The notes beneath the pieces were generated by a model, which saw nothing but the letters and a program-made list of their open reading frames with translations, was not told the DNA's origin and ran no database searches. From Streptomyces canus (GTDB lineage Bacteria > Actinomycetota > Actinomycetes > Streptomycetales > Streptomycetaceae), in contig NZ_CP107989.1 of assembly GCF_041435015.1 (NCBI RefSeq), forward strand, positions 7,068,001 through 7,132,000: DNA of 64,000 bases, written 5' to 3'. How positions within the stretch are numbered: the first letter of the stretch is position 1; each line of letters starts with the position of its first letter. Position numbers and translations under genes: made by a program. Shown here piece after piece: positions 1 to 64,000 of this stretch.

Positions 1-506
1 ACCGACTCGGGGTCCAGCAGCCACTGGTACTGCAGGCCGTCCATGACCGCGACCAGCAGCGGCGCGGTGCGTTCCGGGCTCAGCCCGTTGGGGAGCCGGT
101 CGCCGTACTCGGTGCGCAGGGCCACCGTCATCGACGCGCGCACCCGGGTGTAGCGGTCGGTGAAGTACTCCCGTGCCGGATGCCCTTCCGTCACGCTCTC
201 GCCGAGCAGTGCCGAGAAGGTCTGGATGATCCCCGGCCGCATCGCGTTGTACTCGACGAGCGAGGCGAGCAGGTCGACCCGCCAGTTGCCGTTCGGCACC
301 GCGTCCCACTTGTCCCGCTCCTCCAGCACCGCGACCAGCAGCGCGTCCTTCGTCGGGAAGTGGTGGAGCAGCCCCTGCTGGGTCAGCCCGACCCGCTCGG
401 CCACCGCGGCGAGGCTCGCGCCCCGGTAGCCGCGCTCGGCGATGACCTCCAGGGCCGCCCGGACGATCTCGGCCCGGCGCTCCTCACTTCTGGTCCTGGC
501 GTTCAT
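1..506 (-). CDS. TetR/AcrR family regulator (3' end outside window)
   Basis: DNA-binding repressor, cut off by the window start after about 168 residues. The N-terminus (MNARTRSEERRAEIVRAALE) runs into a TetR helix-turn-helix at about residues 10-55, with the core VAERVGLTQQGLLHHFPTKD. The rest is a helical ligand-binding domain. The ATG at 506 is the only plausible start, with no clear Shine-Dalgarno, so it may be leaderless. It diverges from a GH3 beta-glucosidase across 122 bp and probably controls that gene, which is inferred from position only. The inducing ligand cannot be read from sequence. Confidence 0.9.
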   Translation of the reverse strand, partial: MNARTRSEERRAEIVRAALEVIAERGYRGASLAAVAERVGLTQQGLLHHFPTKDALLVAVLEERDKWDAVPNGNWRVDLLASLVEYNAMRPGIIQTFSALLGESVTEGHPAREYFTDRYTRVRASMTVALRTEYGDRLPNGLSPERTAPLLVAVMDGLQYQWLLDPES

Positions 507-628
507 GGCGTCACCGTACGACATCCCGGAAACCGGAATATAACAGCCGTATAACGAAACCTACCACTCACCAGGTAATCGATGCACGATGAGGGGACCC
601 GCACGGACTTCAACGAGGAGGCACCGTC
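507..628. promoter_or_regulatory. Divergent TetR / beta-glucosidase promoter region with direct repeats
   Basis: This gap is locally AT-richer than its surroundings. The hexamer TATAAC occurs at 539-544 and again at 550-555, a spacing of one helical turn, and the half GAAAC flanks both sides. Such a direct repeat next to a divergent TetR gene is a plausible operator or overlapping promoter. A GAGGAG ribosome-binding site follows at about 616-622 for the downstream ATG. No experimentally known site is recognised. Confidence 0.4.
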
Positions 629-3058
629 ATGGCGGCACCCACTCCCGCCGACCAGGCCCGCGAGGCGGCCGTCGAAGCGGCGCTGGCCGGGCTCGACCTC
701 GATGCCAAGGCAGGGCTCCTGGCAGGCCAGGACATGTGGACCCTGCCCGCGCTCCCCGAGATCGGCCTGGACTCCCTCGTCATGTCGGACGGCCCGGTCG
801 GTGTCCGGGGCGTGCGCTGGAGCGCCGACGACCCGTCGATCGCCCTGCCCTCCCCGACCGCGCTGGCCGCCACCTGGGACCCCGAACTCGCCCGCCGCGC
901 AGGCGTACTGCTCGCCCAGGAGGCCCGCCGCAAGGGCGTCCACGTCCTCCTCGCCCCCACCGTCAACCTCCACCGCTCCCCGCTCGGCGGCCGCCACTTC
1001 GAGGCCTACAGCGAGGACCCGTATCTCACCGGACGGATCGGCGCCGGATACGTCACCGGCGTACAGGAGGGCGGTGTCGGCACCACCGTCAAGCACTTCG
1101 TCGCCAACGACGCCGAGACCGACCGCTTCACGGTGAACAACCTGGTCTCCGAACGCGCCCTGCGCGAGCTGTACCTGGCTCCCTTCGAGCTCATCGTCGA
1201 GAACGCCCACCCGTGGGGCATCATGACCGCCTACAACACGGTCAACGGCACGACGATGACCGAGCACCACCACCTGGTCAACGAAGTCCTGCGCGGCGAA
1301 TGGGGATTCGACGGCTACAACGTCTCCGACTGGATGGCCGCCCGCTCCACCAAGGGCGCCATCGAGGGCGGCCTCGACGTCGCCATGCCCGGCCCGACGA
1401 CCGTCTACGGCGAGGCCCTCGCCCGGGCCGTGCGGGACGGGGAGGTCGAGGAGAGCGCGGTCGACACGGCCGTACGCCACGTGCTGCGGCTCGCCGCCCG
1501 CGTCGGCATCCTGGACGGAGCCGAACCCGTCGTCACCGAGCTCCCGGAGACCGTCGACGGCATCGAACTGGCCCGCGAGATCGCCCGCCGCGCCTTCGTG
1601 CTGGTCCACAACCAGGGCGCGCTTCCGCTGAAGGCCGGCACGGTCGCCCTCATCGGCGCCGCCGCCCGCGACGCCCGCGTCCTCGGCGGCGGCTCCGCCA
1701 CCGTCTTCCCCGACCGGATCGTCTCCCCGCTCGACGGCCTCACCGCCGCCCTCCCCGAGGGCACCCTCAGCTACGCCGTCGGCGCCGACCCCAACACCGA
1801 ACTCGCCGTCGCCGACAAGGGGTTCAGCCTCGAAGCGGTCTGCCGGGACACGGACGGAGAGGTCATCGGCACGGCCTCCGTGCCCAACGGCCAGATCCAG
1901 TGGATGGGTGCGGACCTCCCCGAGGGCGTCACCCACGACCGGTTGCACACCGTCGAGTTGAAGGGCTCCTTCACTCCGCGCGAGAGCGGCACCCACACCT
2001 TCGGCATCAAGGGACTGGGCGCCTTCACGCTGGTCGTCGACGGCACGACGTACTACGACGACGTCCAGCGCACCGACAAGGACGACCCCTTCGTCACCTT
2101 CTTCGGCGCCCCCGAGCCCCGCGCGCAGGTCGAACTGACCGCGGGCGAGCCGGTCGAGGTCTCCCTCACCCACGTCGTCGTCCTCCCCGAGGAGGTCCCG
2201 ATGAAGGTCGTCACGTTCTCCCTCGCCCACCAGGACCCGCGGCGCGACCCCGACGAACTGATCGCCGAGGCCGTCGAGGCGGCACGCAACGCCGACACGG
2301 CCGTCGTCGTGGTCGCCACCACCGAGCGCGTCGAGTCCGAAGGCTACGACCGGAAGGACCTCGCGCTCCCGGGCCGCCAGGACGAGCTGGTCCGCGCGGT
2401 CGCCGCCGCCAACCCGAACACCGTCGTGGTCGTCAACTCCGGCTCCCCGGTGGAGCTGCCCTGGCGCGAGGACGTCGCCGCCGTCCTGCTCGGCTGGTTC
2501 CCCGGCCAGGAAGGGGGCGCGGCCCTCGCCGACGTGCTGACCGGCGCCCACGAGCCCGGCGGCCGCCTCCCCACCACCTGGGGCACCCTGGCCGACGCCC
2601 CGGTCACCCGGGTCGCTCCGGAGGGCGGCGAACTCCCTTACGACGAGGGTGTGTTCATCGGATACGCGGCCTGGGAGAAGGAAGGCCGCACCCCGGTCTA
2701 CCCCTTCGGCCACGGCCTCGGCTACACCCACTGGACCTACGAGTCCGTCGAGGTCCGGGGCACCACCGTCCGGGTCGGGCTGCGCAACTCCGGTTCCCGC
2801 CCGGGCCGTGAGGTGGTCCAGGTCTATCTGGCGCCCGCCGGACCCGATGCCGAGCGCCCGGCCCGCCGGCTCGCCGGGTTCGCGGGGGCCGTGGCCGGTC
2901 CCGGAGAGCGCGTCGAGGTCACCGTGGAGATCCCGCGCCGGGCCTTCGAGATCTGGGACGAGAAGACCTCATCGTGGTCGTATGTGAAGGGTTCGTACGA
3001 AATCCAGGTGGGGCGCTCGATCGGCGACCGCCGGGTCACCGCGACGATTAACGTCTGA
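629..3058 (+). CDS. Glycoside hydrolase family 3 beta-glucosidase with PA14 domain
   Basis: Hydrolyses terminal beta-linked glucose or related sugars from oligosaccharides. The 809 residues hold the GH3 N-terminal barrel (about 15-300) with the nucleophile aspartate at residue 234 in GYNVSDWMA. The alpha/beta sandwich follows and is interrupted by a PA14 carbohydrate-binding insert (about 395-520, GIKGLGAFTLVVDG). A fibronectin-III-like domain closes the protein (about 705-795). Length and domain order are normal for PA14-containing GH3 enzymes. There is no signal peptide, so it is probably cytoplasmic and acts on imported sugars. The ATG has a GAGGAG site about 8 bp upstream. It is divergent from the TetR gene. 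Confidence 0.95.
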   Translation: MAAPTPADQAREAAVEAALAGLDLDAKAGLLAGQDMWTLPALPEIGLDSLVMSDGPVGVRGVRWSADDPSIALPSPTALAATWDPELARRAGVLLAQEARRKGVHVLLAPTVNLHRSPLGGRHFEAYSEDPYLTGRIGAGYVTGVQEGGVGTTVKHFVANDAETDRFTVNNLVSERALRELYLAPFELIVENAHPWGIMTAYNTVNGTTMTEHHHLVNEVLRGEWGFDGYNVSDWMAARSTKGAIEGGLDVAMPGPTTVYGEALARAVRDGEVEESAVDTAVRHVLRLAARVGILDGAEPVVTELPETVDGIELAREIARRAFVLVHNQGALPLKAGTVALIGAAARDARVLGGGSATVFPDRIVSPLDGLTAALPEGTLSYAVGADPNTELAVADKGFSLEAVCRDTDGEVIGTASVPNGQIQWMGADLPEGVTHDRLHTVELKGSFTPRESGTHTFGIKGLGAFTLVVDGTTYYDDVQRTDKDDPFVTFFGAPEPRAQVELTAGEPVEVSLTHVVVLPEEVPMKVVTFSLAHQDPRRDPDELIAEAVEAARNADTAVVVVATTERVESEGYDRKDLALPGRQDELVRAVAAANPNTVVVVNSGSPVELPWREDVAAVLLGWFPGQEGGAALADVLTGAHEPGGRLPTTWGTLADAPVTRVAPEGGELPYDEGVFIGYAAWEKEGRTPVYPFGHGLGYTHWTYESVEVRGTTVRVGLRNSGSRPGREVVQVYLAPAGPDAERPARRLAGFAGAVAGPGERVEVTVEIPRRAFEIWDEKTSSWSYVKGSYEIQVGRSIGDRRVTATINV

Positions 3059-3086
3059 TCCGAGGGGGCACAGCCCTCACACAAGC

Positions 3087-3122
3087 AGCCCCGGCCCGGG
3101 ACCTGACCCCTGGGCCGGGGCT
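3087..3122. terminator. Bidirectional terminator hairpin
   Basis: Perfect 11-bp inverted repeat (AGCCCCGGCCC at 3087-3097, complement at 3112-3122) with a 14-nt loop. It lies between the convergent ends of the beta-glucosidase and mutarotase genes. There is no U-tract, as is usual in Streptomyces. Confidence 0.8.
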
Positions 3123-3131
3123 CGTGCGTGT

Positions 3132-4103
3132 CTACCGGCTCGTGAATCCGTAGACCGTCTCCGAGCGGTAGGTCTCTCCCGGCAGCAGCACCGTGCTCGG
3201 GAACTCCGGCCGGTTCGGGGAGTCGGGGAAGTGCTGGGTCTCCAGCGCGATGCCGTCGCCGGGTGCGAAGGGCTCGGGCAGATGGTCCGCGGTGTACAGC
3301 TGGAGCCCCGGCTCGGTGGTCGCCACCGTCAGCACCCGGCCGGATCCAGGATCGGACAACTCGGCTACCTCGACGGCCCGTTGGGTGACCCCCTTGTCGA
3401 GCACGAAGTTGTGGTCGTAGCCCGCGCCGACCTTGCGCGCCCGACGGAAGTCGAAGCGGGTGTCCGCGACCTCCTCGATCCCGGTCGGGATCAGATCGGC
3501 GTCGACCGGGGTGAACCGCGAGGCGCCGATCCGCAGTTCGTGCCCGCCCGCGTTCCCGGAGCCGGCCAGGTTGAAGTAGCTGTGGTTGGTCAGGTTGACG
3601 ATGGTGGGCGCGTCGGTGACCGCCTCGTACGCGATCCGCAGCGCGCCGGACTCGTCCAGGCTGTACGTCCCCGAGACCTCGAGGCGCCCCGGGAAGCCCT
3701 CCTCGCCGTGCGCGCTGACCCGGCTCAGCCGCACCCCGTGCTCGCCGGCGGGCTCCATGTCCCACACCCGTTTGTCGAAGCCGTTCTCGCCGCCGTGCAG
3801 GGAGTTGGGCGCGTTGTTGGGGGCGAGGGCGTAGGTCAGCCCGTCGAGCTCGAAGCGGCCGCCCGCGATCCGGTTCGCGTACCGTCCGATGAAGGCGCCG
3901 AGATACGGACCGGAGTGCTCCAGATATCCGTCCAGCTCGGCGAACCCCAGCACCACGTCCGCCGTCCGCCCGTCCCGGTCCGGAACCTCGACCGACTGCA
4001 CGATCCCGCCGTACGACAGGATCCGCACGCGGACGCCGGCGCGCTCCAGGGTCCAGCGGTGCACCGGGGTGCCGTCGGAAAGTGTGGCGAAGAGTTCGTT
4101 CAT
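3132..4103 (-). CDS. galM: Aldose 1-epimerase (galactose mutarotase)
   Basis: Interconverts alpha and beta anomers of aldoses, mainly galactose and glucose. The 323 residues show the family motifs in order: YANRIAGGRF, the histidine region HGGENGFDKRVW, the second histidine in NLTNHSYFNLAG, and the catalytic glutamate in ALETQHFPDSPNRPEFPS. Length is normal for the family (about 320-350). There is no signal peptide, so it is cytoplasmic. The gene is 10 bp downstream of the SGNH lipoprotein gene on the same strand and may be co-transcribed. A metabolic link to the neighbouring beta-glucosidase (freed sugars needing mutarotation) is inference. Confidence 0.95.
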   Translation of the reverse strand: MNELFATLSDGTPVHRWTLERAGVRVRILSYGGIVQSVEVPDRDGRTADVVLGFAELDGYLEHSGPYLGAFIGRYANRIAGGRFELDGLTYALAPNNAPNSLHGGENGFDKRVWDMEPAGEHGVRLSRVSAHGEEGFPGRLEVSGTYSLDESGALRIAYEAVTDAPTIVNLTNHSYFNLAGSGNAGGHELRIGASRFTPVDADLIPTGIEEVADTRFDFRRARKVGAGYDHNFVLDKGVTQRAVEVAELSDPGSGRVLTVATTEPGLQLYTADHLPEPFAPGDGIALETQHFPDSPNRPEFPSTVLLPGETYRSETVYGFTSR

Positions 4104-4113
4104 GTGCGGAACT

Positions 4114-4998
4114 TTAAGTCACGGACCTGATCTTGCGGTATGCGATCTCCGCCAGACGCGCCTGTCCGTTCACACTCGGGTGGAACCAGTCCCAGTGGCT
4201 GAGCTGGTCGGTGCCGAACCGGTAGTCGTACACCGCGCCCCCGTCGTACCTGCAGTGCCCGTCCTCGGCGCACACCTGCTTCAGTACGGAGTTGTAGGCC
4301 TCCACCCGCTCCTGCACGGTGTCCCGCCGCTCGGTCGCCGCCGCGTCCAGGGCGTCCGCGTCGGCCAGCATCGACGGACACACGCCCAGCTTCCACACCT
4401 GCTTGCCCAGCGGATTGGCGCGGCCCTCGGACCACAGCCGCTTGAGGTTCGGCACGCTCGCCACGTACACCTGCGCCTTGGGCGCCTGTTTGCGCAGCAC
4501 GCTCAGCGCGTCCTCGAAGCCGGATCGGAACGCGGACACCGAGGTCATCGCCGCGGTGGAGTCCCGGCAGGCGTCGTTGGCGCCCACCATCACCGTGACC
4601 AGCCCGGGTGTCCGCGCCGCCGCCCGTGCCATCTGCCCGGGCAGATCGGCCATCCGCGCCCCGGACACCGCGTAGTTCCAGCTGCGCTCGGCCGCCTTCG
4701 CCCGCCCCAGCAGCCGTACGGCGAGAGAGTCGACCTGGGTGCTGCCGCCGGTGGCCCAGGACACGTCGGGGCAGTCCTTCAGGATCCCGCAGGCGTCGAA
4801 GCCGCGCGTGATGGAGTCGCCGACAGCGGCCATCGAACCCGGGCTGCTGTCCCACGCCGGAGTCGGCTTCGGCGAGGGTGTGGCCTTCTGCGTGGGGCCC
4901 GCCGCGTCGCCCCCCACCGCGTCGCACCCGGCGACGCCCAGGAGAGCCGCCGTCAGAACGGCGACGACGGCCCGTGAACGGGGGCCCTGCTTCCGCAT
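4114..4998 (-). CDS. SGNH/GDSL-family lipoprotein hydrolase
   Basis: Probable cell-surface esterase or lipase. The 294 residues start MRKQGPRSRA, followed by a hydrophobic stretch and a lipobox ending at Cys25 (GVAGC), which predicts a lipid-anchored exported protein. A short proline/threonine linker follows. The SGNH fold shows block I (GDS, Ser62), the GAND block and the C-terminal DWFHP block with the catalytic Asp and His. The frame is open further upstream, but that stretch lacks a plausible signal sequence, so ATG 4998 was chosen. The substrate is unknown. Confidence 0.88.
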   Translation of the reverse strand: MRKQGPRSRAVVAVLTAALLGVAGCDAVGGDAAGPTQKATPSPKPTPAWDSSPGSMAAVGDSITRGFDACGILKDCPDVSWATGGSTQVDSLAVRLLGRAKAAERSWNYAVSGARMADLPGQMARAAARTPGLVTVMVGANDACRDSTAAMTSVSAFRSGFEDALSVLRKQAPKAQVYVASVPNLKRLWSEGRANPLGKQVWKLGVCPSMLADADALDAAATERRDTVQERVEAYNSVLKQVCAEDGHCRYDGGAVYDYRFGTDQLSHWDWFHPSVNGQARLAEIAYRKIRSVT

Positions 4999-5249
4999 CC
5001 GTGGTGATCCCCTCGTGAAAAGGATGGTCCTCTCATAACAACGCAGAAGAGTTCCCGATGGCCGCGAGGGAACGATCGACACCCGTACTAGCGTCCTGCC
5101 GGGTGAATGGCGGGCGTTTCGGGGCACTGGGACCGACGGTACGTCACACTCCTTGCCCCGCCGCACGGTAGCCTCGCCATCAACGTGGCCGGCCGGCATC
5201 GCCGCCATGCCGGCCAGCAAGACCTGTCCCGCTCTGCCCGGAGGTCCCG
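4999..5249. promoter_or_regulatory. Divergent intergenic region with inverted repeats
   Basis: Gap of 251 bp between the SGNH lipoprotein and DUF3145. It holds an inverted repeat GTTCCC-N11-GGGAAC (5051-5073) and a 9-bp hairpin GGCCGGCAT/ATGCCGGCC (5191-5199/5207-5215) about 35 bp before the DUF3145 start. The hairpin would lie in the DUF3145 leader. No gene is seen here. Operator or leader function is inference. Confidence 0.35.
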
Positions 5250-5744
5250 GTGACGACACGTGGAGTTCTGTACGTGCACTCCGCGCCGCGCGCGCTGTGC
5301 CCGCACGTCGAGTGGGCCGTCGCCGGGGTGCTCGGCACGCGCGTCAACCTCGACTGGATCCGGCAGCCGGCCGCACCGGGCACCTGGCGCTCGGAGTTCT
5401 CCTGGAAGGCCGAGGTGGGCACGGCGTCCAAGCTCGCGTCGGCCCTCAGAGGCTGGCACCTGCTGCGCTTCGAGGTCACGGCCGAGCCCTGCCCCACCGC
5501 CGAGGGCGAGCGCTACAGCTGCACCCCGGAACTGGGCATCTTCCACGCCGTCACCGGCATCCACGGCGACATCCTGATCCCGGAGGACCGCCTGCGCGCG
5601 GCCCTGACCCGCTCGCAGCGGGGGGAGACGGACCTGGAGGCCGAGCTGGCCAAGCTCCTCGGCAAGCCCTGGGACGACGAACTGGAGCCCTTCAGGTACG
5701 CCGGTGAGGGCGCCCCGGTCCGCTGGCTGCACCAGGTCGTCTGA
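5250..5744 (+). CDS. DUF3145 family protein
   Basis: Actinobacterial protein of unknown function, 164 residues, recognised from its N-terminus (TTRGVLYVHSAPRALCPHVE) and the central stretch CTPELGIFHAVTGIHGDILI. No catalytic motif, signal peptide or membrane segment is visible. The GTG start has a GGAGG site at 5240-5244. In Streptomyces this gene sits next to fabF, as here, but convergently and with a strong terminator between them. A fatty-acid role is therefore not demonstrated. Confidence 0.9.
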   Translation: MTTRGVLYVHSAPRALCPHVEWAVAGVLGTRVNLDWIRQPAAPGTWRSEFSWKAEVGTASKLASALRGWHLLRFEVTAEPCPTAEGERYSCTPELGIFHAVTGIHGDILIPEDRLRAALTRSQRGETDLEAELAKLLGKPWDDELEPFRYAGEGAPVRWLHQVV

Positions 5745-5760
5745 AGGTCTCCGCACACGT

Positions 5761-5792
5761 GAAGGGCCCCCACCGACCGGTGGGGGCCCTTC
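5761..5792. terminator. Bidirectional terminator between DUF3145 and fabF
   Basis: Perfect 14-bp stem (GAAGGGCCCCCACC at 5761-5774, complement at 5779-5792) with the 4-nt loop GACC, between two convergent genes. It probably serves both. Confidence 0.9.
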
Positions 5793-5811
5793 AGTTGCGT
5801 ACGAACGATTC

Positions 5812-7083
5812 TCAGACCGTACGGAACGCCAGCACCACGTTGTGCCCGCCGAACCCGAACGAGTCGTTCAGCGCGGCGATACGGCCCTCCACGGGCAGCT
5901 TGCGGGCCTCGCCGCGGACGACGTCGGCGTTGGCCTCCGCCTCCGGGTCGAGGTTCTCGACGTTGATGGTCGGCGGAGCCACCCGGTGGTACAGGGCGAG
6001 CACCGTCGCGACCGTCTCCACGCCGCCCGCGCCACCCAGCAGGTGACCGGTCATCGACTTGGTGGCGGACACGGCCATGTGATCGGCGTCGTCGCCGAAC
6101 ACCTTCCGCAGTGCCTTGAGCTCGGCGATGTCACCGGCCGGAGTCGACGTCGCGTGCGCGTTCACGTGCACGATCTCCGCCGGGTCCAGGTCGGTGCTGT
6201 CCAGCAGGTTCTCGAGCGCGCGCGAGATGCCACGCCCCTCGGGCTCCGGCTGCACGATGTCGTGCGCGTCGGCGGAGATGCCCTGTCCCACCGCCTCGGC
6301 GTACACCCGCGCACCGCGCGCGGCGGCGTGCTCGGCGGACTCCAGGACGACGACCCCGGCGCCCTCGCCGAGGACGAAGCCGTCCCGGGCGACGTCGTAG
6401 GGACGCGAGGCGCCCTCGGGGTTCTCGTTGTTCTTGGACATCGCCATCATGTTGCCGAACGCGGCGATGGGCAGCGGGTGGATCGCCGCCTCCGTGCCAC
6501 CGGCGACGACGACGTCGGCGCGGCCGGTACGGATCATCTCGATGCCGTAGCCGATGGCCTCGGCGCCCGACGCGCAGGCGGAGACCGGGGTGTGCACGCC
6601 CGCGCGGGCGCCCACCAGCAGACCCACGTTGGCGGACGGGCCGTTGGGCATCAGCATCGGCACGGTGTGCGGGGAGACGCGGCGGACGCCCTTCTCCTTG
6701 AGCACGTCGTACTGGTCGAGAAGGGTCGTCACACCACCGATGCCGGAGGCGATGACGGCGCCGAGACGGTCGGGGTCGACCTTGTCGTCCTCGCCGGCCT
6801 TGGCTTCGAAGCCCGCGTCGGCCCACGCCTCCTTGGCCGCGATCAGCGCGAACTGCGCCGAGCGGTCAAGACGGCGGGCCTGCGGCCGGGGAATCACCTC
6901 GGTCGGCTCCACCGCGATCTGCGCGGCGATGCGGACCGCCTGCTCAGCGGCCCACTCCTGCTCCAGGGGCTTGACGCCGGACTTGCCGGCGACCAGACCC
7001 TCCCAGGTAGAGGCTGCGTCGCCACCCAGCGGTGTGGTTGCGCCGATACCGGTGACGACCACGGTGCGATTGGTCGGGCTCAC
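5812..7083 (-). CDS. fabF: Beta-ketoacyl-ACP synthase II
   Basis: Elongating condensing enzyme of type II fatty-acid synthesis; joins malonyl-ACP to acyl-ACP. The 423 residues show the Cys-His-His triad: Cys170 in VSACASGAEA, His in NAHATSTPAGD and His in MTGHLLGGAGG. The frame stays open further upstream, but the GTG at 7083 (VSPTNRTVVVTG) has a GGAGAAAG site just before it and matches how homologues begin. It is the last gene of the fasR-fabD-fabH-acpP-fabF run, separated from acpP by a strongly structured 101-bp spacer. Confidence 0.97.
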   Translation of the reverse strand: MSPTNRTVVVTGIGATTPLGGDAASTWEGLVAGKSGVKPLEQEWAAEQAVRIAAQIAVEPTEVIPRPQARRLDRSAQFALIAAKEAWADAGFEAKAGEDDKVDPDRLGAVIASGIGGVTTLLDQYDVLKEKGVRRVSPHTVPMLMPNGPSANVGLLVGARAGVHTPVSACASGAEAIGYGIEMIRTGRADVVVAGGTEAAIHPLPIAAFGNMMAMSKNNENPEGASRPYDVARDGFVLGEGAGVVVLESAEHAAARGARVYAEAVGQGISADAHDIVQPEPEGRGISRALENLLDSTDLDPAEIVHVNAHATSTPAGDIAELKALRKVFGDDADHMAVSATKSMTGHLLGGAGGVETVATVLALYHRVAPPTINVENLDPEAEANADVVRGEARKLPVEGRIAALNDSFGFGGHNVVLAFRTV

Positions 7084-7119
7084 GGGAAATCTTTCTCCAA
7101 CGTTACGAGGATTAAGCGG

Positions 7120-7177
7120 CGCCACCGCCGGGTGGCGGGGCCGGCACGTCCGGCCTGGAGGGCTCCTGACGGAGCCC
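7120..7177 (-). promoter_or_regulatory. Three back-to-back hairpins between acpP and fabF
   Basis: In transcript order the spacer carries three perfect hairpins: 7177-7160 (GGGCTCC arms, loop of 4), 7155-7139 (GGCCGG arms, loop of 5) and 7137-7120 (CGCCACC arms, loop of 4). They fill 58 of the 101 bases. They could attenuate transcription into fabF or protect the acpP 3' end, so that ACP is made in excess over FabF. That role is inference. Confidence 0.6.
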
Positions 7178-7184
7178 GGGGGAC

Positions 7185-7433
7185 TCAGGCCTGGTGCTTG
7201 AGGATGTAGTTGGTCGCGTCGCCGACGGTCTTGAGGTTCTTGACGTCGTCGTCCGGGATCTTGACGTCGAAGCGCTCTTCAGCGGCGACGACGACCTCGA
7301 CCATGGACAGCGAGTCGACGTCCAGGTCGTCGGTGAAGGACTTGTCCAGCTGGACGTCCTCAACCGGGATGCCGGCGATCTCGTTCACGATGTCGGCAAG
7401 ACCGGCGACGATCTCTTCCTGAGTGGCGGCCAT
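7185..7433 (-). CDS. acpP: Acyl carrier protein
   Basis: Carries growing acyl chains on a phosphopantetheine arm. The 82-residue acidic protein has the attachment serine at residue 41 in the motif DVDSLS. It starts MAATQEEIVAGLADIVNE and ends KHQA, the size and composition of primary-metabolism ACPs. It lies between fabH and fabF in the fatty-acid operon. The 77-bp gap to fabH could hold a leader or an extra promoter, though no clear one is seen. Confidence 0.97.
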   Translation of the reverse strand: MAATQEEIVAGLADIVNEIAGIPVEDVQLDKSFTDDLDVDSLSMVEVVVAAEERFDVKIPDDDVKNLKTVGDATNYILKHQA

Positions 7434-7510
7434 TTGGCGCTCCTTCGTTTTCTTATCCAGAGGGTTGGCAGTGCTTCCCGTCCCGGACCGGGTGATCCGG
7501 CACGGAGTGC

Positions 7511-8506
7511 CTAGGGGAGGGTAACGACAGTGGCGGCGTAGACGAGACCCGCCCCGAATCCGATGACGAGCGCGGTGTCGCCGCTCTTCGCCTCGCCGGT
7601 CGCCAGGAGCCGCTCCATGGCGAGCGGGATCGAGGCGGCCGAGGTGTTGCCGGTGGTGCGCACGTCACGCGCGACCGTGACGTGCTCCGGCAGTTTCAGC
7701 GTCTTCACCATCGAGTCGATGATCCGCTCGTTGGCCTGGTGGGGAATGAAGACGTCCAGGTCGTCCGGGGCGATCCCGGCCGCGTCCAGCGCCTGCTGGG
7801 CGACCTTCGCCATCTCGAACACGGCCCAGCGGAACACCGCTTGGCCCTCCTGCGTGATCGCAGGGAACTTGCCCGTGGAGTCGTACTCGGTCCACGCCAC
7901 GGTCTGCTTGATCGTCTCGGACTTGTCGCCCTCGGAGCCCCAGACGGTGGGGCCGATGGCCGGCTCCTGGGCGGGGCCCACGACGACCGCGCCGGCACCG
8001 TCGCCGAACAGGAAGGCCGTGGCGCGGTCCTCCAGGTCGGTCAGGTCGGACAGCCGCTCGACACCGATGACGAGGACGTACTCTGCCGAGCCCTCGACGA
8101 TCATGCCCTTGGCGAGGGTGAGGCCGTAGCCGAAGCCCGCGCAGCCCGCCGAGATGTCGAAGGCGGCGGCCTTGTTCGTGCCCAGCTTGTCGGCGATCTC
8201 GGTCGCCACGGCCGGGGTCTGCTTGAAGTGCGAGACGGTCGAGACGATCACGCCGCCGATCTGCTCGGCGGAGATCCCGGCGTCGGCGATCGCCTTGCCG
8301 GACGCCTCGATCGACATCGCGGCGACGGTCTCCTCGGCGTTCGCCCAGTGCCGGGTCTGGATGCCGGAGCGCGAGCGGATCCACTCGTCGGACGAGTCGA
8401 TCGTTTCGAGGATCACCTCGTTCGGCACGACCCGGGTCGGGCGGTAGCCGCCGACACCGAGGATGCGCGCGTACGGGGCGCCCTTGCTGGGCTTGATCTT
8501 CGACAT
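7511..8506 (-). CDS. fabH: Beta-ketoacyl-ACP synthase III
   Basis: Starts fatty-acid chains by condensing acyl-CoA with malonyl-ACP. In Streptomyces it prefers branched starters, which sets iso/anteiso composition (established for the family). The 331 residues show Cys122 in DISAGCAGFGYG, His in FIPHQANERI and Asn in TTGNTSAASIP. The ATG at 8506 has an AGGAG site. The frame continues a little further, but that would run against the fabD stop at 8523. Gene order and spacing point to one operon with fabD. Confidence 0.97.
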   Translation of the reverse strand: MSKIKPSKGAPYARILGVGGYRPTRVVPNEVILETIDSSDEWIRSRSGIQTRHWANAEETVAAMSIEASGKAIADAGISAEQIGGVIVSTVSHFKQTPAVATEIADKLGTNKAAAFDISAGCAGFGYGLTLAKGMIVEGSAEYVLVIGVERLSDLTDLEDRATAFLFGDGAGAVVVGPAQEPAIGPTVWGSEGDKSETIKQTVAWTEYDSTGKFPAITQEGQAVFRWAVFEMAKVAQQALDAAGIAPDDLDVFIPHQANERIIDSMVKTLKLPEHVTVARDVRTTGNTSAASIPLAMERLLATGEAKSGDTALVIGFGAGLVYAATVVTLP

Positions 8507-8522
8507 GCTCTCGTGCTCCTTC

Positions 8523-9452
8523 TCAGGCACCGTGCTCGGCGATGAGCTCGCGAGCAGCGTCGAGGTCCTCGGGGGTCTTCAGTGCCAGCGTCTTGACGCC
8601 GGGCAGCGCGCGCTTGGCGAGGCCGACCAGCGTGCCGCCGGGGGAGACCTCGATGAACGCGGTGGCGCCGAGCTGCTTGAACGTCTCCATGCACAGGTCC
8701 CAGCGCACCGGGTTGGCGACCTGCCCGACCAGTCGCTCCAGCACCTCGGCGCCGGTGGCGACGGCCTGGCCGTCCTTGTTGGAGACGTAGGTGACCGTCG
8801 GGTCGGCTGCCGCCAGGTCGGCGGCGGCCTTGGCGAGCGCGTCGACCGCGGGAGCCATGTGGTGCGTGTGGAAGGCGCCGGCGACCTTGAGCGGGACGAC
8901 CTTGCGGACGCCCTCGGGCTTGTCGTCGTTCAGCACGGCGAGCTGCTCCAGCGTGCCCGCGGCGACGATCTGCCCCGCGCCGTTGACGTTCGCCGGGGTC
9001 AGACCCAGCTTCTCCAGGTGCGCGACCGAGACTTCGGGGTCGCCGCCGAGCAGCGCCGACATGCCGGTCTCGGTGATCGCGGCGGCGTCGGCCATGGCCA
9101 GACCCCGCCTGCGTACGAGGGTGAGCGCGGCGGTGTCGTCCAGAACGCCCGCGAAGGCGGCGGCGGTGATCTCACCGACACTGTGCCCGGCGACCGCGCC
9201 GGGGGCGATGTCGGTGATGGCACCGAGTGCCGAGGCGGACAGGATCCCGGCCGCGACCAGCAGCGGCTGGGCCACCGCGGTGTCACGGATGGCGTCCGCG
9301 TCGGCCTGTGTGCCGTAGTGGGCGAGGTCCAGGCCGATGGCGTCGGACCACGCGGCGACGCGGTCCGCGGCACCGGGGAGTTCGAGCCAGGGGGTCAGGA
9401 AGCCGGGCGTCTGGGCGCCCTGGCCGGGAGCGACGAGTACGAGCACTCTCAC
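8523..9452 (-). CDS. fabD: Malonyl-CoA:ACP malonyltransferase
   Basis: Transfers malonyl groups from CoA to ACP, feeding FabH and FabF. The 309 residues show the oxyanion motif APGQGAQTPG near the N-terminus, the active serine at residue 91 in GHSVGE, and the catalytic histidine in the C-terminal half. Two in-frame GTG codons lie close together, at 9452 and 9446. Homologues beginning LVLVAPGQGAQ suggest the second may be the real start. It is the first fab enzyme gene after the regulator fasR. Confidence 0.96.
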   Translation of the reverse strand: MRVLVLVAPGQGAQTPGFLTPWLELPGAADRVAAWSDAIGLDLAHYGTQADADAIRDTAVAQPLLVAAGILSASALGAITDIAPGAVAGHSVGEITAAAFAGVLDDTAALTLVRRRGLAMADAAAITETGMSALLGGDPEVSVAHLEKLGLTPANVNGAGQIVAAGTLEQLAVLNDDKPEGVRKVVPLKVAGAFHTHHMAPAVDALAKAAADLAAADPTVTYVSNKDGQAVATGAEVLERLVGQVANPVRWDLCMETFKQLGATAFIEVSPGGTLVGLAKRALPGVKTLALKTPEDLDAARELIAEHGA

Positions 9453-9464
9453 ACTCTCTCTTGA

Positions 9465-9533
9465 GGGCGGCCCAAGCCGCCCGTGGGGACAGGGACGAAG
9501 AACATGGAGGGGTTTTGTGGGCCCCCGACAAAA
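9465..9533 (-). promoter_or_regulatory. fabD upstream region with dyad and leader hairpin
   Basis: Between the fasR stop and fabD lies a symmetric element TTTTGT-N9-ACAAAA (9513-9533), a plausible regulator site. Nearer the start is a 7-bp hairpin GGGCGGC/GCCGCCC with a CCAA loop (9465-9482). FasR activates the fab operon promoter in S. coelicolor (established). That this dyad is its site is inference. Confidence 0.45.
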
Positions 9534-9535
9534 GC

Positions 9536-10741
9536 CTAGGGCTGGGGATCTCCGTCGGCCAGACGCCCCAGGATGAGCGCGATCCGCAGGGTGAACGCCG
9601 AACGTACATCGGAGGGCGACCAGCCGGTGACGTCAGTCACACGTCGAAGCCGGTAGCGCACGGTGTTGGGATGCACGAAAAGCATCCGGGCCGCACCCTC
9701 CAGACTGGACGCCTGTTCGAGGTAGACGGAGAGCGTCTCCAGGAGCGCGGAACCGGCCTCCTCCAGCGGTCTGTAGATCTCCTCCACCAACTGCTGGCGC
9801 GCACTGGGATCCCCGGCCATCGCGCGTTCCGGAAGCAGGTCGTCCGCCAGGACCGGGCGCGGAGCGTCCTGCCAGGCGGAACACGCCTTGAGCCCGGCGG
9901 CGGCGGCCTGCGCGGACCGGGTGGCGGCGAGCAGATCGGGTACGACGGGCCCCGCGACCACGGGTCCGGCCGCATAAGGCCCGATCAGGGACTTGGCCAC
10001 GGCGAGGGGGTTGTCGCTGCCGCCCGCGATGACGACCAGTCGGGAGCCGAGCACTCCGGTCAGCACCTGGAGCTTGGCGTGCCGGGCGGCCCGTCGGATG
10101 GCCTCGACGGTCAGCTCGGAGTCGCCGTCGGGAGCGGTGCCGAGGAGGACGCACACATGCTCGGGAGCGTTCCAGCCCAGCGCGGCGGCCCTGCTCACGG
10201 CCCCCTCGTCGGCCTCACCGCTGAGCACGGCGTTCACGACGAGCGACTCCAGCCGGGCGTCCCAGGCACCGCGTGCCTCGGCGGCCTGGGCGTAGACCTG
10301 GGCGGTGGCGAAGGCGATCTCGCGGGCGTACACGAGCAGGGCCTCGCGCAGCACGGACTCGTCACCGGGGGCGGCGACCTCGTCGATCGCGCTCTCCATG
10401 ACCTCGATGGTCGTCCTGACCATCTCCACGGTCTGGCGGAGCGTGATGGCCCGGGTCAGCTCACGGGGAGCGGTCCCGAACACGTCGGTGGAGATGGCCT
10501 GCGGGGCGTCCGGATGCCGGAACCACTCGGTGAAGGCCGCGATACCGGCCTGGGCGACCAACCCGATCCAGGAACGGTTCTCCGGAGGCATGGCCCGGTA
10601 CCACGGCAGCGTCTCGTCCATGCGCGCGATGGCCTGCTGCGCGAGAGACCCGGACGACTTCTCCAGCCGCTTCAGGGTCGCGACATGGGCGTGGACGCCG
10701 GGCGCGTCGGGGTCGGACTTGCGGTGTTCGGGTTCGGGCAC
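9536..10741 (-). CDS. fasR: PucR-type regulator of fatty-acid synthesis (FasR)
   Basis: Transcription factor that in S. coelicolor activates the adjacent fabD-fabH-acpP-fabF operon, which matches the position here. The 401-residue protein ends in a PucR-type helix-turn-helix: SSLEGAARMLFVHPNTVRYR followed by LRRVTDVTGWSPSDVRSAFT. A GGDEF-like or sensory middle and an N-terminal helical part precede it. The GTG at 10741 was taken as start. The pirin gene diverges across 82 bp. The Mycobacterium tuberculosis homologue Rv2242 likewise sits directly before fabD. Confidence 0.93.
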   Translation of the reverse strand: MPEPEHRKSDPDAPGVHAHVATLKRLEKSSGSLAQQAIARMDETLPWYRAMPPENRSWIGLVAQAGIAAFTEWFRHPDAPQAISTDVFGTAPRELTRAITLRQTVEMVRTTIEVMESAIDEVAAPGDESVLREALLVYAREIAFATAQVYAQAAEARGAWDARLESLVVNAVLSGEADEGAVSRAAALGWNAPEHVCVLLGTAPDGDSELTVEAIRRAARHAKLQVLTGVLGSRLVVIAGGSDNPLAVAKSLIGPYAAGPVVAGPVVPDLLAATRSAQAAAAGLKACSAWQDAPRPVLADDLLPERAMAGDPSARQQLVEEIYRPLEEAGSALLETLSVYLEQASSLEGAARMLFVHPNTVRYRLRRVTDVTGWSPSDVRSAFTLRIALILGRLADGDPQP

Positions 10742-10823
10742 GGGGACAAGACTGCCTTATCCGGACGTCAACGCGCGCCGCCGGGTACCGACTGCGGCCC
10801 ACCCCGGGGACTACCGTGGTCCC

Positions 10824-11477
10824 GTGACGGACGTACGGCGCGCGACGGAGCGCTACCCAGGCGGGGATCCCGGGGCCGGGATCGAGTCGTGGCACGCCTT
10901 CTCGTTCGGGCCGCACTACGACCCCGACAACCTCCGCTTCGGCGCGCTGATCGCCTGCAACGAGGAACGGCTCGTGCCCGGCGCCGGGTTCGACGAGCAT
11001 CCGCACAGCCACACCGAGATCGTGACGTGGGTGGTCGAGGGGGAGCTGACGCACCGGGACTCGACGGGGCACGAGACGGTCGTACGCGCCGGTGACGTCC
11101 AGCGGCTCAGCGCCGCCGCGGGCGTCCGGCACATCGAGCGCAACGACGCCGAGACCCCGCTGACCTTCGTGCAGACCTGGCTGGCGCCCCTGGAGCCGGG
11201 CGGTGAGCCGGCGTACGAGATCGTCCGCGGGATCGCCGACTCCACGCCGTACGCCGTCCCGGAGGCGGGCGCGATGCTCCACGTGCGGCGGCTGGCCGCG
11301 GGGGAGCGGACCGCGGTGCCGGACGGGCGGTATCTGTACGTCCATGTCGTGCGGGGCGAAGTGCGGCTGGACGGCGAGGAGTTGGGGCCGGGCGACGCGG
11401 CCCGGGTCACCGACGCCAAGGAACGGGATTTGGTGGCGGCGACCCCGGCCGAGCTGCTGGTGTGGGAGATGTCCTAG
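10824..11477 (+). CDS. Pirin family cupin protein
   Basis: Metal-binding bicupin. Pirins act as quercetinase-like dioxygenases or modulators of partner proteins, and the role here is unknown. The 217 residues show the N-terminal pirin signature GIESWHAFSFGPHYDP and the metal ligands in DEHPHSHTEI plus the later GVRHIERND. The start GTG (VTDVRRATERY) gives the normal N-terminus for the family; codons further upstream read antisense through fasR. Its TAG stop overlaps the stop of the convergent serine hydrolase gene in the shared bases CTAG. Confidence 0.9.
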   Translation: MTDVRRATERYPGGDPGAGIESWHAFSFGPHYDPDNLRFGALIACNEERLVPGAGFDEHPHSHTEIVTWVVEGELTHRDSTGHETVVRAGDVQRLSAAAGVRHIERNDAETPLTFVQTWLAPLEPGGEPAYEIVRGIADSTPYAVPEAGAMLHVRRLAAGERTAVPDGRYLYVHVVRGEVRLDGEELGPGDAARVTDAKERDLVAATPAELLVWEMS

Positions 11478-12289
11478 AGGCTTGCCAGCACGGCGTCGGT
11501 GAACGCCGGCCACGCCTCGACCGCCCACGGTCCGAACGCGCGGTCGGTCAGCGCCACACAGGCCGCCCCCGCGTCCGGGTCGATCCACAGGAACGTGCCG
11601 GACTGGCCGAAGTGCCCGAAGGTGCGCGGGGAGGACGAAGAGCCCGTCCAGTGGGGGGACTTGCCGTCGCGGATCTCGAAGCCGAGGCCCCAGTCGTTGG
11701 GGTTCTGGTGGCCGTAGCCGGGGAGCACGCCCTTCGTGCCCGGGTACTGGACCGTCATCGCCTCCGCGACCGTGCGCGGGTCCAGCAGCCGTGGCGCCTG
11801 CACCTCCGCCGCGAACCGGAGAAGATCCTCGACCGTCGACACACCGTCCTTCGCGGGGGAACCCTCCAGGGACGTCGACGCCATGCCCAGTGGCTCGAGC
11901 ACCGCCTGCCGCAGATACTCCGCGAACGGGATGTCCGTCGCCTTGGCGACATGGTCGCCGAGCTGCTCGAACCCTGCGTTCGAGTACAGCCGCCGCTCCC
12001 CGGGAGCAGCCGTCACCCGGTGCTCGTCGAAGGCCAGCCCCGAGGTGTGCGCGAGCAGATGACGCACCGTCGATCCGCTCGGCCCGGCCGGCTCGTCGAG
12101 CTCGATCGCTCCCTCCTCGTACGCGACGAGGACGGCGTACGCGGCGAGCGGCTTGGTGACCGAGGCCAGCGGGAAGCGCCGGTCGACAGGACCGTGGATA
12201 CCGAGGACCGTGCCGTCACCGCGCACCACCCCTGCCGCGGCGGTGGGAACCGGCCAGTTTTCGATCAACGCGAGGCTCTGCAAGGACAT
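11474..12289 (-). CDS. Serine hydrolase of the beta-lactamase/penicillin-binding fold
   Basis: Class C beta-lactamase-like enzyme of 271 residues. The SxxK motif is SVTK in PLASVTKPLA and the YxN motif is YSN in RLYSNAGFEQ. There is no signal peptide, so it is probably a cytoplasmic esterase or amidase rather than a cell-wall enzyme or antibiotic-resistance determinant. The ATG at 12289 was chosen; a weak upstream extension is possible but would enter the adjacent MITE-like repeat. Convergent with pirin, sharing stop-codon bases. Confidence 0.87.
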   Translation of the reverse strand: MSLQSLALIENWPVPTAAAGVVRGDGTVLGIHGPVDRRFPLASVTKPLAAYAVLVAYEEGAIELDEPAGPSGSTVRHLLAHTSGLAFDEHRVTAAPGERRLYSNAGFEQLGDHVAKATDIPFAEYLRQAVLEPLGMASTSLEGSPAKDGVSTVEDLLRFAAEVQAPRLLDPRTVAEAMTVQYPGTKGVLPGYGHQNPNDWGLGFEIRDGKSPHWTGSSSSPRTFGHFGQSGTFLWIDPDAGAACVALTDRAFGPWAVEAWPAFTDAVLASL

Positions 12290-12299
12290 GCCGTCGAGA

Positions 12300-12521
12300 C
12301 TAGGGCCTGTCCGGCGGATCATGCCGACGTCGCGGGGTCTGGTACGCACTCCCCCACTGCCCAAAAGGCGTGGGGGGACCCCCAGCGGCGTTGTCGTCCC
12401 TCGCCGACGCTCCGCGTCGACTCCCTCCTCCGCCTTGCAGCTGCACGCACCAGACCCCGCTCACCTGCACTGATCAGGCACCGTTGCTCGCAGTCGGCCT
12501 GATCCGCCGGACAGGCCCTAG
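12300..12521. mobile_element. MITE-like element with 22-bp perfect terminal inverted repeats
   Basis: A 222-bp non-coding block is bounded by perfect 22-bp inverted repeats (12300-12321 and 12500-12521), each ending in CTAGGGCC outward. Nested inside is a second inverted repeat (12332-12346 against 12446-12460, 14 of 15 bases) and a smaller CCCCCAC/GTGGGGG hairpin (12351-12376). There is no open frame of its own. It sits exactly between two genes, 10 bp from one start and 4 bp from one stop codon. Streptomyces genomes carry families of such repeats. Calling it a non-autonomous transposon relic is inference. Confidence 0.75.
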
Positions 12522-12525
12522 CCGC

Positions 12526-12996
12526 TCAGAGCTTCAGCATCATCGTGGGGTCCGGCTTGTGGACGAAGCCGAGGGAGACGTAGAGCGGCTCGGCCTCCGG
12601 GGACGCGGTCAGCATGACCTGACCGGCGCCCCGCTCGCGGAACCACGCCAGCAGTTCGTCCATGCACGCGCGCGCGTAGCCGCGCCGACGCGCGTCCGGG
12701 TCGGTGGCGACGCTGAAGACGTACCCGGCCAGGCCGTGCGGATTGGCCGCCTTCCCGATCCGGTAGTCGACCGTCCCGACCACCAGTGCCGCCAGCATCC
12801 CCGGCCGGTCCGGGTGGTCGACGACGAAGGCCGCGAAGTCGCCGTCGGCCTCGGCCAGCTTCCCCCGCAGCGACGGCAGCGCCTCCGTGTGCCACGCTGT
12901 GGAGCTGTCGCCGCCGGGCAGAGCGTCGATCATCACCTGGCGCAGCCGCAGTACTTCTTCGGCGTCCTCGGTCGTGGCACGGCGTACGAGACTCAT
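12526..12996 (-). CDS. GNAT family N-acetyltransferase
   Basis: Acetyl-CoA-dependent acetyltransferase of 156 residues with unknown substrate. The GNAT acetyl-CoA loop is visible as FSVATDPDARRRGYARACMD, with motif B near LYVSLGFVHKPD at the C-terminus. The ATG at 12996 was chosen because upstream codons run into the divergent MerR promoter. Its stop codon lies 4 bp from the MITE-like element, which may now provide the 3' end of its transcript. Confidence 0.88.
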   Translation of the reverse strand: MSLVRRATTEDAEEVLRLRQVMIDALPGGDSSTAWHTEALPSLRGKLAEADGDFAAFVVDHPDRPGMLAALVVGTVDYRIGKAANPHGLAGYVFSVATDPDARRRGYARACMDELLAWFRERGAGQVMLTASPEAEPLYVSLGFVHKPDPTMMLKL

Positions 12997-13055
12997 GCAC
13001 CGCACGTTAGCGATCGCACCCGAGAGCCGTCCTGCCGATTTCTTACCGGTTCCGC

Positions 13056-13086
13056 TTGCTTCGAGTGCACTCCAAGGCCATAGCGT
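13056..13086 (+). promoter_or_regulatory. MerR-type promoter with 19-bp spacer and operator dyad
   Basis: A -35 box TTGCTT (13056-13061) and a -10 box TAGCGT (13081-13086) are separated by 19 bp, the stretched spacing typical of MerR-activated promoters. A dyad, CTTCGAGTGCACTCCAAG (13059-13076), occupies the spacer. It resembles the operators of NmlR/AdhR-type MerR proteins. Transcription would start at about 13093, right at the MerR ATG, implying a leaderless mRNA. Confidence 0.8.
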
Positions 13087-13093
13087 TGGGGTC

Positions 13094-13558
13094 ATGACGG
13101 TGATGGAGACCACGGGTACCAGGACCGACAGCTGCGCGGCTCCGCCGCACCCCCACCGGCGTCCGGCCGGACAGGACAGCTACACGATCAGCGAGGTCGT
13201 CGCCTTCACCGGCCTGACCGCGCACACCCTGCGCTGGTACGAGCGCATCGGCCTGATGCCGCACATCGACCGCTCGCACACCGGCCAGCGTCGCTACAGC
13301 AACCGCGACCTCGACTGGCTCGACCTCGTCGGCAAGCTCCGGCTCACCGGCATGCCGGTCGCCGACATGGTGCGGTACGCGGAACTGGTGCGGGAGGGCG
13401 ACCACACGTTCACCGAACGGTTCGAGCTCCTGGAGACGACCCGCCGGGACGTCCTGTCCCGGATCGCGGAGCTCCAGGACACGCTCGCCGTGCTCGACCG
13501 GAAGATCAGCTTCTACGCCGACGCCGGTCGCGCCTACGAAACGGAGAAGGCAGGATGA
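13094..13558 (+). CDS. MerR family regulator (NmlR/AdhR-like)
   Basis: Activator of 154 residues. The winged helix-turn-helix is at about residues 30-100 (YTISEVVAFTGLTAHTLRWY, ERIGLMPHIDRS), followed by a coiled coil. The ATG at 13094 fits the promoter geometry; a second in-frame ATG lies at 13103. The dyad in its own promoter suggests autoregulation. The gene overlaps the following aldo-keto reductase by 4 bp (ATGA), so both are translated together. Related regulators respond to aldehydes or other electrophiles, so detoxification by the reductase is a reasonable inference. Confidence 0.92.
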   Translation: MTVMETTGTRTDSCAAPPHPHRRPAGQDSYTISEVVAFTGLTAHTLRWYERIGLMPHIDRSHTGQRRYSNRDLDWLDLVGKLRLTGMPVADMVRYAELVREGDHTFTERFELLETTRRDVLSRIAELQDTLAVLDRKISFYADAGRAYETEKAG

Positions 13559-14571
13559 CGGACAGCACCATCCCGACCGCACGGCTCGGCGACACCGGTC
13601 CCGAGGTCGGAGCCCAGGGACTCGGCTGCATGGGCATGAGTTTCGCGTACGGCCCCACGGACGCGAAGGAGTCCCGGGCCACCCTGGAGCGGGCGCTGGA
13701 ACTAGGCATCACGCTCTACGACACGGCGGACGCCTACGGCAACGGGGAGAACGAGAAGTTCCTGTCCCCGTTCTTCAAGGCCCACCGCGACGAGGTCGTG
13801 ATCGCCACCAAGTTCGCCCTGTCGATCCCGCCGGAGGACCCGACCCGGCGGATCATCCGCAACGACCCGCCGTACATCCGCCAGGCCGTCGAGGCGAGCC
13901 TGAAGCGCCTCGACGTCGAGGCGATCGACCTCTACTACATGCACCGGCGCGATGTGCACGTGCCGATCGTGGAGTCCGTCGGCACCATGGCCGAGCTGGT
14001 GCGCGAGGGCAAGGTCAAGCACCTGGGCCTGAGCGAGGTCACCGCCGCGGAGCTGCGTGCGGCGCAGGCGGTGCACCCCATCGCCGCCGTGCAGTCGGAG
14101 TGGTCCCTGTTCAGCCGTGACATCGAGGCCAAGGTGGTCCCGGCGGCCCGCGAGCTGGGCGTGGCGCTCGTGCCGTACTCGCCGCTCGGGCGCGGCTTCC
14201 TCACCGGGTCCTTCACCAACGCCGACAAGGACCTCACCGCCGACGACTTCCGCCGCCAGCAGCCCCGCTTCACGGGCGAGAACGCGACGGCGAACGCGGC
14301 CCTGCTGGAGCCGATCCGTACGGTCGCCGAGGCCCACGGAGTCTCCCTGGGCCAGGTCGCCCTGGCCTGGGTCCAGCAGCAGAGCGCGGTGCACGACCTC
14401 CCGGTGATCCCGATCCCGGGCACCCGCAAGCCCGGCAGGGTGGCGGAGAACGCGGCGGCGACGGGCATCGAGCTCACCAAGGAGGAGCTGGAGCTCCTGG
14501 AGCCGATCGCGGCACAGGTGGCGGGCGACCGGTACGCGGACATGCGGTTCTCGTCCGCCGGCCGGGAGTGA
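13555..14571 (+). CDS. Aldo/keto reductase
   Basis: NADPH-dependent reductase of aldehydes or ketones, 338 residues. The catalytic set is visible: Asp and Tyr in YDTADAYGNGENE, Lys in VIATKFALS and His in YYMHRRD. The C-terminal IPIPGTRKPGRVAEN segment binds the cofactor. It starts inside the stop of the MerR gene and so shares its mRNA and control. A second, different aldo-keto reductase lies at 54233-55210. The physiological substrate is unknown. Confidence 0.94.
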   Translation: MTDSTIPTARLGDTGPEVGAQGLGCMGMSFAYGPTDAKESRATLERALELGITLYDTADAYGNGENEKFLSPFFKAHRDEVVIATKFALSIPPEDPTRRIIRNDPPYIRQAVEASLKRLDVEAIDLYYMHRRDVHVPIVESVGTMAELVREGKVKHLGLSEVTAAELRAAQAVHPIAAVQSEWSLFSRDIEAKVVPAARELGVALVPYSPLGRGFLTGSFTNADKDLTADDFRRQQPRFTGENATANAALLEPIRTVAEAHGVSLGQVALAWVQQQSAVHDLPVIPIPGTRKPGRVAENAAATGIELTKEELELLEPIAAQVAGDRYADMRFSSAGRE

Positions 14572-14572
14572 G

Positions 14573-15430
14573 CTAGAGCTCCGCCAGCAACTCCGCCTTC
14601 TTCACGGAGAACTCCTCGTCGGTGACCAGGCCCGCCTGGTGCAGTTCTCCGAGGTGGCGGATGCGCTCGGCGATGTCGGCGGGGTCCCGGCGCGGCGCGG
14701 TCGCGGCCGGGACCGCCGCCGCGGGCCCCCGTCGGCGTACGGCGGCCAGGACCGCCGCCGCGAACGGCAGCGACTCATGGACCGGCCCGTACCCGAGCCC
14801 GAACACCACCGCCGCCGGATCCTGATCCGCCTGCACCGGCCCCGGCTCCCCGCGCAGCAGCCGCAGATGCCCCTCGAAGACCTCCGGCGACCGCCACTCC
14901 ACCCCGGTCAGCTCGGACACCGGGAAACTCTGGTCGCCGGCCTTCCACTTCGCCGAGGACGCTCCCGTCCAGAACCACCGGAAGTGCACGGTACGGCCGT
15001 CGAAGGACGCCTTCCCGTCGTACGCCTTGAACTGCAACGGCACCTCGGGCGCCGGCACCAGGAATCGTTCGGCCGGCTCGTCGTCCTCTTTCAGGAGCGT
15101 GCGCAACTCGTCCGCGTAGTACTCGGCGAGCGTCTCCTTGTCGCCCGGCAGCACCAGCCGGTACGGATCGCACCCTTCCTTCAGCTGCCCCGCCGCCGCC
15201 TCCACGAGCGGATCCGCCCCCGGTCGCGGCTCGGCGTGCAACACCACCGTGCCCCGCTTGCCGGGAGTCAGCGTCACCCCGGAGATCGCCTCCAGGGGGA
15301 TCCGCCGCTCTCCCAGCGCCTGGAAGAGCTTCGGTGTTCGAATCCCCCGTTCGTAGCGGATGAGCACGGAGTCGGACTCGAACTCCCAGGCGGCATGAAA
15401 TCCGGCCAGTACGTCACCCATGCGGGTCAT
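14573..15430 (-). CDS. DUF4429 protein with C-terminal SHOCT domain
   Basis: Unknown function, 285 residues. Two similar beta-rich DUF4429 units are visible (about 10-110 and 125-230), each with the pattern RYERGIRTPK or VHFRWFWTG and a GVTLTPG or TGVEWRSPE strand. A short SHOCT helix pair ends the protein (AERIRHLGELHQAGLVTDEE). The SHOCT domain is usually an oligomerisation or membrane-associated tail. The start is uncertain: ATG 15430, ATG 15421 or an upstream GTG. It is convergent with the aldo-keto reductase, with 1 bp between the stops. Confidence 0.85.
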   Translation of the reverse strand: MTRMGDVLAGFHAAWEFESDSVLIRYERGIRTPKLFQALGERRIPLEAISGVTLTPGKRGTVVLHAEPRPGADPLVEAAAGQLKEGCDPYRLVLPGDKETLAEYYADELRTLLKEDDEPAERFLVPAPEVPLQFKAYDGKASFDGRTVHFRWFWTGASSAKWKAGDQSFPVSELTGVEWRSPEVFEGHLRLLRGEPGPVQADQDPAAVVFGLGYGPVHESLPFAAAVLAAVRRRGPAAAVPAATAPRRDPADIAERIRHLGELHQAGLVTDEEFSVKKAELLAEL

Positions 15431-15488
15431 CGTATTCGGCACGAGCTTCTTCGTCCCCTCCTCGCGCAGACCGCAGTTCCTGCAGTCT

Positions 15489-16706
15489 CTACGCGCGTCC
15501 GGCCGTGGCCGTGCCGGACAAACCGGCGCGACAGGCTTCGTCCTCGTGGGCGCAGTGCACTGAGCGGTATGCGCCAATGCCGATCTCGGCGAAGTTGAGC
15601 AGGCTCTCCGTTCCGGGCTCGAAGTAACCGGCGTGACCGTCCGCACCCCGCGCGGACAGCACGCGCGCGCCGAACGCGGAGGACACCGGGTCGGCGCCGT
15701 GGCCGAGCCCACCGACCTCCATGTACGGCACGTCCTGGATCCAGTCGTCGGCGTCCCGCATCGCCCACACATGGGCGGTGGTACGCAGATGGGAGGCGTT
15801 GGCGACCCGCATCCCGGGGCTGCCGGCCACCGCGATGTCGGCCACCCGGTCGGGCAGTGTGCGCGCGGCCACCCCGCACACCACGGAGCCGTAGCTGTGG
15901 CAGAACAGGGAGACCGGCGAGGCGCCGGGCAGTGCGCGCACCAGCGCGTTCAGCCGGACGGCGCCGGTCTCGGCGCGCATCGCGGTGGCCGAGTCGATGC
16001 CGAGTCCGGCGGGTGCCGTGTAGTCGGCCCAGGCGATCACCGCCGTACGCGTGGCAGGGCTCGCCGCACGTTCGGCCTGGTAGAGGGCCTTGGCCATGCC
16101 GACCGGCGCGGAGTAACTGCGGCTGGTGCGCTGGAAGGTGAGCAGGTCGGTGTCGACGCCGGGCACGACGAGGGAGATCCGCTCGGCCGTGCCGAGATCG
16201 CCGAAGACCTCCGCGACCCGGCCGGAGCCGTCGGGGTCGAAGGCGAGGATGTGGCGCTCCGGAGCCGTCAGCGACTCGAAGCGGTGCATACGGCGGCCCG
16301 CCTCCTGCTGACCGGCCGGCGTGAGCCGGGTGTCGTGCATGCGGCTGCGCTCGACGGTACGGGCCTGCAGGAGCGCGAGGCGGTTGGCCTGGTAGCGCAG
16401 GGTGACGGGGGCGCCGTTCATGTTGCCGACCGCGAGCGGGTAGCGCTGGGCGAGGTGGACCCGCTCCTGGGAGGTGAGCGAGGCGAAGAAGCGCGTGAGC
16501 CGGTCGGGGGCGGTGTCCGGGTCGGGCAGCGGGTGTCCGTGCAGGCGACCGTCCGCCCAGGACTCGAGCGAGGCCTGGAGAGGCGTGGCCTCCCTCTGGT
16601 TGCGCAGCGCGGTCCAGCCGGTGGTCGCCAGCATCACGAACACCACGGCCAGCGCGAGCAGTGCGCGCCAGACGTTGAGTTGCGGGGAGGTGTCGAAGGA
16701 AGTCAC
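15489..16706 (-). CDS. Alpha/beta hydrolase, DUF1023 family, N-terminally anchored
   Basis: Probable membrane-anchored or exported hydrolase of 405 residues. A transmembrane or signal segment lies at about 14-32 (ALLALAVVFVMLATTGW). The catalytic domain has the nucleophile in LFCHSYGSVVCG and a late histidine region DGHAGYFEP, with ISLVVPGVDTDL as the first strand. DUF1023 hydrolases are common in actinobacteria and their substrate is not established. The start is a GTG. Confidence 0.87.
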   Translation of the reverse strand: MTSFDTSPQLNVWRALLALAVVFVMLATTGWTALRNQREATPLQASLESWADGRLHGHPLPDPDTAPDRLTRFFASLTSQERVHLAQRYPLAVGNMNGAPVTLRYQANRLALLQARTVERSRMHDTRLTPAGQQEAGRRMHRFESLTAPERHILAFDPDGSGRVAEVFGDLGTAERISLVVPGVDTDLLTFQRTSRSYSAPVGMAKALYQAERAASPATRTAVIAWADYTAPAGLGIDSATAMRAETGAVRLNALVRALPGASPVSLFCHSYGSVVCGVAARTLPDRVADIAVAGSPGMRVANASHLRTTAHVWAMRDADDWIQDVPYMEVGGLGHGADPVSSAFGARVLSARGADGHAGYFEPGTESLLNFAEIGIGAYRSVHCAHEDEACRAGLSGTATAGRA

Positions 16707-16760
16707 TGAAAGGACACACTAGGAGAACGGGACGGTCTCGGGTTAATCCAGTGACGGGGA

Positions 16761-17396
16761 TCACGTTTTGGTGTAAGAGAACCACTTGCCGGTCAGGGCC
16801 GGGCCGAGCAGCTCCAGGTGCGAGACCGTCAACGCGCGCATGGCCTCCAGACTGAACTCCCCGTCGGTCAGCCACTGCCGTTCCGTCACCCGCATCACAC
16901 CGCTGAAGACGGCCACCAGCAGTCTGGGTCGCGGGTCGGTGGCCGCGTCGAGGCCCTCGCGTTCGGCGAGCACACGCGTGAGCACCTCCTCGACCTCCGC
17001 CGAGCGCCGCAGATGGGCGGCGAGCAGGACGGGTGTCGACTCGATCACCCGGTACATGGCCAGGAAGCGCGCCACCGGCACGACCGACTCGACGACCTCG
17101 TGCAGCGTGTCCCAGCCCTCCAGTACGGCCTGGCGCAGCGCCTCCAGCGGGGGTTCGTGCGACGGACGCGCGCGTACGGCGTCGACGAAGCGCGTCACCG
17201 TCATCTCGTCGAGCGCCAGCGCCGCGTCCTCCTTGCCGGCGAAGTACCGGAAGAAGGTGCGCTGCGAGACCCCGACGGCGTCGGCGATGTCGTCGACGGT
17301 CGTCCGCTCGTAGCCCTCGGTGGTGAAGAGCTCGATGGCGACCCGCAGCAGTGCCTCTCGGGTGCGCTGCTTCTTGCGTTCGCGCAGAGTTTCCAT
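16761..17396 (-). CDS. TetR family regulator of the divergent efflux pump
   Basis: Repressor of 211 residues with a TetR helix-turn-helix at about 10-55 (REALLRVAIELFTTEGYERT, VDDIADAVGVSQRTFFRYFA). It diverges from an EmrB/QacA-type efflux gene across 67 bp, the common layout of a drug-responsive repressor and its target. A promoter read on the minus strand (TTGACA, 18 bp, TAACTG) ends 6 bases before the ATG, so the mRNA is probably leaderless. Confidence 0.93.
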   Translation of the reverse strand: METLRERKKQRTREALLRVAIELFTTEGYERTTVDDIADAVGVSQRTFFRYFAGKEDAALALDEMTVTRFVDAVRARPSHEPPLEALRQAVLEGWDTLHEVVESVVPVARFLAMYRVIESTPVLLAAHLRRSAEVEEVLTRVLAEREGLDAATDPRPRLLVAVFSGVMRVTERQWLTDGEFSLEAMRALTVSHLELLGPALTGKWFSYTKT

Positions 17397-17399
17397 TGG

Positions 17400-17455
17400 T
17401 GTCAGTTACCGACTTGTGAATTGGTTTGTCAATTGTCAGTGGCTGTCACTAGCCT
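17400..17455. promoter_or_regulatory. Overlapping divergent leaderless promoters with four TGTCA boxes
   Basis: TGTCA occurs at 17400-17404, 17427-17431, 17434-17438 and 17444-17448. On the plus strand TTGTCA (17426-17431), 18 bp and TAGCCT (17450-17455) give a start at about 17462, next to the ATG at 17464. On the minus strand TTGACA (17432-17427), 18 bp and TAACTG (17408-17403) lead to the TetR ATG at 17396. The -35 boxes overlap, so one repressor could close both promoters. Confidence 0.65.
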
Positions 17456-17463
17456 CGAACACT

Positions 17464-19083
17464 ATGACTAGTCAGACCACCATCGATACGACGGGGCCGG
17501 AGGACAGGGCGTCACAGTCCCCGTCGGATCAGCCGCCCGCCGCGGGCCTGCGCGGCCACCCGTGGCTCACCCTTCTGACCGTGGCCGTCGGCGTCATGAT
17601 GGTGGCCCTCGACGGCACCATCGTGGCCATCGCCAACCCGGCCATCCAGGCCGACCTCAAGGCGAGCTTCGCGGACGTCCAGTGGATCACCAACGGCTAC
17701 TTCCTCGCGCTGGCGGTCGCCCTGATCACCGCGGGAAAGCTCGGTGACCGCTTCGGTCACCGCCAGACCTTCCTGATCGGTGTCGTCGGCTTCGCCGCCG
17801 CCTCGGGTGCGATCGGACTGTCCAGCAGCATCGCCGCGGTCGTCACCTTCCGCGTCCTCCAGGGACTGTTCGGCGCCCTGCTGATGCCGGCCGCGCTCGG
17901 TCTGCTGCGGGCCACCTTCCCGGCCGAGAAGCTCAACATGGCCATCGGCATCTGGGGCATGGTCATCGGCGCCTCCACCGCCGGCGGCCCGATCCTCGGC
18001 GGTGTCCTCGTCGAGCACGTCAACTGGCAGTCGGTGTTCTTCATCAACGTGCCGGTGGGTGTCCTCGCCCTCGTCCTCGGCGTGCTGATCCTGCTCGACC
18101 ACCGCGCCGAGAACGCCCCGCGCTCCTTCGACATCCTGGGCATAGCCCTGCTGTCCGCCGCCATGTTCTGCCTGGTGTGGGCGCTCATCAAGGCCCCGAC
18201 CTGGGGCTGGGGCGACGGACTGACCTGGACCTTCATCGCCGTGTCCCTCGTGGGGTTCCTCCTGTTCGCCGTCTGGGAGACGAAGGTCAAGGAGCCGCTG
18301 ATCCCGCTCGCGCTGTTCCGCTCGGTGGCGCTGTCGGCGGGTGTGGTCCTCATGGTCCTGATGGCGATCGCGTTCATGGGCGGCCTGTTCTTCGTGACCT
18401 TCTATCTGCAGAACGTGCACGGGATGAGCCCGATCGACGCCGGTCTCCACCTGCTCCCGCTGACCGGGATGATGATCGTGGGCTCCCCGCTCGCGGGCGC
18501 CATGATCACCAAGCTCGGCCCGCGGGTGCCCCTGGCCGGCGGCATGGCGTCCGTCGCGATCGCCATGTTCGGGATGTCCACGCTGGAGACGGACACCGGC
18601 AGCGCCGTGATGTCGCTCTGGTTCGCCCTGCTGGGTCTCGGCCTCGCACCCGTGATGGTGGGCGCCACCGAGGTCATCGTGGGCAACGCGCCGATGGAGC
18701 TCTCCGGTGTGGCCGGCGGTCTCCAGCAGGCCGCGATGCAGATCGGCGGCAGCCTCGGTACGGCCGTCCTCGGCGCCGTGATGGCCTCCAAGGTGGACGG
18801 CGACCTCGCGGCCAACTGGAACGGCGCGGGTCTCCCGGCGCTCACGCCGGCTCAGCTGGACCAGGCGTCCGAGGCGGTCCAGGTGGGCGTGCCCCCGGTC
18901 GCCAAGGGGACCCCGGAGGCGATCGTCGCGAAGATCACCGACGTCGCCCATGACACCTTCATCTCCGGCATGAGCCTGGCGTCCCTGGTCGCCGCGGGGG
19001 TCGCGGTGGTGGCGGTGTTCGTCGCCCTGCTCACCAAGCGCGGCGCGAACGCGGAGGCGGGCGCGGGTGTGGGGCACATCTGA
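17464..19083 (+). CDS. MFS drug efflux transporter, DHA2 (14-TMS) family
   Basis: Proton-driven exporter of 539 residues. Motif C-like and motif A regions are visible (LDGTIVAIANPAIQ, GKLGDRFGHRQTF) and the hydrophobic pattern fits 14 membrane segments, as in EmrB and QacA. The N-terminus up to residue 35 is hydrophilic and cytoplasmic. The divergent TetR gene is the likely repressor. The substrate cannot be read from sequence. The ATG at 17464 was chosen because it sits at the predicted transcription start. Confidence 0.94.
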   Translation: MTSQTTIDTTGPEDRASQSPSDQPPAAGLRGHPWLTLLTVAVGVMMVALDGTIVAIANPAIQADLKASFADVQWITNGYFLALAVALITAGKLGDRFGHRQTFLIGVVGFAAASGAIGLSSSIAAVVTFRVLQGLFGALLMPAALGLLRATFPAEKLNMAIGIWGMVIGASTAGGPILGGVLVEHVNWQSVFFINVPVGVLALVLGVLILLDHRAENAPRSFDILGIALLSAAMFCLVWALIKAPTWGWGDGLTWTFIAVSLVGFLLFAVWETKVKEPLIPLALFRSVALSAGVVLMVLMAIAFMGGLFFVTFYLQNVHGMSPIDAGLHLLPLTGMMIVGSPLAGAMITKLGPRVPLAGGMASVAIAMFGMSTLETDTGSAVMSLWFALLGLGLAPVMVGATEVIVGNAPMELSGVAGGLQQAAMQIGGSLGTAVLGAVMASKVDGDLAANWNGAGLPALTPAQLDQASEAVQVGVPPVAKGTPEAIVAKITDVAHDTFISGMSLASLVAAGVAVVAVFVALLTKRGANAEAGAGVGHI

Positions 19084-19190
19084 CGCCTGATCCGGCACCT
19101 GACGGGACGTCAGTGTTCTTCGCCTATCAGGGTGAAGAGGCTAAAGATTTCTCGCCCTCGGTACGCGCCGCAGGTCACAGTAAGTCAAGC

Positions 19191-19222
19191 CCTCCGCACG
19201 GCACGCTCGTGCGATGCGGAGG
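19191..19222 (+). terminator. Strong hairpin downstream of the efflux gene
   Basis: An 8-bp outer stem CCTCCGCA/TGCGGAGG (19191-19198/19215-19222) encloses an inner GCACG/CGTGC stem. It lies 108 bp after the efflux stop and 136 bp before the next start, so it could end the efflux transcript or shape the leader of the small membrane protein gene. The remaining bases between 19084 and 19357 show no gene. Confidence 0.5.
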
Positions 19223-19357
19223 ACGGACGGCGCTGCGGCGCGCTGCCGGAGGGGGGCGGCGCGCCGCAAGGCCGGAGGATTAACCGCCGAGACCGGGGTA
19301 CTCGCATCGTTGAACCCGAGACGAACCCAACCAACCAAGGGTGTCAGGGAGTTGATG

Positions 19358-19666
19358 ATGGCGGGCTTCGGACACGGAACGCGCAGGTACCCCCGATCAC
19401 GTGGCCGGACGTGGTCACGGACCGGGCCGGATCGCGCGACGCTCGGAATCATCGGAGTCATCTGCGCGATCGCGGGATTCTTCGTGCTGGGGATCATCCT
19501 CGGCCCCGTGGCGATCGTCTGCGGCTGGCTCGCCATGGGCCGCACCTGGTCGGGCGGCAACCGTGCCTGGCCTGCTCTGGTCGCCTTCGTACTGGGCGCC
19601 ATCGACACGCTCCTGGCGATCATCTGGCTCGTCGGAGCGGCCACCCCGGGCAGCGGGTTGTTCTGA
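19358..19666 (+). CDS. Small DUF4190-like membrane protein
   Basis: Protein of 102 residues with a basic N-terminus (TRRYPRSRGRTWSRTGPDRA) and two membrane helices, ATLGIIGVICAIAGFFVLGI onward and WPALVAFVLGAIDTLLAIIW. The short polar turn between them contains MGRTWSGGNRA. This matches the DUF4190 pattern of small actinobacterial membrane proteins of unknown function. AGGGAG at 19346-19351 favours ATG 19358, although ATG 19355 is also possible. It ends just before a strong terminator. Confidence 0.75.
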   Translation: MAGFGHGTRRYPRSRGRTWSRTGPDRATLGIIGVICAIAGFFVLGIILGPVAIVCGWLAMGRTWSGGNRAWPALVAFVLGAIDTLLAIIWLVGAATPGSGLF

Positions 19667-19685
19667 CCCGGGGCGCGTGAGGGAA

Positions 19686-19713
19686 GGGCCCCCGGTGGGA
19701 CGACCGGGGGCCC
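19686..19713 (+). terminator. Terminator after the small membrane protein gene
   Basis: Perfect 11-bp stem GGGCCCCCGGT/ACCGGGGGCCC (19686-19696/19703-19713) with a 6-nt loop, 20 bp after the stop. Confidence 0.85.
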
Positions 19714-19745
19714 GCCCATGCCCGTGTCCGGCCGGATGGCCTGCA

Positions 19746-19771
19746 CAGGGCCGCGACCTCCGCCCGCAGGG
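19746..19771. repeat. Displaced copy of the potassium-channel 3' end
   Basis: These 26 bases match 19939-19964, inside the channel's last codons, at 25 of 26 positions in the same orientation. Both copies can be read as RAEVAAL on the minus strand. The copy lies in the 201-bp non-coding stretch (19714-19914) downstream of the channel stop. It looks like a remnant of a partial duplication. Confidence 0.6.
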
Positions 19772-19914
19772 GCGCCCTGCCCCTCCGCCTGTAGGGGGAT
19801 CGTCCTCGGCCTCGTCGTGGGCGTCCGCGACTGGCTCGCCCCGGGGCCACCCGGTCGGTTGGTCAGCGCGTCCGGTCCGCTCCGGTCGTCCCGTTCGGGC
19901 CGGTCCAGGCCCCG

Positions 19915-20652
19915 TCAGCCGCCGACGGACGTCTTCCGCAGGGCCGCGACCTCCGCGCGCAGGGCCCGTACTTCCTCCGTCAGGGCCTGGATCGCCTCCG
20001 TCTGCCGGCGTTCCTCCACGTCGTCCTTCTCGAACCGCTCGATGAACCACGCGGCGATGTTCGCGGTCACCACACCGAGCAGGGCGATCCCGGAGAGCAT
20101 CAGCCCGACCGCGACCATCCGGCCCAGTCCGGTGGTCGGGGCGTGGTCGCCGTAGCCCACGGTCGTCATGGTCGTGAAGGACCACCACACCGCGTCACCC
20201 AACGTGCGGATGTTCCCGTTCGGCGCGTCCCGTTCCACCGAGAGCACCGCCAGCGACCCGAACATCAGCAGTCCCACGACCGCCCCGGCCACATACGTCG
20301 TCACCCGGATCTGCGAGGTCATCCGCGCCCGCTGTCCCACCAGCAGCAGGGTGGAGACCAGCCGCAGCAGCCGCAGCGGCTGTATGAGCGGCACCACCAC
20401 GGCACACAGGTCCATCCAGTGCTGCCGTACGAATGCGCGCCGCTCCCGCGCGAGCGACAACCGCACGAGGTAGTCGACGGCGAAGACCCCCCACACCACC
20501 CACTCGACCACCGTGCACACCGCCGTCAACGACCGTCCCGCCGAGGTGTCCACGATCGGCACGGCATAGGCCACGGCGAACAGCACCGCGAGCGCCAGAA
20601 GGGGCCGCTGGGTGTGCTGTTCCCAACGGACCTGCGCTGACTGTTCCTTCAT
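19915..20652 (-). CDS. Voltage-gated-like potassium channel subunit
   Basis: Membrane K+ channel of 245 residues. Six hydrophobic segments can be placed: S1 about 17-33, S2 about 42-66, S3 about 79-95, a mildly basic S4-like stretch (RLLRL, GQRARMTSQIR) at 93-116, S5 about 118-138 and S6 about 175-202. The selectivity filter TTVGYGD is at residues 163-169. The C-terminal tail (about 205-240) is a coiled coil, EAIQALTEEVRALRAEVAAL, likely for tetramer assembly. S4 has few regular arginines, so strong voltage gating is doubtful. ATG 20652 was chosen. Confidence 0.92.
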   Translation of the reverse strand: MKEQSAQVRWEQHTQRPLLALAVLFAVAYAVPIVDTSAGRSLTAVCTVVEWVVWGVFAVDYLVRLSLARERRAFVRQHWMDLCAVVVPLIQPLRLLRLVSTLLLVGQRARMTSQIRVTTYVAGAVVGLLMFGSLAVLSVERDAPNGNIRTLGDAVWWSFTTMTTVGYGDHAPTTGLGRMVAVGLMLSGIALLGVVTANIAAWFIERFEKDDVEERRQTEAIQALTEEVRALRAEVAALRKTSVGG

Positions 20653-20675
20653 GACCGCATCGTAAGGAAACGGTA

Positions 20676-20706
20676 AAGGGCGGTGGAGCACAGCTCCACC
20701 GCCCTT
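20676..20706 (-). terminator. Intrinsic terminator of aceE
   Basis: Perfect 14-bp stem AAGGGCGGTGGAGC/GCTCCACCGCCCTT (20676-20689/20693-20706) with a 3-nt loop, 25 bp after the aceE stop. On the transcript it is followed by a T-rich run. It also separates aceE from the channel gene start. Confidence 0.92.
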
Positions 20707-20731
20707 CGTCCGTTCCGGCCGGGCGCAGCGG

Positions 20732-23464
<2,733 letters not shown>

Positions 23465-23807
23465 GCTGTTCCTTACCTGTCAGAGGGCCGTATTTCTGTA
23501 TGCCTGCACCGCTCCCCATCGTGTACCTCGGGGGGCCAAACGTCATCTCTACTCCGTGGTAACCCGGTGCTCCGCGCCCGGGTATGGTTCCCAAACACGC
23601 AAAGAGGGCAGAAAGGTGTGGCATGTGTCACGACGTGACCGCGATGATGTGCCTGGAGTTGCGTCGACACGTTCCGGAACGTCACCGTTTCGGCGGTCTG
23701 AAACGCCGGGTACTTGCGCGATCCGCCCCGCCCGTGTGGACTACGGCCAATGCTTCGCGCACGCGCGTGGCTGAGACCATCATCAAGACATGATCAGGAG
23801 GCAACCC
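23465..23807. other. 343-bp divergent intergenic region between aceE and DUF3052
   Basis: Holds the promoters of aceE (minus) and DUF3052-ahpE (plus). No defined promoter boxes stand out. A reading frame from ATG 23626 to TGA 23793 (55 codons, beginning MCHDVTAMMCLELRRHVPER) has an AAAGG-like site before it and ends in ATGA, overlapping an alternative DUF3052 start at 23790. Its third-position GC content is clearly below that of the neighbouring genes, so I do not call it a gene. Confidence 0.5.
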
Positions 23808-24239
23808 GTGAGCGCGACCGCGGACCACGCGGAGACGAGCCCTGCCGTGAGGCTGGGGTTCCAGCCCGAGCAGGTGGTCCAGGAGATCGGCTACGACGAC
23901 GACGTAGACCAGGAACTCCGCGAGGCCATCGAGCAAGTCATCGGCAGCGACCTTGTGGACGAGGATTACGACGACGTCGCCGATGCCGTGGTGCTCTGGT
24001 TCCGTGACGAGGACGGCGACCTGACCGATGTGCTGGTGGACGCCACCACGTACATCGAGGAGGGCGGCTCGATCCTGCTGCTGACGCCGAAGACCGGCCG
24101 GGACGGCTACGTGGAGCCGAGCGACATCTCCGAAGCCGCGACGACGGCAGGCCTGTCCGCCTCCAAGAGCGTCAGTGTGGGCAAGGACTGGAGCGGCAGC
24201 CGGCTGGTGACGCCCAAGGCGGCCAAGTCCAAGAAGTAG
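23808..24239 (+). CDS. DUF3052 family protein
   Basis: Small acidic cytoplasmic protein of 143 residues, unknown function. The family core is visible: LGFQPEQVVQEIGYDDDVDQ, a segment rich in Asp/Glu around DLVDEDYDDVADAVVLWFRD, then DVLVDATTYIEEGGSILLLT and a lysine-rich end. The GTG start has an ideal AGGAGG site 6 bp upstream; an ATG at 23790 would add six residues. It always seems to sit between aceE and ahpE (Mtb Rv2239c, from memory), which suggests a role near pyruvate dehydrogenase or redox balance, unproven. Confidence 0.9.
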   Translation: MSATADHAETSPAVRLGFQPEQVVQEIGYDDDVDQELREAIEQVIGSDLVDEDYDDVADAVVLWFRDEDGDLTDVLVDATTYIEEGGSILLLTPKTGRDGYVEPSDISEAATTAGLSASKSVSVGKDWSGSRLVTPKAAKSKK

Positions 24240-24250
24240 CCCTGTGGGAC

Positions 24251-24279
24251 CGGACGGGCCGGCGCGACCGGCCCGTCCG
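24251..24279 (+). terminator. Terminator between DUF3052 and ahpE
   Basis: Perfect 12-bp stem CGGACGGGCCGG/CCGGCCCGTCCG (24251-24262/24268-24279) with a 5-nt loop, starting 11 bp after the DUF3052 stop. Confidence 0.85.
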
Positions 24280-24349
24280 CATACCCGTGGTGATCGCTGC
24301 GTAGGGTGGTTGCGTCACTCGAACAGCCTCCCGAAGGGACATCCACGCG

Positions 24350-24808
24350 ATGGCGATCCAGGTCGGCGAAAAGGCCCCCGACTTCGAGCTCAAGGACAAC
24401 CACGGCCGGGCCGTGAAGCTGTCCGACTTCCGCGGCAGCAAGAACGTCGTGCTGCTCTTCTACCCCTTCGCCTTCACCGGCGTGTGCACCGGTGAGCTGT
24501 GCGAGCTGCGTGACAACCTGCCGCAGTTCTCCGACCGCGACACCCAGCTGCTCGCCGTCTCCAACGACTCCATCCACACCCTGCGCGTCTTCGCCGAGCA
24601 GGAGGGCCTGGAGTATCCGCTGCTGAGCGACTTCTGGCCGCACGGCGAGGTATCCCGCGCCTACGGTGTCTTCGCCGAGGACAAGGGCTGCGCGGTGCGC
24701 GGCACCTTCGTCATCGACAAGGAGGGCGTGGTCCGCTGGACCGTCGTCAACGCCCTGCCGGACGCCCGTGACCTGAACGAGTACGTGAAGGCGCTCGACA
24801 CCCTGTGA
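24350..24808 (+). CDS. ahpE: AhpE-type peroxiredoxin
   Basis: Thiol peroxidase that reduces hydrogen peroxide, organic peroxides and peroxynitrite. The 152 residues show the peroxidatic cysteine in [19 protein letters not shown]; a second cysteine five residues later is a possible resolving residue. The ends match the AhpE/Bcp class ([33 protein letters not shown]). The start is ATG 24350. It sits directly before the Ter stress genes, which fits an oxidative or envelope stress setting. Confidence 0.93.
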
Positions 24809-24836
24809 TTGTTCGCCTCCAGGGACTGCGTGGTCC

Positions 24837-24869
24837 GGGAACCCGTCACTAGGATCGAATCGTTGATCC
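24837..24869 (+). promoter_or_regulatory. Candidate stress-sigma promoter before the first terD
   Basis: GGGAAC at 24837-24842 and CGTT at 24861-24864 are 18 bases apart, close to but not exactly the SigR-type ECF pattern (GGAAT, about 18 bp, GTT). A housekeeping-like TAGGAT (24850-24855) lies between them. A GGATC/GATCC inverted repeat overlaps (24852-24869). Either polymerase form could be used. Transcription would start 35-45 bp before the terD GTG. Confidence 0.4.
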
Positions 24870-24904
24870 GGCAGCATCTCAACCAGCAAACCTATGGAGG
24901 ACTC

Positions 24905-25480
24905 GTGGGAGTCAGCCTCAGCAAGGGCGGCAACGTATCGCTGACCAAGGAGGCCCCCGGCCTGACCGCGGTCATCGTGGGTCTGGGGTGGGACGTCCGC
25001 ACCACGACCGGCACCGACTTCGACCTGGACGCCAGCGCACTGCTGCTGAACTCGGCAGGCAAGGTCGCCAGCGACGCCAACTTCGTCTTCTTCAACAACC
25101 TCAAGAGCGCGGACGGCTCGGTCGAGCACACCGGCGACAACATCACCGGTGAGGGCGAGGGCGACGACGAGCAGATCAAGGTCAACCTCGCCGCGGTCCC
25201 GGCCGACGTCGACAAGATCGTCTTCCCGGTCTCGATCTACGACGCCGAGAACCGCCAGCAGTCCTTCGGCCAGGTGCGCAACGCGTTCATCCGCGTCGTG
25301 AACCAGGCCGGCGAGGCGGAGATCGCCCGCTACGACCTCTCCGAGGACGCCTCCACCGAGACCGCCATGGTCTTCGGCGAGCTCTACCGCAACGGCGCGG
25401 AGTGGAAGTTCCGCGCCATCGGCCAGGGCTACGCCTCGGGCCTGCGCGGGATCGCCCAGGACTTCGGCGTCAACGTCTAG
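24905..25480 (+). CDS. terD: TerD family stress protein (copy 1)
   Basis: Cytoplasmic calcium-binding protein of the tellurium-resistance family, 191 residues. The two acidic Ca2+ motifs are visible: [11 protein letters not shown] with NFVFFNN, and [15 protein letters not shown]. The C-terminus reads [20 protein letters not shown], as in other TerD proteins. The GTG start has a GGAGG site. It is a close paralogue of the next gene, with almost the same motifs throughout, so tandem duplication is likely. Ter proteins protect against tellurite, membrane damage and phage in other bacteria. The trigger here is unknown. Confidence 0.96.
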
Positions 25481-25525
25481 GAGCTGTCCACCGGGCGGGC
25501 CCTCGGACCGGCCCCGGCTCTCTTC

Positions 25526-25560
25526 GTCCGGCGCCGCACGGTTTGCGTGCGGCGCCGGAC
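25526..25560 (+). terminator. Hairpin between the two terD copies
   Basis: Perfect 15-bp stem (GTCCGGCGCCGCACG at 25526-25540, complement at 25546-25560) with a 5-nt loop GTTTG. It lies 46 bp after copy 1 and 46 bp before copy 2, so it either ends the first transcript or attenuates read-through. Confidence 0.85.
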
Positions 25561-25605
25561 GTGCAGGAACAGCACAGAAACACACTCTCGGGGAGGGAAC
25601 AGCAC

Positions 25606-26181
25606 ATGGGCGTCACGCTCGCCAAGGGAGGGAACGTCTCCCTGTCCAAGGCCGCCCCCAACCTCACCCAGGTGATGGTCGGACTCGGCTGGGACGCGCG
25701 CTCCACCACCGGAGCCGACTTCGACCTCGACGCCAGCGCCCTGATGTGCAGCAGCGGGCGGGTCCTGGGTGACGAGTACTTCGTCTTCTACAACCAGCTC
25801 AAGAGCCCGGACGGCTCGGTCGAGCACACCGGCGACAACCTCACCGGTGAGGGCGAGGGCGACGACGAGTCGATCCTGGTCGACCTCTCCCAGGTGCCGG
25901 ACCGGTGCGACAAGATCGTCTTCCCGGTGTCGATCCACGACGCCGACAACCGCGGCCAGACCTTCGGTCAGGTCAGCAACGCCTTCATCCGCGTGGTCAA
26001 CCAGGCCGATGGCCAGGAACTGGCCCGCTACGACCTCTCCGAGGACGCCTCCACCGAAACCGCGATGATCTTCGGCGAGCTCTACCGCTACCAGGGCGAG
26101 TGGAAGTTCAGGGCGGTGGGGCAGGGCTACGCGTCGGGCCTCAGGGGCATCGCTCTCGACTTCGGAGTCAACGTCTCATAA
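25606..26181 (+). CDS. terD: TerD family stress protein (copy 2)
   Basis: Second TerD paralogue, also 191 residues, with the same Ca2+ motifs ([35 protein letters not shown]) and the same C-terminal [20 protein letters not shown]. It differs mainly in the loop after DASAL, where it has a cysteine and is one residue shorter. The ATG has a GGGAGGG site. It follows a strong hairpin and precedes the TerC-type membrane protein, so it may have its own promoter. The TerC partner next to it supports a membrane-associated Ter complex. Confidence 0.96.
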
Positions 26182-26306
26182 CGCGATATGAGCAAAAGCC
26201 GGGGCAGGGTGGGGCCTCGAGGGCGCCCGACTACACTTCGCTTCAAAGTTTCGTAAAGCCGAGTGCGGCACGGGGGTCCCCCGTACACGTACGGATTGGG
26301 TAGCCA

Positions 26307-27455
26307 GTGGTTCTCAAAACCTTCGGCTGGTCGTTCGCGGTCACCGCGCTCGGCTTGGTCGCTGCGGTCCTCTACGGGGGGTGGGAGGGCTTCGGTGTCG
26401 TGGCGATCCTCTCCATCCTCGAGATCTCCCTGTCGTTCGACAACGCGGTGGTCAACGCCGGAATCCTGAAGAAGATGAACGCCTTCTGGCAGCGCATCTT
26501 CCTCACGATCGGTGTCCTGATCGCCGTGTTCGGCATGCGGCTGGTCTTCCCCGTCGTGATCGTCGCGATCAGCGCCAAGATGGGGCCCATCGAGGCGGTC
26601 GACCTCGCCCTCAACAACAAGGACCACTACCAGGAGCTGGTCACCGACGCGCACCCGGCGATCGCCGCGTTCGGTGGCATGTTCCTGCTGATGATCTTCC
26701 TGGACTTCATCTTCGAGGACCGGGACATCCAGTGGCTGCGCTGGATCGAGCGGCCGCTGGCCAAGCTCGGCAAGGTCGACATGCTGTCGGTCTGCATCGC
26801 GCTGGTCGTCCTGCTGGTCACCGCGTTCACCTTCGCGACCCACGCCCATCAGCACGGCGGCACGCATGTCGACAAGGCGCAGACCGTCCTGATCTCCGGC
26901 ATCGCGGGTCTGATCACCTACATGGTCGTCGGCGGTCTCTCCGGCTACTTCGAGGACAAGCTCGAAGAGGACGAGGAACGCGAGCACGAGGAGGAGGAAC
27001 AGGCCGAGCGCGAGGGCAAGCCCAAGTCGGCGGTCCTGATGGCCGGCAAGGCCGCCTTCTTCATGTTCCTCTACCTGGAGGTTCTCGACGCCTCGTTCTC
27101 CTTCGACGGCGTGATCGGCGCGTTCGCCATCACCAACGACATCGTCCTGATGGCGCTGGGTCTCGGTATCGGCGCGATGTACGTCCGGTCCCTGACCGTG
27201 TACCTGGTCCGCCAGGGCACCCTCGACGACTACGTCTACCTGGAGCACGGCGCCCACTACGCGATCGGCGCCCTCGCGGTGATCCTCATGGTCACCATCC
27301 AGTACCAGATCCACGAGATCATCACCGGTCTCGTCGGTGTCCTCCTGATCGGCTGGTCCTTCCTGTCCTCCGTGCGCCGCAACAAGGCACTGGCGGCCGC
27401 CGAGGGAAAAGCCGAGGGCTCGGACGAGAAGACTGAGGTCTCGTCCGGGGTGTGA
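26307..27455 (+). CDS. TerC/DUF475 family integral membrane protein
   Basis: Membrane protein of 382 residues with about nine hydrophobic segments. TerC-type motifs sit in membrane segments: ILEISLSFDNAVVNA near the start and EVLDASFSFDGVIGAFAITN in the second half, two inverted-repeat-like acidic sites that could bind a metal ion. Between them is a very acidic cytoplasmic loop (EDKLEEDEEREHEEEEQAER). TerC proteins have been linked to metal export and to forming a complex with TerD (established for relatives). The GTG start gives MVLKTFGWSFAV. It ends before a U-tract terminator. Confidence 0.93.
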   Translation: MVLKTFGWSFAVTALGLVAAVLYGGWEGFGVVAILSILEISLSFDNAVVNAGILKKMNAFWQRIFLTIGVLIAVFGMRLVFPVVIVAISAKMGPIEAVDLALNNKDHYQELVTDAHPAIAAFGGMFLLMIFLDFIFEDRDIQWLRWIERPLAKLGKVDMLSVCIALVVLLVTAFTFATHAHQHGGTHVDKAQTVLISGIAGLITYMVVGGLSGYFEDKLEEDEEREHEEEEQAEREGKPKSAVLMAGKAAFFMFLYLEVLDASFSFDGVIGAFAITNDIVLMALGLGIGAMYVRSLTVYLVRQGTLDDYVYLEHGAHYAIGALAVILMVTIQYQIHEIITGLVGVLLIGWSFLSSVRRNKALAAAEGKAEGSDEKTEVSSGV

Positions 27456-27483
27456 CACCCTTCCCGGTGAGGAACGCTCTGAG

Positions 27484-27510
27484 CGGGGCGGCCGGCCTCC
27501 GGCCGCCCCG
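27484..27510 (+). terminator. Intrinsic terminator after the TerC-type gene
   Basis: Perfect 12-bp stem CGGGGCGGCCGG/CCGGCCGCCCCG (27484-27495/27499-27510) with a 3-nt loop, followed after four bases by TTTT. One of the few classical U-tract terminators in this window. Confidence 0.92.
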
Positions 27511-27543
27511 CCGGTTTTCTCCAAAGTGAACATGGGGGCGGGA

Positions 27544-28281
27544 ATGGGCTTCTTGGACGGACTCCGGGGCGGCCGCGAGGTCGACTTCGACTCGGGCAGC
27601 GCGGCCAGCAACGCGATCGAACTGACCAAGCGGCACAACCGGGTCTCGCTCACCAAGCAGGGCGCGGCGACCGGGAACCTCCGCGTCAACCTGACCTGGC
27701 GGATGCGGACCTCCGACATCGGGGGCTCACAGCGGGAGTCGCTGCTGCGGCACCCCTTCAAGGCGCTCAGGCCGCCGGAGGTCCTCGGGCACAGCCAGAG
27801 CATGGTCAACGTCGACCTCGACCTGGGGTGCCTGTACGAGCTGGCCGACGGCACCAAGGGCGTCGTCCAGCCGCTCGGCGGGCTACTGGGGGACGTGAAC
27901 GCGCCGCCGTACGTGAAGCTCAGTGGGGACGACCGGTTCGGGTCGGCGTCCGGCGAGACGATGTACGTCAACCTCGATCACCGGGACCAGATCAAGCGGC
28001 TGCTGGTCTTCGTGTACATCTACGACCAGACGCCGGCGTTCGACCGTACGCACGCCATCGTGACGCTGTATCCGAGCAATGGGCCGCGGATCGAGATAGG
28101 CCTCGACGAGCGGCACCCTCAGGCCCGGTCCTGCGCGGTCGTGATGATCGAGAACGTCAAGGGCGAGCTCATCGTGCGGCGCGAGGTGCAGTTCGTGTAC
28201 GGGTTCCAGGGCGAGCTGGACCGGCTGTACGGGTGGGGGCTTCAGTGGGGGCGGGGTTACAAGGCGAAGGCCGACCGGTGA
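27544..28281 (+). CDS. TerA-like member of the TerD superfamily
   Basis: Ter-domain protein of about 245 residues. The fold is recognisable from NRVSLTKQGAATGNLRVNLTW, the strand pair MVNVDLDLGCLYELADGTKG and GDDRFGSASGETMYVNLDHR, and a domain end EVQFVYGFQGELDRLYGWGL. The spacing is wider than in TerD and lacks its second acidic loop, which fits the TerA branch. The start is uncertain between ATG 27544 (MGFLDGLRGG), ATG 27532 and GTG 27526. A terminator precedes it, so it probably has its own promoter in the short gap. It is convergent with the next gene, stops 6 bp apart. Confidence 0.85.
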   Translation: MGFLDGLRGGREVDFDSGSAASNAIELTKRHNRVSLTKQGAATGNLRVNLTWRMRTSDIGGSQRESLLRHPFKALRPPEVLGHSQSMVNVDLDLGCLYELADGTKGVVQPLGGLLGDVNAPPYVKLSGDDRFGSASGETMYVNLDHRDQIKRLLVFVYIYDQTPAFDRTHAIVTLYPSNGPRIEIGLDERHPQARSCAVVMIENVKGELIVRREVQFVYGFQGELDRLYGWGLQWGRGYKAKADR

Positions 28282-28287
28282 GGGCCG

Positions 28288-29082
28288 CTACCGTCCGATG
28301 AACTGCGGCCCCTGGGGCGGCATACGGAACTCCGCCGCCGGTACCGGAGTCACCGGCTGCGGGTAGCCGTACCCCGCCGCCGCCACGGGGGCTGTCGCCG
28401 GAGTCGCCTGCTGGGGGTAGCCGTAGGCCGGCTGAGTGGGGACCGAGGCGGCCGACTGGGCCGGTTGCTCCGGGGGCAGGGGGAACGACGTGGCCTCGGG
28501 CTGGGGCGGGGTCTCCGCGGAGTCGGACTCGTCCACCACGATGCCGAAGTCCGTGGCCAGGCCCTGGAGGCCTTCCACATAGCCCTCGCCCAGGGCGCGG
28601 AACTTCCAGCCCTCGCCGCGGCGGTACAGCTCGCCGCAGATCAGGGCGGTCTCCTCGCCCGTCTCCGGCTTGATGTCGAAGTAGAGCAGCGGCTCGCCGT
28701 CGGCGACCGAGGCGTCGTACAACAGGATGCGCAGGCCCTGCACGCGGCCGAAGGTGGCGTTGTCCACCGACGCGTCGTCCACCGACGCGACCAGGAGAAT
28801 CTGGCTGACGTCGGGCTCGACACCGGTCAGATCTGTCTGGATCGTGTCGGTGGGGCCCTCGGCGACGCGCTTCTTGCCGAGGAGCCAGACCTTCCCGGAG
28901 GGGTGCCGGGGCTGGTTGTAGAAGACGAAGTCCTCGTCGGATCGCACACGACCGTCGGGACCGAGGAGGAGCGCCGAGGCATCGACGACCGGGACCCCCT
29001 GCCCGGGCGCCCAGCGCAGCACAGCGCGTACCGTGGTGGCTTCCAGCGGGACGTTCGACCCTTTCAGCATGGCGTGCGTCAT
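28288..29082 (-). CDS. TerD-like protein with proline/glutamine-rich C-terminal tail
   Basis: 264 residues. Residues 1-180 form a TerD domain ([60 protein letters not shown]). The usual second Ca2+ motif [14 protein letters not shown] is replaced by [15 protein letters not shown], so metal binding is probably reduced. Residues 190-264 are a disordered tail rich in Pro, Gln, Ala and Tyr (YGYPQQ, YGYPQP repeats). The tail may drive assembly or condensation, which is inference. It is divergent from the CitE-like gene and faces the TerA-like gene. Confidence 0.9.
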
Positions 29083-29131
29083 GCGGTCATCCTGCCCTCT
29101 CGGTCCTGATCACGACAACGCGGGGGTGCGG

Positions 29132-29262
29132 GACACCGGTTCATGTCGTACCGGTGTCGACAAGGTCGTGTTTGTCTGCGTTACCTGAAATTCATGCCCG
29201 GTGGGAACCTCGGACATGGGTACCTACGTACTATTACCGGCCACCTGTGATCGGTTCACAGG
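29132..29262. promoter_or_regulatory. Two palindromes between the TerD-like and CitE-like genes
   Basis: A perfect 9-bp inverted repeat GACACCGGT/ACCGGTGTC with a 9-bp centre lies at 29132-29158. A second, CCTGTGA-N5-TCACAGG, lies at 29244-29262, 26 bp before the CitE-like ATG. Both are well placed to be operators for the divergent genes. No regulator gene is adjacent. Confidence 0.5.
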
Positions 29263-29288
29263 CGGCACAGCTGCCACGGGGGAGTCAT

Positions 29289-30452
29289 ATGCGTCATTTC
29301 GGGCACATCGCCCCTGAGGTGCGTCAGCGCCTCTTCCACCAGGAGCCCTGCGAGTTCACCGCGGACTCCTCGGCCCGGCTGCTCTCCGCGGCCCTGGGCG
29401 CCACGCTCTACAGTCCGGCCACGCGGCCGCGGCTCGCCGACGACATCGTCAAGCAGACCGGACGCGGCGTGGTCTCGATGGTGCTGTGCCTGGAAGACTC
29501 GATCGGTGACGACGACGTCGCAGAGGGCGAGGAGAACCTCGTCCGGCAGTTCACGGACCTCGCGGACCGGCAGGTGGACCTGCCCCTGCTCTTCATCCGG
29601 GTCCGCCACCCCGAGCAGATCCCCGATCTCGTACGACGGCTCGGTCCCGCCGTCCGGCTGCTGTCCGGATTCGTGCTCCCGAAGTTCACCGAGGAGCGCG
29701 GCATCCCCTTCCTGGAGGCCCTCTCCGGCGCCGAGGTCGCGAGCGGCCACCGGCTCTTCGCCATGCCCGTGCTGGAGTCTCCGGAGCTGCTCTACCGGGA
29801 GACGCGCGTAGAGACCCTGGAGGGCATCGCGCGCGCGGTCGACAAGTACCGCGACCGGGTTCTGGCGCTGCGCCTCGGCGTCACCGACTTCTGCTCCTCC
29901 TACGGCCTGCGCCGCGCCCCCGACATGACCGCCTGGGACGTCCAGATCGTCGCCTCCGTGATCGCCGACGTGGTGAACATGCTGGGCCGCGCCGACGGCA
30001 CCGGCTTCACCGTGACCGGGCCGGTCTGGGAGTACTTCCGGGTCCAGGAGCGCATGTTCAAGCCGCAGCTGCGCCGCAGCCCCTTCCTGGAGGGACAGGC
30101 CGAGGAACTGCGCGAGGCGCTCATCGAGCACGCCATGGACGGCCTGCTGCGCGAGATCACCCTCGACCAGGCCAACGGCCTGCTCGGCAAGACCTGCATC
30201 CACCCTTCCCACGTACTGCCGGTGCACGCACTGTCCGTGGTCAGCCACGAGGAGTTCAGTGACGCGCAGGACATCCTGCGGCCCGAGCGCGGTGGTGGCG
30301 GGGTGCTGAGGTCGCAGTACACGAACAAAATGAATGAAGTGAAGCCGCATCGCGCCTGGGCGGAGCGGACCCTGCTGCGCGCCGAGGTCTTCGGGGTGGC
30401 CAACGAGGACATCGGCTTCGTGGAGCTGCTCGCCGCCGGAATCTCCGGCTGA
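29289..30452 (+). CDS. CitE/HpcH-type aldolase-lyase of the Ter biosynthetic set
   Basis: TIM-barrel C-C lyase related to HpcH/HpaI aldolases and citrate lyase beta subunit, 387 residues. Visible motifs are ATLYSPATRPRLADDIVKQT, the metal-site glutamate region VLCLEDSIGDDD, FVLPKFTEERGIPFLEAL, and FAMPVLESPELLYRE with a further acidic ligand. The reaction is not known. In Ter gene neighbourhoods this family is predicted to help make a nucleoside-like metabolite together with PRTases and a HAD phosphatase, exactly the genes that follow. The start ATG has a GGGGGAG site. The next ATG is 25 bp downstream of its stop. Confidence 0.9.
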   Translation: MRHFGHIAPEVRQRLFHQEPCEFTADSSARLLSAALGATLYSPATRPRLADDIVKQTGRGVVSMVLCLEDSIGDDDVAEGEENLVRQFTDLADRQVDLPLLFIRVRHPEQIPDLVRRLGPAVRLLSGFVLPKFTEERGIPFLEALSGAEVASGHRLFAMPVLESPELLYRETRVETLEGIARAVDKYRDRVLALRLGVTDFCSSYGLRRAPDMTAWDVQIVASVIADVVNMLGRADGTGFTVTGPVWEYFRVQERMFKPQLRRSPFLEGQAEELREALIEHAMDGLLREITLDQANGLLGKTCIHPSHVLPVHALSVVSHEEFSDAQDILRPERGGGGVLRSQYTNKMNEVKPHRAWAERTLLRAEVFGVANEDIGFVELLAAGISG

Positions 30453-30477
30453 TCATTTCGTGGACACCAAGGGACGC

Positions 30478-32931
30478 ATGAACAAGGCAGTGAACGACCA
30501 GGTCTGGTCGGGGACGTGGGTCGCCGACCGGCTCGGCGTCGAACTCGTGGGCGACAGCCGGCTGACCGACCTGCTGGGACTGGCCCTGCGCCGCAACCCC
30601 AAGCGGGCCCATCTGCTGGTCTCCAACGTGCTGGGCAAGCACGTCCCGCAGTCGCCGTCGGTGGTCTACGGCCAGGGCTTCGCGCTGGGCCGCAGGGTTC
30701 GCGACCTGCTGGGTGACGAGGAGGCGGCCCGAGCGGTCGTCCTCGGCTACGCGGAGACGGCGACAGGTCTCGGCCACTCCGTCGCCGACGGCATCGCCCT
30801 CGCCCCCTACCTCCACTCCACCCGCCGCCCGGTCCCCGGTGTGGTCCCCGCGGGCGGCTTCGAGGAGTCCCACTCCCACGCCACGAGTCATCTGCTGTTG
30901 CCGGAGGACCCGGCCCTGCTGGCCGGGGACGGCCCATTGGTCCTCGTGGACGACGAGTTCTCGACCGGTAACACGGTCCTGAACACGATCAGGGATCTGC
31001 ACGGACGGCATCCGCGGGGCCGGTACGTGGTGGTCGCCCTGGTGGACATGCGGTCGGAGGCGGACGCGGGGCGGCTGGAGGATTTCGCGCGGGAGATAGG
31101 CGCGCGGGTCGACCTGGTGGCGGCGGCTTCGGGCACCGTACGCCTGCCCGATGGGGTGCTGGAGAAGGGGCAACAACTGGTCGCCGAGTACGAGAGTCAC
31201 CTAGGGGCGCGGGGAACTGCGCGACCAGCCCCCACCTGCCCGCACCCGGCACTCGACCGCATGGACCTCATGTGGCCCCGAGACGTCCCGGACGGAGGCC
31301 GCCACGGATTCACCCCGGCACACCGAATACGCCTGGAATCCGCCCTCCCCGCCATGGCCGCAAGGCTCGCCGAGGCGCTGCCGCAGGACGCGCACCGCGT
31401 CCACATCCTCGGCTTCGAAGAGCTCATGTACGCCCCCCTGAGACTCGCCCGAGAACTCGAACAGGTCGCTGAAGGCGCCGAGGTGACCTACTCCACCACC
31501 ACCCGCTCGCCGGTGCTCGCCGTCGACGACCCCGGATACGCCATCCGCAGCCGGATCGTCTTCCCCGCCCACGACACCCCCGCCGACGGCCCCGGCGACC
31601 GCTACGCGTACAACGTCGCCGGCGCCGGTTTCGACGCGATCGTCGCCGTGGTCGACTCCACGGCCGACACCCCCGAACTGCACGCCCCCGACGGCCTCCT
31701 GGCCCAACTCGCCGCGCACACCCGGCAGGTCGTCCTCGCCGTCGTCCCCAGCTACACCCCCGAAAGGCGCCCCATGCTCCCCGAGCCCCTCCGCGGCCCC
31801 GCCTTCTCCTCGTACGCCCCCGAGGAGGTCGGCTGGCTGCTCCAGGACCTCTCGGACGTCACCCTGGAGGCGCCGACCGAGGAGCGCGAAGAGGCCATCC
31901 AGAGCGGCGGCGCGCACTACGCGGAGTCGCTGCCGGTGGAGTACCAGCCGAGCGACCAGTACCAGGAGCTGTTCCGGACGGCTCTCCAGGAGTCCTCCGC
32001 GCGGCTCGCCCAGGCGGTCGGCGCGGTGACGGAGATCGTGCTCCAGGAGCGCTCGCCCCGCCCCGTCCTGGTCTCCCTCGCCCGCGCCGGTACCCCCGTC
32101 GGCGTGCTGATGCGCCGCTGGGCCCAGTTCCGCCACGGCCTCGAACTGCCGCACTACGCGGTCTCGATCGTCCGGGGCCGCGGCATCGACGCCAACGCCC
32201 TGCGCTGGCTGGCCGGACACCACGACCCCGCCGATGTCGTGTTCGTCGACGGCTGGACCGGCAAGGGCGCGATCACACGTGAACTGGCCGAAGCGATAGA
32301 GCAGTTCGAGGCAGAGGGCGGTCCCGTCGGCTTCGACCCGGAGATCGCCGTACTCGCCGACCCGGGCTCGTGCGTGAAGACGTACGGCACCCGCGAGGAC
32401 TTCCTCATCCCCTCCGCGTGTCTCAACTCCACGGTGTCCGGCCTGATTTCGCGTACGGTCCTGCGCGCGGACCTGGTCGGCCCGGACGACTTCCACGGCG
32501 CGAAGTTCTACCGCGAACTCGCCGGCGCGGACGTGTCGGTGGACTTCCTGGACGCCGTCGCCGCCCGCTTCCCCGAGGTCGCCGAGGCGGTCGGCGCACA
32601 GGTCAAGGAACTCCTCGCCGGCGACCGGGAGCCCACCTGGGAGGGCTGGGCGGCCGTCGAACGCATCAGTGAGGAGTACGGCATCCACGACGTCAACCTC
32701 GTCAAGCCGGGCGTCGGCGAGACCACCCGGGTGCTGCTGCGCCGGGTGCCCTGGAAGATCCTGGCGCTGGCCGGTGCGGGCGCCGACCTGGACCACGTAC
32801 GCCTGTTGGCCGAGCAGAGAGGTGTCCCGGTGGAAGAGGTCGCCGAACTCCCGTACACCTGCGTGGGGTTGATCCACCCCAAGTACACGCGGGGCGCGAC
32901 GGGCGCCGACGGCAGGGCGGTGACCCTCTGA
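30478..32931 (+). CDS. Four-domain PRTase_2-TRSP-StiP/PRTase-PELOTA fusion of the Ter system
   Basis: Fusion of two phosphoribosyltransferase-type units, 817 residues. Domain 1 (about 1-245) is a PRTase with the PRPP-binding loop LVLVDDEFSTGNT at about 154-166. Domain 2 (about 270-455) is a TRSP domain and contains the literal TRSP at 342-345. Domain 3 (about 470-690) is the StiP/PRTase-like region with a second PRPP-type loop VFVDGWTGKGAI at 588-599. Domain 4 (about 739-806) resembles the PELOTA_1 RNA-binding module (RRVPWKILALAGAGADLDHV). In many bacteria these are two separate genes. ATG 30478 was preferred to GTG 30460 because it has GGGA in front. It overlaps the HAD gene by one base. 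Confidence 0.88.
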   Translation: MNKAVNDQVWSGTWVADRLGVELVGDSRLTDLLGLALRRNPKRAHLLVSNVLGKHVPQSPSVVYGQGFALGRRVRDLLGDEEAARAVVLGYAETATGLGHSVADGIALAPYLHSTRRPVPGVVPAGGFEESHSHATSHLLLPEDPALLAGDGPLVLVDDEFSTGNTVLNTIRDLHGRHPRGRYVVVALVDMRSEADAGRLEDFAREIGARVDLVAAASGTVRLPDGVLEKGQQLVAEYESHLGARGTARPAPTCPHPALDRMDLMWPRDVPDGGRHGFTPAHRIRLESALPAMAARLAEALPQDAHRVHILGFEELMYAPLRLARELEQVAEGAEVTYSTTTRSPVLAVDDPGYAIRSRIVFPAHDTPADGPGDRYAYNVAGAGFDAIVAVVDSTADTPELHAPDGLLAQLAAHTRQVVLAVVPSYTPERRPMLPEPLRGPAFSSYAPEEVGWLLQDLSDVTLEAPTEEREEAIQSGGAHYAESLPVEYQPSDQYQELFRTALQESSARLAQAVGAVTEIVLQERSPRPVLVSLARAGTPVGVLMRRWAQFRHGLELPHYAVSIVRGRGIDANALRWLAGHHDPADVVFVDGWTGKGAITRELAEAIEQFEAEGGPVGFDPEIAVLADPGSCVKTYGTREDFLIPSACLNSTVSGLISRTVLRADLVGPDDFHGAKFYRELAGADVSVDFLDAVAARFPEVAEAVGAQVKELLAGDREPTWEGWAAVERISEEYGIHDVNLVKPGVGETTRVLLRRVPWKILALAGAGADLDHVRLLAEQRGVPVEEVAELPYTCVGLIHPKYTRGATGADGRAVTL

Positions 32932-33755
32932 TGCCGACGCAGCCTCCGGTGCTCGTGGCGAGCGACCTCGACCGTACGCTCATCTACTCCGCCGCCGCTC
33001 TGGCGCTCACCATGCCGGACGCGCGGGCGCCCCGGCTGCTCTGCGTCGAGGTGCACGAGAGCAGGCCGCTGTCGTACATGACGGAGACCGCGGCCGGGCT
33101 GCTCTCCGAGCTCGGGGACGCGGCGGTCTTCGTGCCGACGACGACCCGCACCCGCAAGCAGTACCAGCGCATCAACCTGCCGGGCCCCGCGCCCACGTAC
33201 GCGATCTGCGCGAACGGCGGCCACCTGCTGGTCGACGGCGTCACCGACCACGACTGGCACACCCGCGTCACGGCCCGCCTCGCCGACGAGTGCGCACCCC
33301 TCGAGGAGATCCGCGCGCACCTCCAGGAGACGGCCGATCCCCTGTGGGTGCGCAAGCACCGGATCGCCGAGGACCTCTTCGTCTACCTCGTCGTCGAGCG
33401 TGAACTGCTGCCCGAGGACTGGGTGAAGGAGCTCGCGGTGTGGGCCGAGAACCGCGGCTGGACGGTCTCCCTCCAGGGCCGCAAGATCTACGCCGTCCCC
33501 AAGCCGCTCACCAAGAGCGCGGCCATGCGCGAGGTGGCCCGGCGCACCGGGGCCGCCCTGACGCTGGCCGCGGGTGACTCCCTGCTGGACGCCGACCTGC
33601 TCCTCGCGGCCGACCGGGGCTGGCGGCCCGGACACGGGGAGCTTGCGGACGTGGGCTGGACGGCCCCGGCGATCACCGCCCTGCCGGAGCGGGGTGTCGC
33701 GGCGGGGGAGCGGATCCTGCGCGAGTTCCTCAGGACGGCTCGGACACCTCAGTAG
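32931..33755 (+). CDS. HAD superfamily phosphatase of the Ter biosynthetic set
   Basis: Phosphatase of 274 residues. All four HAD motifs are seen: I SDLDRT (Asp12 and Asp14), II PTTTRT, III the lysine in PLTKSAAM and IV AAGDSLLDADLL. The Cof or sucrose-phosphatase-like cap lies between II and III. Its ATG overlaps the TGA of the fusion gene, so it is translationally coupled and probably dephosphorylates the product of the PRTases (inference). The 3' end overlaps the convergent DedA gene by 26 bp. Confidence 0.93.
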   Translation: MPTQPPVLVASDLDRTLIYSAAALALTMPDARAPRLLCVEVHESRPLSYMTETAAGLLSELGDAAVFVPTTTRTRKQYQRINLPGPAPTYAICANGGHLLVDGVTDHDWHTRVTARLADECAPLEEIRAHLQETADPLWVRKHRIAEDLFVYLVVERELLPEDWVKELAVWAENRGWTVSLQGRKIYAVPKPLTKSAAMREVARRTGAALTLAAGDSLLDADLLLAADRGWRPGHGELADVGWTAPAITALPERGVAAGERILREFLRTARTPQ

Positions 33756-34362
33756 GGCTCGGCCGACCTCGCCGCAGCAGTCGTACGGCGATGAAGGCCA
33801 CGACCGCGAGCGCGGCGACCGCGAGGACGATCTTCGAGTACGCGGACATCACGTCGGTGACCTGGGTCCAGTTGGCGCCCAGGGCGTGGCCCGCGAGGAC
33901 GAACGCCGTGTTCCACAGGGCGCTGCCCAAGGTGGTCAGCGCCAGGAACACGGGCAGCGGCATGCGTTCGACGCCGGCCGGGATGGAGACGAGGCTCCGG
34001 AAGACCGGGATCATCCGGCCGAAGAACACCGCCTTGGTGCCGTGCCGCAGGAACCAGGCCTCGGTCCGCTCGATGTCCGAGACCTTGACGAGGGGCAGCC
34101 GGGCCGCGATGGCCACCGTGCGGTCCCGGCCGAGGAGCGCGCCGACGCCGTAGAGGGCGAGGGCGCCGATCACCGAGCCCGCCGTCGTCCACAGCAGCAC
34201 GGCGACCAGGCTCATCCGGCCGGTGCTCGCCGCGAAGCCCGCGAGCGGCAGGATCGCCTCGCTCGGGATGGGCGGGAAGAGGTTCTCCAGGGCGATGGCG
34301 ATCCCGGCACCGGGCGCGCCGAGCGTGTCCATGAGGCCGTTGACCCGGTCGATGGCTGACAT
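33730..34362 (-). CDS. DedA/SNARE-associated family membrane protein
   Basis: Inner-membrane protein of 210 residues. Family signatures are seen: ENLFPPIPSEAILPLAGFAA, and the second region GRMIPVFRSLVSIPAGVERM with the conserved acidic and arginine residues. DedA proteins are implicated in undecaprenyl-phosphate or phospholipid flipping (established for relatives). The last 26 bp overlap the 3' end of the convergent HAD gene, so each transcript is antisense to the other there. A second, more divergent DedA protein is at 56377-56988. Confidence 0.93.
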   Translation of the reverse strand: MSAIDRVNGLMDTLGAPGAGIAIALENLFPPIPSEAILPLAGFAASTGRMSLVAVLLWTTAGSVIGALALYGVGALLGRDRTVAIAARLPLVKVSDIERTEAWFLRHGTKAVFFGRMIPVFRSLVSIPAGVERMPLPVFLALTTLGSALWNTAFVLAGHALGANWTQVTDVMSAYSKIVLAVAALAVVAFIAVRLLRRGRPSPTEVSEPS

Positions 34363-34419
34363 GGGCCCACGCTAGGGAGGCCGACCTGAAGGCAGGCTGA
34401 AGAGGGGTGCGTACGGCGG

Positions 34420-34641
34420 TCAGCCGCAGCAGCCTCCGCCGCAGCAGCCGCCTCCGCCGCCACCCCCCTGGGGTGCCGGGGCCGACGCGGACGCCGAGCC
34501 GCCCACCGCCACCGTCGACAGCAGCTTCACCGTGTCGTCGTGGCCCGCCGGGCAGTCGGCGGGGGCGGAGGACTCGGCCATGGGACGGCTCAGTTCGAAG
34601 GTGTCGCCGCAGGTCCGGCAGCGGTACTCGTAGCGAGGCAT
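34420..34641 (-). CDS. FmdB-type zinc-ribbon protein with Gly/Cys-rich tail
   Basis: Small protein of 73 residues. The N-terminal FmdB ribbon is MPRYEYRCRTCGDTFELSRP with CxxC, followed by CPAGH in place of the second CxxC. The tail (about 47-73) is a serine/alanine spacer and then a glycine run with two Cys-Cys pairs (GGGCCGGGCCG). The family is tied loosely to regulation or metal handling and has no proven role. ATG 34641 was chosen; a GTG two codons earlier is possible. Confidence 0.85.
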   Translation of the reverse strand: MPRYEYRCRTCGDTFELSRPMAESSAPADCPAGHDDTVKLLSTVAVGGSASASAPAPQGGGGGGGCCGGGCCG

Positions 34642-34743
34642 GAACACAGGTTAACCGGCGCCCCGGCGAGGTGCCCGAATTATGATCTTTGTCCGGTTAG
34701 CATACGGGGGTTCTCTGCCGACGATCAACCGTGGGGGGACCCC

Positions 34744-36369
34744 TTGGCTGTGCGACATGACCCCGAACTGCTCGCCGCCGCCCGGTACTTCGGGCGGCGC
34801 CGCTTTCTCACGGTCACCGCGGCGGCCGCCGCTCTCGCGTTCAGCACCCAACTGCCGGCCCGGGGCGCGGCGGGCTCCACCGAACTCGACTCGGCGAGGA
34901 TGGCCAGCGATCCGTTCACCCTCGGCGTCGCCTCCGGGGACCCGCTGCCCGACTCCGTGCTGCTGTGGACCCGGCTCGCCCCCGCCCCGTTCGAGCCGGA
35001 CGGCGGGCTGCCCCAGCAGTACGTCACCGTCCAGTGGGAGATGGCCCTCGACGAGCGCTTCAGTGCTCCTGTCCGCAGCGGCGTCGACATCGCCTACGCC
35101 GAGTACCACCACACCCTGCACGTCGACGTCGCGGGCCTCGAGCCCGACCGTGTCTACTACTACCGGTTCAAGACCGGAACATGGATCAGCGAGACGGGCC
35201 GTACGCGCACGGCGCCGGCCACCACCACCGCCGCCGCGTCGCTGTCCTACGCCGCCGTCTCCTGCCAGGCCTACCACGACGGGTACTACACGGTGCACCG
35301 CCATCTCGCCCAGGACGACGTCGACGTGGTCTTCCACCTCGGCGACTACCTGTACGAGTACGCCGTGAACGCCACGGGCGGCCAGCGCGCCTACACCGAC
35401 CGCAAGCTGCCCGCCCTCTTCAACCGGGAGGCCATGACCCTGGAGGACTACCGGCTGCGCTACGCGCTCTACAAGAGCGATCCGGACCTGCGGGCGGCCC
35501 ACGCCGCGCACCCCTTCGTGGTCACCTGGGACGACCATGAGACCGAGAACAACTACGCGGGCGCCATCAGCGAGAACGACGATCCTCCGGAGGTGTTCCT
35601 GCTGCGTCGCGCCGCCGCCTACCGGGCGTACTGGGAGAACCAGCCGCTGCGCGGCGCGCAGTTGCCGAACGGTCCCGACGCGCGGCTCTACCGCCGGCTC
35701 CAGTGGGGCACCCTCGCCCAGTTCGACATCCTCGACACCCGGCAGTACCGCTCCGACCAGGTGTACGCGTCCACCAAGCACTCCGGCGGTCCGCTCCAGG
35801 ACGACCCGACGCGCACCATGACCGGGGCGGCGCAGGAGAGCTGGCTCATCGACGGCTGGCGTGACTCACAGGCCCTGTGGAACGTGATGCCGCAACAGGT
35901 CTGCTTCTCGCAGCGCAAACTCGACCTCACGTCGGAGCCCATGATGTCCATGGATGCCTGGGACGGCTACCGGGCCTCGCGCCGCAGGATCCTCGACGGC
36001 GCGAAATCGGCCGGGGTCGAGAACCTGGTGGTGATGACCGGGGACGTGCACGCCGGCTACGCCTTCGACATCAAGGACGACTTCGACGACCCGGCCTCCA
36101 GAACCCTGGGCACGGAGTTCACCGCCACGTCGGTCGCGAGCGGACGGGACGGCGCCGACCGGCCCCCCACCTGGGAGACGTATCTCAAGGCCAACCCGCA
36201 TCTCAAGTTCTACAACGGGCGCCGCGGCTATGTGAGGGTCACGCTCGACCGGCAGCAGGCGCAGGCCGACTTCAGGACCGTGTCCGCCGTGACCAAGCCG
36301 GGTGCGCCGATCACCACCGCCGCGTCCTTCGTGACGCAGGCCGGCAACCCGGGCCTCCAGCCCGTCTGA
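34744..36369 (+). CDS. phoD: Secreted alkaline phosphatase/phosphodiesterase, PhoD family
   Basis: Tat-exported phosphodiesterase, 541 residues. The twin-arginine signal is GRRRFLTVTAAAAALAFSTQ, cut near LPARGAAG. The metal-binding motifs of the PhoD domain appear in order: SYAAVSCQAYHDGYYTVHRH, FHLGDYLYEY, VTWDDHETENNYAG and VVMTGDVHAGYAF. The start is uncertain: TTG 34744 has GGGGGGA about 6 bp upstream, and GTG 34750 is possible. PhoD enzymes are usually controlled by PhoP in Streptomyces, but I found no convincing PHO box. A second PhoD-like enzyme without a signal is at 59836. Confidence 0.92.
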   Translation: MAVRHDPELLAAARYFGRRRFLTVTAAAAALAFSTQLPARGAAGSTELDSARMASDPFTLGVASGDPLPDSVLLWTRLAPAPFEPDGGLPQQYVTVQWEMALDERFSAPVRSGVDIAYAEYHHTLHVDVAGLEPDRVYYYRFKTGTWISETGRTRTAPATTTAAASLSYAAVSCQAYHDGYYTVHRHLAQDDVDVVFHLGDYLYEYAVNATGGQRAYTDRKLPALFNREAMTLEDYRLRYALYKSDPDLRAAHAAHPFVVTWDDHETENNYAGAISENDDPPEVFLLRRAAAYRAYWENQPLRGAQLPNGPDARLYRRLQWGTLAQFDILDTRQYRSDQVYASTKHSGGPLQDDPTRTMTGAAQESWLIDGWRDSQALWNVMPQQVCFSQRKLDLTSEPMMSMDAWDGYRASRRRILDGAKSAGVENLVVMTGDVHAGYAFDIKDDFDDPASRTLGTEFTATSVASGRDGADRPPTWETYLKANPHLKFYNGRRGYVRVTLDRQQAQADFRTVSAVTKPGAPITTAASFVTQAGNPGLQPV

Positions 36370-36546
36370 GGAACTGCCGGGCACCGCTAGCCGGTGTGAC
36401 GGCCCGTCGGCATCCCGTGCTCCGCCGGGCGGCCCTTTCTTGTCGTCCGATGCGTGGAACGGGCAGGAAGCGGACATTGTCCGTCCGGTTATCGGCAAAA
36501 CCTAGGGATTCGAGACCTTTTGTACTCACACCCGAGGAGATGCCTG

Positions 36547-37911
36547 ATGGTCCACAGACACGCTTCGGCCGGCTGTGCCGCGTTGACGCTGCTCAGTGCC
36601 CTCGTGCTCACGGGGCTGCCCGCGGCCGCGGCCGTCGAGCCCCCCGCGCCGACGCCGGCGCCCTCCGCCGCCGAGATGCTCGGCGCGAACAAACCCTCGC
36701 CCGCGGTCCTGCGGGCGCTGAAGCGTGATCTGCGCCTGACCGAGGATCAGGCCAGGACGCGCCTGGTCAACGAGGCCGAGGCGGGCACGCGCGCGGGCCG
36801 CCTCCAGAACGCGCTGGGCAAGCGCTTCGCGGGAGCGTGGGTGAGCGGAGCCACCTCCGCGGACCTGACGGTGGCGACCACCGACGCCGCGGACAGCCCC
36901 GCCATCGAGGCCGGTGGAGCGCGGGCAGTGGTCGTCAGGACTCCGCTGCAGGACCTGAAGGCCGCCAAGGCGAAGCTGGACGCTTCCGTGACCGGCGAGG
37001 CCCTGGACACGCCGGTCCGGTACATCGACGTACGGACCAACCGGGTGACGGTGCAGGCGAAGAGCCGCGCCGCCGCCGACACGCTCATCGCGGCCGCCCA
37101 CGTCGACAGCGCGATCGTGGACGTCAAGGTGTCGGCCGACCAGCCGCGCGCCCTGTACGACATCCGGGGCGGTGACGCCTTCTACATCGACGGCACGGCC
37201 CGCTGTTCCGTGGGATTCGGCGTCACCAAGGGCGACCAGCAGGGGTTCGCGACGGCCGGCCACTGCGGGAAGGCGGGGGCGAAGACCACCGGGTACAACC
37301 AGGTCGCCCAGGGCACCTTCCAGGCATCCGTCTTCCCCGGGAAGGACATGGCCTGGGTGGGCGTCAACAGTGACTGGACCGCCACGCCCGCCGTCAAGGG
37401 CGAGGGCGGTCAGAACGTGCAGACCGCCGGCTCGGTGCAGGCCCTGACGGGTGCCTCGGTGTGCCGGTCCGGTTCCACCAGCGGCTGGCACTGCGGCACG
37501 ATCGAGCAGCACGACACGAGCGTCACCTACGCCGAGGGCACCATCGACGGCGTGACCCGTACGACGGTGTGCGCGGAGCCGGGCGACTCCGGTGGCCCGT
37601 ACATCTCGGGAGCCCAGGCCCAGGGCGTCACGTCCGGGGGCTCCGGCGACTGCACGAGCGGCGGAACGACCTTCTACCAGCCGATCAATCCGCTGCTCAG
37701 CACCTACGGCCTCACTCTCAGGACAAGCACCGGCCAGAGCGGCACCACCGCCCCCGAGGACGGTCAGAGTGGTGGCTGGGCCGCGGGTCAGGTGTACGAG
37801 GTGGGCGCGCGGGTGACCCTCGACGGCGTCTCCTACGAGTGCCTCCAGCCCCATCAGGCGCAGGCCGCGTGGCAGCCGGCCCTCGCTCCGGCCCTGTGGC
37901 AGCGCGTCTGA
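36547..37911 (+). CDS. Streptogrisin-type serine endopeptidase with chitin-binding-like domain
   Basis: Secreted chymotrypsin-fold protease (family S1E) made as a preproenzyme of 454 residues. The signal peptide is about 1-29, and a folding propeptide (about 30-205) has the alpha-lytic type pattern and ends before DIRGGDAF. The catalytic triad is His239 (TAGHCGK), Asp267 (GKDMAWVG) and Ser348 (PGDSGGPY). Residues 408-454 are a CBM5/12-type module (GGWAAGQVYEVGARVTLDGV, WQPALAPALWQRV), as in streptogrisin C. The ATG has a GAGGAG site. It probably degrades proteins bound to chitinous material. Confidence 0.94.
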   Translation: MVHRHASAGCAALTLLSALVLTGLPAAAAVEPPAPTPAPSAAEMLGANKPSPAVLRALKRDLRLTEDQARTRLVNEAEAGTRAGRLQNALGKRFAGAWVSGATSADLTVATTDAADSPAIEAGGARAVVVRTPLQDLKAAKAKLDASVTGEALDTPVRYIDVRTNRVTVQAKSRAAADTLIAAAHVDSAIVDVKVSADQPRALYDIRGGDAFYIDGTARCSVGFGVTKGDQQGFATAGHCGKAGAKTTGYNQVAQGTFQASVFPGKDMAWVGVNSDWTATPAVKGEGGQNVQTAGSVQALTGASVCRSGSTSGWHCGTIEQHDTSVTYAEGTIDGVTRTTVCAEPGDSGGPYISGAQAQGVTSGGSGDCTSGGTTFYQPINPLLSTYGLTLRTSTGQSGTTAPEDGQSGGWAAGQVYEVGARVTLDGVSYECLQPHQAQAAWQPALAPALWQRV

Positions 37912-37951
37912 GGACGCGGTGACGTCGGCGATGCCGGAGCTCGTCGGCCCA

Positions 37952-39046
37952 CTACATCTCTGCCAGCAGGGTGTACGCGGTCGGCACGAAGGCATCGCCG
38001 GCGCGGAAACGGCGGGTGCACATGGCGGCCAACGCCGTTCCGATGTCGGGCCGGAATCCCAGGAAGGCCTGCTGACCGAGTGTCGCCCCGCCGTGGAAGT
38101 ACATCGGACCGCGCTGCGTGGGGTGCTGGAACCACGCCACCGTGTGCACATGCCGGTGTCCGAGGCCGCGCCGGAGCACAGGGCGGCGTACCGCGCGCAG
38201 CGCAGCGGTCAGCGGTCCGCCCGACGGATCCAGATGTGCTTCCAGGAACGTGAGCAGATCGTGCGGGCCGGCCCGGACGGCGCCGGCCGCCTGGAAGCCG
38301 CCGACGGTCAGTGGTGGAACGGGCGTGGTGCCGTCCTTGCGGTGCCCGGTGGCGTCGGTGTCCGGGCCGCCGGGGGTGAGGGTGGCGTCGCGCAGCCGGA
38401 GCGGCTCCAGCACCTGACCGGTGAGCAGTTCGTCCCACGGGGTGGCGGTCGCCGCCGTCAGGGCGTGACCGAGGACGGCGACACCGAAGTTGGAGTAGTG
38501 CCAGCGGGTGCCGGGCCGGTGGCGTTGCCGGTGGCGCAGAAAGGCGTCGACCACGCGCTCGGCCGGATAGCGGGCGTAGGGGTTGGTCCGCCACGCCGGC
38601 AGCGCCCGGACGAAGAAGTCGGCGGGCAGGGCGGGCAGTCCGGAGGTGTGGGTGATCAGGTGGGCGAGGGTGACGGGATCCTCGCCGGGCCGCCGAGCCG
38701 GATCCAGCAGGGCGGCGGCGGGCTCGCCCGCGGACAGCCGGCCCGTCTGGGTCAGATGGGCCAGCAGCAGTCCGGTGAACGTCTTGGAGGCCGAGCCCAT
38801 TTCGTAGCGCAGCTGATCGCGGGGGACGGGCGGGGCTGGCGCGCTGCCCCCGGTGCGCACGGTGCGGCGACCGTACCGGGAGAGGGCGAAGACGACGTCG
38901 GGCGCGTGCACGGCGTCGACGGCCTCGTCGAGCCGCTGCCGCACCGCCTCGTCGTCGCCGGGTGCCTCCCGCCACGTCACGCCGGTGACGTCGAGCGGGT
39001 CGCCCGGCCAGGGGGCGGGGCGCGCAGGGCGTGCGCCGACTGTCAT
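37952..39046 (-). CDS. Beta-lactamase-fold serine hydrolase of the peptide/DUF6895 operon
   Basis: Class C-type serine hydrolase, 364 residues. The SxxK motif is in MGSASKTFTGLLL, the YxN motif in WHYSNFGVAVLG and an HGG in MYFHGGATLGQ. There is no signal peptide, so it probably acts inside the cell. It starts inside the stop of the upstream DUF6895 gene (ATGA, 39043-39046) and is the last gene of a tightly coupled operon. If the small peptide is a precursor, this enzyme could be its peptidase or esterase. That is inference from context only. Confidence 0.9.
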   Translation of the reverse strand: MTVGARPARPAPWPGDPLDVTGVTWREAPGDDEAVRQRLDEAVDAVHAPDVVFALSRYGRRTVRTGGSAPAPPVPRDQLRYEMGSASKTFTGLLLAHLTQTGRLSAGEPAAALLDPARRPGEDPVTLAHLITHTSGLPALPADFFVRALPAWRTNPYARYPAERVVDAFLRHRQRHRPGTRWHYSNFGVAVLGHALTAATATPWDELLTGQVLEPLRLRDATLTPGGPDTDATGHRKDGTTPVPPLTVGGFQAAGAVRAGPHDLLTFLEAHLDPSGGPLTAALRAVRRPVLRRGLGHRHVHTVAWFQHPTQRGPMYFHGGATLGQQAFLGFRPDIGTALAAMCTRRFRAGDAFVPTAYTLLAEM

Positions 39047-39963
39047 GACGGTGTGTGCGCCAGCCGCGTCAGGGCGCGGGACGTGGCCAGGACGGAGGCG
39101 AAGGCGGCGACCAGCGTCGGGTGGTAGACGACGTCGAAGACCTCGTCGGGTGCGCCCTGCGGCATCGTGCGCACGGCGGGCATCGCGCCGTCGGGCTGCT
39201 GGGCGGCGGCGAAGCCTTCCCATGCCCGCTCGTCGAACGTGGGGCGGGGCAGACAGGCGTCGACGACGAGCAGTTCACCGAGCAGGTCCCAGCGTTGCAG
39301 GTCGAGCCAGTCGTCCAGCCAGGCCGGCAGCCAGTCCGCGAGGTAGTCGGCGACCTCGGCCGGCAGACCGTCGGGGTTCTCTCCCCAGTCGGTGAGATGG
39401 AAGACGGTGTGGGTGATGTCGTAGGCGATGTGCCCTTCCACGGTCCAGGGTTCGGGTGCACGCCCCAGCCACGTCGCGCCGACGACGTCGGCCTCCGGGA
39501 CCCGGGGCGCCAGGCCGAAGCGGCGCTGGAAGGCGGACAGGCCCAGGCGCCGGACCGGTGACATCTCCAGGGCGGCGTAGCTGTCCAGCCGCTGGTTGAG
39601 CTGGAAGGCCCGCTCGGCCTCGGGGCTGCTGTAGCCCAGCTCCTTGAAGGGCAGGTACACCTCGAAGGGGATGGGCGAGAGGGGTTCGGTGTGCTGCCCG
39701 TGCACCAGCATCCGGCCGCCGTCCAGGGTGTGGCGCCAGGCGTGGTCGATCAACTGCCGTGCCAGCGCGGCCTGTCGGGACCCCGCCACGCCCTCGCGGA
39801 ACAGCACCTTGCAGATGAGCGCCAGTTCGCCGACCGGTTTGAAGCGTTCCAGGAAGCCGACCTCCGGGTCGGCGTCCAACTCCAGCCGGAATCCGTCGCG
39901 GTGGGCGTGCAGCCACTCGAGAGCACCGACCCCGACGTTGTGGATGAGGCGCGTGTCGTTCAT
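39043..39963 (-). CDS. DUF6895-type protein (paralogue B)
   Basis: Unknown function, 306 residues, mostly helical, without signal or membrane segments. It aligns by eye with the preceding gene: WLHAHRDGFRLE, FKPVGELALICK, FEVYLPFKELGYSS, GRAPEPWTVEGHIAYDITHT followed by VFHLTDWGENP, and YHPTLVAAFASVLA. The conserved TH-x-x-FHLTDWG stretch is the best candidate active or binding site. Overlaps both neighbours by 4 bp. Function may need both paralogues, given their fixed coupling. Confidence 0.82.
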   Translation of the reverse strand: MNDTRLIHNVGVGALEWLHAHRDGFRLELDADPEVGFLERFKPVGELALICKVLFREGVAGSRQAALARQLIDHAWRHTLDGGRMLVHGQHTEPLSPIPFEVYLPFKELGYSSPEAERAFQLNQRLDSYAALEMSPVRRLGLSAFQRRFGLAPRVPEADVVGATWLGRAPEPWTVEGHIAYDITHTVFHLTDWGENPDGLPAEVADYLADWLPAWLDDWLDLQRWDLLGELLVVDACLPRPTFDERAWEGFAAAQQPDGAMPAVRTMPQGAPDEVFDVVYHPTLVAAFASVLATSRALTRLAHTPS

Positions 39964-40937
39964 CCCGGCACTCCCTGTCCGCCGTCCGCCGCGAAGGCCT
40001 CCGCGTCCCCGGCCGCCTCGCGCAGCCGGTTGACGGTCAGCACGGCGGCGAAGGCCGTCATCAGTGTCGAGTGGTAACAGTCGATGAAGTCGGGTGCGGT
40101 CGTACGGCCGCCCCGGCCGCCCACCTCCGGGACGGCGCCCGAGTCGTGCTGCGCGACCGACAGTCTCGCCCAGGCCTCCTGGAACAGAGCGCGGTCCGGC
40201 GGGCCGGGCAGACTGCTCGCCACGGCCAGCAGTTCGCAGCTCAGGTCCCACTGCTCGTCCTCCAGACAGGTGTCGAGCCAGGGCGCGAGCCAGTGCCGGA
40301 GGTAGGCCGCGACCGGTGGGGGTACGGCCTGCGGGGTCAGGCCCCAGTCGGTGAGATGGAAGATCACATGGGTGAGCGTGTAGCCGGCGGCCAGCTCGAA
40401 CGTCCACGGCTCCGGCAGACCGGCGAGCCAGGTGCGGCCCAGTGCCCGCGGCATGTCCTCGTGTTCCGGGAGGCCGCTGCGGCGCTCGGAGTTGAGCACG
40501 CTCAGGCGTCGGTTCGGTTCCTGCTCCGTCAGGTGCCAGCCGCGGGTCCGGGCCACCGTCGCGGTGGCGCTCTCGTAGCCGGCGTGGCGCAGGCCCGCCG
40601 ACGCGAACGCCGCGTAGATCTCCAGCGGATAGGTCGCGAAGGGTTCGAGCCGCTGCAACTCCACGAAGAGGGCGCCGCGTTCGGTCTGTTGCCACGCGAA
40701 CGACAGCAGGTCCGACGCCAGCACGTGGAGCGGGTCGGCCGGATCGGTGTGCCGTCGTACACAGACGCACACCTGGGCCAGCTCGCCGAAGGGCTTCCAG
40801 GTGGTGTTCACGTTGCCGTGCTCGGCGAGCGCGTCGTCGCCGAGCGCGAATCCCTCGCGGTGGGCGGACACCCAGGCCAACGCGGCCGCGCCCAGAGCCC
40901 GGACCTCGCGCGTCGCCGGGACCTCGTGGCCCGTCAC
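39960..40937 (-). CDS. DUF6895-type protein (paralogue A)
   Basis: Paralogue of the next gene, 325 residues. Shared motifs are WVSAHREGFALG, WKPFGELAQVCV, LEIYAAFASAGLRHA, GLPEPWTFELAAGYTLTHVI followed by FHLTDWGLTP, and YHSTLMTAFAAVL. It is slightly longer at the C-terminus, with extra alanine-rich helix. The GTG start (VTGHEVPATREV) overlaps the upstream stop in GTGA (40934-40937), and its own stop overlaps the next start in ATGA. No enzyme family was recognised beyond the DUF. Confidence 0.8.
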   Translation of the reverse strand: MTGHEVPATREVRALGAAALAWVSAHREGFALGDDALAEHGNVNTTWKPFGELAQVCVCVRRHTDPADPLHVLASDLLSFAWQQTERGALFVELQRLEPFATYPLEIYAAFASAGLRHAGYESATATVARTRGWHLTEQEPNRRLSVLNSERRSGLPEHEDMPRALGRTWLAGLPEPWTFELAAGYTLTHVIFHLTDWGLTPQAVPPPVAAYLRHWLAPWLDTCLEDEQWDLSCELLAVASSLPGPPDRALFQEAWARLSVAQHDSGAVPEVGGRGGRTTAPDFIDCYHSTLMTAFAAVLTVNRLREAAGDAEAFAADGGQGVPG

Positions 40938-41647
40938 ACCGGCACTCCGGCGCGCATCAGTTGAGCGGCCTCGACCTGGAACGCCACGCGGGCGTCCGCG
41001 CCGCCCATCTGCGCCACGAACTCCAGCCCGGTGTCCAGGCCCAGCGTCTGCGGCACCTCGTCGAGGAGGACCAGCCAGCGTCCCGCTCCGGCTGCCTGGA
41101 GCCAGTCGCGGCGGCGGACCGCCCGGACGAATCCCCGGGCGACGTCGACCGGGCGGCGGCGCGCCGCACGGGCCACCGCGCTGTCCTCGCCGGGGAGCGC
41201 GAGCGGGGCGAGCACCGCGAGTTGGTGGGTCAGGAACTGCCACGGCGCGTCGTCGAGCCAGGACGCCTCGGGCTCGGTGTCGTCGCCCGACGCGCCGTCG
41301 AGGGACGCGTCCAGCCGCAGGAGCGCCCGTCGCATGGCCCAATGGCTCCACATCGAGGTGGGAGGGGCTCCGGCGGGTGGTGGGTAGGCGTGTACGGCCC
41401 TGCTGAACACGGCGAGATCGTCCGATGTCGGGGGCGCGCAGCGCAGCAGGACGCTCGGCAGGACGACATCGGCTCCGACCACCCGTACGGCGGCGAGGGC
41501 CGGGTCGGCGGTCGCCCCGGGGCCGTTGCCCTGCGCGACCGTGCCCGCGAGCCGGAAACGGTCCCCGCTCCGAAGAGCGGAGACCAGTTCCGACATGAGG
41601 CCCTGCACCGCGCCCGCGAGGCGGGTCGAAGTGCCTGACTGCTCCAT
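40934..41647 (-). CDS. Unknown protein of the peptide/DUF6895 operon
   Basis: 237 residues with no family I recognise. The start ATG 41647 (MEQSGTSTRLAGAVQGLMSE) follows the small peptide gene by 13 bp. Visible stretches are ADVVLPSVLLRCAPPTSDDL, AVFSRAVHAYPPPAGAPPTS and, near the end, AGRWLVLLDEVPQTLGLDTG. It looks soluble and mainly helical. Its stop overlaps the DUF6895 paralogue A start. Position directly after the peptide suggests it handles or binds the peptide, but that is inference. Confidence 0.72.
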   Translation of the reverse strand: MEQSGTSTRLAGAVQGLMSELVSALRSGDRFRLAGTVAQGNGPGATADPALAAVRVVGADVVLPSVLLRCAPPTSDDLAVFSRAVHAYPPPAGAPPTSMWSHWAMRRALLRLDASLDGASGDDTEPEASWLDDAPWQFLTHQLAVLAPLALPGEDSAVARAARRRPVDVARGFVRAVRRRDWLQAAGAGRWLVLLDEVPQTLGLDTGLEFVAQMGGADARVAFQVEAAQLMRAGVPV

Positions 41648-41660
41648 TCGGGTTCTCCCG

Positions 41661-41849
41661 TCAGCCCTTCTTCGGCCGTGGCGTCGGAGGCGAGAGGAGG
41701 AGTTGGCTCGACGACGACACCAGAGCGAGCGCCGCGCACTGGCGGCTGTCGCGGTAGTAGCCGTCGGCCTCGACCGGGTCGAGAGCCGCTTCGACGTCGA
41801 TGCCGGGTGCGTCGGTGAGGTCGTCGAGCAGGAACTCGGGGGAAGACAT
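41661..41849 (-). CDS. 62-residue acidic peptide, candidate precursor or small signal
   Basis: First gene of a five-gene operon. Residues 1-30 are acidic (MSSPEFLLDDLTDAPGIDVE, then AALDPVEADG) and look like a leader. A YYRDSRQC stretch with the only cysteine (Cys38) follows, then a hydrophobic Ser/Leu segment and the basic tail PPTPRPKKG. The ATG at 41849 has a strong AAGGAG site and a good promoter 60-90 bp upstream. The layout resembles RiPP precursors, but no known RiPP class enzyme is nearby. It could also be a structural or regulatory small protein. Confidence 0.65.
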   Translation of the reverse strand: MSSPEFLLDDLTDAPGIDVEAALDPVEADGYYRDSRQCAALALVSSSSQLLLSPPTPRPKKG

Positions 41850-41907
41850 ACCACCATCTCCTTTATGAGAGGTATGTGGGTCTCATTCCATGTCACCCCA
41901 TTCGAGC

Positions 41908-41959
41908 GATCTATGCAAAAGAGGGAGATTTGTCTATCTCGTGCGAGATTCAATCTCCC
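41908..41959 (-). promoter_or_regulatory. Promoter of the peptide operon under nested palindromes
   Basis: Read on the minus strand, a -35 TAGACA (41936-41931), a 17-bp spacer and a -10 TAGATC (41913-41908) form a good promoter. It is overlapped by a palindrome ATCTCG-TG-CGAGAT (41936-41949) inside a wider inverted repeat GGGAGATT/AATCTCCC (41923-41930/41952-41959). The area is markedly less GC-rich than its surroundings. The palindromes cover the -35 box, which suggests repression by a dimeric regulator. Confidence 0.6.
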
Positions 41960-41989
41960 GCTCGCGAGTGGATGACGAGTGACGCACTC

Positions 41990-43363
41990 TCAGTGCGAGC
42001 CCCCGCGCTCCTCGCGGATCTGCGAGACCACCCGCGCCACGGTCTGCCGTACCGCTTCCGTCTCGGTGAGGAAGTGCCAGTAGTCGGGGTGGCGGCCCTC
42101 CAGGGTGGCGATCGCCCGGTCCAGGCGGGCCACGGAGTCGTCCAACGGGCGTGCGTGCCTGGGGTCGGGGGTGTTGCGGCCGCTCATGGCGAGGCGTTGG
42201 GCGTCGCGGAGGGCGAAGCGGGTGCGGTCGATCTCCTGCTGGGGGTCCTTCTGCACGGCGTTCAGCCGGCGCAGCCGGTCGCCGGCGGCGGAGACGGACT
42301 CGTCGGTGGTGTTGAGCAGGGCGCGGACCGTGGAGAGCAGGGAGGTCGCGTCCGGCCAGCGCTGCTCGTCCCGCGCGGCGCGGGCCTCGCGGAGTTTCCG
42401 CTCGGCCTGCCGTACGTTCTCCGTGGCCTGGTCCGGGACGTGCTGGAGGTCCTGCCAGCAGGCGGCCGTGAAGCGGCGGCGCAGTTCGCTGAGAACCGGG
42501 TCGACCTGGCCCGCGCGGGTGGTCAGGGCCTCGGCGCGGGTGCGCAGGGAGACGAGCCGGTGGTCGATCTCCGCGGCCCGCTCCGGCAGCCGCTCGGCCT
42601 CCACCCGGATCGACTCGGCCTCCCGCGCGACCCGTTCGGCCCGCTCCAGTGTCTGCGGCACGCCATGCTGTCCCGCGCCCTGGTTGAGCTTGGTCAGTTC
42701 GGGGCCGAGGGCGGCGAGCCGGGCGGCGAGGTCGTCCGCCTTCAGCCCCGACTTCCGTACGGCGTCCAGGGCGTTGGAGGCGGCCAGCAGCCCCTGCCGG
42801 GCCCGCTCGACGGCCGGGGCGAGGCGGGCGAGCTGGGTCTCGGCCTTGCCGAGCAGCGGCCCGAGGCTGTCGCCGAAACGGTCCAGCTCCCGCTTGACGT
42901 TGCCGAGGTCGTCCTTGGCCCGGGTGAGCTCGGTACGCGCGTGTGCGGCGACCGAGGCCTCCAGGTCGTCCCGGTCGAGGTCGTGGGCGTCGACGGCCTC
43001 GATGTAGCGCTGACTGGCCTCGTCGATCCGCCCGCTGACCGCCTGGAAGTCGGCGACCGCCCGCCGGGCGGCGGGGGAGTCGTCGACGGCCCTGATGGTC
43101 TCGATCGAGATCCGCAGATCCCGCTGGGCGGTGTCCAGTTCGTAGAACGCGGCGGCGGCGGCGTCCTTCGCGGCCTGCGCCTCGGCCCGCTGGCTCTCCG
43201 CCCGTCCGCCGAACCAGCGCCGGGTGCCGCCGCCGGCGAACGAGGCCGGCAGCGCGAGGGCGGCGAGCAGAGGCAGACCGACGAGGGTGAGGGTGTCCTT
43301 GAGCGCCTGGCGGTGTGCGCGCGGCACCGACGACGAGTACGGCTGCGATGGTGTCGCCGTCAC
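41990..43363 (-). CDS. Membrane-anchored coiled-coil protein
   Basis: Unknown function, 457 residues. A hydrophobic segment near the N-terminus (about 25-44, LTLVGLPLLAALALPASFAG) anchors a long, almost wholly helical domain (about 55-400) with heptad patterns rich in Ala, Glu, Arg and Leu, such as RAERVAREAESIRVEAERLP. A globular end contains YWHFLTETEAVRQTVARVVS. It could be a surface-facing or cytoplasmic scaffold. The GTG start has a GGGAGAGGG site. It is not coupled to the peptide operon, whose promoter region separates them. Confidence 0.82.
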   Translation of the reverse strand: MTATPSQPYSSSVPRAHRQALKDTLTLVGLPLLAALALPASFAGGGTRRWFGGRAESQRAEAQAAKDAAAAAFYELDTAQRDLRISIETIRAVDDSPAARRAVADFQAVSGRIDEASQRYIEAVDAHDLDRDDLEASVAAHARTELTRAKDDLGNVKRELDRFGDSLGPLLGKAETQLARLAPAVERARQGLLAASNALDAVRKSGLKADDLAARLAALGPELTKLNQGAGQHGVPQTLERAERVAREAESIRVEAERLPERAAEIDHRLVSLRTRAEALTTRAGQVDPVLSELRRRFTAACWQDLQHVPDQATENVRQAERKLREARAARDEQRWPDATSLLSTVRALLNTTDESVSAAGDRLRRLNAVQKDPQQEIDRTRFALRDAQRLAMSGRNTPDPRHARPLDDSVARLDRAIATLEGRHPDYWHFLTETEAVRQTVARVVSQIREERGGSH

Positions 43364-43443
43364 ATCCCTCTCCCGTGCTGTGTTCCGTCCTGGCGGTGCC
43401 CGGTGTCATTCTCCCACCGGTAAGGGACGAACACACGGGCCGG

Positions 43444-44214
43444 TTAGTTCGCGGTTCGCACCGTGACCTTCCCGTCTCCGCTCTGGGCGGACACCACGTG
43501 GTCGCTGGAGTCGGACCGGGGCACCGACACATCGACCCCTCCGTCGCCGGTTTTGGTGTCCACGCGGTAGGTGGCCTTCGGCAGCTCGACGGTCACGGAG
43601 CCGTCGCCGCTGCGGGTCTCCACCCGGTCCGGTACGGCACCGAGTTCGAGATGGAGCGAGCCGTCCCCGGTACGGGCGGTGATGCGGCGGGAGGTGACGT
43701 CCGCCCTCATGGAGCCGTCGCCGGTGTGCAGCTCCAGCGGCCCGCTGGAGTCGGTGACCCGCACGGAACCGTCACCGGTGCTGATGCTCAGCGGCCGGGT
43801 GAACCCCCGGGCCCGCACACTGCCGTCGCCGTCCTGGACCTTCACGCCGATGTCCCGCGGCACCTCGATGCGGTGCTTGGCCGCGCAGTCGGCCACGACA
43901 CCGCTGCACTTCATGCGCAGCACCAGCCGGTCGTCCTTCATCGACCAGGTCACCTCGGGGTCCTTGCCGAGGGCGACGGTCCCCTGGAACCAGCGGGTGA
44001 CCTCGATCGTGCCCGCCTTGTTCGAATCGGCGGCGACGATCTCCAGCGCCGAGTCGTCGGAGTCGACGGTGAGGGTGCGGCCGTGGAGGGCGAAGGACTT
44101 GTGGTCGGGGGTCTTGTCGTCCCCGGCGGAGGCGCCGCAGGCGGTGGCCCCCGCGACGACGAGCGCGACGACTCCGGCCGCGGCGGCGGCACGTACGGGA
44201 ACGGAACGGACCAT
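43444..44214 (-). CDS. DUF4097-type lipoprotein with seven GDG repeats
   Basis: Exported protein of 256 residues. The signal ends at Cys26 in a lipobox-like ATAC, followed by GASAGDD. The C-terminal half carries seven GDG-x-hydrophobic turns (GDGSVRA, GDGSVRV, GDGSMRA, GDGSLHL, GDGSVTV, GDGGVDV, GDGKVTV), each one turn of a beta-solenoid as in DUF4097 proteins. Function is unknown; such proteins may be surface adhesins or modulators. The ATG has GGGGGAG upstream. Confidence 0.85.
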   Translation of the reverse strand: MVRSVPVRAAAAAGVVALVVAGATACGASAGDDKTPDHKSFALHGRTLTVDSDDSALEIVAADSNKAGTIEVTRWFQGTVALGKDPEVTWSMKDDRLVLRMKCSGVVADCAAKHRIEVPRDIGVKVQDGDGSVRARGFTRPLSISTGDGSVRVTDSSGPLELHTGDGSMRADVTSRRITARTGDGSLHLELGAVPDRVETRSGDGSVTVELPKATYRVDTKTGDGGVDVSVPRSDSSDHVVSAQSGDGKVTVRTAN

Positions 44215-44352
44215 GATGATCTCCCCCTGATCTAGCCCTGGACGGGCGATCGCGGGCAGTCCGCGACCCTGCTTCGACCCTAGGGACCGGGGCTCCCGCG
44301 GGGGATCCGGGTCGCTCCCGGATCGAGGGTGGGGTTTTCCCCCGTATCAACC

Positions 44353-44394
44353 CTGACTCCTGCCTGACTCCTGCACTGACTCCTGCACTGAGTC
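44353..44394. repeat. 12-bp tandem repeat upstream of tRNA-Val
   Basis: The unit CTGACTCCTGCA repeats with an 11-bp first copy (44353-44363), two full copies (44364-44387) and a partial fourth (44388-44394). It lies in the 245-bp gap between the DUF4097 gene and the tRNA and is non-coding. Confidence 0.7.
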
Positions 44395-44459
44395 GGCCGG
44401 GCCCCGGCCAAGGGTTTGCAGGACAGGGTCCCGGGCAGGGTAGGCTGTCGACTCGTCTC

Positions 44460-44531
<72 letters not shown>

Positions 44532-44540
44532 CACCGGAAG

Positions 44541-44570
44541 AGGACCCCGGCCGATCTCGGCCGGGGTCCT
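44541..44570 (+). terminator. Terminator after tRNA-Val
   Basis: Near-perfect long stem (AGGACCCCGGCCGA at 44541-44554, complement at 44557-44570) with a minimal TC loop, then TCGTCGTT. It also faces the convergent gene at 44578. Confidence 0.88.
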
Positions 44571-44577
44571 TCGTCGT

Positions 44578-44916
44578 TCAGCCGGTTTCCGGCCTGCGGA
44601 ACGCGTGCTTCAGCTTGGTGCGGGCATCCACGCGTTCCGGTGTCGCCACGTCCGTCCAGAAGCGGTGGGTGGTGACGAAGACCGCGAGTTCGTGTTCGCG
44701 CTGCCGGAGCTTTTCCACCTCGGCCTGTTCATCGGGGGTCCAGCCGGGGGATGCGGGGCGCTCCACCTTCCGCCAGCCGTTGCTGTCGCTGAAGCCGTCC
44801 AGCGGGGCGACCGACCAGGGAAGCCGCTTGAGCAGGGCCGACAGCTCGGCCCGGACCTGATGCAGCTCCTCCTGACCGGCGAGGAGGTCACTCGGAAAGT
44901 CATAGGTCGTAGCCAC
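44578..44916 (-). CDS. Conserved hypothetical protein
   Basis: 112 residues, no recognised domain. Mostly helical: PSDLLAGQEELHQVRAELSA, an acidic middle with WTPDEQAEVEKLRQREHELA, and FVTTHRFWTDVATPERVDAR near the end. No signal or membrane segment. Good codon statistics support it as a real gene. Convergent with tRNA-Val. Confidence 0.75.
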   Translation of the reverse strand: MATTYDFPSDLLAGQEELHQVRAELSALLKRLPWSVAPLDGFSDSNGWRKVERPASPGWTPDEQAEVEKLRQREHELAVFVTTHRFWTDVATPERVDARTKLKHAFRRPETG

Positions 44917-44967
44917 GGCACAATGCTACGCCTGTTCGATTTTGGGTGGCGAGTGGCTTCGGGAGGT

Positions 44968-46284
44968 TCATGCGAACGGGGGCGTCCGGTCCCTCCCCTC
45001 TCCTGCACACGCGGGAAGCGACCGTCCCAGGCGGGCGAGCGGGGACAGGGCCATCACCACCGGGGACAGCAGCATGCCCGCGGCCGTCACCAGGAGGCTG
45101 GTGCGCAGCCCCCACTCCTGCGCGAGGAATCCGCCGAGCAGGGAGCCGAGCGGGGTCATCCCCATGCCGACGAACGTGATCGTGGCGGCCACGCGGCCCT
45201 GCATCCCGTCCGGGGTGGCCGTCTGCCGGACGGCCATGACCATGACGTTCACCAACTGGCCGCCCGTCCCGAACACGAAGCCGACCGCGAGGAGCACGGG
45301 AAGCGTCACCGCGGCGGAGCCGTGCAGCGCCGGCACGCACAGGAACGCGCCGTCGCCGAGTGCCGCCGCGGACAGGAGCACCACGCCGTAACCGAACCGG
45401 CCCGGCAGCCGGGAGGCCAGCACCGAGCCCAGGAGCGCGCCCGGCCCCGTCGCCGCGAGCGCCAGCCCGACGGCGGTGCCCGACAGGTGCAGCTCCCGCG
45501 GCAGGAAGAGCAGATAGACGGTCATCATGGCCGCGAAGCAGAACTGGAAGGCTGCCGAGGCCAGGCACACGGTCCGCAGCGAGGTGTCGCCGACGACGAA
45601 ACGGAGGCCCTCGTGGATCCGCCGCCCTATGCGAGGGGGCCGTTCCGAGCGCTCCGGGATCGATTCGCGGCGACGGATCCGCCGGATCGACAGGAACGAC
45701 AGCGCGAAGAACAGCGCACCGGCGGCGGTGGCGATCGGCGCCGACAGCAGGGACACCAACGTGCCGCCGAGGGCGGGCCCGCCGATCTGCGCCGCGGACC
45801 GGCTGCCCTCGAGCGCGCTGTTGCCCCGCACCAGCTGATCGTGCCTCACCAGCCGCACGAGAGACGCCTGGTAGGCCACGTCGAAGAACACCGACAGGGC
45901 CCCCACGGTGAAGGCCACCACGAGCAGCGCGGGCAGGCCGAGCAGACCGAGGAGGCCACCCAGGGCGGCGGCGGCCAGTGCCAGGGTCCGGCCGACGTCC
46001 GTCAGCACCATCACCGTGCGGGTCCGCCATCCGTCCACCCACGCGCCGACGAAGAGCGAGAGCAACAGGATCGGCGCCTGTCCCACCGCACGCAGGACAC
46101 CCAGCTGGCCGGCACTGGCGTCGAGGGCCAGGACGGCGAAGAGCGGCAACACCAACAGGCTTGTGTGTTCACCGAGTTGGGAGGACGTCTGGCCCACCCA
46201 GAGTCGACGGAAGTCACGGTCCCGCCACAGGCTCGACGGGGCGGGGCGACCGGAATCGGACATGGCGGAGGAAGCGGACGGCAC
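44968..46284 (-). CDS. MFS transporter, DHA3-like (enterobactin-exporter/MDR type)
   Basis: Membrane exporter of 438 residues with about 12 hydrophobic segments. The N-terminus (SSLWRDRDFRRLWVGQTSSQ) and the motif A-like VGAWVDGWRTRTVMVLTDVG are typical of the DHA3 branch. A basic cytoplasmic loop (SIRRIRRRESIPERSERPPR) separates the halves. GTG 46284 has GAGGAT upstream, while ATG 46263 has no site. Substrate unknown. It diverges from a small hypothetical gene. Confidence 0.88.
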   Translation of the reverse strand: MPSASSAMSDSGRPAPSSLWRDRDFRRLWVGQTSSQLGEHTSLLVLPLFAVLALDASAGQLGVLRAVGQAPILLLSLFVGAWVDGWRTRTVMVLTDVGRTLALAAAALGGLLGLLGLPALLVVAFTVGALSVFFDVAYQASLVRLVRHDQLVRGNSALEGSRSAAQIGGPALGGTLVSLLSAPIATAAGALFFALSFLSIRRIRRRESIPERSERPPRIGRRIHEGLRFVVGDTSLRTVCLASAAFQFCFAAMMTVYLLFLPRELHLSGTAVGLALAATGPGALLGSVLASRLPGRFGYGVVLLSAAALGDGAFLCVPALHGSAAVTLPVLLAVGFVFGTGGQLVNVMVMAVRQTATPDGMQGRVAATITFVGMGMTPLGSLLGGFLAQEWGLRTSLLVTAAGMLLSPVVMALSPLARLGRSLPACAGEGRDRTPPFA

Positions 46285-46498
46285 GGAGATCCTCGGATCG
46301 AAGGCTGCTGTGCCACACCGTCAGGGCAGCACGCGATGACAGGCCGGACGGCCTACGACGTCAACGCGCGCTCGGAAGACCGGGCATGTCCTCGCTCCTC
46401 TTCGGTCACTCGCCCAACCAGAACATTAGCCGGGCGAGGCTGGGTAATGGGATGGCGATCAGCCCCTGTTGAGGAGCGGTGATGAGAAGGAGCCGAGG

Positions 46499-46924
46499 AT
46501 GACCGACGACGCCTATCTGTTTCTGCTCGACGACGCGTCCGCGCGACTCGGCGTGACCCCCGCCGCCGTCGGCGGTCTCGCGTGCATGGACACTCCCGCG
46601 GTGCGCGCGTGGCTGGACGCGCAGGGAACCACGGCGACCTCCCCGCACCTGCGTCTGCTGCCACCGGAGGAGACCGCCGCCGTGCCCGAGGGGGCCGAGC
46701 GGCTGCCCGTGCCGCTGAGCGACGAGGAACTGAGCCGGCTCCGCCACCACCTGGCGCCGGAGCCGCTCGCCGGGGTCGAGGAGGAGCTGCTCGCCTACCG
46801 CGACTGCGCGGACGGCCGGGACGGCCTGATCGGACGCGCGCTGGCCGCCGGCGTGCCGCCGCACCGCGTCGTCGAGCTGACCGGCGTGGACCCCGCGACG
46901 GTCACGGCCGCGGCGGCAGGCTGA
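46499..46924 (+). CDS. Hypothetical protein
   Basis: 141 residues without recognised family. It begins DDAYLFLLDDASARLGVTPA and ends PPHRVVELTGVDPATVTAAA, both suggesting small helix-turn-helix-like helices, but no clear DNA-binding motif is present. The ATG has an AAGGAG site, so it is probably real. A partial copy of its 3' end lies just downstream at 46937-46969. Confidence 0.7.
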   Translation: MTDDAYLFLLDDASARLGVTPAAVGGLACMDTPAVRAWLDAQGTTATSPHLRLLPPEETAAVPEGAERLPVPLSDEELSRLRHHLAPEPLAGVEEELLAYRDCADGRDGLIGRALAAGVPPHRVVELTGVDPATVTAAAAG

Positions 46925-46936
46925 CGGCGGGATTGC

Positions 46937-46969
46937 CGTCGTCGAACCGGCGTGGACCCCGCGACGGTC
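46937..46969. repeat. Displaced copy of the preceding gene's 3' end
   Basis: These 33 bases match 46867-46903 inside the gene upstream, apart from a 4-base gap; 24 of them in a row are identical (46880-46903 and 46946-46969). The duplicated tail would read GVDPATV in one frame. It resembles the tail copy behind the potassium channel. Confidence 0.65.
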
Positions 46970-47011
46970 TCCGCCGCACGGAAGACTGACCGCGAGACTG
47001 CCGCCTCGGCC

Positions 47012-47977
47012 TCACACCCCCGGGCCGGGGTCCGGATGGACGGCCGACTCGATGCCGGCGCGGGCCGCTTCCAGCTGCGCGGCGAACGCGATGCCGAGGA
47101 AGAGCGCGACGGCGGTCAGGTTGGCCCACAGCAGCAGGGCGATGAAGGCGGTGAGCGGCCCGTACACGGCGCCGAAGGCACCGCTCTCCTCGACGTACAG
47201 GGCGAGCAGCCAGGTGGCCGCCACCCACAGCAGCAGATGTACGGCCGAGCCGAAGGCCAGCCAGGTGTAACCGGGCTGCACACGGCGCGGCGACCAGCGG
47301 AAGATCACGGCGGAGGCCACCCAGGCCAGCGCGAGCCCCACGGGGAGGTCGAGCACACCCCACCAGCGCGGCCCGCCGCCGTCCCGGCCCGCGGACTCGG
47401 CCACCGCGTCGCCGACGGCCTCGCCGGCCACCAGCGTGAGGAACCCCAGCACCAGGGGCAGACCGGCGGCGAGCGCGAGCACGAGCCCGCGCGCGTACTT
47501 GTGCGGGAAGGGCCGGTCGCGTTCGATGCCGTAGATACGGTTCGCGCCGCGTTCGATCTGGCCCATGGCCGAGGCGAGGTTCAGCAGCGCGAAGCCCAGA
47601 CCGAGCCACAGGGCGAGCGTGCTCCAGACATCGCCGTGCGCGGTGCGCCGCGTCCCGTCGAAGGCGTCCTTCACGATGTCGGCGCTCGCGCCCGGCACGA
47701 TCCGGCCGAGCGTGAGCTCGATGATCCGGCCCACGCCCTCCGTGTGCACCGACGTGGCGAGACCGACCAGCGCCACGGTGCACGGAACCAGCCCGAGCAC
47801 CACCTGGAAGGCGAGGGCCCGGGCGTTGGTGAAGCCGTCGGCGTAACGGAACCGCGCGAAGGAGTCGGCCAGCAGCCGCAGCCCGCCGTAGTGGCGCAGG
47901 GCGGTGAAGGCCTCGTCTCCGGAGAGCTCGTCCCCGATCATGTCCCTGGTCTGCGGGACGCGGACGGCGGTACCCAT
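47012..47977 (-). CDS. YihY/BrkB family membrane protein
   Basis: Inner-membrane protein of 321 residues with about six membrane segments. The family pattern is visible in RYADGFTNARALAFQVVLGL, GQIERGANRIYGIERDRPFP and VYGPLTAFIALLLWANLTAV. Function is unknown; despite an old RNase BN label, the family is not a nuclease. The ATG at 47977 has AAGGAG upstream. Confidence 0.92.
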   Translation of the reverse strand: MGTAVRVPQTRDMIGDELSGDEAFTALRHYGGLRLLADSFARFRYADGFTNARALAFQVVLGLVPCTVALVGLATSVHTEGVGRIIELTLGRIVPGASADIVKDAFDGTRRTAHGDVWSTLALWLGLGFALLNLASAMGQIERGANRIYGIERDRPFPHKYARGLVLALAAGLPLVLGFLTLVAGEAVGDAVAESAGRDGGGPRWWGVLDLPVGLALAWVASAVIFRWSPRRVQPGYTWLAFGSAVHLLLWVAATWLLALYVEESGAFGAVYGPLTAFIALLLWANLTAVALFLGIAFAAQLEAARAGIESAVHPDPGPGV

Positions 47978-48039
47978 GGCGTGGACGCTCCTTGCTCGGA
48001 CGGCCGGTCCCTGTGCGGTTGCCCCGAGAACCAGGGTTG

Positions 48040-48588
48040 TCAGCGTCGTCCGCCGAACTCCCACTCATGGACCTCCACGGCCGCGTACCGGTCCGCGGTC
48101 AGCACGGCCCGTGCCCGGTCCGGGTCCGGGGCACGGACCAGGGCCGCCGTGCCCAGCCAGGCGGTGGCGTCGTCGGACAGGAGAGGGCCGTAGGCGATCA
48201 GGTCGTCCCTGCCGGGCGGTACGGCCAGGTCGGCGGCCTCTCCCGTGCCGAGACCGAGCACCAGATACCGGTCGCCACCGGTCCGGCCGCCGGGAAAGTC
48301 CCACATGGTGCGGCCCAGCAGGTTGCGCCAACGGCGCAGCAGTACGTCCCGGTACGCGCCCGCCTGATAGTTGGGTTCGTCGAACGCGAACGCGCGGGCG
48401 GCCGCCGGATCGGGCAGGTCGACGATGTGTACGCTGCCCGTCGGTGTCTCACCGTCGGCGGCGAACGTCGGCCCACGGGCGATCAGTTCGGCCGCGAACC
48501 GGTCCATGTAGGACCAGTGCGCTTGCGTCAACTCCTCGCGCAGCGGCAGGGAGCCGGGCCGGTCACGGTGGTAACAGAAGAACTCCAT
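48040..48588 (-). CDS. YCII-domain protein, two tandem domains
   Basis: 182 residues with two YCII-like halves (about 1-85 and 95-175), such as MEFFCYHRDRPGSLPLREEL and ALVRAPDPDRARAVLTADRY. YCII proteins are small ferredoxin-like folds, sometimes peroxidase- or hydrolase-like, with a conserved His/Asp pair not clearly seen here. Role unknown. ATG 48588 chosen; a GTG two codons earlier is possible. Divergent from the efflux gene. Confidence 0.8.
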   Translation of the reverse strand: MEFFCYHRDRPGSLPLREELTQAHWSYMDRFAAELIARGPTFAADGETPTGSVHIVDLPDPAAARAFAFDEPNYQAGAYRDVLLRRWRNLLGRTMWDFPGGRTGGDRYLVLGLGTGEAADLAVPPGRDDLIAYGPLLSDDATAWLGTAALVRAPDPDRARAVLTADRYAAVEVHEWEFGGRR

Positions 48589-48765
48589 GACCACGGAGCC
48601 TTGTCGACGGACGGCGTCATCTCAATGGCATTTCGTGCCTCGCATTCGTCCAAGTGTCGTCGTTTCTTTGTCCATGGACCGATCCGCGGTCGGGACGCGA
48701 GGGTCGGTTCATGGATGCGGATCTTGAGGATTGTCGTGCATAGCCCGGTGATCGGACGGTCAAGG

Positions 48766-49962
48766 ATGCCAAGAGGGCTCGTCGCGCTGGCCGTCGGTGG
48801 GTTCGGGATCGGGCTGACCGAGTTTCTGATCGCGGGGCTGCTGCCCCAGGTGGCGGAGAGTTTCGCGGTGTCCGAGGCGGCCGCGGGGCGGCTGATCTCC
48901 GGATACGCGTTGAGCGTGGCGGTCGGTGCGATCGCCCTGACCGCGGCGACCGCGCGGCTGCCCCGCAAACACGTCCTGGTCGGCCTGGTGGTCCTGTTCG
49001 TCCTCGGCAACCTGCTGTCCGCGATCGCGCCGAGCTATCCGGTGATGCTGCTCGGGCGGATCGTCGCGGCGCTGTGTCACGGCTCGTTCTTCGGCATCGG
49101 GTCCCTGGTCGCGCGCAGCCTGGTCGCACCCGAGCGCAAGTCCCGCGCGGTGGCCGTCATGTTCGCCGGGCTGACCGTCGCGAACGTGCTCGGCGTGCCG
49201 TTCGGCGCGCTGGTGGGGGAGCGCTGGGGCTGGCGGGCCGCGTTCTGGGCGGTCACCGCGATCGGCCTGCTGGCGCTCGCGGGAATCATCGCGTTCGTGC
49301 CGAGGAGGGCCGGAGAGACACCGCCGACGGAACCGGCGGCCCCCACCGGCCTGCGCGCCCAGCTCGGCGCGTTCCGGTCCGGGCAGGTCTGGCTGACCCT
49401 GGTGGCCACCGCGCTCGGCTACGGCGGGATGTTCGGCGCGTTCAGCTATATCGCCTACACGTTCACCGAGGTCGGCGGCTTCTCCTCGGCGGATGTCGCC
49501 TGGCTGCTCATGGTGTACGGCGTCGGCCTGGTCGTCGGGAACCTGATCGGCGGGCGGGCCGCCGACCACGACCGTGACCGCGCGCTGGTCCTCGCCCTGG
49601 CCGGACTCACCGTCACCCTGGCCTTGTTCGGGCTGCTCGCCACCAGCGCCACGGCATCGGTGGTGCTGGTGTTCCTGATGGGGGTGTTCGGGTTCGCCGG
49701 TGTGCCCGGCATGATCACCCGCGTCACCGACTACGCGCACGGGGCCGCCCTGGCCGCCAGTGCCAACGTGTCCGCGTCCAACATCGGCAACGCGCTGGGC
49801 GCCTGGGCCGGAGGCCTCGCGATCACCGCGGGCCTCGGCTACACCGCACCGCTCTATGTCGGCGCCGGCATCGTGCTGACCTCCGTCCTCGTCATGACCG
49901 TCGCCGCGCATCGAGCGAGGACGACCGGAAGGCAGGCCCGCGAGTCAATGGTCCGGCGATGA
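48766..49962 (+). CDS. MFS transporter, DHA1 family (CmlR/arabinose-efflux type)
   Basis: Exporter of about 398 residues with 12 membrane segments. Signatures are GFGIGLTEFLIAGLLPQVAE, SAIAPSYPVMLLGRIVAALC and a motif C-like proline-glycine segment (AGLTVANVLGVPFGALVGER). Close relatives export chloramphenicol or sugars; the substrate here is open. The start is uncertain: ATG 48766 gives the usual MPRGLVALAVGGFG, while ATG 48715 would add 17 residues. Confidence 0.9.
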   Translation: MPRGLVALAVGGFGIGLTEFLIAGLLPQVAESFAVSEAAAGRLISGYALSVAVGAIALTAATARLPRKHVLVGLVVLFVLGNLLSAIAPSYPVMLLGRIVAALCHGSFFGIGSLVARSLVAPERKSRAVAVMFAGLTVANVLGVPFGALVGERWGWRAAFWAVTAIGLLALAGIIAFVPRRAGETPPTEPAAPTGLRAQLGAFRSGQVWLTLVATALGYGGMFGAFSYIAYTFTEVGGFSSADVAWLLMVYGVGLVVGNLIGGRAADHDRDRALVLALAGLTVTLALFGLLATSATASVVLVFLMGVFGFAGVPGMITRVTDYAHGAALAASANVSASNIGNALGAWAGGLAITAGLGYTAPLYVGAGIVLTSVLVMTVAAHRARTTGRQARESMVRR

Positions 49963-50046
49963 CTTGCGCTGTCGACAACCCAGGCGGAGCTCCCCCCGCC
50001 TCGAACTCCTCAACGGCGGCGACCGCACGCCCACGGTGAACGTGCG

Positions 50047-51033
50047 CTACCGCCCGGTCCCGACCGATCCCAGCCAGTCGGTCAGGTGACGGCCGACCTC
50101 CTCGGGGCGTTCCTGCTGGATCCAGTGGCCGCAGCCGTCCAGGAGATGGGCGCCGCGCAGACCGGGGAGGGTGGCGGGGAAGGCGTCGATGGCGTCGGAG
50201 AGCCAGGTGGTGGAGGCGTCCAGGGTGCCGCCCAGGAAGAGGGAGGGCTGACGGATCGCCGCGCCCGCGTGGGCGGCCAGATCCTTCCAGTCCCGGTCCA
50301 TCGCGCGGTAGCGGTTCAAGGCGCCGGTCAGGCCCGTGCGCTCGAACTCCCCCGCGTAGACGTCGAGATCGTCCTCGGTGAGCCAGGACGGGAGGCGGTC
50401 GGTCGGGAAGCGGTCGCGAAGCCGGCCGCCGGGTGCGACGAAGTGGGGGTCGGCGGGCATGAGGTGGGCGTCGGCCGTGGGCATCGTGTCGGCCGAGAGC
50501 GCGGCATAGAAGCCCGCCAGCCAGCCGCGGACGTCCGGTTCGATCTCGCGCTCGGCCCGGCCGGGCTCCTGGAAGTAGGAGACGTAGAACTCCTCCTCCC
50601 CGCCCAGCCGCGCGAAGACCTCGCTGGGGCGGGGGCCGCCGGGCGGGGTGTACGGCACGCTCAGCAGGGCGACCGCGTGGAAGACGTCCGGCCTGAGCAG
50701 CGCCGAGTGCGCGGCGATCGTCGCGCCCCAGTCGTGCCCGACGACCACCGCGGAACGCTCGCCGAGTGCCTCCACCACGGCCGCGTTGTCCTCCACCAGC
50801 TCGGTCATCCGGTACGCCGCCACCGCCGCCGGCTTCGAGGAGCGGCCGTATCCGCGCACGTCCACGGCGACCGCGCGGTATCCGGCCGCGGCCAGCACCG
50901 GCAGCTGGCGGCGCCACGAGTACCAGGACTCAGGGAAGCCGTGCAGCAGCAGGACCAGGGGCCCGCTGCCCTGCTCCACGAGATGGATCCGGCCGGCGGG
51001 GCCTGGGACCAGACGGTGGGTGCGGTGCGGCAT
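50047..51033 (-). CDS. Alpha/beta hydrolase, soluble epoxide-hydrolase type
   Basis: Hydrolase of 328 residues. HGFPESWYSWRRQLPVLAAA carries the oxyanion HGFP. The nucleophile is the Asp in GHDWGATIAA, as in epoxide hydrolases and dehalogenases rather than esterases. The lid tyrosine is in VSYFQEPGRAERE, and the acid/base pair is TLDAST and GCGHWIQQERPEE. The likely reaction is opening of an epoxide through an ester intermediate. No signal peptide. The 84 bp before its stop hold no gene. Confidence 0.92.
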   Translation of the reverse strand: MPHRTHRLVPGPAGRIHLVEQGSGPLVLLLHGFPESWYSWRRQLPVLAAAGYRAVAVDVRGYGRSSKPAAVAAYRMTELVEDNAAVVEALGERSAVVVGHDWGATIAAHSALLRPDVFHAVALLSVPYTPPGGPRPSEVFARLGGEEEFYVSYFQEPGRAEREIEPDVRGWLAGFYAALSADTMPTADAHLMPADPHFVAPGGRLRDRFPTDRLPSWLTEDDLDVYAGEFERTGLTGALNRYRAMDRDWKDLAAHAGAAIRQPSLFLGGTLDASTTWLSDAIDAFPATLPGLRGAHLLDGCGHWIQQERPEEVGRHLTDWLGSVGTGR

Positions 51034-51187
51034 GTGTCCTCCGTGCGTGCGGCGGTGCGGTGACGGCTCACGGACTGCGGCTCACGGCGATCCTGCAGCG
51101 TACGGCGGAGTGGCGCGAGGTCTGTTGCCGGTTCGGCAAAACCGCAGGCCGGGGCCGTTGTCAGACGTGGCGCCTAAGGTGGCTGGC

Positions 51188-51700
51188 ATGGATACGGAGC
51201 AGGTGCGGCTGGTGCCCTGGGCGGAGGGCGACTTCTGGCTGCTGGAGCGGACCAACAGCCCCGAGATGACCGAGCACTTGGGCGGTCCCGAGAGCGAGGA
51301 GAAGCTCGTCGCACGGCATCGGCGTTATGTCGAGCTGCCGGCGGGCCGGATGTACCGCGTCACGCTCGCGGACGGCGGAGAGTCCGTGGGCTCGGTGGGG
51401 TTCTGGCAGCGCGAGTGGCGGGACTCCCTGATATGGGAGACCGGGTGGGGGATCCTGCCGGAGTTCCAGGGACGGGGACTGGCCGCGCAGGCGGCCCGCG
51501 CCGTCGTGGAGGAGGCACGGGCCGCCGGAGAGCACCGGTATCTGCACGCGTTCCCGAGCGTGGAGCACACCGCGTCGAACGGCGTCTGTCGCCGTGCGGG
51601 TTTCACGCTGCTCGGACAGGCCGAGTTCGAGTACCCGAAGGGGCACTGGCTCACGTCGAACGACTGGCGGTTCGACCTGACGGGCGGCGACGGCGGCTGA
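51188..51700 (+). CDS. GNAT family N-acetyltransferase
   Basis: Acetyltransferase of the RimJ/RimL type, 170 residues. The acetyl-CoA loop is TGWGILPEFQGRGLAAQAAR and the second motif is SNGVCRRAGFTLLGQAEFEY. The ATG lies 7 bp after a TAAGGT -10-like box (51175-51180), so the message may be leaderless, although no matching -35 was found. Substrate unknown. Confidence 0.9.
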   Translation: MDTEQVRLVPWAEGDFWLLERTNSPEMTEHLGGPESEEKLVARHRRYVELPAGRMYRVTLADGGESVGSVGFWQREWRDSLIWETGWGILPEFQGRGLAAQAARAVVEEARAAGEHRYLHAFPSVEHTASNGVCRRAGFTLLGQAEFEYPKGHWLTSNDWRFDLTGGDGG

Positions 51701-51741
51701 GGGCGCGCGTGAGGGTGGACGGTGGCGGTCGGGGTGGGCCG

Positions 51742-52656
51742 TCAGCGGGCGGTGTCCGCCAACTCCCGTACCACCCGGGTCGCGACGGGCACCTTCACCC
51801 CGTGCCGGTCCGCCGCGCGCAGCAACGCCCCGCCGATCGCGTCCAGTTCGAGGGGGCGGCCCGCCTCCGCGTCGCGCTGCATCGAGGACTTCGTCCGGGG
51901 TGGGAAGGCGTCGTAGCGGGCGAGCGCTTGGGCGGGGTCGGCAGGGCCGCCGCAGGCTGCGCTGACCGCGGCGGTCTCCTCGACCAGGGCGGTCAGCTCC
52001 TCGCGGTGGCGGGTGCGTACCTCGCCGAGGGGGAGGCCGTGCAGGGTGGTGAGGAGGGCGAAGGGAGCGAGGAAGGACATCTTGGCCCACAGGGCGGCCG
52101 ACTCGTCGTCCAGGACCCGGGTCCTGGGGCCGGCCTCGGCCACGGCGGAGGCCAGTGCGCCGAGGCGCTCGCGGGGGACGCCGTCGCCGGTCAGGTCGAG
52201 CTCGGCGAAGGGGCTGCCGTGCTCGATGACGCCCGGCGCGATCCGTGTCGACTCGACGCGGATCACCGCGGGGGCGACCCGGTCCGGGCGGTAGCGGGTG
52301 CGCAGGGTCGCCGGGTGTTCCACGCCGTTCAGGAGGGGGACGACCAGGCCGTCGCCCAGGGCGGTGGGCGGGACGCGGTCGACCGCGGGGTGGAGGGAGG
52401 TGTGCTTGACGGCGATCAGGCAGGCGTCGACCGGTTCGCGCAGCTCGGTGTCGGCCTCCACGGGGGTGGTGAAGTCGCCGAAGGTGCCGCTGCGGATCTG
52501 GAGGCCGGCCGTGCGCAGGGTGTTCGCCGTGTCGTCGCCCGCCAGGCAGATCACGCGGTGTCCGGCGCGGGCGAGGAGGGCGGCGAGGAGGCCGCCGGTG
52601 CCGCCCGGGCCCAGGACGGCCAGGGTCAGTTTCTGGTGCGCGGAGTCGTGCGCCAT
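51742..52656 (-). CDS. Ketopantoate reductase family protein (PanE/ApbA)
   Basis: NADPH-dependent reductase, 304 residues. The Rossmann motif is VLGPGGTGGLLAALLARAGH. The substrate-site lysine is in CLIAVKHTSLH, the LNGVEHPATL segment follows, and the C-terminal domain contains TKSSMQRDAEAGRPLELDAI. This fits 2-dehydropantoate reduction for coenzyme A, but the family also includes other 2-ketoacid reductases. The ATG at 52656 was preferred over codons reading antisense through DUF2277. Confidence 0.87.
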   Translation of the reverse strand: MAHDSAHQKLTLAVLGPGGTGGLLAALLARAGHRVICLAGDDTANTLRTAGLQIRSGTFGDFTTPVEADTELREPVDACLIAVKHTSLHPAVDRVPPTALGDGLVVPLLNGVEHPATLRTRYRPDRVAPAVIRVESTRIAPGVIEHGSPFAELDLTGDGVPRERLGALASAVAEAGPRTRVLDDESAALWAKMSFLAPFALLTTLHGLPLGEVRTRHREELTALVEETAAVSAACGGPADPAQALARYDAFPPRTKSSMQRDAEAGRPLELDAIGGALLRAADRHGVKVPVATRVVRELADTAR

Positions 52657-52773
52657 GTCGGATGGGTCCTCTCGTCGGTCGGCCCCGGAACCGGTGGCCG
52701 CCTCGCCGAGGATCATGACATTCGGAACGGGTGGACGGAAGCGCCGATCCGCTCGGGGAGGGAGACTGTCGGT

Positions 52774-53004
52774 ATGTGCCGCAGTATCAAGACGCTTCGT
52801 CCGCCTGTGTTGCCCGAGGAGGCGACGGAGGAGGAGATCCGGGCCGCCGCGCTTCAGTATGTGCGCAAGGTGTCGGGTTTCCGGGCCCCCGCCGCCCACA
52901 ACCAGGAGGTCTTCGACCGGGCCGTGGAGGTGATCGCGGAGGCCACGGCGGAGTTGCTGGCGGGCCTGGAAGTCCGCGGAGCGGCTCGACGCGAGGCGGG
53001 GTGA
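52774..53004 (+). CDS. DUF2277 family small protein
   Basis: 76 residues. The family start MCRSIKTLRPPVLPEEATEE and the helix ALQYVRKVSGFRAPAAHNQE are clear. Unknown function; the N-terminal cysteine next to the initiator Met is conserved in the family. The ATG has GGGAGGGAG upstream. It diverges from the PanE-like gene across 117 bp. The 152 bp after it hold no convincing gene. Confidence 0.88.
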   Translation: MCRSIKTLRPPVLPEEATEEEIRAAALQYVRKVSGFRAPAAHNQEVFDRAVEVIAEATAELLAGLEVRGAARREAG

Positions 53005-53156
53005 CCTGGGCGGGCGCCGGGTCCGGGGGCCGGCCGGAGTAGGTCGTGCTCGCCTCCGGCGGGTGCCGCCTCGGCTGGACCTGCCGGGGTCCAGTGGGGC
53101 TGACGCCCGTCGGCATGAGCGGAATGTCCTTCGCTGTACGGGCGGGGAGCGGGTGG

Positions 53157-55210
<2,054 letters not shown>

Positions 55211-55425
55211 CTCGCCCTCTTCCGATCATGGTGTTGCCGGGTCTCTCGCTCTCGCCCGGCGCGGCAGGTCGTGCCGGTCGAAGCCCGGGCGGCGCGAGGG
55301 GTCGGCGTCTTCCTCATTCACCCTCGCCCGGATTGCTCCGGTGTGGCAGGGCGGGCTCTTCGGGGGTAATGACAGGGCCCCCCTCCCGCCCGCGGCGCGG
55401 GTGCCCGGCGGGTGAGACTGGAGTC

Positions 55426-56319
55426 ATGGCATCCCAGAGCGCGGACAGCGAGGGCGCCGAGCTGGGCCGCTACCTGCGCGCCCGCCGCACCCAGACCAGC
55501 CCCGAACGCGTCGGCCTCACCGTCGGCGCCGGCATCCGCCGCACCCCCGGCCTGCGCCGCGAGGAACTGGCCACCCTCGCCGGCATCAGCATCGACTACT
55601 ACGTACGCCTGGAGCGCGGCAAGGAGACCCGCCCCAGCCCCGCCGTCCTCGACTCCCTCGCCCGTGCCCTGCACATGGACGACCAGGAACACCAGCACCT
55701 GCGCGAGCTCGCCGCCCGTGCGGCCCGCTACGCTCCCGAACCGCCCCCGGTGCCCAGCCGCACCGTGCGCCCCCACCTGAAACTGCTGCTGGAATCGCTG
55801 CGTCCGAACCCCGCCTACGTCATCAGCCGCAGCATGGACATGCTGGCCTGGAACCCCGGCGGCCTCGCCCTCTACGCGGGCTTGGAGGACTGGCCGGTCA
55901 AGCACCGCAACCTCGCCCGCTACCTCTTCCTCCATCCGGCCGCGCGTGATCTGTTTCCGGACTGGGACCGTCAGATCACCGGCTGCGTCGCCCGGCTGCG
56001 CGCCGTCGCCGGGACCGCCCCCGACGCCTCCGACCTCACCCACCTCGTCGGCGAACTGCTTCTGAAAAGCCCGGACTTCGCGGGCCTGTGGGAACGCTAC
56101 GAAGTCACCGGCCGCAAGCCCGTACAGAAGATCTTCCAGCACCCCCAGGTCGGGACCGTCACCCTCACCTCGCAGTCACTGCACGTGGAAGGCACCCCGG
56201 GCCAGCGCATCGGCGTCTACACCGCCGAACCCGGCACCCCCGACCACGACGCCCTGCTCCTGCTCGACATGGCTGCCTCGGCCACCTCGGCGCACAACAC
56301 GGTGCCTCGGCCGAGCTGA
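55426..56319 (+). CDS. XRE family regulator with MmyB-like ligand domain
   Basis: DNA-binding protein of 297 residues. The HTH is at about 30-85 (GIRRTPGLRREELATLAGIS, IDYYVRLERGKETRPSPAVL). The C-terminal MmyB-like PAS fold (about 110-280) contains VISRSMDMLAWNPGGLALYA and LLLLDMAASATSAHN; the family can bind fatty acids. The -10-like GAGACT is about 6 bp before the ATG, so the message may be leaderless. It probably regulates the divergent aldo-keto reductase. Confidence 0.93.
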   Translation: MASQSADSEGAELGRYLRARRTQTSPERVGLTVGAGIRRTPGLRREELATLAGISIDYYVRLERGKETRPSPAVLDSLARALHMDDQEHQHLRELAARAARYAPEPPPVPSRTVRPHLKLLLESLRPNPAYVISRSMDMLAWNPGGLALYAGLEDWPVKHRNLARYLFLHPAARDLFPDWDRQITGCVARLRAVAGTAPDASDLTHLVGELLLKSPDFAGLWERYEVTGRKPVQKIFQHPQVGTVTLTSQSLHVEGTPGQRIGVYTAEPGTPDHDALLLLDMAASATSAHNTVPRPS

Positions 56320-56376
56320 CCGTCTGCGTCTGCTCCGGCTCGCGGCCGACGTATGTCCGGACGCCGCCGTCGGCCG

Positions 56377-56988
56377 CTATCGCGCTTGCGCTGTCTCCGG
56401 ACGTCGTCGCATCACATACGCCGCCCCGGATCCCGCCCCGAACAGTGCCGCTACCGAGACCGCCGTCGCCAGCCAGGTCGCGCCCAGCCAGTGCGCGCCG
56501 AAGTAGCCGAGGGCGACGCTGTACGCGGCCCAGGACAGGCCCGCGAGGGCGGACCAGGGGAGGAAGTCACGGGCTCGGCGGTGCGCGGTGCCGGCGAGGA
56601 GCGAGACCACCGAGCGGCCGGCGGGGGCGAAGCGGGCGAGGATCACCAGAGCCCCGCCGCCCGCGGAGAGCGCGTCGCCGAGACGTTCCTGCGCCGTGGT
56701 GAGGCGACGTGAGCGGGCGATCGCGCGGTCGAGGCGTTCACCGCCCCGGAAGGCGAGGCGGTACGCCGCCAGGTCGCCGAGGACGGAGGCGGTCGTCGCG
56801 CACAGGATCAGAGCCATCACGTCCGGGACCTTGCCGGTCGCCGCGCTGCCCGCGGCCGCGGCCGTCGCGGCCGTGATGACCAGCACCCCGCTGGGCAGCA
56901 ATGGCACGAACACGTCGAGGAGCACCGACAGCGCGACCATGGCGTAGATCCATGGACTGCCGGTCAGTGACCCCAGATTCTCCAGCAC
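56377..56988 (-). CDS. DedA/SNARE-associated family membrane protein (divergent member)
   Basis: 203 residues with about five hydrophobic segments. It keeps the outline of DedA proteins: LLDVFVPLLPSGVLVITAAT and ALVILARFAPAGRSVVSLLA with the arginine. The usual second acidic glutamate region is weakened, as LAGLSWAAYSVALGYFGAHW. It may flip lipids, or may have another role. The GTG start has GGGGAG. Compare the standard DedA at 33730-34362. Confidence 0.82.
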   Translation of the reverse strand: MLENLGSLTGSPWIYAMVALSVLLDVFVPLLPSGVLVITAATAAAAGSAATGKVPDVMALILCATTASVLGDLAAYRLAFRGGERLDRAIARSRRLTTAQERLGDALSAGGGALVILARFAPAGRSVVSLLAGTAHRRARDFLPWSALAGLSWAAYSVALGYFGAHWLGATWLATAVSVAALFGAGSGAAYVMRRRPETAQAR

Positions 56989-57111
56989 CGCGACTCCCCG
57001 TGATTCCCCCGTAGACAGCCATACAGCGTACGCCTGGGCAGCGACAGGAGATTCACGGGGGGCTCATGAGATGGGTGCGGCATGTTCACCCGGCTGCCGC
57101 GTCCGAACGCG

Positions 57112-57149
57112 ACGGTGCCCTCCCCCACGGACGTGGGGGAGGGCACCGT
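57112..57149 (-). terminator. 18-bp-stem terminator after doxX
   Basis: The longest perfect stem in the window: ACGGTGCCCTCCCCCACG at 57112-57129 pairs with 57132-57149 across a 2-nt loop. It lies 12 bp after the DoxX stop on the minus strand. Confidence 0.9.
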
Positions 57150-57160
57150 ACGCGATCGCC

Positions 57161-57610
57161 TCAGACGGCCACGGGCTCCGCCGCCGGCTTTCGTTCCTCG
57201 GCCGAGCGCTTCGCGAACAGCCGGTCCAGGCCGAACGCGCCGGACCCGGTGAAGACCAGCAGCAGGAAGGCCCAGCTGAACATCGCCGCGGGCTCGCCGC
57301 CGTTCTCGATGGGCCACAGGGCCGTGGGCTGGTGCACCTTGAAGTACGCGTACGCCATGGCTCCCGAGGCGACGAACGCGGCGACGCGCGTGCCCAGGCC
57401 GAGCAGGACGAGGCCGCCGCCGACGAGCTGGATCACGGCCGCGTACCAACCGGGCCAGGTGCCCGCTTCGAGGGTGCCGCCGTCGGTGCCCGCGGCACCG
57501 CCGAGGACACCGAAGAGGGAAGCGGCGCCGTGACAGAGGAAGAGCAGGCCGACGACGATGCGGTAAAGGCCGAGGGCGTATGGCTGGGCGCTGTTCAGGC
57601 GTCCGGTCAT
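57161..57610 (-). CDS. DoxX family membrane protein
   Basis: 149 residues with four membrane helices; the family signature is GLYRIVVGLLFLCHGAASLF and WYAAVIQLVGGGLVLLGLGT. In mycobacteria DoxX works with superoxide dismutase and a thiol system. No such partner is adjacent here. A 12-bp palindrome TAGGGGCCCCTA (57690-57701) upstream overlaps the previous gene's stop and could be its operator. GGAG precedes the ATG. Confidence 0.9.
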   Translation of the reverse strand: MTGRLNSAQPYALGLYRIVVGLLFLCHGAASLFGVLGGAAGTDGGTLEAGTWPGWYAAVIQLVGGGLVLLGLGTRVAAFVASGAMAYAYFKVHQPTALWPIENGGEPAAMFSWAFLLLVFTGSGAFGLDRLFAKRSAEERKPAAEPVAV

Positions 57611-57698
57611 GGTGGGGGACTCCTTCGGTCGGGTCGGTCCCACAGGGGGGTCGCCCCAGGGGGAATGGAACCGAGTCGGCCATCCACGGTAGGGGCCC

Positions 57699-59708
57699 CT
57701 AATCAATGCTTGCAAGTTCAACATTTGGCCACTCGTTTGCCCCTTTGGTCCCTCCTGTTTCGCCCCCCGTCGCACGTAGAACGGCTCTCGCCACCGCATC
57801 GGCGTCCGAAAGCGTGACCGAATCCACCCCTGGCCGGGCGCCCGCAGCGGTCACCCAGTGCACTCCCTCCGTGGGGACACCGAAGGCGAACCTCCTTGCG
57901 TGGGGCCGTCCTTGACGGTCAATCAGGTGATATGGCCGCCGGGTGACGTCCAGGCCGCCGGTCTCGTAACCGTCGACGATGTGCGGCCGGCACTGGCCCG
58001 TCTTCAGCAGCCGGGCGAGCAAGTCGTCGGCGGTGCGCCGCAGATCCGGTTCCGGAAGGCGCGCCTCTATGAGGGTCGTCACGTGTACGGCGGACCCCGG
58101 CACCTCGGGCGAGCGGGCCACCCAGGTGCCGTCCGCCTCGCGGACCTCCAGGCGAGGGCCCAGCACGTCCACGGTGCCCGCCTCGATCAGCGCGGTCAGT
58201 TCCTCGATGCGGCGGCGGGGCGGGCCGATGGAGAGGAAGGCGTTGAGAGGGGTGTACCAGCGGTCCAGGTGGTCCCGGCGGGACGGGCCCGCGAGGCCGC
58301 GGTGGTCGACGATCTGCCGCAGTTCGTTGCGCAGGTCCCGTAGGACGTCGAGGGCCGCCTTCAGGGGGCCGGCGACGTTGCCGAGCGCGGCCTCGGCGGC
58401 GTCCCGGCGCAGATGGCCGAGGAGCCAGTGGCGCCATGTGCCGGGGTCCGTGAAGGTCTGTCCGGTGTACGGCCGTGAAATGCGGTCCCAGGACCAGCGG
58501 TCGGCGTGCGGGATGCCGAACTCGTCCAGTACGGCGGCCTCTTCGGGGCCACGGTGGTCCGTGGCGAGGAAGCGGTCCCTGAACTCCCCGTTCTCGACGA
58601 GGGCCTCGTAGTAGACCGTCTCCACCTCCTTCGCCACCAGCGGCCATATCTCGGTGAGGAAGTCGGGGGCCTCGCCGGAGTCGGCGCGTTTGCGGAAGCG
58701 GGCGATCGTCTCGTCGGTGAGGACGAGGGGGAGGTGGCGGCCGTAAGGGCCCTTGGCGTTGTCGCCGCGGGCCTGATACGGGATGCCGCGGCGCGAACCG
58801 GCGTACAGGCGCGGCTCGTTGCCGGAAGGGAGATAGCGCAGGGTGCCGGTGTCCGAGCGGACGAAACGGCCACCGCGGCCGGTGGTCAGCAGAGCCATGT
58901 GGTCGAAGAAGTTCAGGCCCAGTCCGCGCAGCAGCACCGGCTCGTGCGGCCGTATGCGGGACAGGTCCACGTCGGCCGGGTTCGCGGGCGGGACGTGGCG
59001 CAGACCGTGGCGTTCGGCGTGGGCGGTGTGGCTGCGCTGGGGCGCGTCGGCGACGACCGGCAGATGCCCCTGGGCGAGGACCACGGCCGACAGCCCGTAC
59101 AGCACGGTCCCGTCGTCCAGCGTCACCGTCTGCCGCCCGTCGACGGCGTCATCGACCCGCACCGCCCGTGCCGCGTGCACCTCGACCCTCACAACCCCGG
59201 GCGCCTGCCGCACGATCCGGGCGAACACCCACTCCAGATAACGCCCGTACTGCACACGGCTCGGATAGTCATCGGGCCCGAGCGGGTCACCGGAGCCCGA
59301 ACCCGTGCCGGGCACCGCCTCCCCCTCCGCACCACACTCCGCCCCCCACCGCCCGCAAGCCCACTCGTGCAGGCTCGGCCCCCGGCGTATCGGTCCCGCG
59401 CAGTCCACGCTCTCGTCGGTGAACAGGGTGACCTGGGAGGCCACCGTGTTCATCAGGAGGTCGGCGGACTGGGTGGGGCGCCATACGCGGCCGGGGCCCG
59501 CTGGGGACGGGTCGATGACGTGGACCGTCAAGTGGGCGCCGGGCGGGAGGAGTTCGGGGGCGGAGGCGCAGAGGCGTTCCAGGACGCTGGTGCCGCGGGG
59601 CCCCGCGCCGACCAGGGCGACGGAGACGGGCGTGTGGTCCGTGGTCGGTGCGGGCAAGAGCGGGACTCCCGGGCGTGTGGGGCGCGTGGCGGAGCCGTGG
59701 AGCTCCAC
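57699..59708 (-). CDS. FAD/NAD(P)-binding protein (FAD_NAD_binding family)
   Basis: Large flavoprotein-like protein of 669 residues, unknown reaction. The Rossmann start is SVALVGAGPRGTSVLERLCA. Further motifs are GRVWRPTQSADLLMNTVASQ, VVLAQGHLPV and LRGLGLNFFDHMALLTTGRG. These resemble N-hydroxylating and lysine monooxygenase relatives, but the substrate is unknown. The middle and C-terminal halves (about 350-600) are helical and family-specific. The GTG at 59708 lacks a clear ribosome site, so the start is approximate. Gene order with the PhoD-like gene upstream and DoxX downstream suggests no known pathway. Confidence 0.85.
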   Translation of the reverse strand: MELHGSATRPTRPGVPLLPAPTTDHTPVSVALVGAGPRGTSVLERLCASAPELLPPGAHLTVHVIDPSPAGPGRVWRPTQSADLLMNTVASQVTLFTDESVDCAGPIRRGPSLHEWACGRWGAECGAEGEAVPGTGSGSGDPLGPDDYPSRVQYGRYLEWVFARIVRQAPGVVRVEVHAARAVRVDDAVDGRQTVTLDDGTVLYGLSAVVLAQGHLPVVADAPQRSHTAHAERHGLRHVPPANPADVDLSRIRPHEPVLLRGLGLNFFDHMALLTTGRGGRFVRSDTGTLRYLPSGNEPRLYAGSRRGIPYQARGDNAKGPYGRHLPLVLTDETIARFRKRADSGEAPDFLTEIWPLVAKEVETVYYEALVENGEFRDRFLATDHRGPEEAAVLDEFGIPHADRWSWDRISRPYTGQTFTDPGTWRHWLLGHLRRDAAEAALGNVAGPLKAALDVLRDLRNELRQIVDHRGLAGPSRRDHLDRWYTPLNAFLSIGPPRRRIEELTALIEAGTVDVLGPRLEVREADGTWVARSPEVPGSAVHVTTLIEARLPEPDLRRTADDLLARLLKTGQCRPHIVDGYETGGLDVTRRPYHLIDRQGRPHARRFAFGVPTEGVHWVTAAGARPGVDSVTLSDADAVARAVLRATGGETGGTKGANEWPNVELASID

Positions 59709-59835
59709 CGGAAGCGGACGGTCCGCCTCATCATGCCGTCGGGAGTACGGGGTGCCGAGCCTGGAGGGCCCGGACTGTGGGATGCATCACGAGCATCCCG
59801 TGCCACAGGCGCAACAAACGGCCGGAACGAGCCGA

Positions 59836-61515
59836 TTACCGGGCGAGCCGGGACGCCTCGCGCCCGCTCCCTCCGGTGAGTTCGGACTCCGAGACCGTCA
59901 CCAGCCGCGTCCGCCCCTCGCCCGACTCCCGTGCCTGGTCCAGCCGAAGCCGCGCCGAACGCCCGCTCAGCGTCAGCGTCATGAGCTGGTTGCCGAACCA
60001 CGGGCCGCCCGTGTGCCGCCAGGAGACCGGCGGTTGCTCGCAGCCGCCGTGCCGGGCGAGCAGCCGCCCGAGCGCCCGCGCGGTCGCGCTCCAGCCGAAG
60101 CGGAAGCCGAACCGGATATAGCTGGGCACGGAGTTGTGGACGGGCGAGCAGGTGAGCTGGAGGACGCGGGCCTCCGGTCCGCCGGAGTGCCACTTCGGCT
60201 CGGCCACGTACGCGTGGTGCACGTCCCCCGACAGCACCAGCACCGTCGCCGGCGCCTCGGCCCCGGAGCCCACCTCGGCGATCAGGTCCGCCAGCGCCGC
60301 GAAGGACTCCGGGAAGGCCGCCCAGTGCTCCAGGTCCGCCTTGCGCCGCAGATCCTCCCCGAACCGGGCCCAGCGCGCCCCTCGGTCCCCCCGGCACAGC
60401 GCCGCGTCCCACGCCTCGGCATGGTGCACCAGATGCGGCAGCAGCCAGGGCAGCGAGGTGCCGATCAGGAGGTGGTCGTAGGAGTTGCGCTCCTCCAGGA
60501 CCTGTCCGCGCAGCCACTCGGCCTCGCCGGGGTCCAGCATCGAGCGGTTCTCCTCGTCGAGGACGCGGGCCGCGCGGGAGTCCACCATGAGCAGGCGCAC
60601 CCGGCCGAAGTCGCGCCGGTAACTCCAGCGCACGGAGGCCGCGTCGGCCTCGGCCCGGCAGGCGAAGGCGCGCAACTCGTCGGTGCCGTCCGGGGATCGG
60701 CGTACGACGGCGTAGAGCGGGTCGGCGGCCAGCTCGGCCGGGGCGAGGTTGCCCAGGTGCTGGTAGACCCAGTACGACATCAGGCCGCTCAGCAGCCGCT
60801 CCCGCCACCAGGAGACGGCGCGCATGTCCTCGACCCAGGAGGCGGAGGTGTTCCAGTCGTCGATGACGTCGTGGTCGTCGAAGATCATGCAGCTGGGCAC
60901 GGTGGACAGCAGCCAGCGCACCTCGGGGTCGAGCCAGGACTCGTAGTAGAGGTGGGTGTACTCCTCGTAGTCCGCCACCTGGTTGCCCGGTGGGTCGCTC
61001 AGATCGCGGCGTGCGGACAGCCAGCTCTGGGTGGCCCGTGAGGTCTCGTCGGCGTAGACCTGGTCGCCCAGCAGCAGGAGGACGTCCGGCCGTTCGCCCT
61101 CCGGCTCGGCGGCGATACGGGCCGCGAGGGTGTCCAGGGCGTCGGGGCCCACGGGGTCCTTCTCGCCCTTCGGGGGCGCGGCCCAGCGGCAGGAGCCGAA
61201 GGCGACGCGGACGGTGTCCGTGTCGGCGGGCGTGTGGATGACGGACGGCGGAAACCCTGAGAAGGGGGCCTCGGGCAGCGGCCACACGCGCGTGCCGTCC
61301 AGGAACACCTCGTAGGACCGCTCGGTGCCCGGGGCCAGGCCGTCGACCGGAACGAGGGCGTAGTAGTGGCCCGCGATCTGGAAGGTGGGGGCCGCACCGC
61401 CGGTGCCGTCCGAGCAGCGCACCTCGGCGGCGCACGGACGGCTCGTCTCGACCCACACGGTCGCGGACGAGCCGTCGACGTACCTGAGCAGTGGTCCCAG
61501 CCGCAGTTCGGCCAC
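59836..61515 (-). CDS. PhoD-like metallophosphoesterase without signal peptide
   Basis: Phosphodiesterase-type protein of 559 residues. Metal motifs are VRVAFGSCRWAAPPKGEKDP, LLLLGDQVYADETS, MIFDDHDVIDDWNTSASWVE and TVLVLSGDVHHAYVAEPKWH. It starts MAELRLGPLLRYVDGSSATV with the N-terminal beta domain of PhoD but no Tat or Sec signal, so it should act in the cytoplasm. It is longer than the secreted PhoD at 34744 and only distantly similar. Substrate unknown. Confidence 0.9.
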   Translation of the reverse strand: MAELRLGPLLRYVDGSSATVWVETSRPCAAEVRCSDGTGGAAPTFQIAGHYYALVPVDGLAPGTERSYEVFLDGTRVWPLPEAPFSGFPPSVIHTPADTDTVRVAFGSCRWAAPPKGEKDPVGPDALDTLAARIAAEPEGERPDVLLLLGDQVYADETSRATQSWLSARRDLSDPPGNQVADYEEYTHLYYESWLDPEVRWLLSTVPSCMIFDDHDVIDDWNTSASWVEDMRAVSWWRERLLSGLMSYWVYQHLGNLAPAELAADPLYAVVRRSPDGTDELRAFACRAEADAASVRWSYRRDFGRVRLLMVDSRAARVLDEENRSMLDPGEAEWLRGQVLEERNSYDHLLIGTSLPWLLPHLVHHAEAWDAALCRGDRGARWARFGEDLRRKADLEHWAAFPESFAALADLIAEVGSGAEAPATVLVLSGDVHHAYVAEPKWHSGGPEARVLQLTCSPVHNSVPSYIRFGFRFGWSATARALGRLLARHGGCEQPPVSWRHTGGPWFGNQLMTLTLSGRSARLRLDQARESGEGRTRLVTVSESELTGGSGREASRLAR

Positions 61516-61570
61516 GTGATCCTCCTCCGTCGCCCCGTACGGTACGGAACGGCGGAGGTCCGCGGGGAGG

Positions 61571-61583
61571 TTCCGTTACGGAA
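61571..61583. promoter_or_regulatory. Palindrome TTCCGT-T-ACGGAA
   Basis: A perfect 13-bp palindrome lies in the 71-bp gap between the nuclease stop (61587) and the PhoD-like start (61515). A related TACGGAAC half is nearby at about 61543-61550. A candidate operator for the PhoD-like gene. Confidence 0.3.
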
Positions 61584-61586
61584 TCG

Positions 61587-62231
61587 TCAGCAGTTGGCGA
61601 GGTAGCTCGTGAGCGCGCTCTTCTCCGCCGAGTCGACGGAGAGGTCGTAGTAGTACTTCACCTGGACCCAGGCGCGGACGTAGGTGCAGCGGTACGAGGT
61701 GACCGACGGCATCCACTCGGCCGGGTCCTGGTCGCTCTTGGACTGGTTCACGTTGTCCGTGACGGCGATGAGCTGCGGGCGGGTGACGTCGTTGGCGAAG
61801 GCCTGGCGCTGGGCGGTGGTCCAGGCGCTCGCGCCGGAGTCCCAGGCCTCGGCGAGCGGGACCAGGTGGTCGATGTCGAGGTCGGAGGCGGCGGTCCAGG
61901 TGGCGCCGTCGTACGGGGAGTACCAGCTGCCGCTGGTGGCGGTGCAGGCGGAGTTGGTGACGACGTTCGAACCGTCCCGCTTGAGGATGTACTCACGGGT
62001 GTTGCAGGTGCCGCTGATGGTGATCCACGTCGGGAACAGGTCGCGGGCGTAGCCGGTGCGGTTCTCGGTGGCCACCGTGAGCGAGGCGAGGTAGGTGCGG
62101 GCGGTGGCCGCGCTGACCGGTGTGGGGAGGGCGGCGGAGGCGGTCGGGCCGTTGAGGACCGCGACGGAGGCTATGAGGGCGGTGAGCGCCCCGAGTATGC
62201 TGAGCCGTCGACGCGCGTAGAACTTCGACAT
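61587..62231 (-). CDS. Secreted HNH/DUF1524-type endonuclease
   Basis: Exported nuclease, 214 residues. The signal peptide is KFYARRRLSILGALTALIAS up to about ASAALPT (residues 1-36). The HNH-type core is DIDHLVPLAEAWDSGASAWT, with NDVTRPQLIAVTDNVNQSKS carrying the second histidine-replaced half and KSDQDPAEWMP the final acidic part. Two cysteine pairs could form disulfides. It probably scavenges external DNA. AAGGGAG precedes the ATG. Confidence 0.92.
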   Translation of the reverse strand: MSKFYARRRLSILGALTALIASVAVLNGPTASAALPTPVSAATARTYLASLTVATENRTGYARDLFPTWITISGTCNTREYILKRDGSNVVTNSACTATSGSWYSPYDGATWTAASDLDIDHLVPLAEAWDSGASAWTTAQRQAFANDVTRPQLIAVTDNVNQSKSDQDPAEWMPSVTSYRCTYVRAWVQVKYYYDLSVDSAEKSALTSYLANC

Positions 62232-62386
62232 GCGAACTCCCTTGGGGGGCGGGGATGTTGGAGCGCGAGCGAGGGAATGCTCGCGGCTCCGTGTTGCGGG
62301 GAGATGTGCGTACGGTGAGAAGTTAGTGACGCGTACATGACACGACAAGGTTTATGGCGAAACGATCACGTACGATGGTGGGCGTT

Positions 62387-62485
62387 GAAGGGGAGTAGCT
62401 CTTCGCCGGACCGTCGACATACTGCTCAGCTCGTCTGAGCCGGCGCCCGGAGGCAGGCCGCGTGCGGCCCGTCGGCGAGACCTTC
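62387..62485 (+). promoter_or_regulatory. yybP-ykoY (manganese) riboswitch
   Basis: The element starts with AAGGGGAGTAGC, continues through CGTCGACATACTG (62412-62424), holds a CCCGGAGGCAGGC region and closes with GCGAGACCTTC, the conserved 5' and 3' boxes of the yybP-ykoY Mn2+ riboswitch (Rfam RF00080). The P1 helix is GAAGG (62387-62391) with CCTTC (62481-62485). It sits 93 bp before a TMEM165/GDT1-type exporter gene, the classic target. Binding Mn2+ would turn the gene on. Recognised from memory of the consensus, not by a model search. Confidence 0.85.
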
Positions 62486-62577
62486 GGCCAGTAGTGCACT
62501 GACTGTGTGCTGCCGTGCCGAGGCGTCGTTTCGCAGGAACACTCTCGGTGGGGCAGCCCCCGACCGATTGAGGACCC

Positions 62578-63159
62578 TTGATCAGCTTCACCGTGACGGC
62601 CGTCGTCTTCGGCGTCGTCTTCCTTGCCGAGCTTCCGGACAAGACCGCGCTCGCCGGCCTCGTTCTCGGCACCCGTTACCGCGCCTCCTACGTCTTCGCG
62701 GGCGTCGCCGCCGCCTTCGCGCTGCATGTCGCGCTCGCCGTGGCGGCCGGCAGCGTGCTGACCCTGCTGCCGCAGCAGATCGTGCAGGCGCTGACCGGCG
62801 TGCTCTTCCTCGGCGGCGCGGCCGTCCTGCTGCTCAAGAAGGACGACGGCGACGAGGAGATCCGCAACCCCGAGGACCAGTCGTTCTGGAAGGTCGCCGG
62901 GGCCGGGTTCATGCTCATCCTGGTCGCCGAGTTCGGGGACCTGACCCAGATCATGACGGCGAACCTCGCGGCCCGCTACGACGACCCGCTCTCCGTCGGC
63001 CTCGGTGCGGTGCTCGCGCTGTGGGCGGTGGCCGGCCTCGGCATCGTCGGCGGAAAGGCCCTGATGAAGCGGGTCCCGCTCAAGCTCATCACCAAGGTCG
63101 CGGCGCTGCTGATGCTGGCGCTCGGGCTGTGGAGCCTGTGGGAGGCCGTGGCCGGATGA
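62578..63159 (+). CDS. TMEM165/GDT1-family (UPF0016) manganese/cation exporter
   Basis: Membrane exporter of 193 residues with six helices. The two family motifs are AELPDKTAL near the start and AEFGDLTQI in the middle, each forming half of the cation site. The second motif has Leu where Lys/Arg is usual. TTG 62578 is the only start that fits, with GAGGA just upstream. A manganese riboswitch precedes it, which strongly supports Mn2+ export. Relatives protect against Mn2+ excess or supply it for secreted enzymes. Confidence 0.93.
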   Translation: MISFTVTAVVFGVVFLAELPDKTALAGLVLGTRYRASYVFAGVAAAFALHVALAVAAGSVLTLLPQQIVQALTGVLFLGGAAVLLLKKDDGDEEIRNPEDQSFWKVAGAGFMLILVAEFGDLTQIMTANLAARYDDPLSVGLGAVLALWAVAGLGIVGGKALMKRVPLKLITKVAALLMLALGLWSLWEAVAG

Positions 63160-63350
63160 GCTGAACGGTGGGTGAACTGTTCCGGGCGGTTTCCGGGGAT
63201 GGTGGCGGGAACCGGCCCGATTTTGTACCGTGGAGAAACAAAGTGGCTCCCGCTCGTTTTCCCTGACCGGCGGGCGGGGCCGCCTTGTCCCTCCGGGGGG
63301 TGCGGGGGAGACACCTCCGAAGCCCCACGTCCCGCGTCTTGGAGCTGCCG

Positions 63351-64000
63351 ATGACGGCCACCGCCGCCCCCACCGTGCTCACCGCCCGCGCCCTCCTGCT
63401 CGACATGGACGGCACCCTCGTCAACTCCGACGCCGTCGTGGAGCGCGTCTGGCGCCGCTGGGCCGATCGCCACGGACTGGACGCCGACGAGGTCATGAAG
63501 GTCGTCCACGGCCGCCAGGGGCACGCGTCGATGGCGGTCCTGCTGCCCGACCGGCCCATGGAGCAGAACCTCGCGGACAACGCGCGCATGCTCGCGGAGG
63601 AGACCGCCGACATGGACGGTGTCGTGGCGATACCGGGGGCGCCCGAGTTCCTGGCCGCCCTGCGGGGGCTGCCGCACGCGCTGGTGACCTCGGCCGACGT
63701 CCCGCTGTCCACGGCCCGGATGGCGGCCGCGGGGCTCGGGCTGCCCGATGTCCGTGTCACCGCCGAGTCCGTGGGGGCGAGCAAGCCGGACCCCGAGGGC
63801 TTTCTGAAGGGTGCGGCGGAGCTGGGTGTGGCGCCCGCCGACTGCATCGTCTTCGAGGACTCCGGGGCGGGAATCGCCGCCGGGAAGGCGGCCGGGATGA
63901 GGGTCGTGGGAGTCGGGGAGCGAGCCGCGGTGCACGGGCCGGATGTGGTGGTGGCGGATCTGACACAGGTGCGGATCGAGCCGGGGGAGGACGGCACGCT
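63351..64000 (+). CDS. HAD-IA family phosphatase (3' end outside window)
   Basis: Sugar-phosphate phosphatase-type enzyme cut by the window end after about 216 codons. Motif I is LLLDMDGTLVNSD, motif II is in PHALVTSADVPL, motif III lysine is in GASKPDPEGFLKGA, and motif IV is VFEDSGAGIAAGKAAGM. The pattern matches the HAD-IA group with 2-deoxyglucose-6-phosphatase and glycerol-phosphatase members. The ATG has GGAG upstream. Close to its complete length, so only a few residues are missing. Confidence 0.92.
   Translation, partial: MTATAAPTVLTARALLLDMDGTLVNSDAVVERVWRRWADRHGLDADEVMKVVHGRQGHASMAVLLPDRPMEQNLADNARMLAEETADMDGVVAIPGAPEFLAALRGLPHALVTSADVPLSTARMAAAGLGLPDVRVTAESVGASKPDPEGFLKGAAELGVAPADCIVFEDSGAGIAAGKAAGMRVVGVGERAAVHGPDVVVADLTQVRIEPGEDGT

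Follow-up and report, generated by a model that had tools for sequence, protein, structure and literature searches.

A conserved five-gene cassette with paired DUF6895 proteins in Streptomyces canus: a likely RiPP unit with candidate peptide epimerases

The window analysed here is a stretch of 64,000 nucleotides of Streptomyces canus (NZ_CP107989.1, 7,068,001 to 7,132,000), and a cassette of five genes occupies positions 37925..41914 of it, the bounds being set by the empty site in a close relative (see below). On the minus strand, the genes follow one another in the order candidate precursor peptide (41661..41849, 62 aa), P0002 (40934..41647, 237 aa, without a named family), DUF6895-1 (39960..40937, 325 aa, GTG start), DUF6895-2 (39043..39963, 306 aa) and an S12 (beta-lactamase-fold) serine hydrolase (37952..39046, 364 aa; PF00144, Beta-lactamase, 6.2e-48). 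The first-pass annotation had described a single-strand arrangement with a 13-bp gap between the peptide gene and P0002 and 4-bp overlaps (GTGA, ATGA, ATGA) at the next three junctions, and this was borne out by the coordinates and the sequence. DUF6895-1 and DUF6895-2 match PF21836 over the whole domain in Pfam (8.6e-87 and 9.7e-84; 291.6 and 281.6 bits against a curated cut-off of 23.8), and the THxxFHLTDWG motif ascribed to both paralogues was found in each. The region upstream of the peptide gene (41850..41989, minus strand) contains the Shine-Dalgarno sequence AAGGAGATGGTGGT. Relatives share the Shine-Dalgarno and a recurrent TGTTGAA-type motif; GGAGATG is present in 80 and TGTTGAA in 48 of 101 distinct 220-bp upstream regions (repeat loci removed), while the window reads ATTGAA at the motif.

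The five-gene arrangement is conserved far beyond chance, because 68 of the 80 loci fetched have the genes in this order, and the 4-bp overlaps of the three successive junctions recur in 67, 67 and 63 of these 68, respectively. The loci were the best 80 of 173 relatives and lean towards the window's own kind, and their genes were called with a simple custom script in place of a standard caller. Among the 12 exceptions, seven lie at contig ends (L006, L018, L026, L033, L049, L057 and L059), three have genes in pieces (L037, L040 and L054), one has the hydrolase present but clustered apart (L035) and in one the two DUF6895 genes have been lost along with the hydrolase (L027). One locus counted in the 68 has its DUF6895-1 split over two frames (L048).

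A sample of 150 Streptomyces genomes was employed to follow the cassette further. Some DUF6895 gene was observed in 73 of them, about half, and the peptide gene stands beside 46/46 tandem DUF6895 pairs, two of which have the second DUF6895 gene in pieces (G421 and G500). DUF6895 pairs without a small peptide gene had been named as evidence against the proposal, and none was found (0/46). Nor is the peptide restricted to close relatives, the other such observation, as it was matched at E <= 0.001 in 49 of the 150 genomes (47 strong matches and 2 marginal ones at ~7e-4). The close relative G528 has an empty site; both flanks align, 3,990 bp are absent and 11 bp lie between the flanks. The absent segment comprises exactly the five cassette genes, which thus form one conserved, self-contained cassette. 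A mobile element was considered as carrier and rejected, since the repeats listed include no conspicuous terminal repeat at the ends of the cassette.

Comparison of 99 distinct peptide genes revealed a mosaic of selection. The N-terminus (residues 1-17) is variable, residues 24-43 form the conserved DPxExDGxYRDSR[QE]CAALAL, residues 44-49 are a hypervariable hexamer and residues 50-62 are the near-invariant ending LLLSPPTPRPKKG. The dN/dS values for residues 1-17, 18-43, 44-49 and 50-62 are 1.15, 0.22, 1.19 and 0.08, respectively, each being a tree-free mean over all pairs, with gaps in the hexamer in nine rows. The peptide gene is therefore under codon-level selection. Cys38, singled out in the first-pass annotation, is present in 98/99 of the genes, and the basic tail described there is also real but is better regarded as part of a near-invariant LLSPPTPRPKK ending. 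Cys38 is followed by a hydrophobic stretch, which reads ALAL-hexamer-LLL in the window and consists of uninterrupted Leu and Ala in a number of divergent relatives. Small ORFs are frequent in high-GC DNA, and the peptide has no family in Pfam or otherwise in databases, as would be expected of a chance ORF or an annotation artefact. Such an origin is nevertheless barely credible in view of the purifying selection at codon level over the 99 genes, the conserved Shine-Dalgarno and the co-occurrence with tandem DUF6895 pairs in 46/46 cases.

Structure models were obtained for DUF6895-2 and P0002. That of DUF6895-2 (pLDDT 91.3) is almost wholly helical and forms a helical (alpha/alpha) barrel, the fold matches of which are sugar 2-epimerases and other enzymes. 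Conserved residues were counted over 92 distinct cassettes, with repeat loci removed. In DUF6895-1, K48, E52 and H190 are present in 92/92 and D197, D231, E235 and H289 in 91/92, and in DUF6895-2, K42, E46, H185, D226, E230 and H281 are present in all 92 and D192 in 82.

In other contexts, DUF6895 genes occur within peptide clusters of lasso, lanthipeptide and radical-SAM maturase type. The RiPP reading of the cassette is strongly supported because the DUF6895 family also occurs in these recognisable RiPP clusters, and the putative precursor is inherited beside the enzyme genes, as the 46 tandem pairs, the empty site in G528 and the selection on the peptide reveal. In the lasso-type comparison locus L131, where a transglutaminase-like leader protease and an Asn-synthase-like cyclase are both present, the DUF6895 protein has all seven K/E/H/D/D/E/H residues in common with both paralogues of the window. 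A DUF6895 lasso-peptide epimerase was reported by Shi et al. (ACS Catal. 2026, 16, 1757, cited in PMC13352647); our literature search met DUF6895 only as the title of this reference. The published enzyme belongs to the same Pfam family, PF21836, as the paralogues of the window, and the likeness in the seven residues is drawn to L131, a locus of the present analysis. The earlier proposal of a precursor processed by unknown modifying enzymes hence finds support in the RiPP clusters that contain DUF6895, although with an epimerase of the family cited the enzymes are partly known. On their conserved residues and, for DUF6895-2, the predicted fold, both DUF6895 proteins are candidate peptide epimerases. 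Within a RiPP cassette they might instead catalyse cyclisation, elimination or hydrolysis, or some other chemistry of alpha/alpha barrels; the roles might also be split, with one paralogue modifying the substrate and the other only binding it. We consider these alternatives unlikely, as the sole cited function of DUF6895 is epimerisation and the seven residues are shared with the lasso-type protein of L131.

P0002 gave one sub-threshold match in Pfam (E 0.29). Its model consists of helices only. A PqqD-like RiPP recognition element would have a winged-helix domain with beta-strands, and no PqqD match was found in any of the five proteins. We infer that P0002 is a substrate-binding or scaffold partner.

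The S12 hydrolase contains the motifs S85xxK88, Y184SN186 and H318xG320. S85 and K88 are present in 80/80 type A and 19/19 type B sequences, Y184 in all 99, and N186 in 79/80 and 17/19, respectively. Its best match among solved structures is Pab87 (2qmi), a D-peptide-specific peptidase of the CubicO type, which degrades peptides of D-amino acids (PMC2651629). The SxxK and YxN motifs are common to the window enzyme, Pab87/CubicO, ClbP and DD-carboxypeptidases, the group that supplies its best sequence matches among solved structures. ClbP, a membrane-bound enzyme, serves to activate a non-ribosomal prodrug (PMC9889268), whereas the window enzyme shows no evident membrane segment and its gene is coupled to one for a ribosomal peptide. 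The first-pass annotation had seen no leader peptidase nearby; while none of a known type is present among the five proteins, the S12 hydrolase itself is, judged by these resemblances, a candidate D-stereospecific peptidase. It could also serve in self-protection or salvage, degrading the D-residue product in the cytosol in place of acting in maturation. The activity of Pab87 fits such a role, as do the best 19-residue hydropathy of 0.85, with no long hydrophobic segment that would mark export, and the lack of another candidate immunity gene within the cassette. We regard it as rather unlikely, however, since the gene shows translational coupling in type A cassettes and also occurs in type B cassettes, and in spaced-pair DUF6895 clusters a prolyl oligopeptidase stands in place of the S12 hydrolase, which fits processing.

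The near-invariant ending of the peptide, with its low dN/dS, requires another reading to be weighed, in which the peptide is a small permanent subunit or regulator and the enzymes act on another molecule. A near-invariant sequence is unusual for a RiPP core, and Pfam detects neither a RiPP leader protease of known type nor an exporter among the five proteins. Against this stand the fast-evolving hexamer between conserved parts, the different small peptides found at the same place in other DUF6895 clades, and the role of the small peptide as substrate in bona fide RiPP clusters, which together make a subunit or regulator improbable. It is the 62-aa peptide that would be the substrate of the cassette enzymes.

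Taken together, the cassette is probably a RiPP unit whose DUF6895 enzymes place D-residues in the peptide, with stereospecific cleavage left to the S12 enzyme. The 62-aa peptide would be the precursor. Recognition would rest on its conserved middle and its SPPTPRPKK ending, and modification would fall on the hydrophobic stretch after Cys38. P0002 would present the substrate to the DUF6895 pair, putative cofactor-independent acid/base epimerases of the alpha/alpha-barrel type that would convert L- to D-residues, perhaps with one site or phase each. Cleavage by the S12 hydrolase at a D-residue may then release the product or remove unwanted epimers. The product may be exported and bioactive.

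Several known systems invite comparison. The epipeptide system YydF/YydG of Bacillus subtilis makes a small peptide from a compact operon with L- to D-residue conversion as sole modification (PMC7026026), and a small peptide with D-residues from a compact operon is the likeness we infer for the cassette. The YydF system relies on a radical SAM epimerase together with a membrane protease and an ABC transporter, and Pfam detects no such protein among the five of the cassette. MslH, the epimerase of the lasso peptide MS-271, performs radical-free acid/base epimerisation as a RiPP tailoring step (PMC10406935), as proposed here for DUF6895, but has a calcineurin-like alpha/beta fold with Ca(II), in contrast to the predicted, almost wholly helical barrel of DUF6895-2. 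Lasso peptides depend on the leader protease and cyclase noted for L131, and neither is among the window's five proteins in Pfam. Compared with the published DUF6895 lasso epimerase, the cassette has two DUF6895 genes, P0002 and the S12 hydrolase. In the literature searches made, as far as the titles and abstract openings listed go, no description of the cassette was found, and strings of the peptide sequence were unmatched. We tentatively suggest, with some doubt, a widespread, undescribed class of Streptomycetaceae RiPP, a radical-SAM-free counterpart of the epipeptides in which D-residues introduced into a hydrophobic stretch by paired cofactor-free DUF6895 enzymes are the sole modification and the S12 enzyme, as a D-stereospecific peptidase, acts only on the correctly epimerised precursor.

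Judged by strong peptide matches, roughly one in three Streptomyces genomes of the sample carries the cassette (47/150). If the proposal is correct, a common peptide product that has no name yet and needs very few parts for its synthesis has so far been overlooked, and DUF6895 enzymes would serve RiPP biosynthesis in general, not lasso peptides alone. Epimerase and S12 peptidase would then offer a compact, probably oxygen-tolerant means of making and cutting D-residue peptides.

A gene for a secreted S1 protease (36547-37911) lies next to the cassette in 64 of the 67 intact-order loci with a called next gene. It was rejected as a cassette member, as its best match lies away from the cassette in at least 11 cassette-bearing genomes, either 0.36-1.2 Mb off on the same contig (G459, G413, G536, G171 and G400) or on another contig (G503, G107, G515, G514, G525 and G465), and it is also retained in G528, which is without the cassette.

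The five minus-strand genes form one unit. A candidate precursor peptide of 62 aa (41849-41661, no Pfam match) is followed by P0002 (237 aa, 41647-40934, one sub-threshold Pfam match only), two DUF6895 proteins (40937-39960 and 39963-39043, each with a Pfam match) and an S12-family hydrolase with a Pfam beta-lactamase fold (39046-37952). The coupled layout described in the first-pass annotation was borne out in gene order, Pfam domains, the 13-bp gap after the peptide gene and the three subsequent 4-bp overlaps. By the tested features, the DUF6895 proteins belong to PF21836 and the hydrolase to the S12 family. NCBIfam returned 45 families for the hydrolase, all under cut-off among the 25 matches listed, and none was found for the peptide, P0002 or either DUF6895 protein.

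A search of public proteins with the peptide returned 191 relatives; in the best 120 of the 191, those named to genus are all from Streptomyces. Comparison of the best 80 of 173 loci from reference genomes revealed the same five-gene order in 68, the other 12 comprising seven contig ends, one clustering artefact, three loci with fragmented genes and one partial loss. Of 150 Streptomyces genomes sampled, 73 carry DUF6895 (72 above the Pfam cut-off) and 49 have a peptide match (47 strong, two marginal). Whether the peptide always accompanies DUF6895 pairs was answered in this sample: it lies within 2.5 kb of all 46 tandem pairs. Conversely, a pair adjoins 47 of 50 peptide matches, the remainder being two marginal matches (~7e-4) and one that has a single DUF6895 alongside where the contig ends. 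In a close relative (G528), positions 36349-37924 and 41915-44421 of the window align to adjacent DNA with 11 bp between, and exactly the five cassette genes are absent. The genes on either side, that for the protease and the one upstream, are therefore neighbours rather than members. Membership of the secreted S1-type protease (36547-37911), a convergent neighbour in 64 of 67 loci, was considered and rejected, as it is unlinked in other cassette-bearing genomes; it is read as an old neighbour. G528 also lacks 34825-36348, most of an alkaline-phosphatase-like gene (34750-36369), so that the two genomes differ by presence and absence here as well as at the cassette.

Apparent decay was seen at six loci (L027, L037, L040, L048, L054 and L148) as fragmented genes or, in L027, gene loss, where the peptide and a shortened P0002 remain and DUF6895 is gone; the system thus seems to be lost at times. 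One cassette carries two upstream copies of the peptide gene (G401:C8:468236-468810).

The peptide gene is real and structured. Across 99 distinct genes, dN/dS was ~0.22 in segment 18-43 and ~0.08 in segment 50-62, against ~1.15 in residues 1-17 and ~1.19 in the hexamer 44-49. P54, P57, R58, P59 and K60 do not vary across the 99 genes, 98 of which encode Cys38. Several divergent peptides carry an unbroken hydrophobic run in place of the hexamer, e.g., RDTRECGGGLLLAALLLISPPTPRPKTETK (locus L136). Of 101 distinct upstream regions, 80 contain the Shine-Dalgarno sequence GGAGATG and 48 contain TGTTGAA.

DUF6895 exceeded the cut-off in six of 396 genomes (236 genera) in a phylum survey, all from the window's genus, and occurs in 107 of 200 genomes and 11 of 17 genera of the window's family. 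In a 40-protein tree, the window-type paralogues A1 and A2 and the single-DUF6895 type B form one clade (100/99) in which each is a group of its own, with support of 96/97, 100/100 and 99/94, respectively, their order being left open by the tree. This grouping fits one duplication, followed by joint inheritance.

DUF6895 is a RiPP-associated family. The 150-genome sample holds 44 other DUF6895 sites, all fetched except G477 C114 and G499. In fifteen fetched single-DUF6895 cassettes the peptide is of another kind, 55-67 aa long and with a tail resembling LLLLSPKEPKEP or EPKEPK, and all 15 have P0002-like and S12 genes. The profile of these peptides matched in 17 of 150 genomes; 15 matches adjoin a single DUF6895, one lies on a separate contig, in a genome where DUF6895 sits on a contig of 3.5 kb, and the last is marginal (3.1e-4). 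Yet another peptide stands beside DUF6895 in L113 and L119.

In seven loci (L122-L128), two spaced DUF6895 genes flank a radical-SAM protein nearest to SPASM RiPP maturases, below their cut-offs. They are accompanied by a 38-42-aa acidic peptide, whose terminal stretch contains Cys-x-x-Asn, a prolyl oligopeptidase, a glycosyltransferase-like gene with a Pfam match below threshold, and a transporter-like gene, which we take to be a putative MFS member; domain assignments come from L123. These clusters may represent a second new RiPP type. L122-L125 also have a divergent second radical-SAM gene upstream, the L123 copy best matching the YydG peptide epimerase, sub-threshold.

Lanthipeptide-type L130 combines Lant_dehydr, LANC_like and a gallidermin/FDLD-type precursor with DUF6895; L129, of this type with matching neighbours, ends at a contig edge. 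Lasso-type L131 (4760-10299) contains Transglut_core3, Asn_synthase and DUF6895, as well as a 39-aa precursor candidate, a 105-aa protein without Pfam match and a FAD hydroxylase; a search with its DUF6895 returned eight proteins, the query among them. Fused or divergent DUF6895 proteins (L108, L116, L134, L132 and the Bacillota plasmid L157) accompany a 65-86-aa peptide with a SGLL..LT..QL-like stretch. No recognisable peptide was found beside DUF6895 in L104; the sites G411 C169, G477 C114 and G499 are fragmentary or marginal, and L121 and L150 lie at contig ends.

The initial observation is thus confirmed and its interpretation, a precursor with its enzymes, supported: the cassette is very probably a RiPP-type unit. 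The proposed chemistry, in which DUF6895 proteins would epimerise the peptide and the hydrolase would cleave D-specifically, is somewhat favoured. Epipeptide systems (PMC7026026) are alike in outline, but the cassette lacks their radical SAM epimerase and transporter and is therefore not a member. Nor is it a lasso system, and its second DUF6895 protein is set apart by predicted fold from MslH (PMC10406935).

Judging from paralogue-2 matches at two places on each of the Streptomyces megaplasmids NZ_CP108841.1 (79% identity) and NZ_CP023408.1 (78%), the cassette can probably sit on plasmids. In L108, L116 and L134, a conserved 65-72-aa small protein precedes a long DUF6895 fusion (544 aa in L108, 562 aa in L134). 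On the Pseudalkalibacillus plasmid (L157:5362-6633), DUF6895 directly follows the 86-aa peptide gene, with genes for a small membrane peptide, SpoIIM and ABC proteins upstream.
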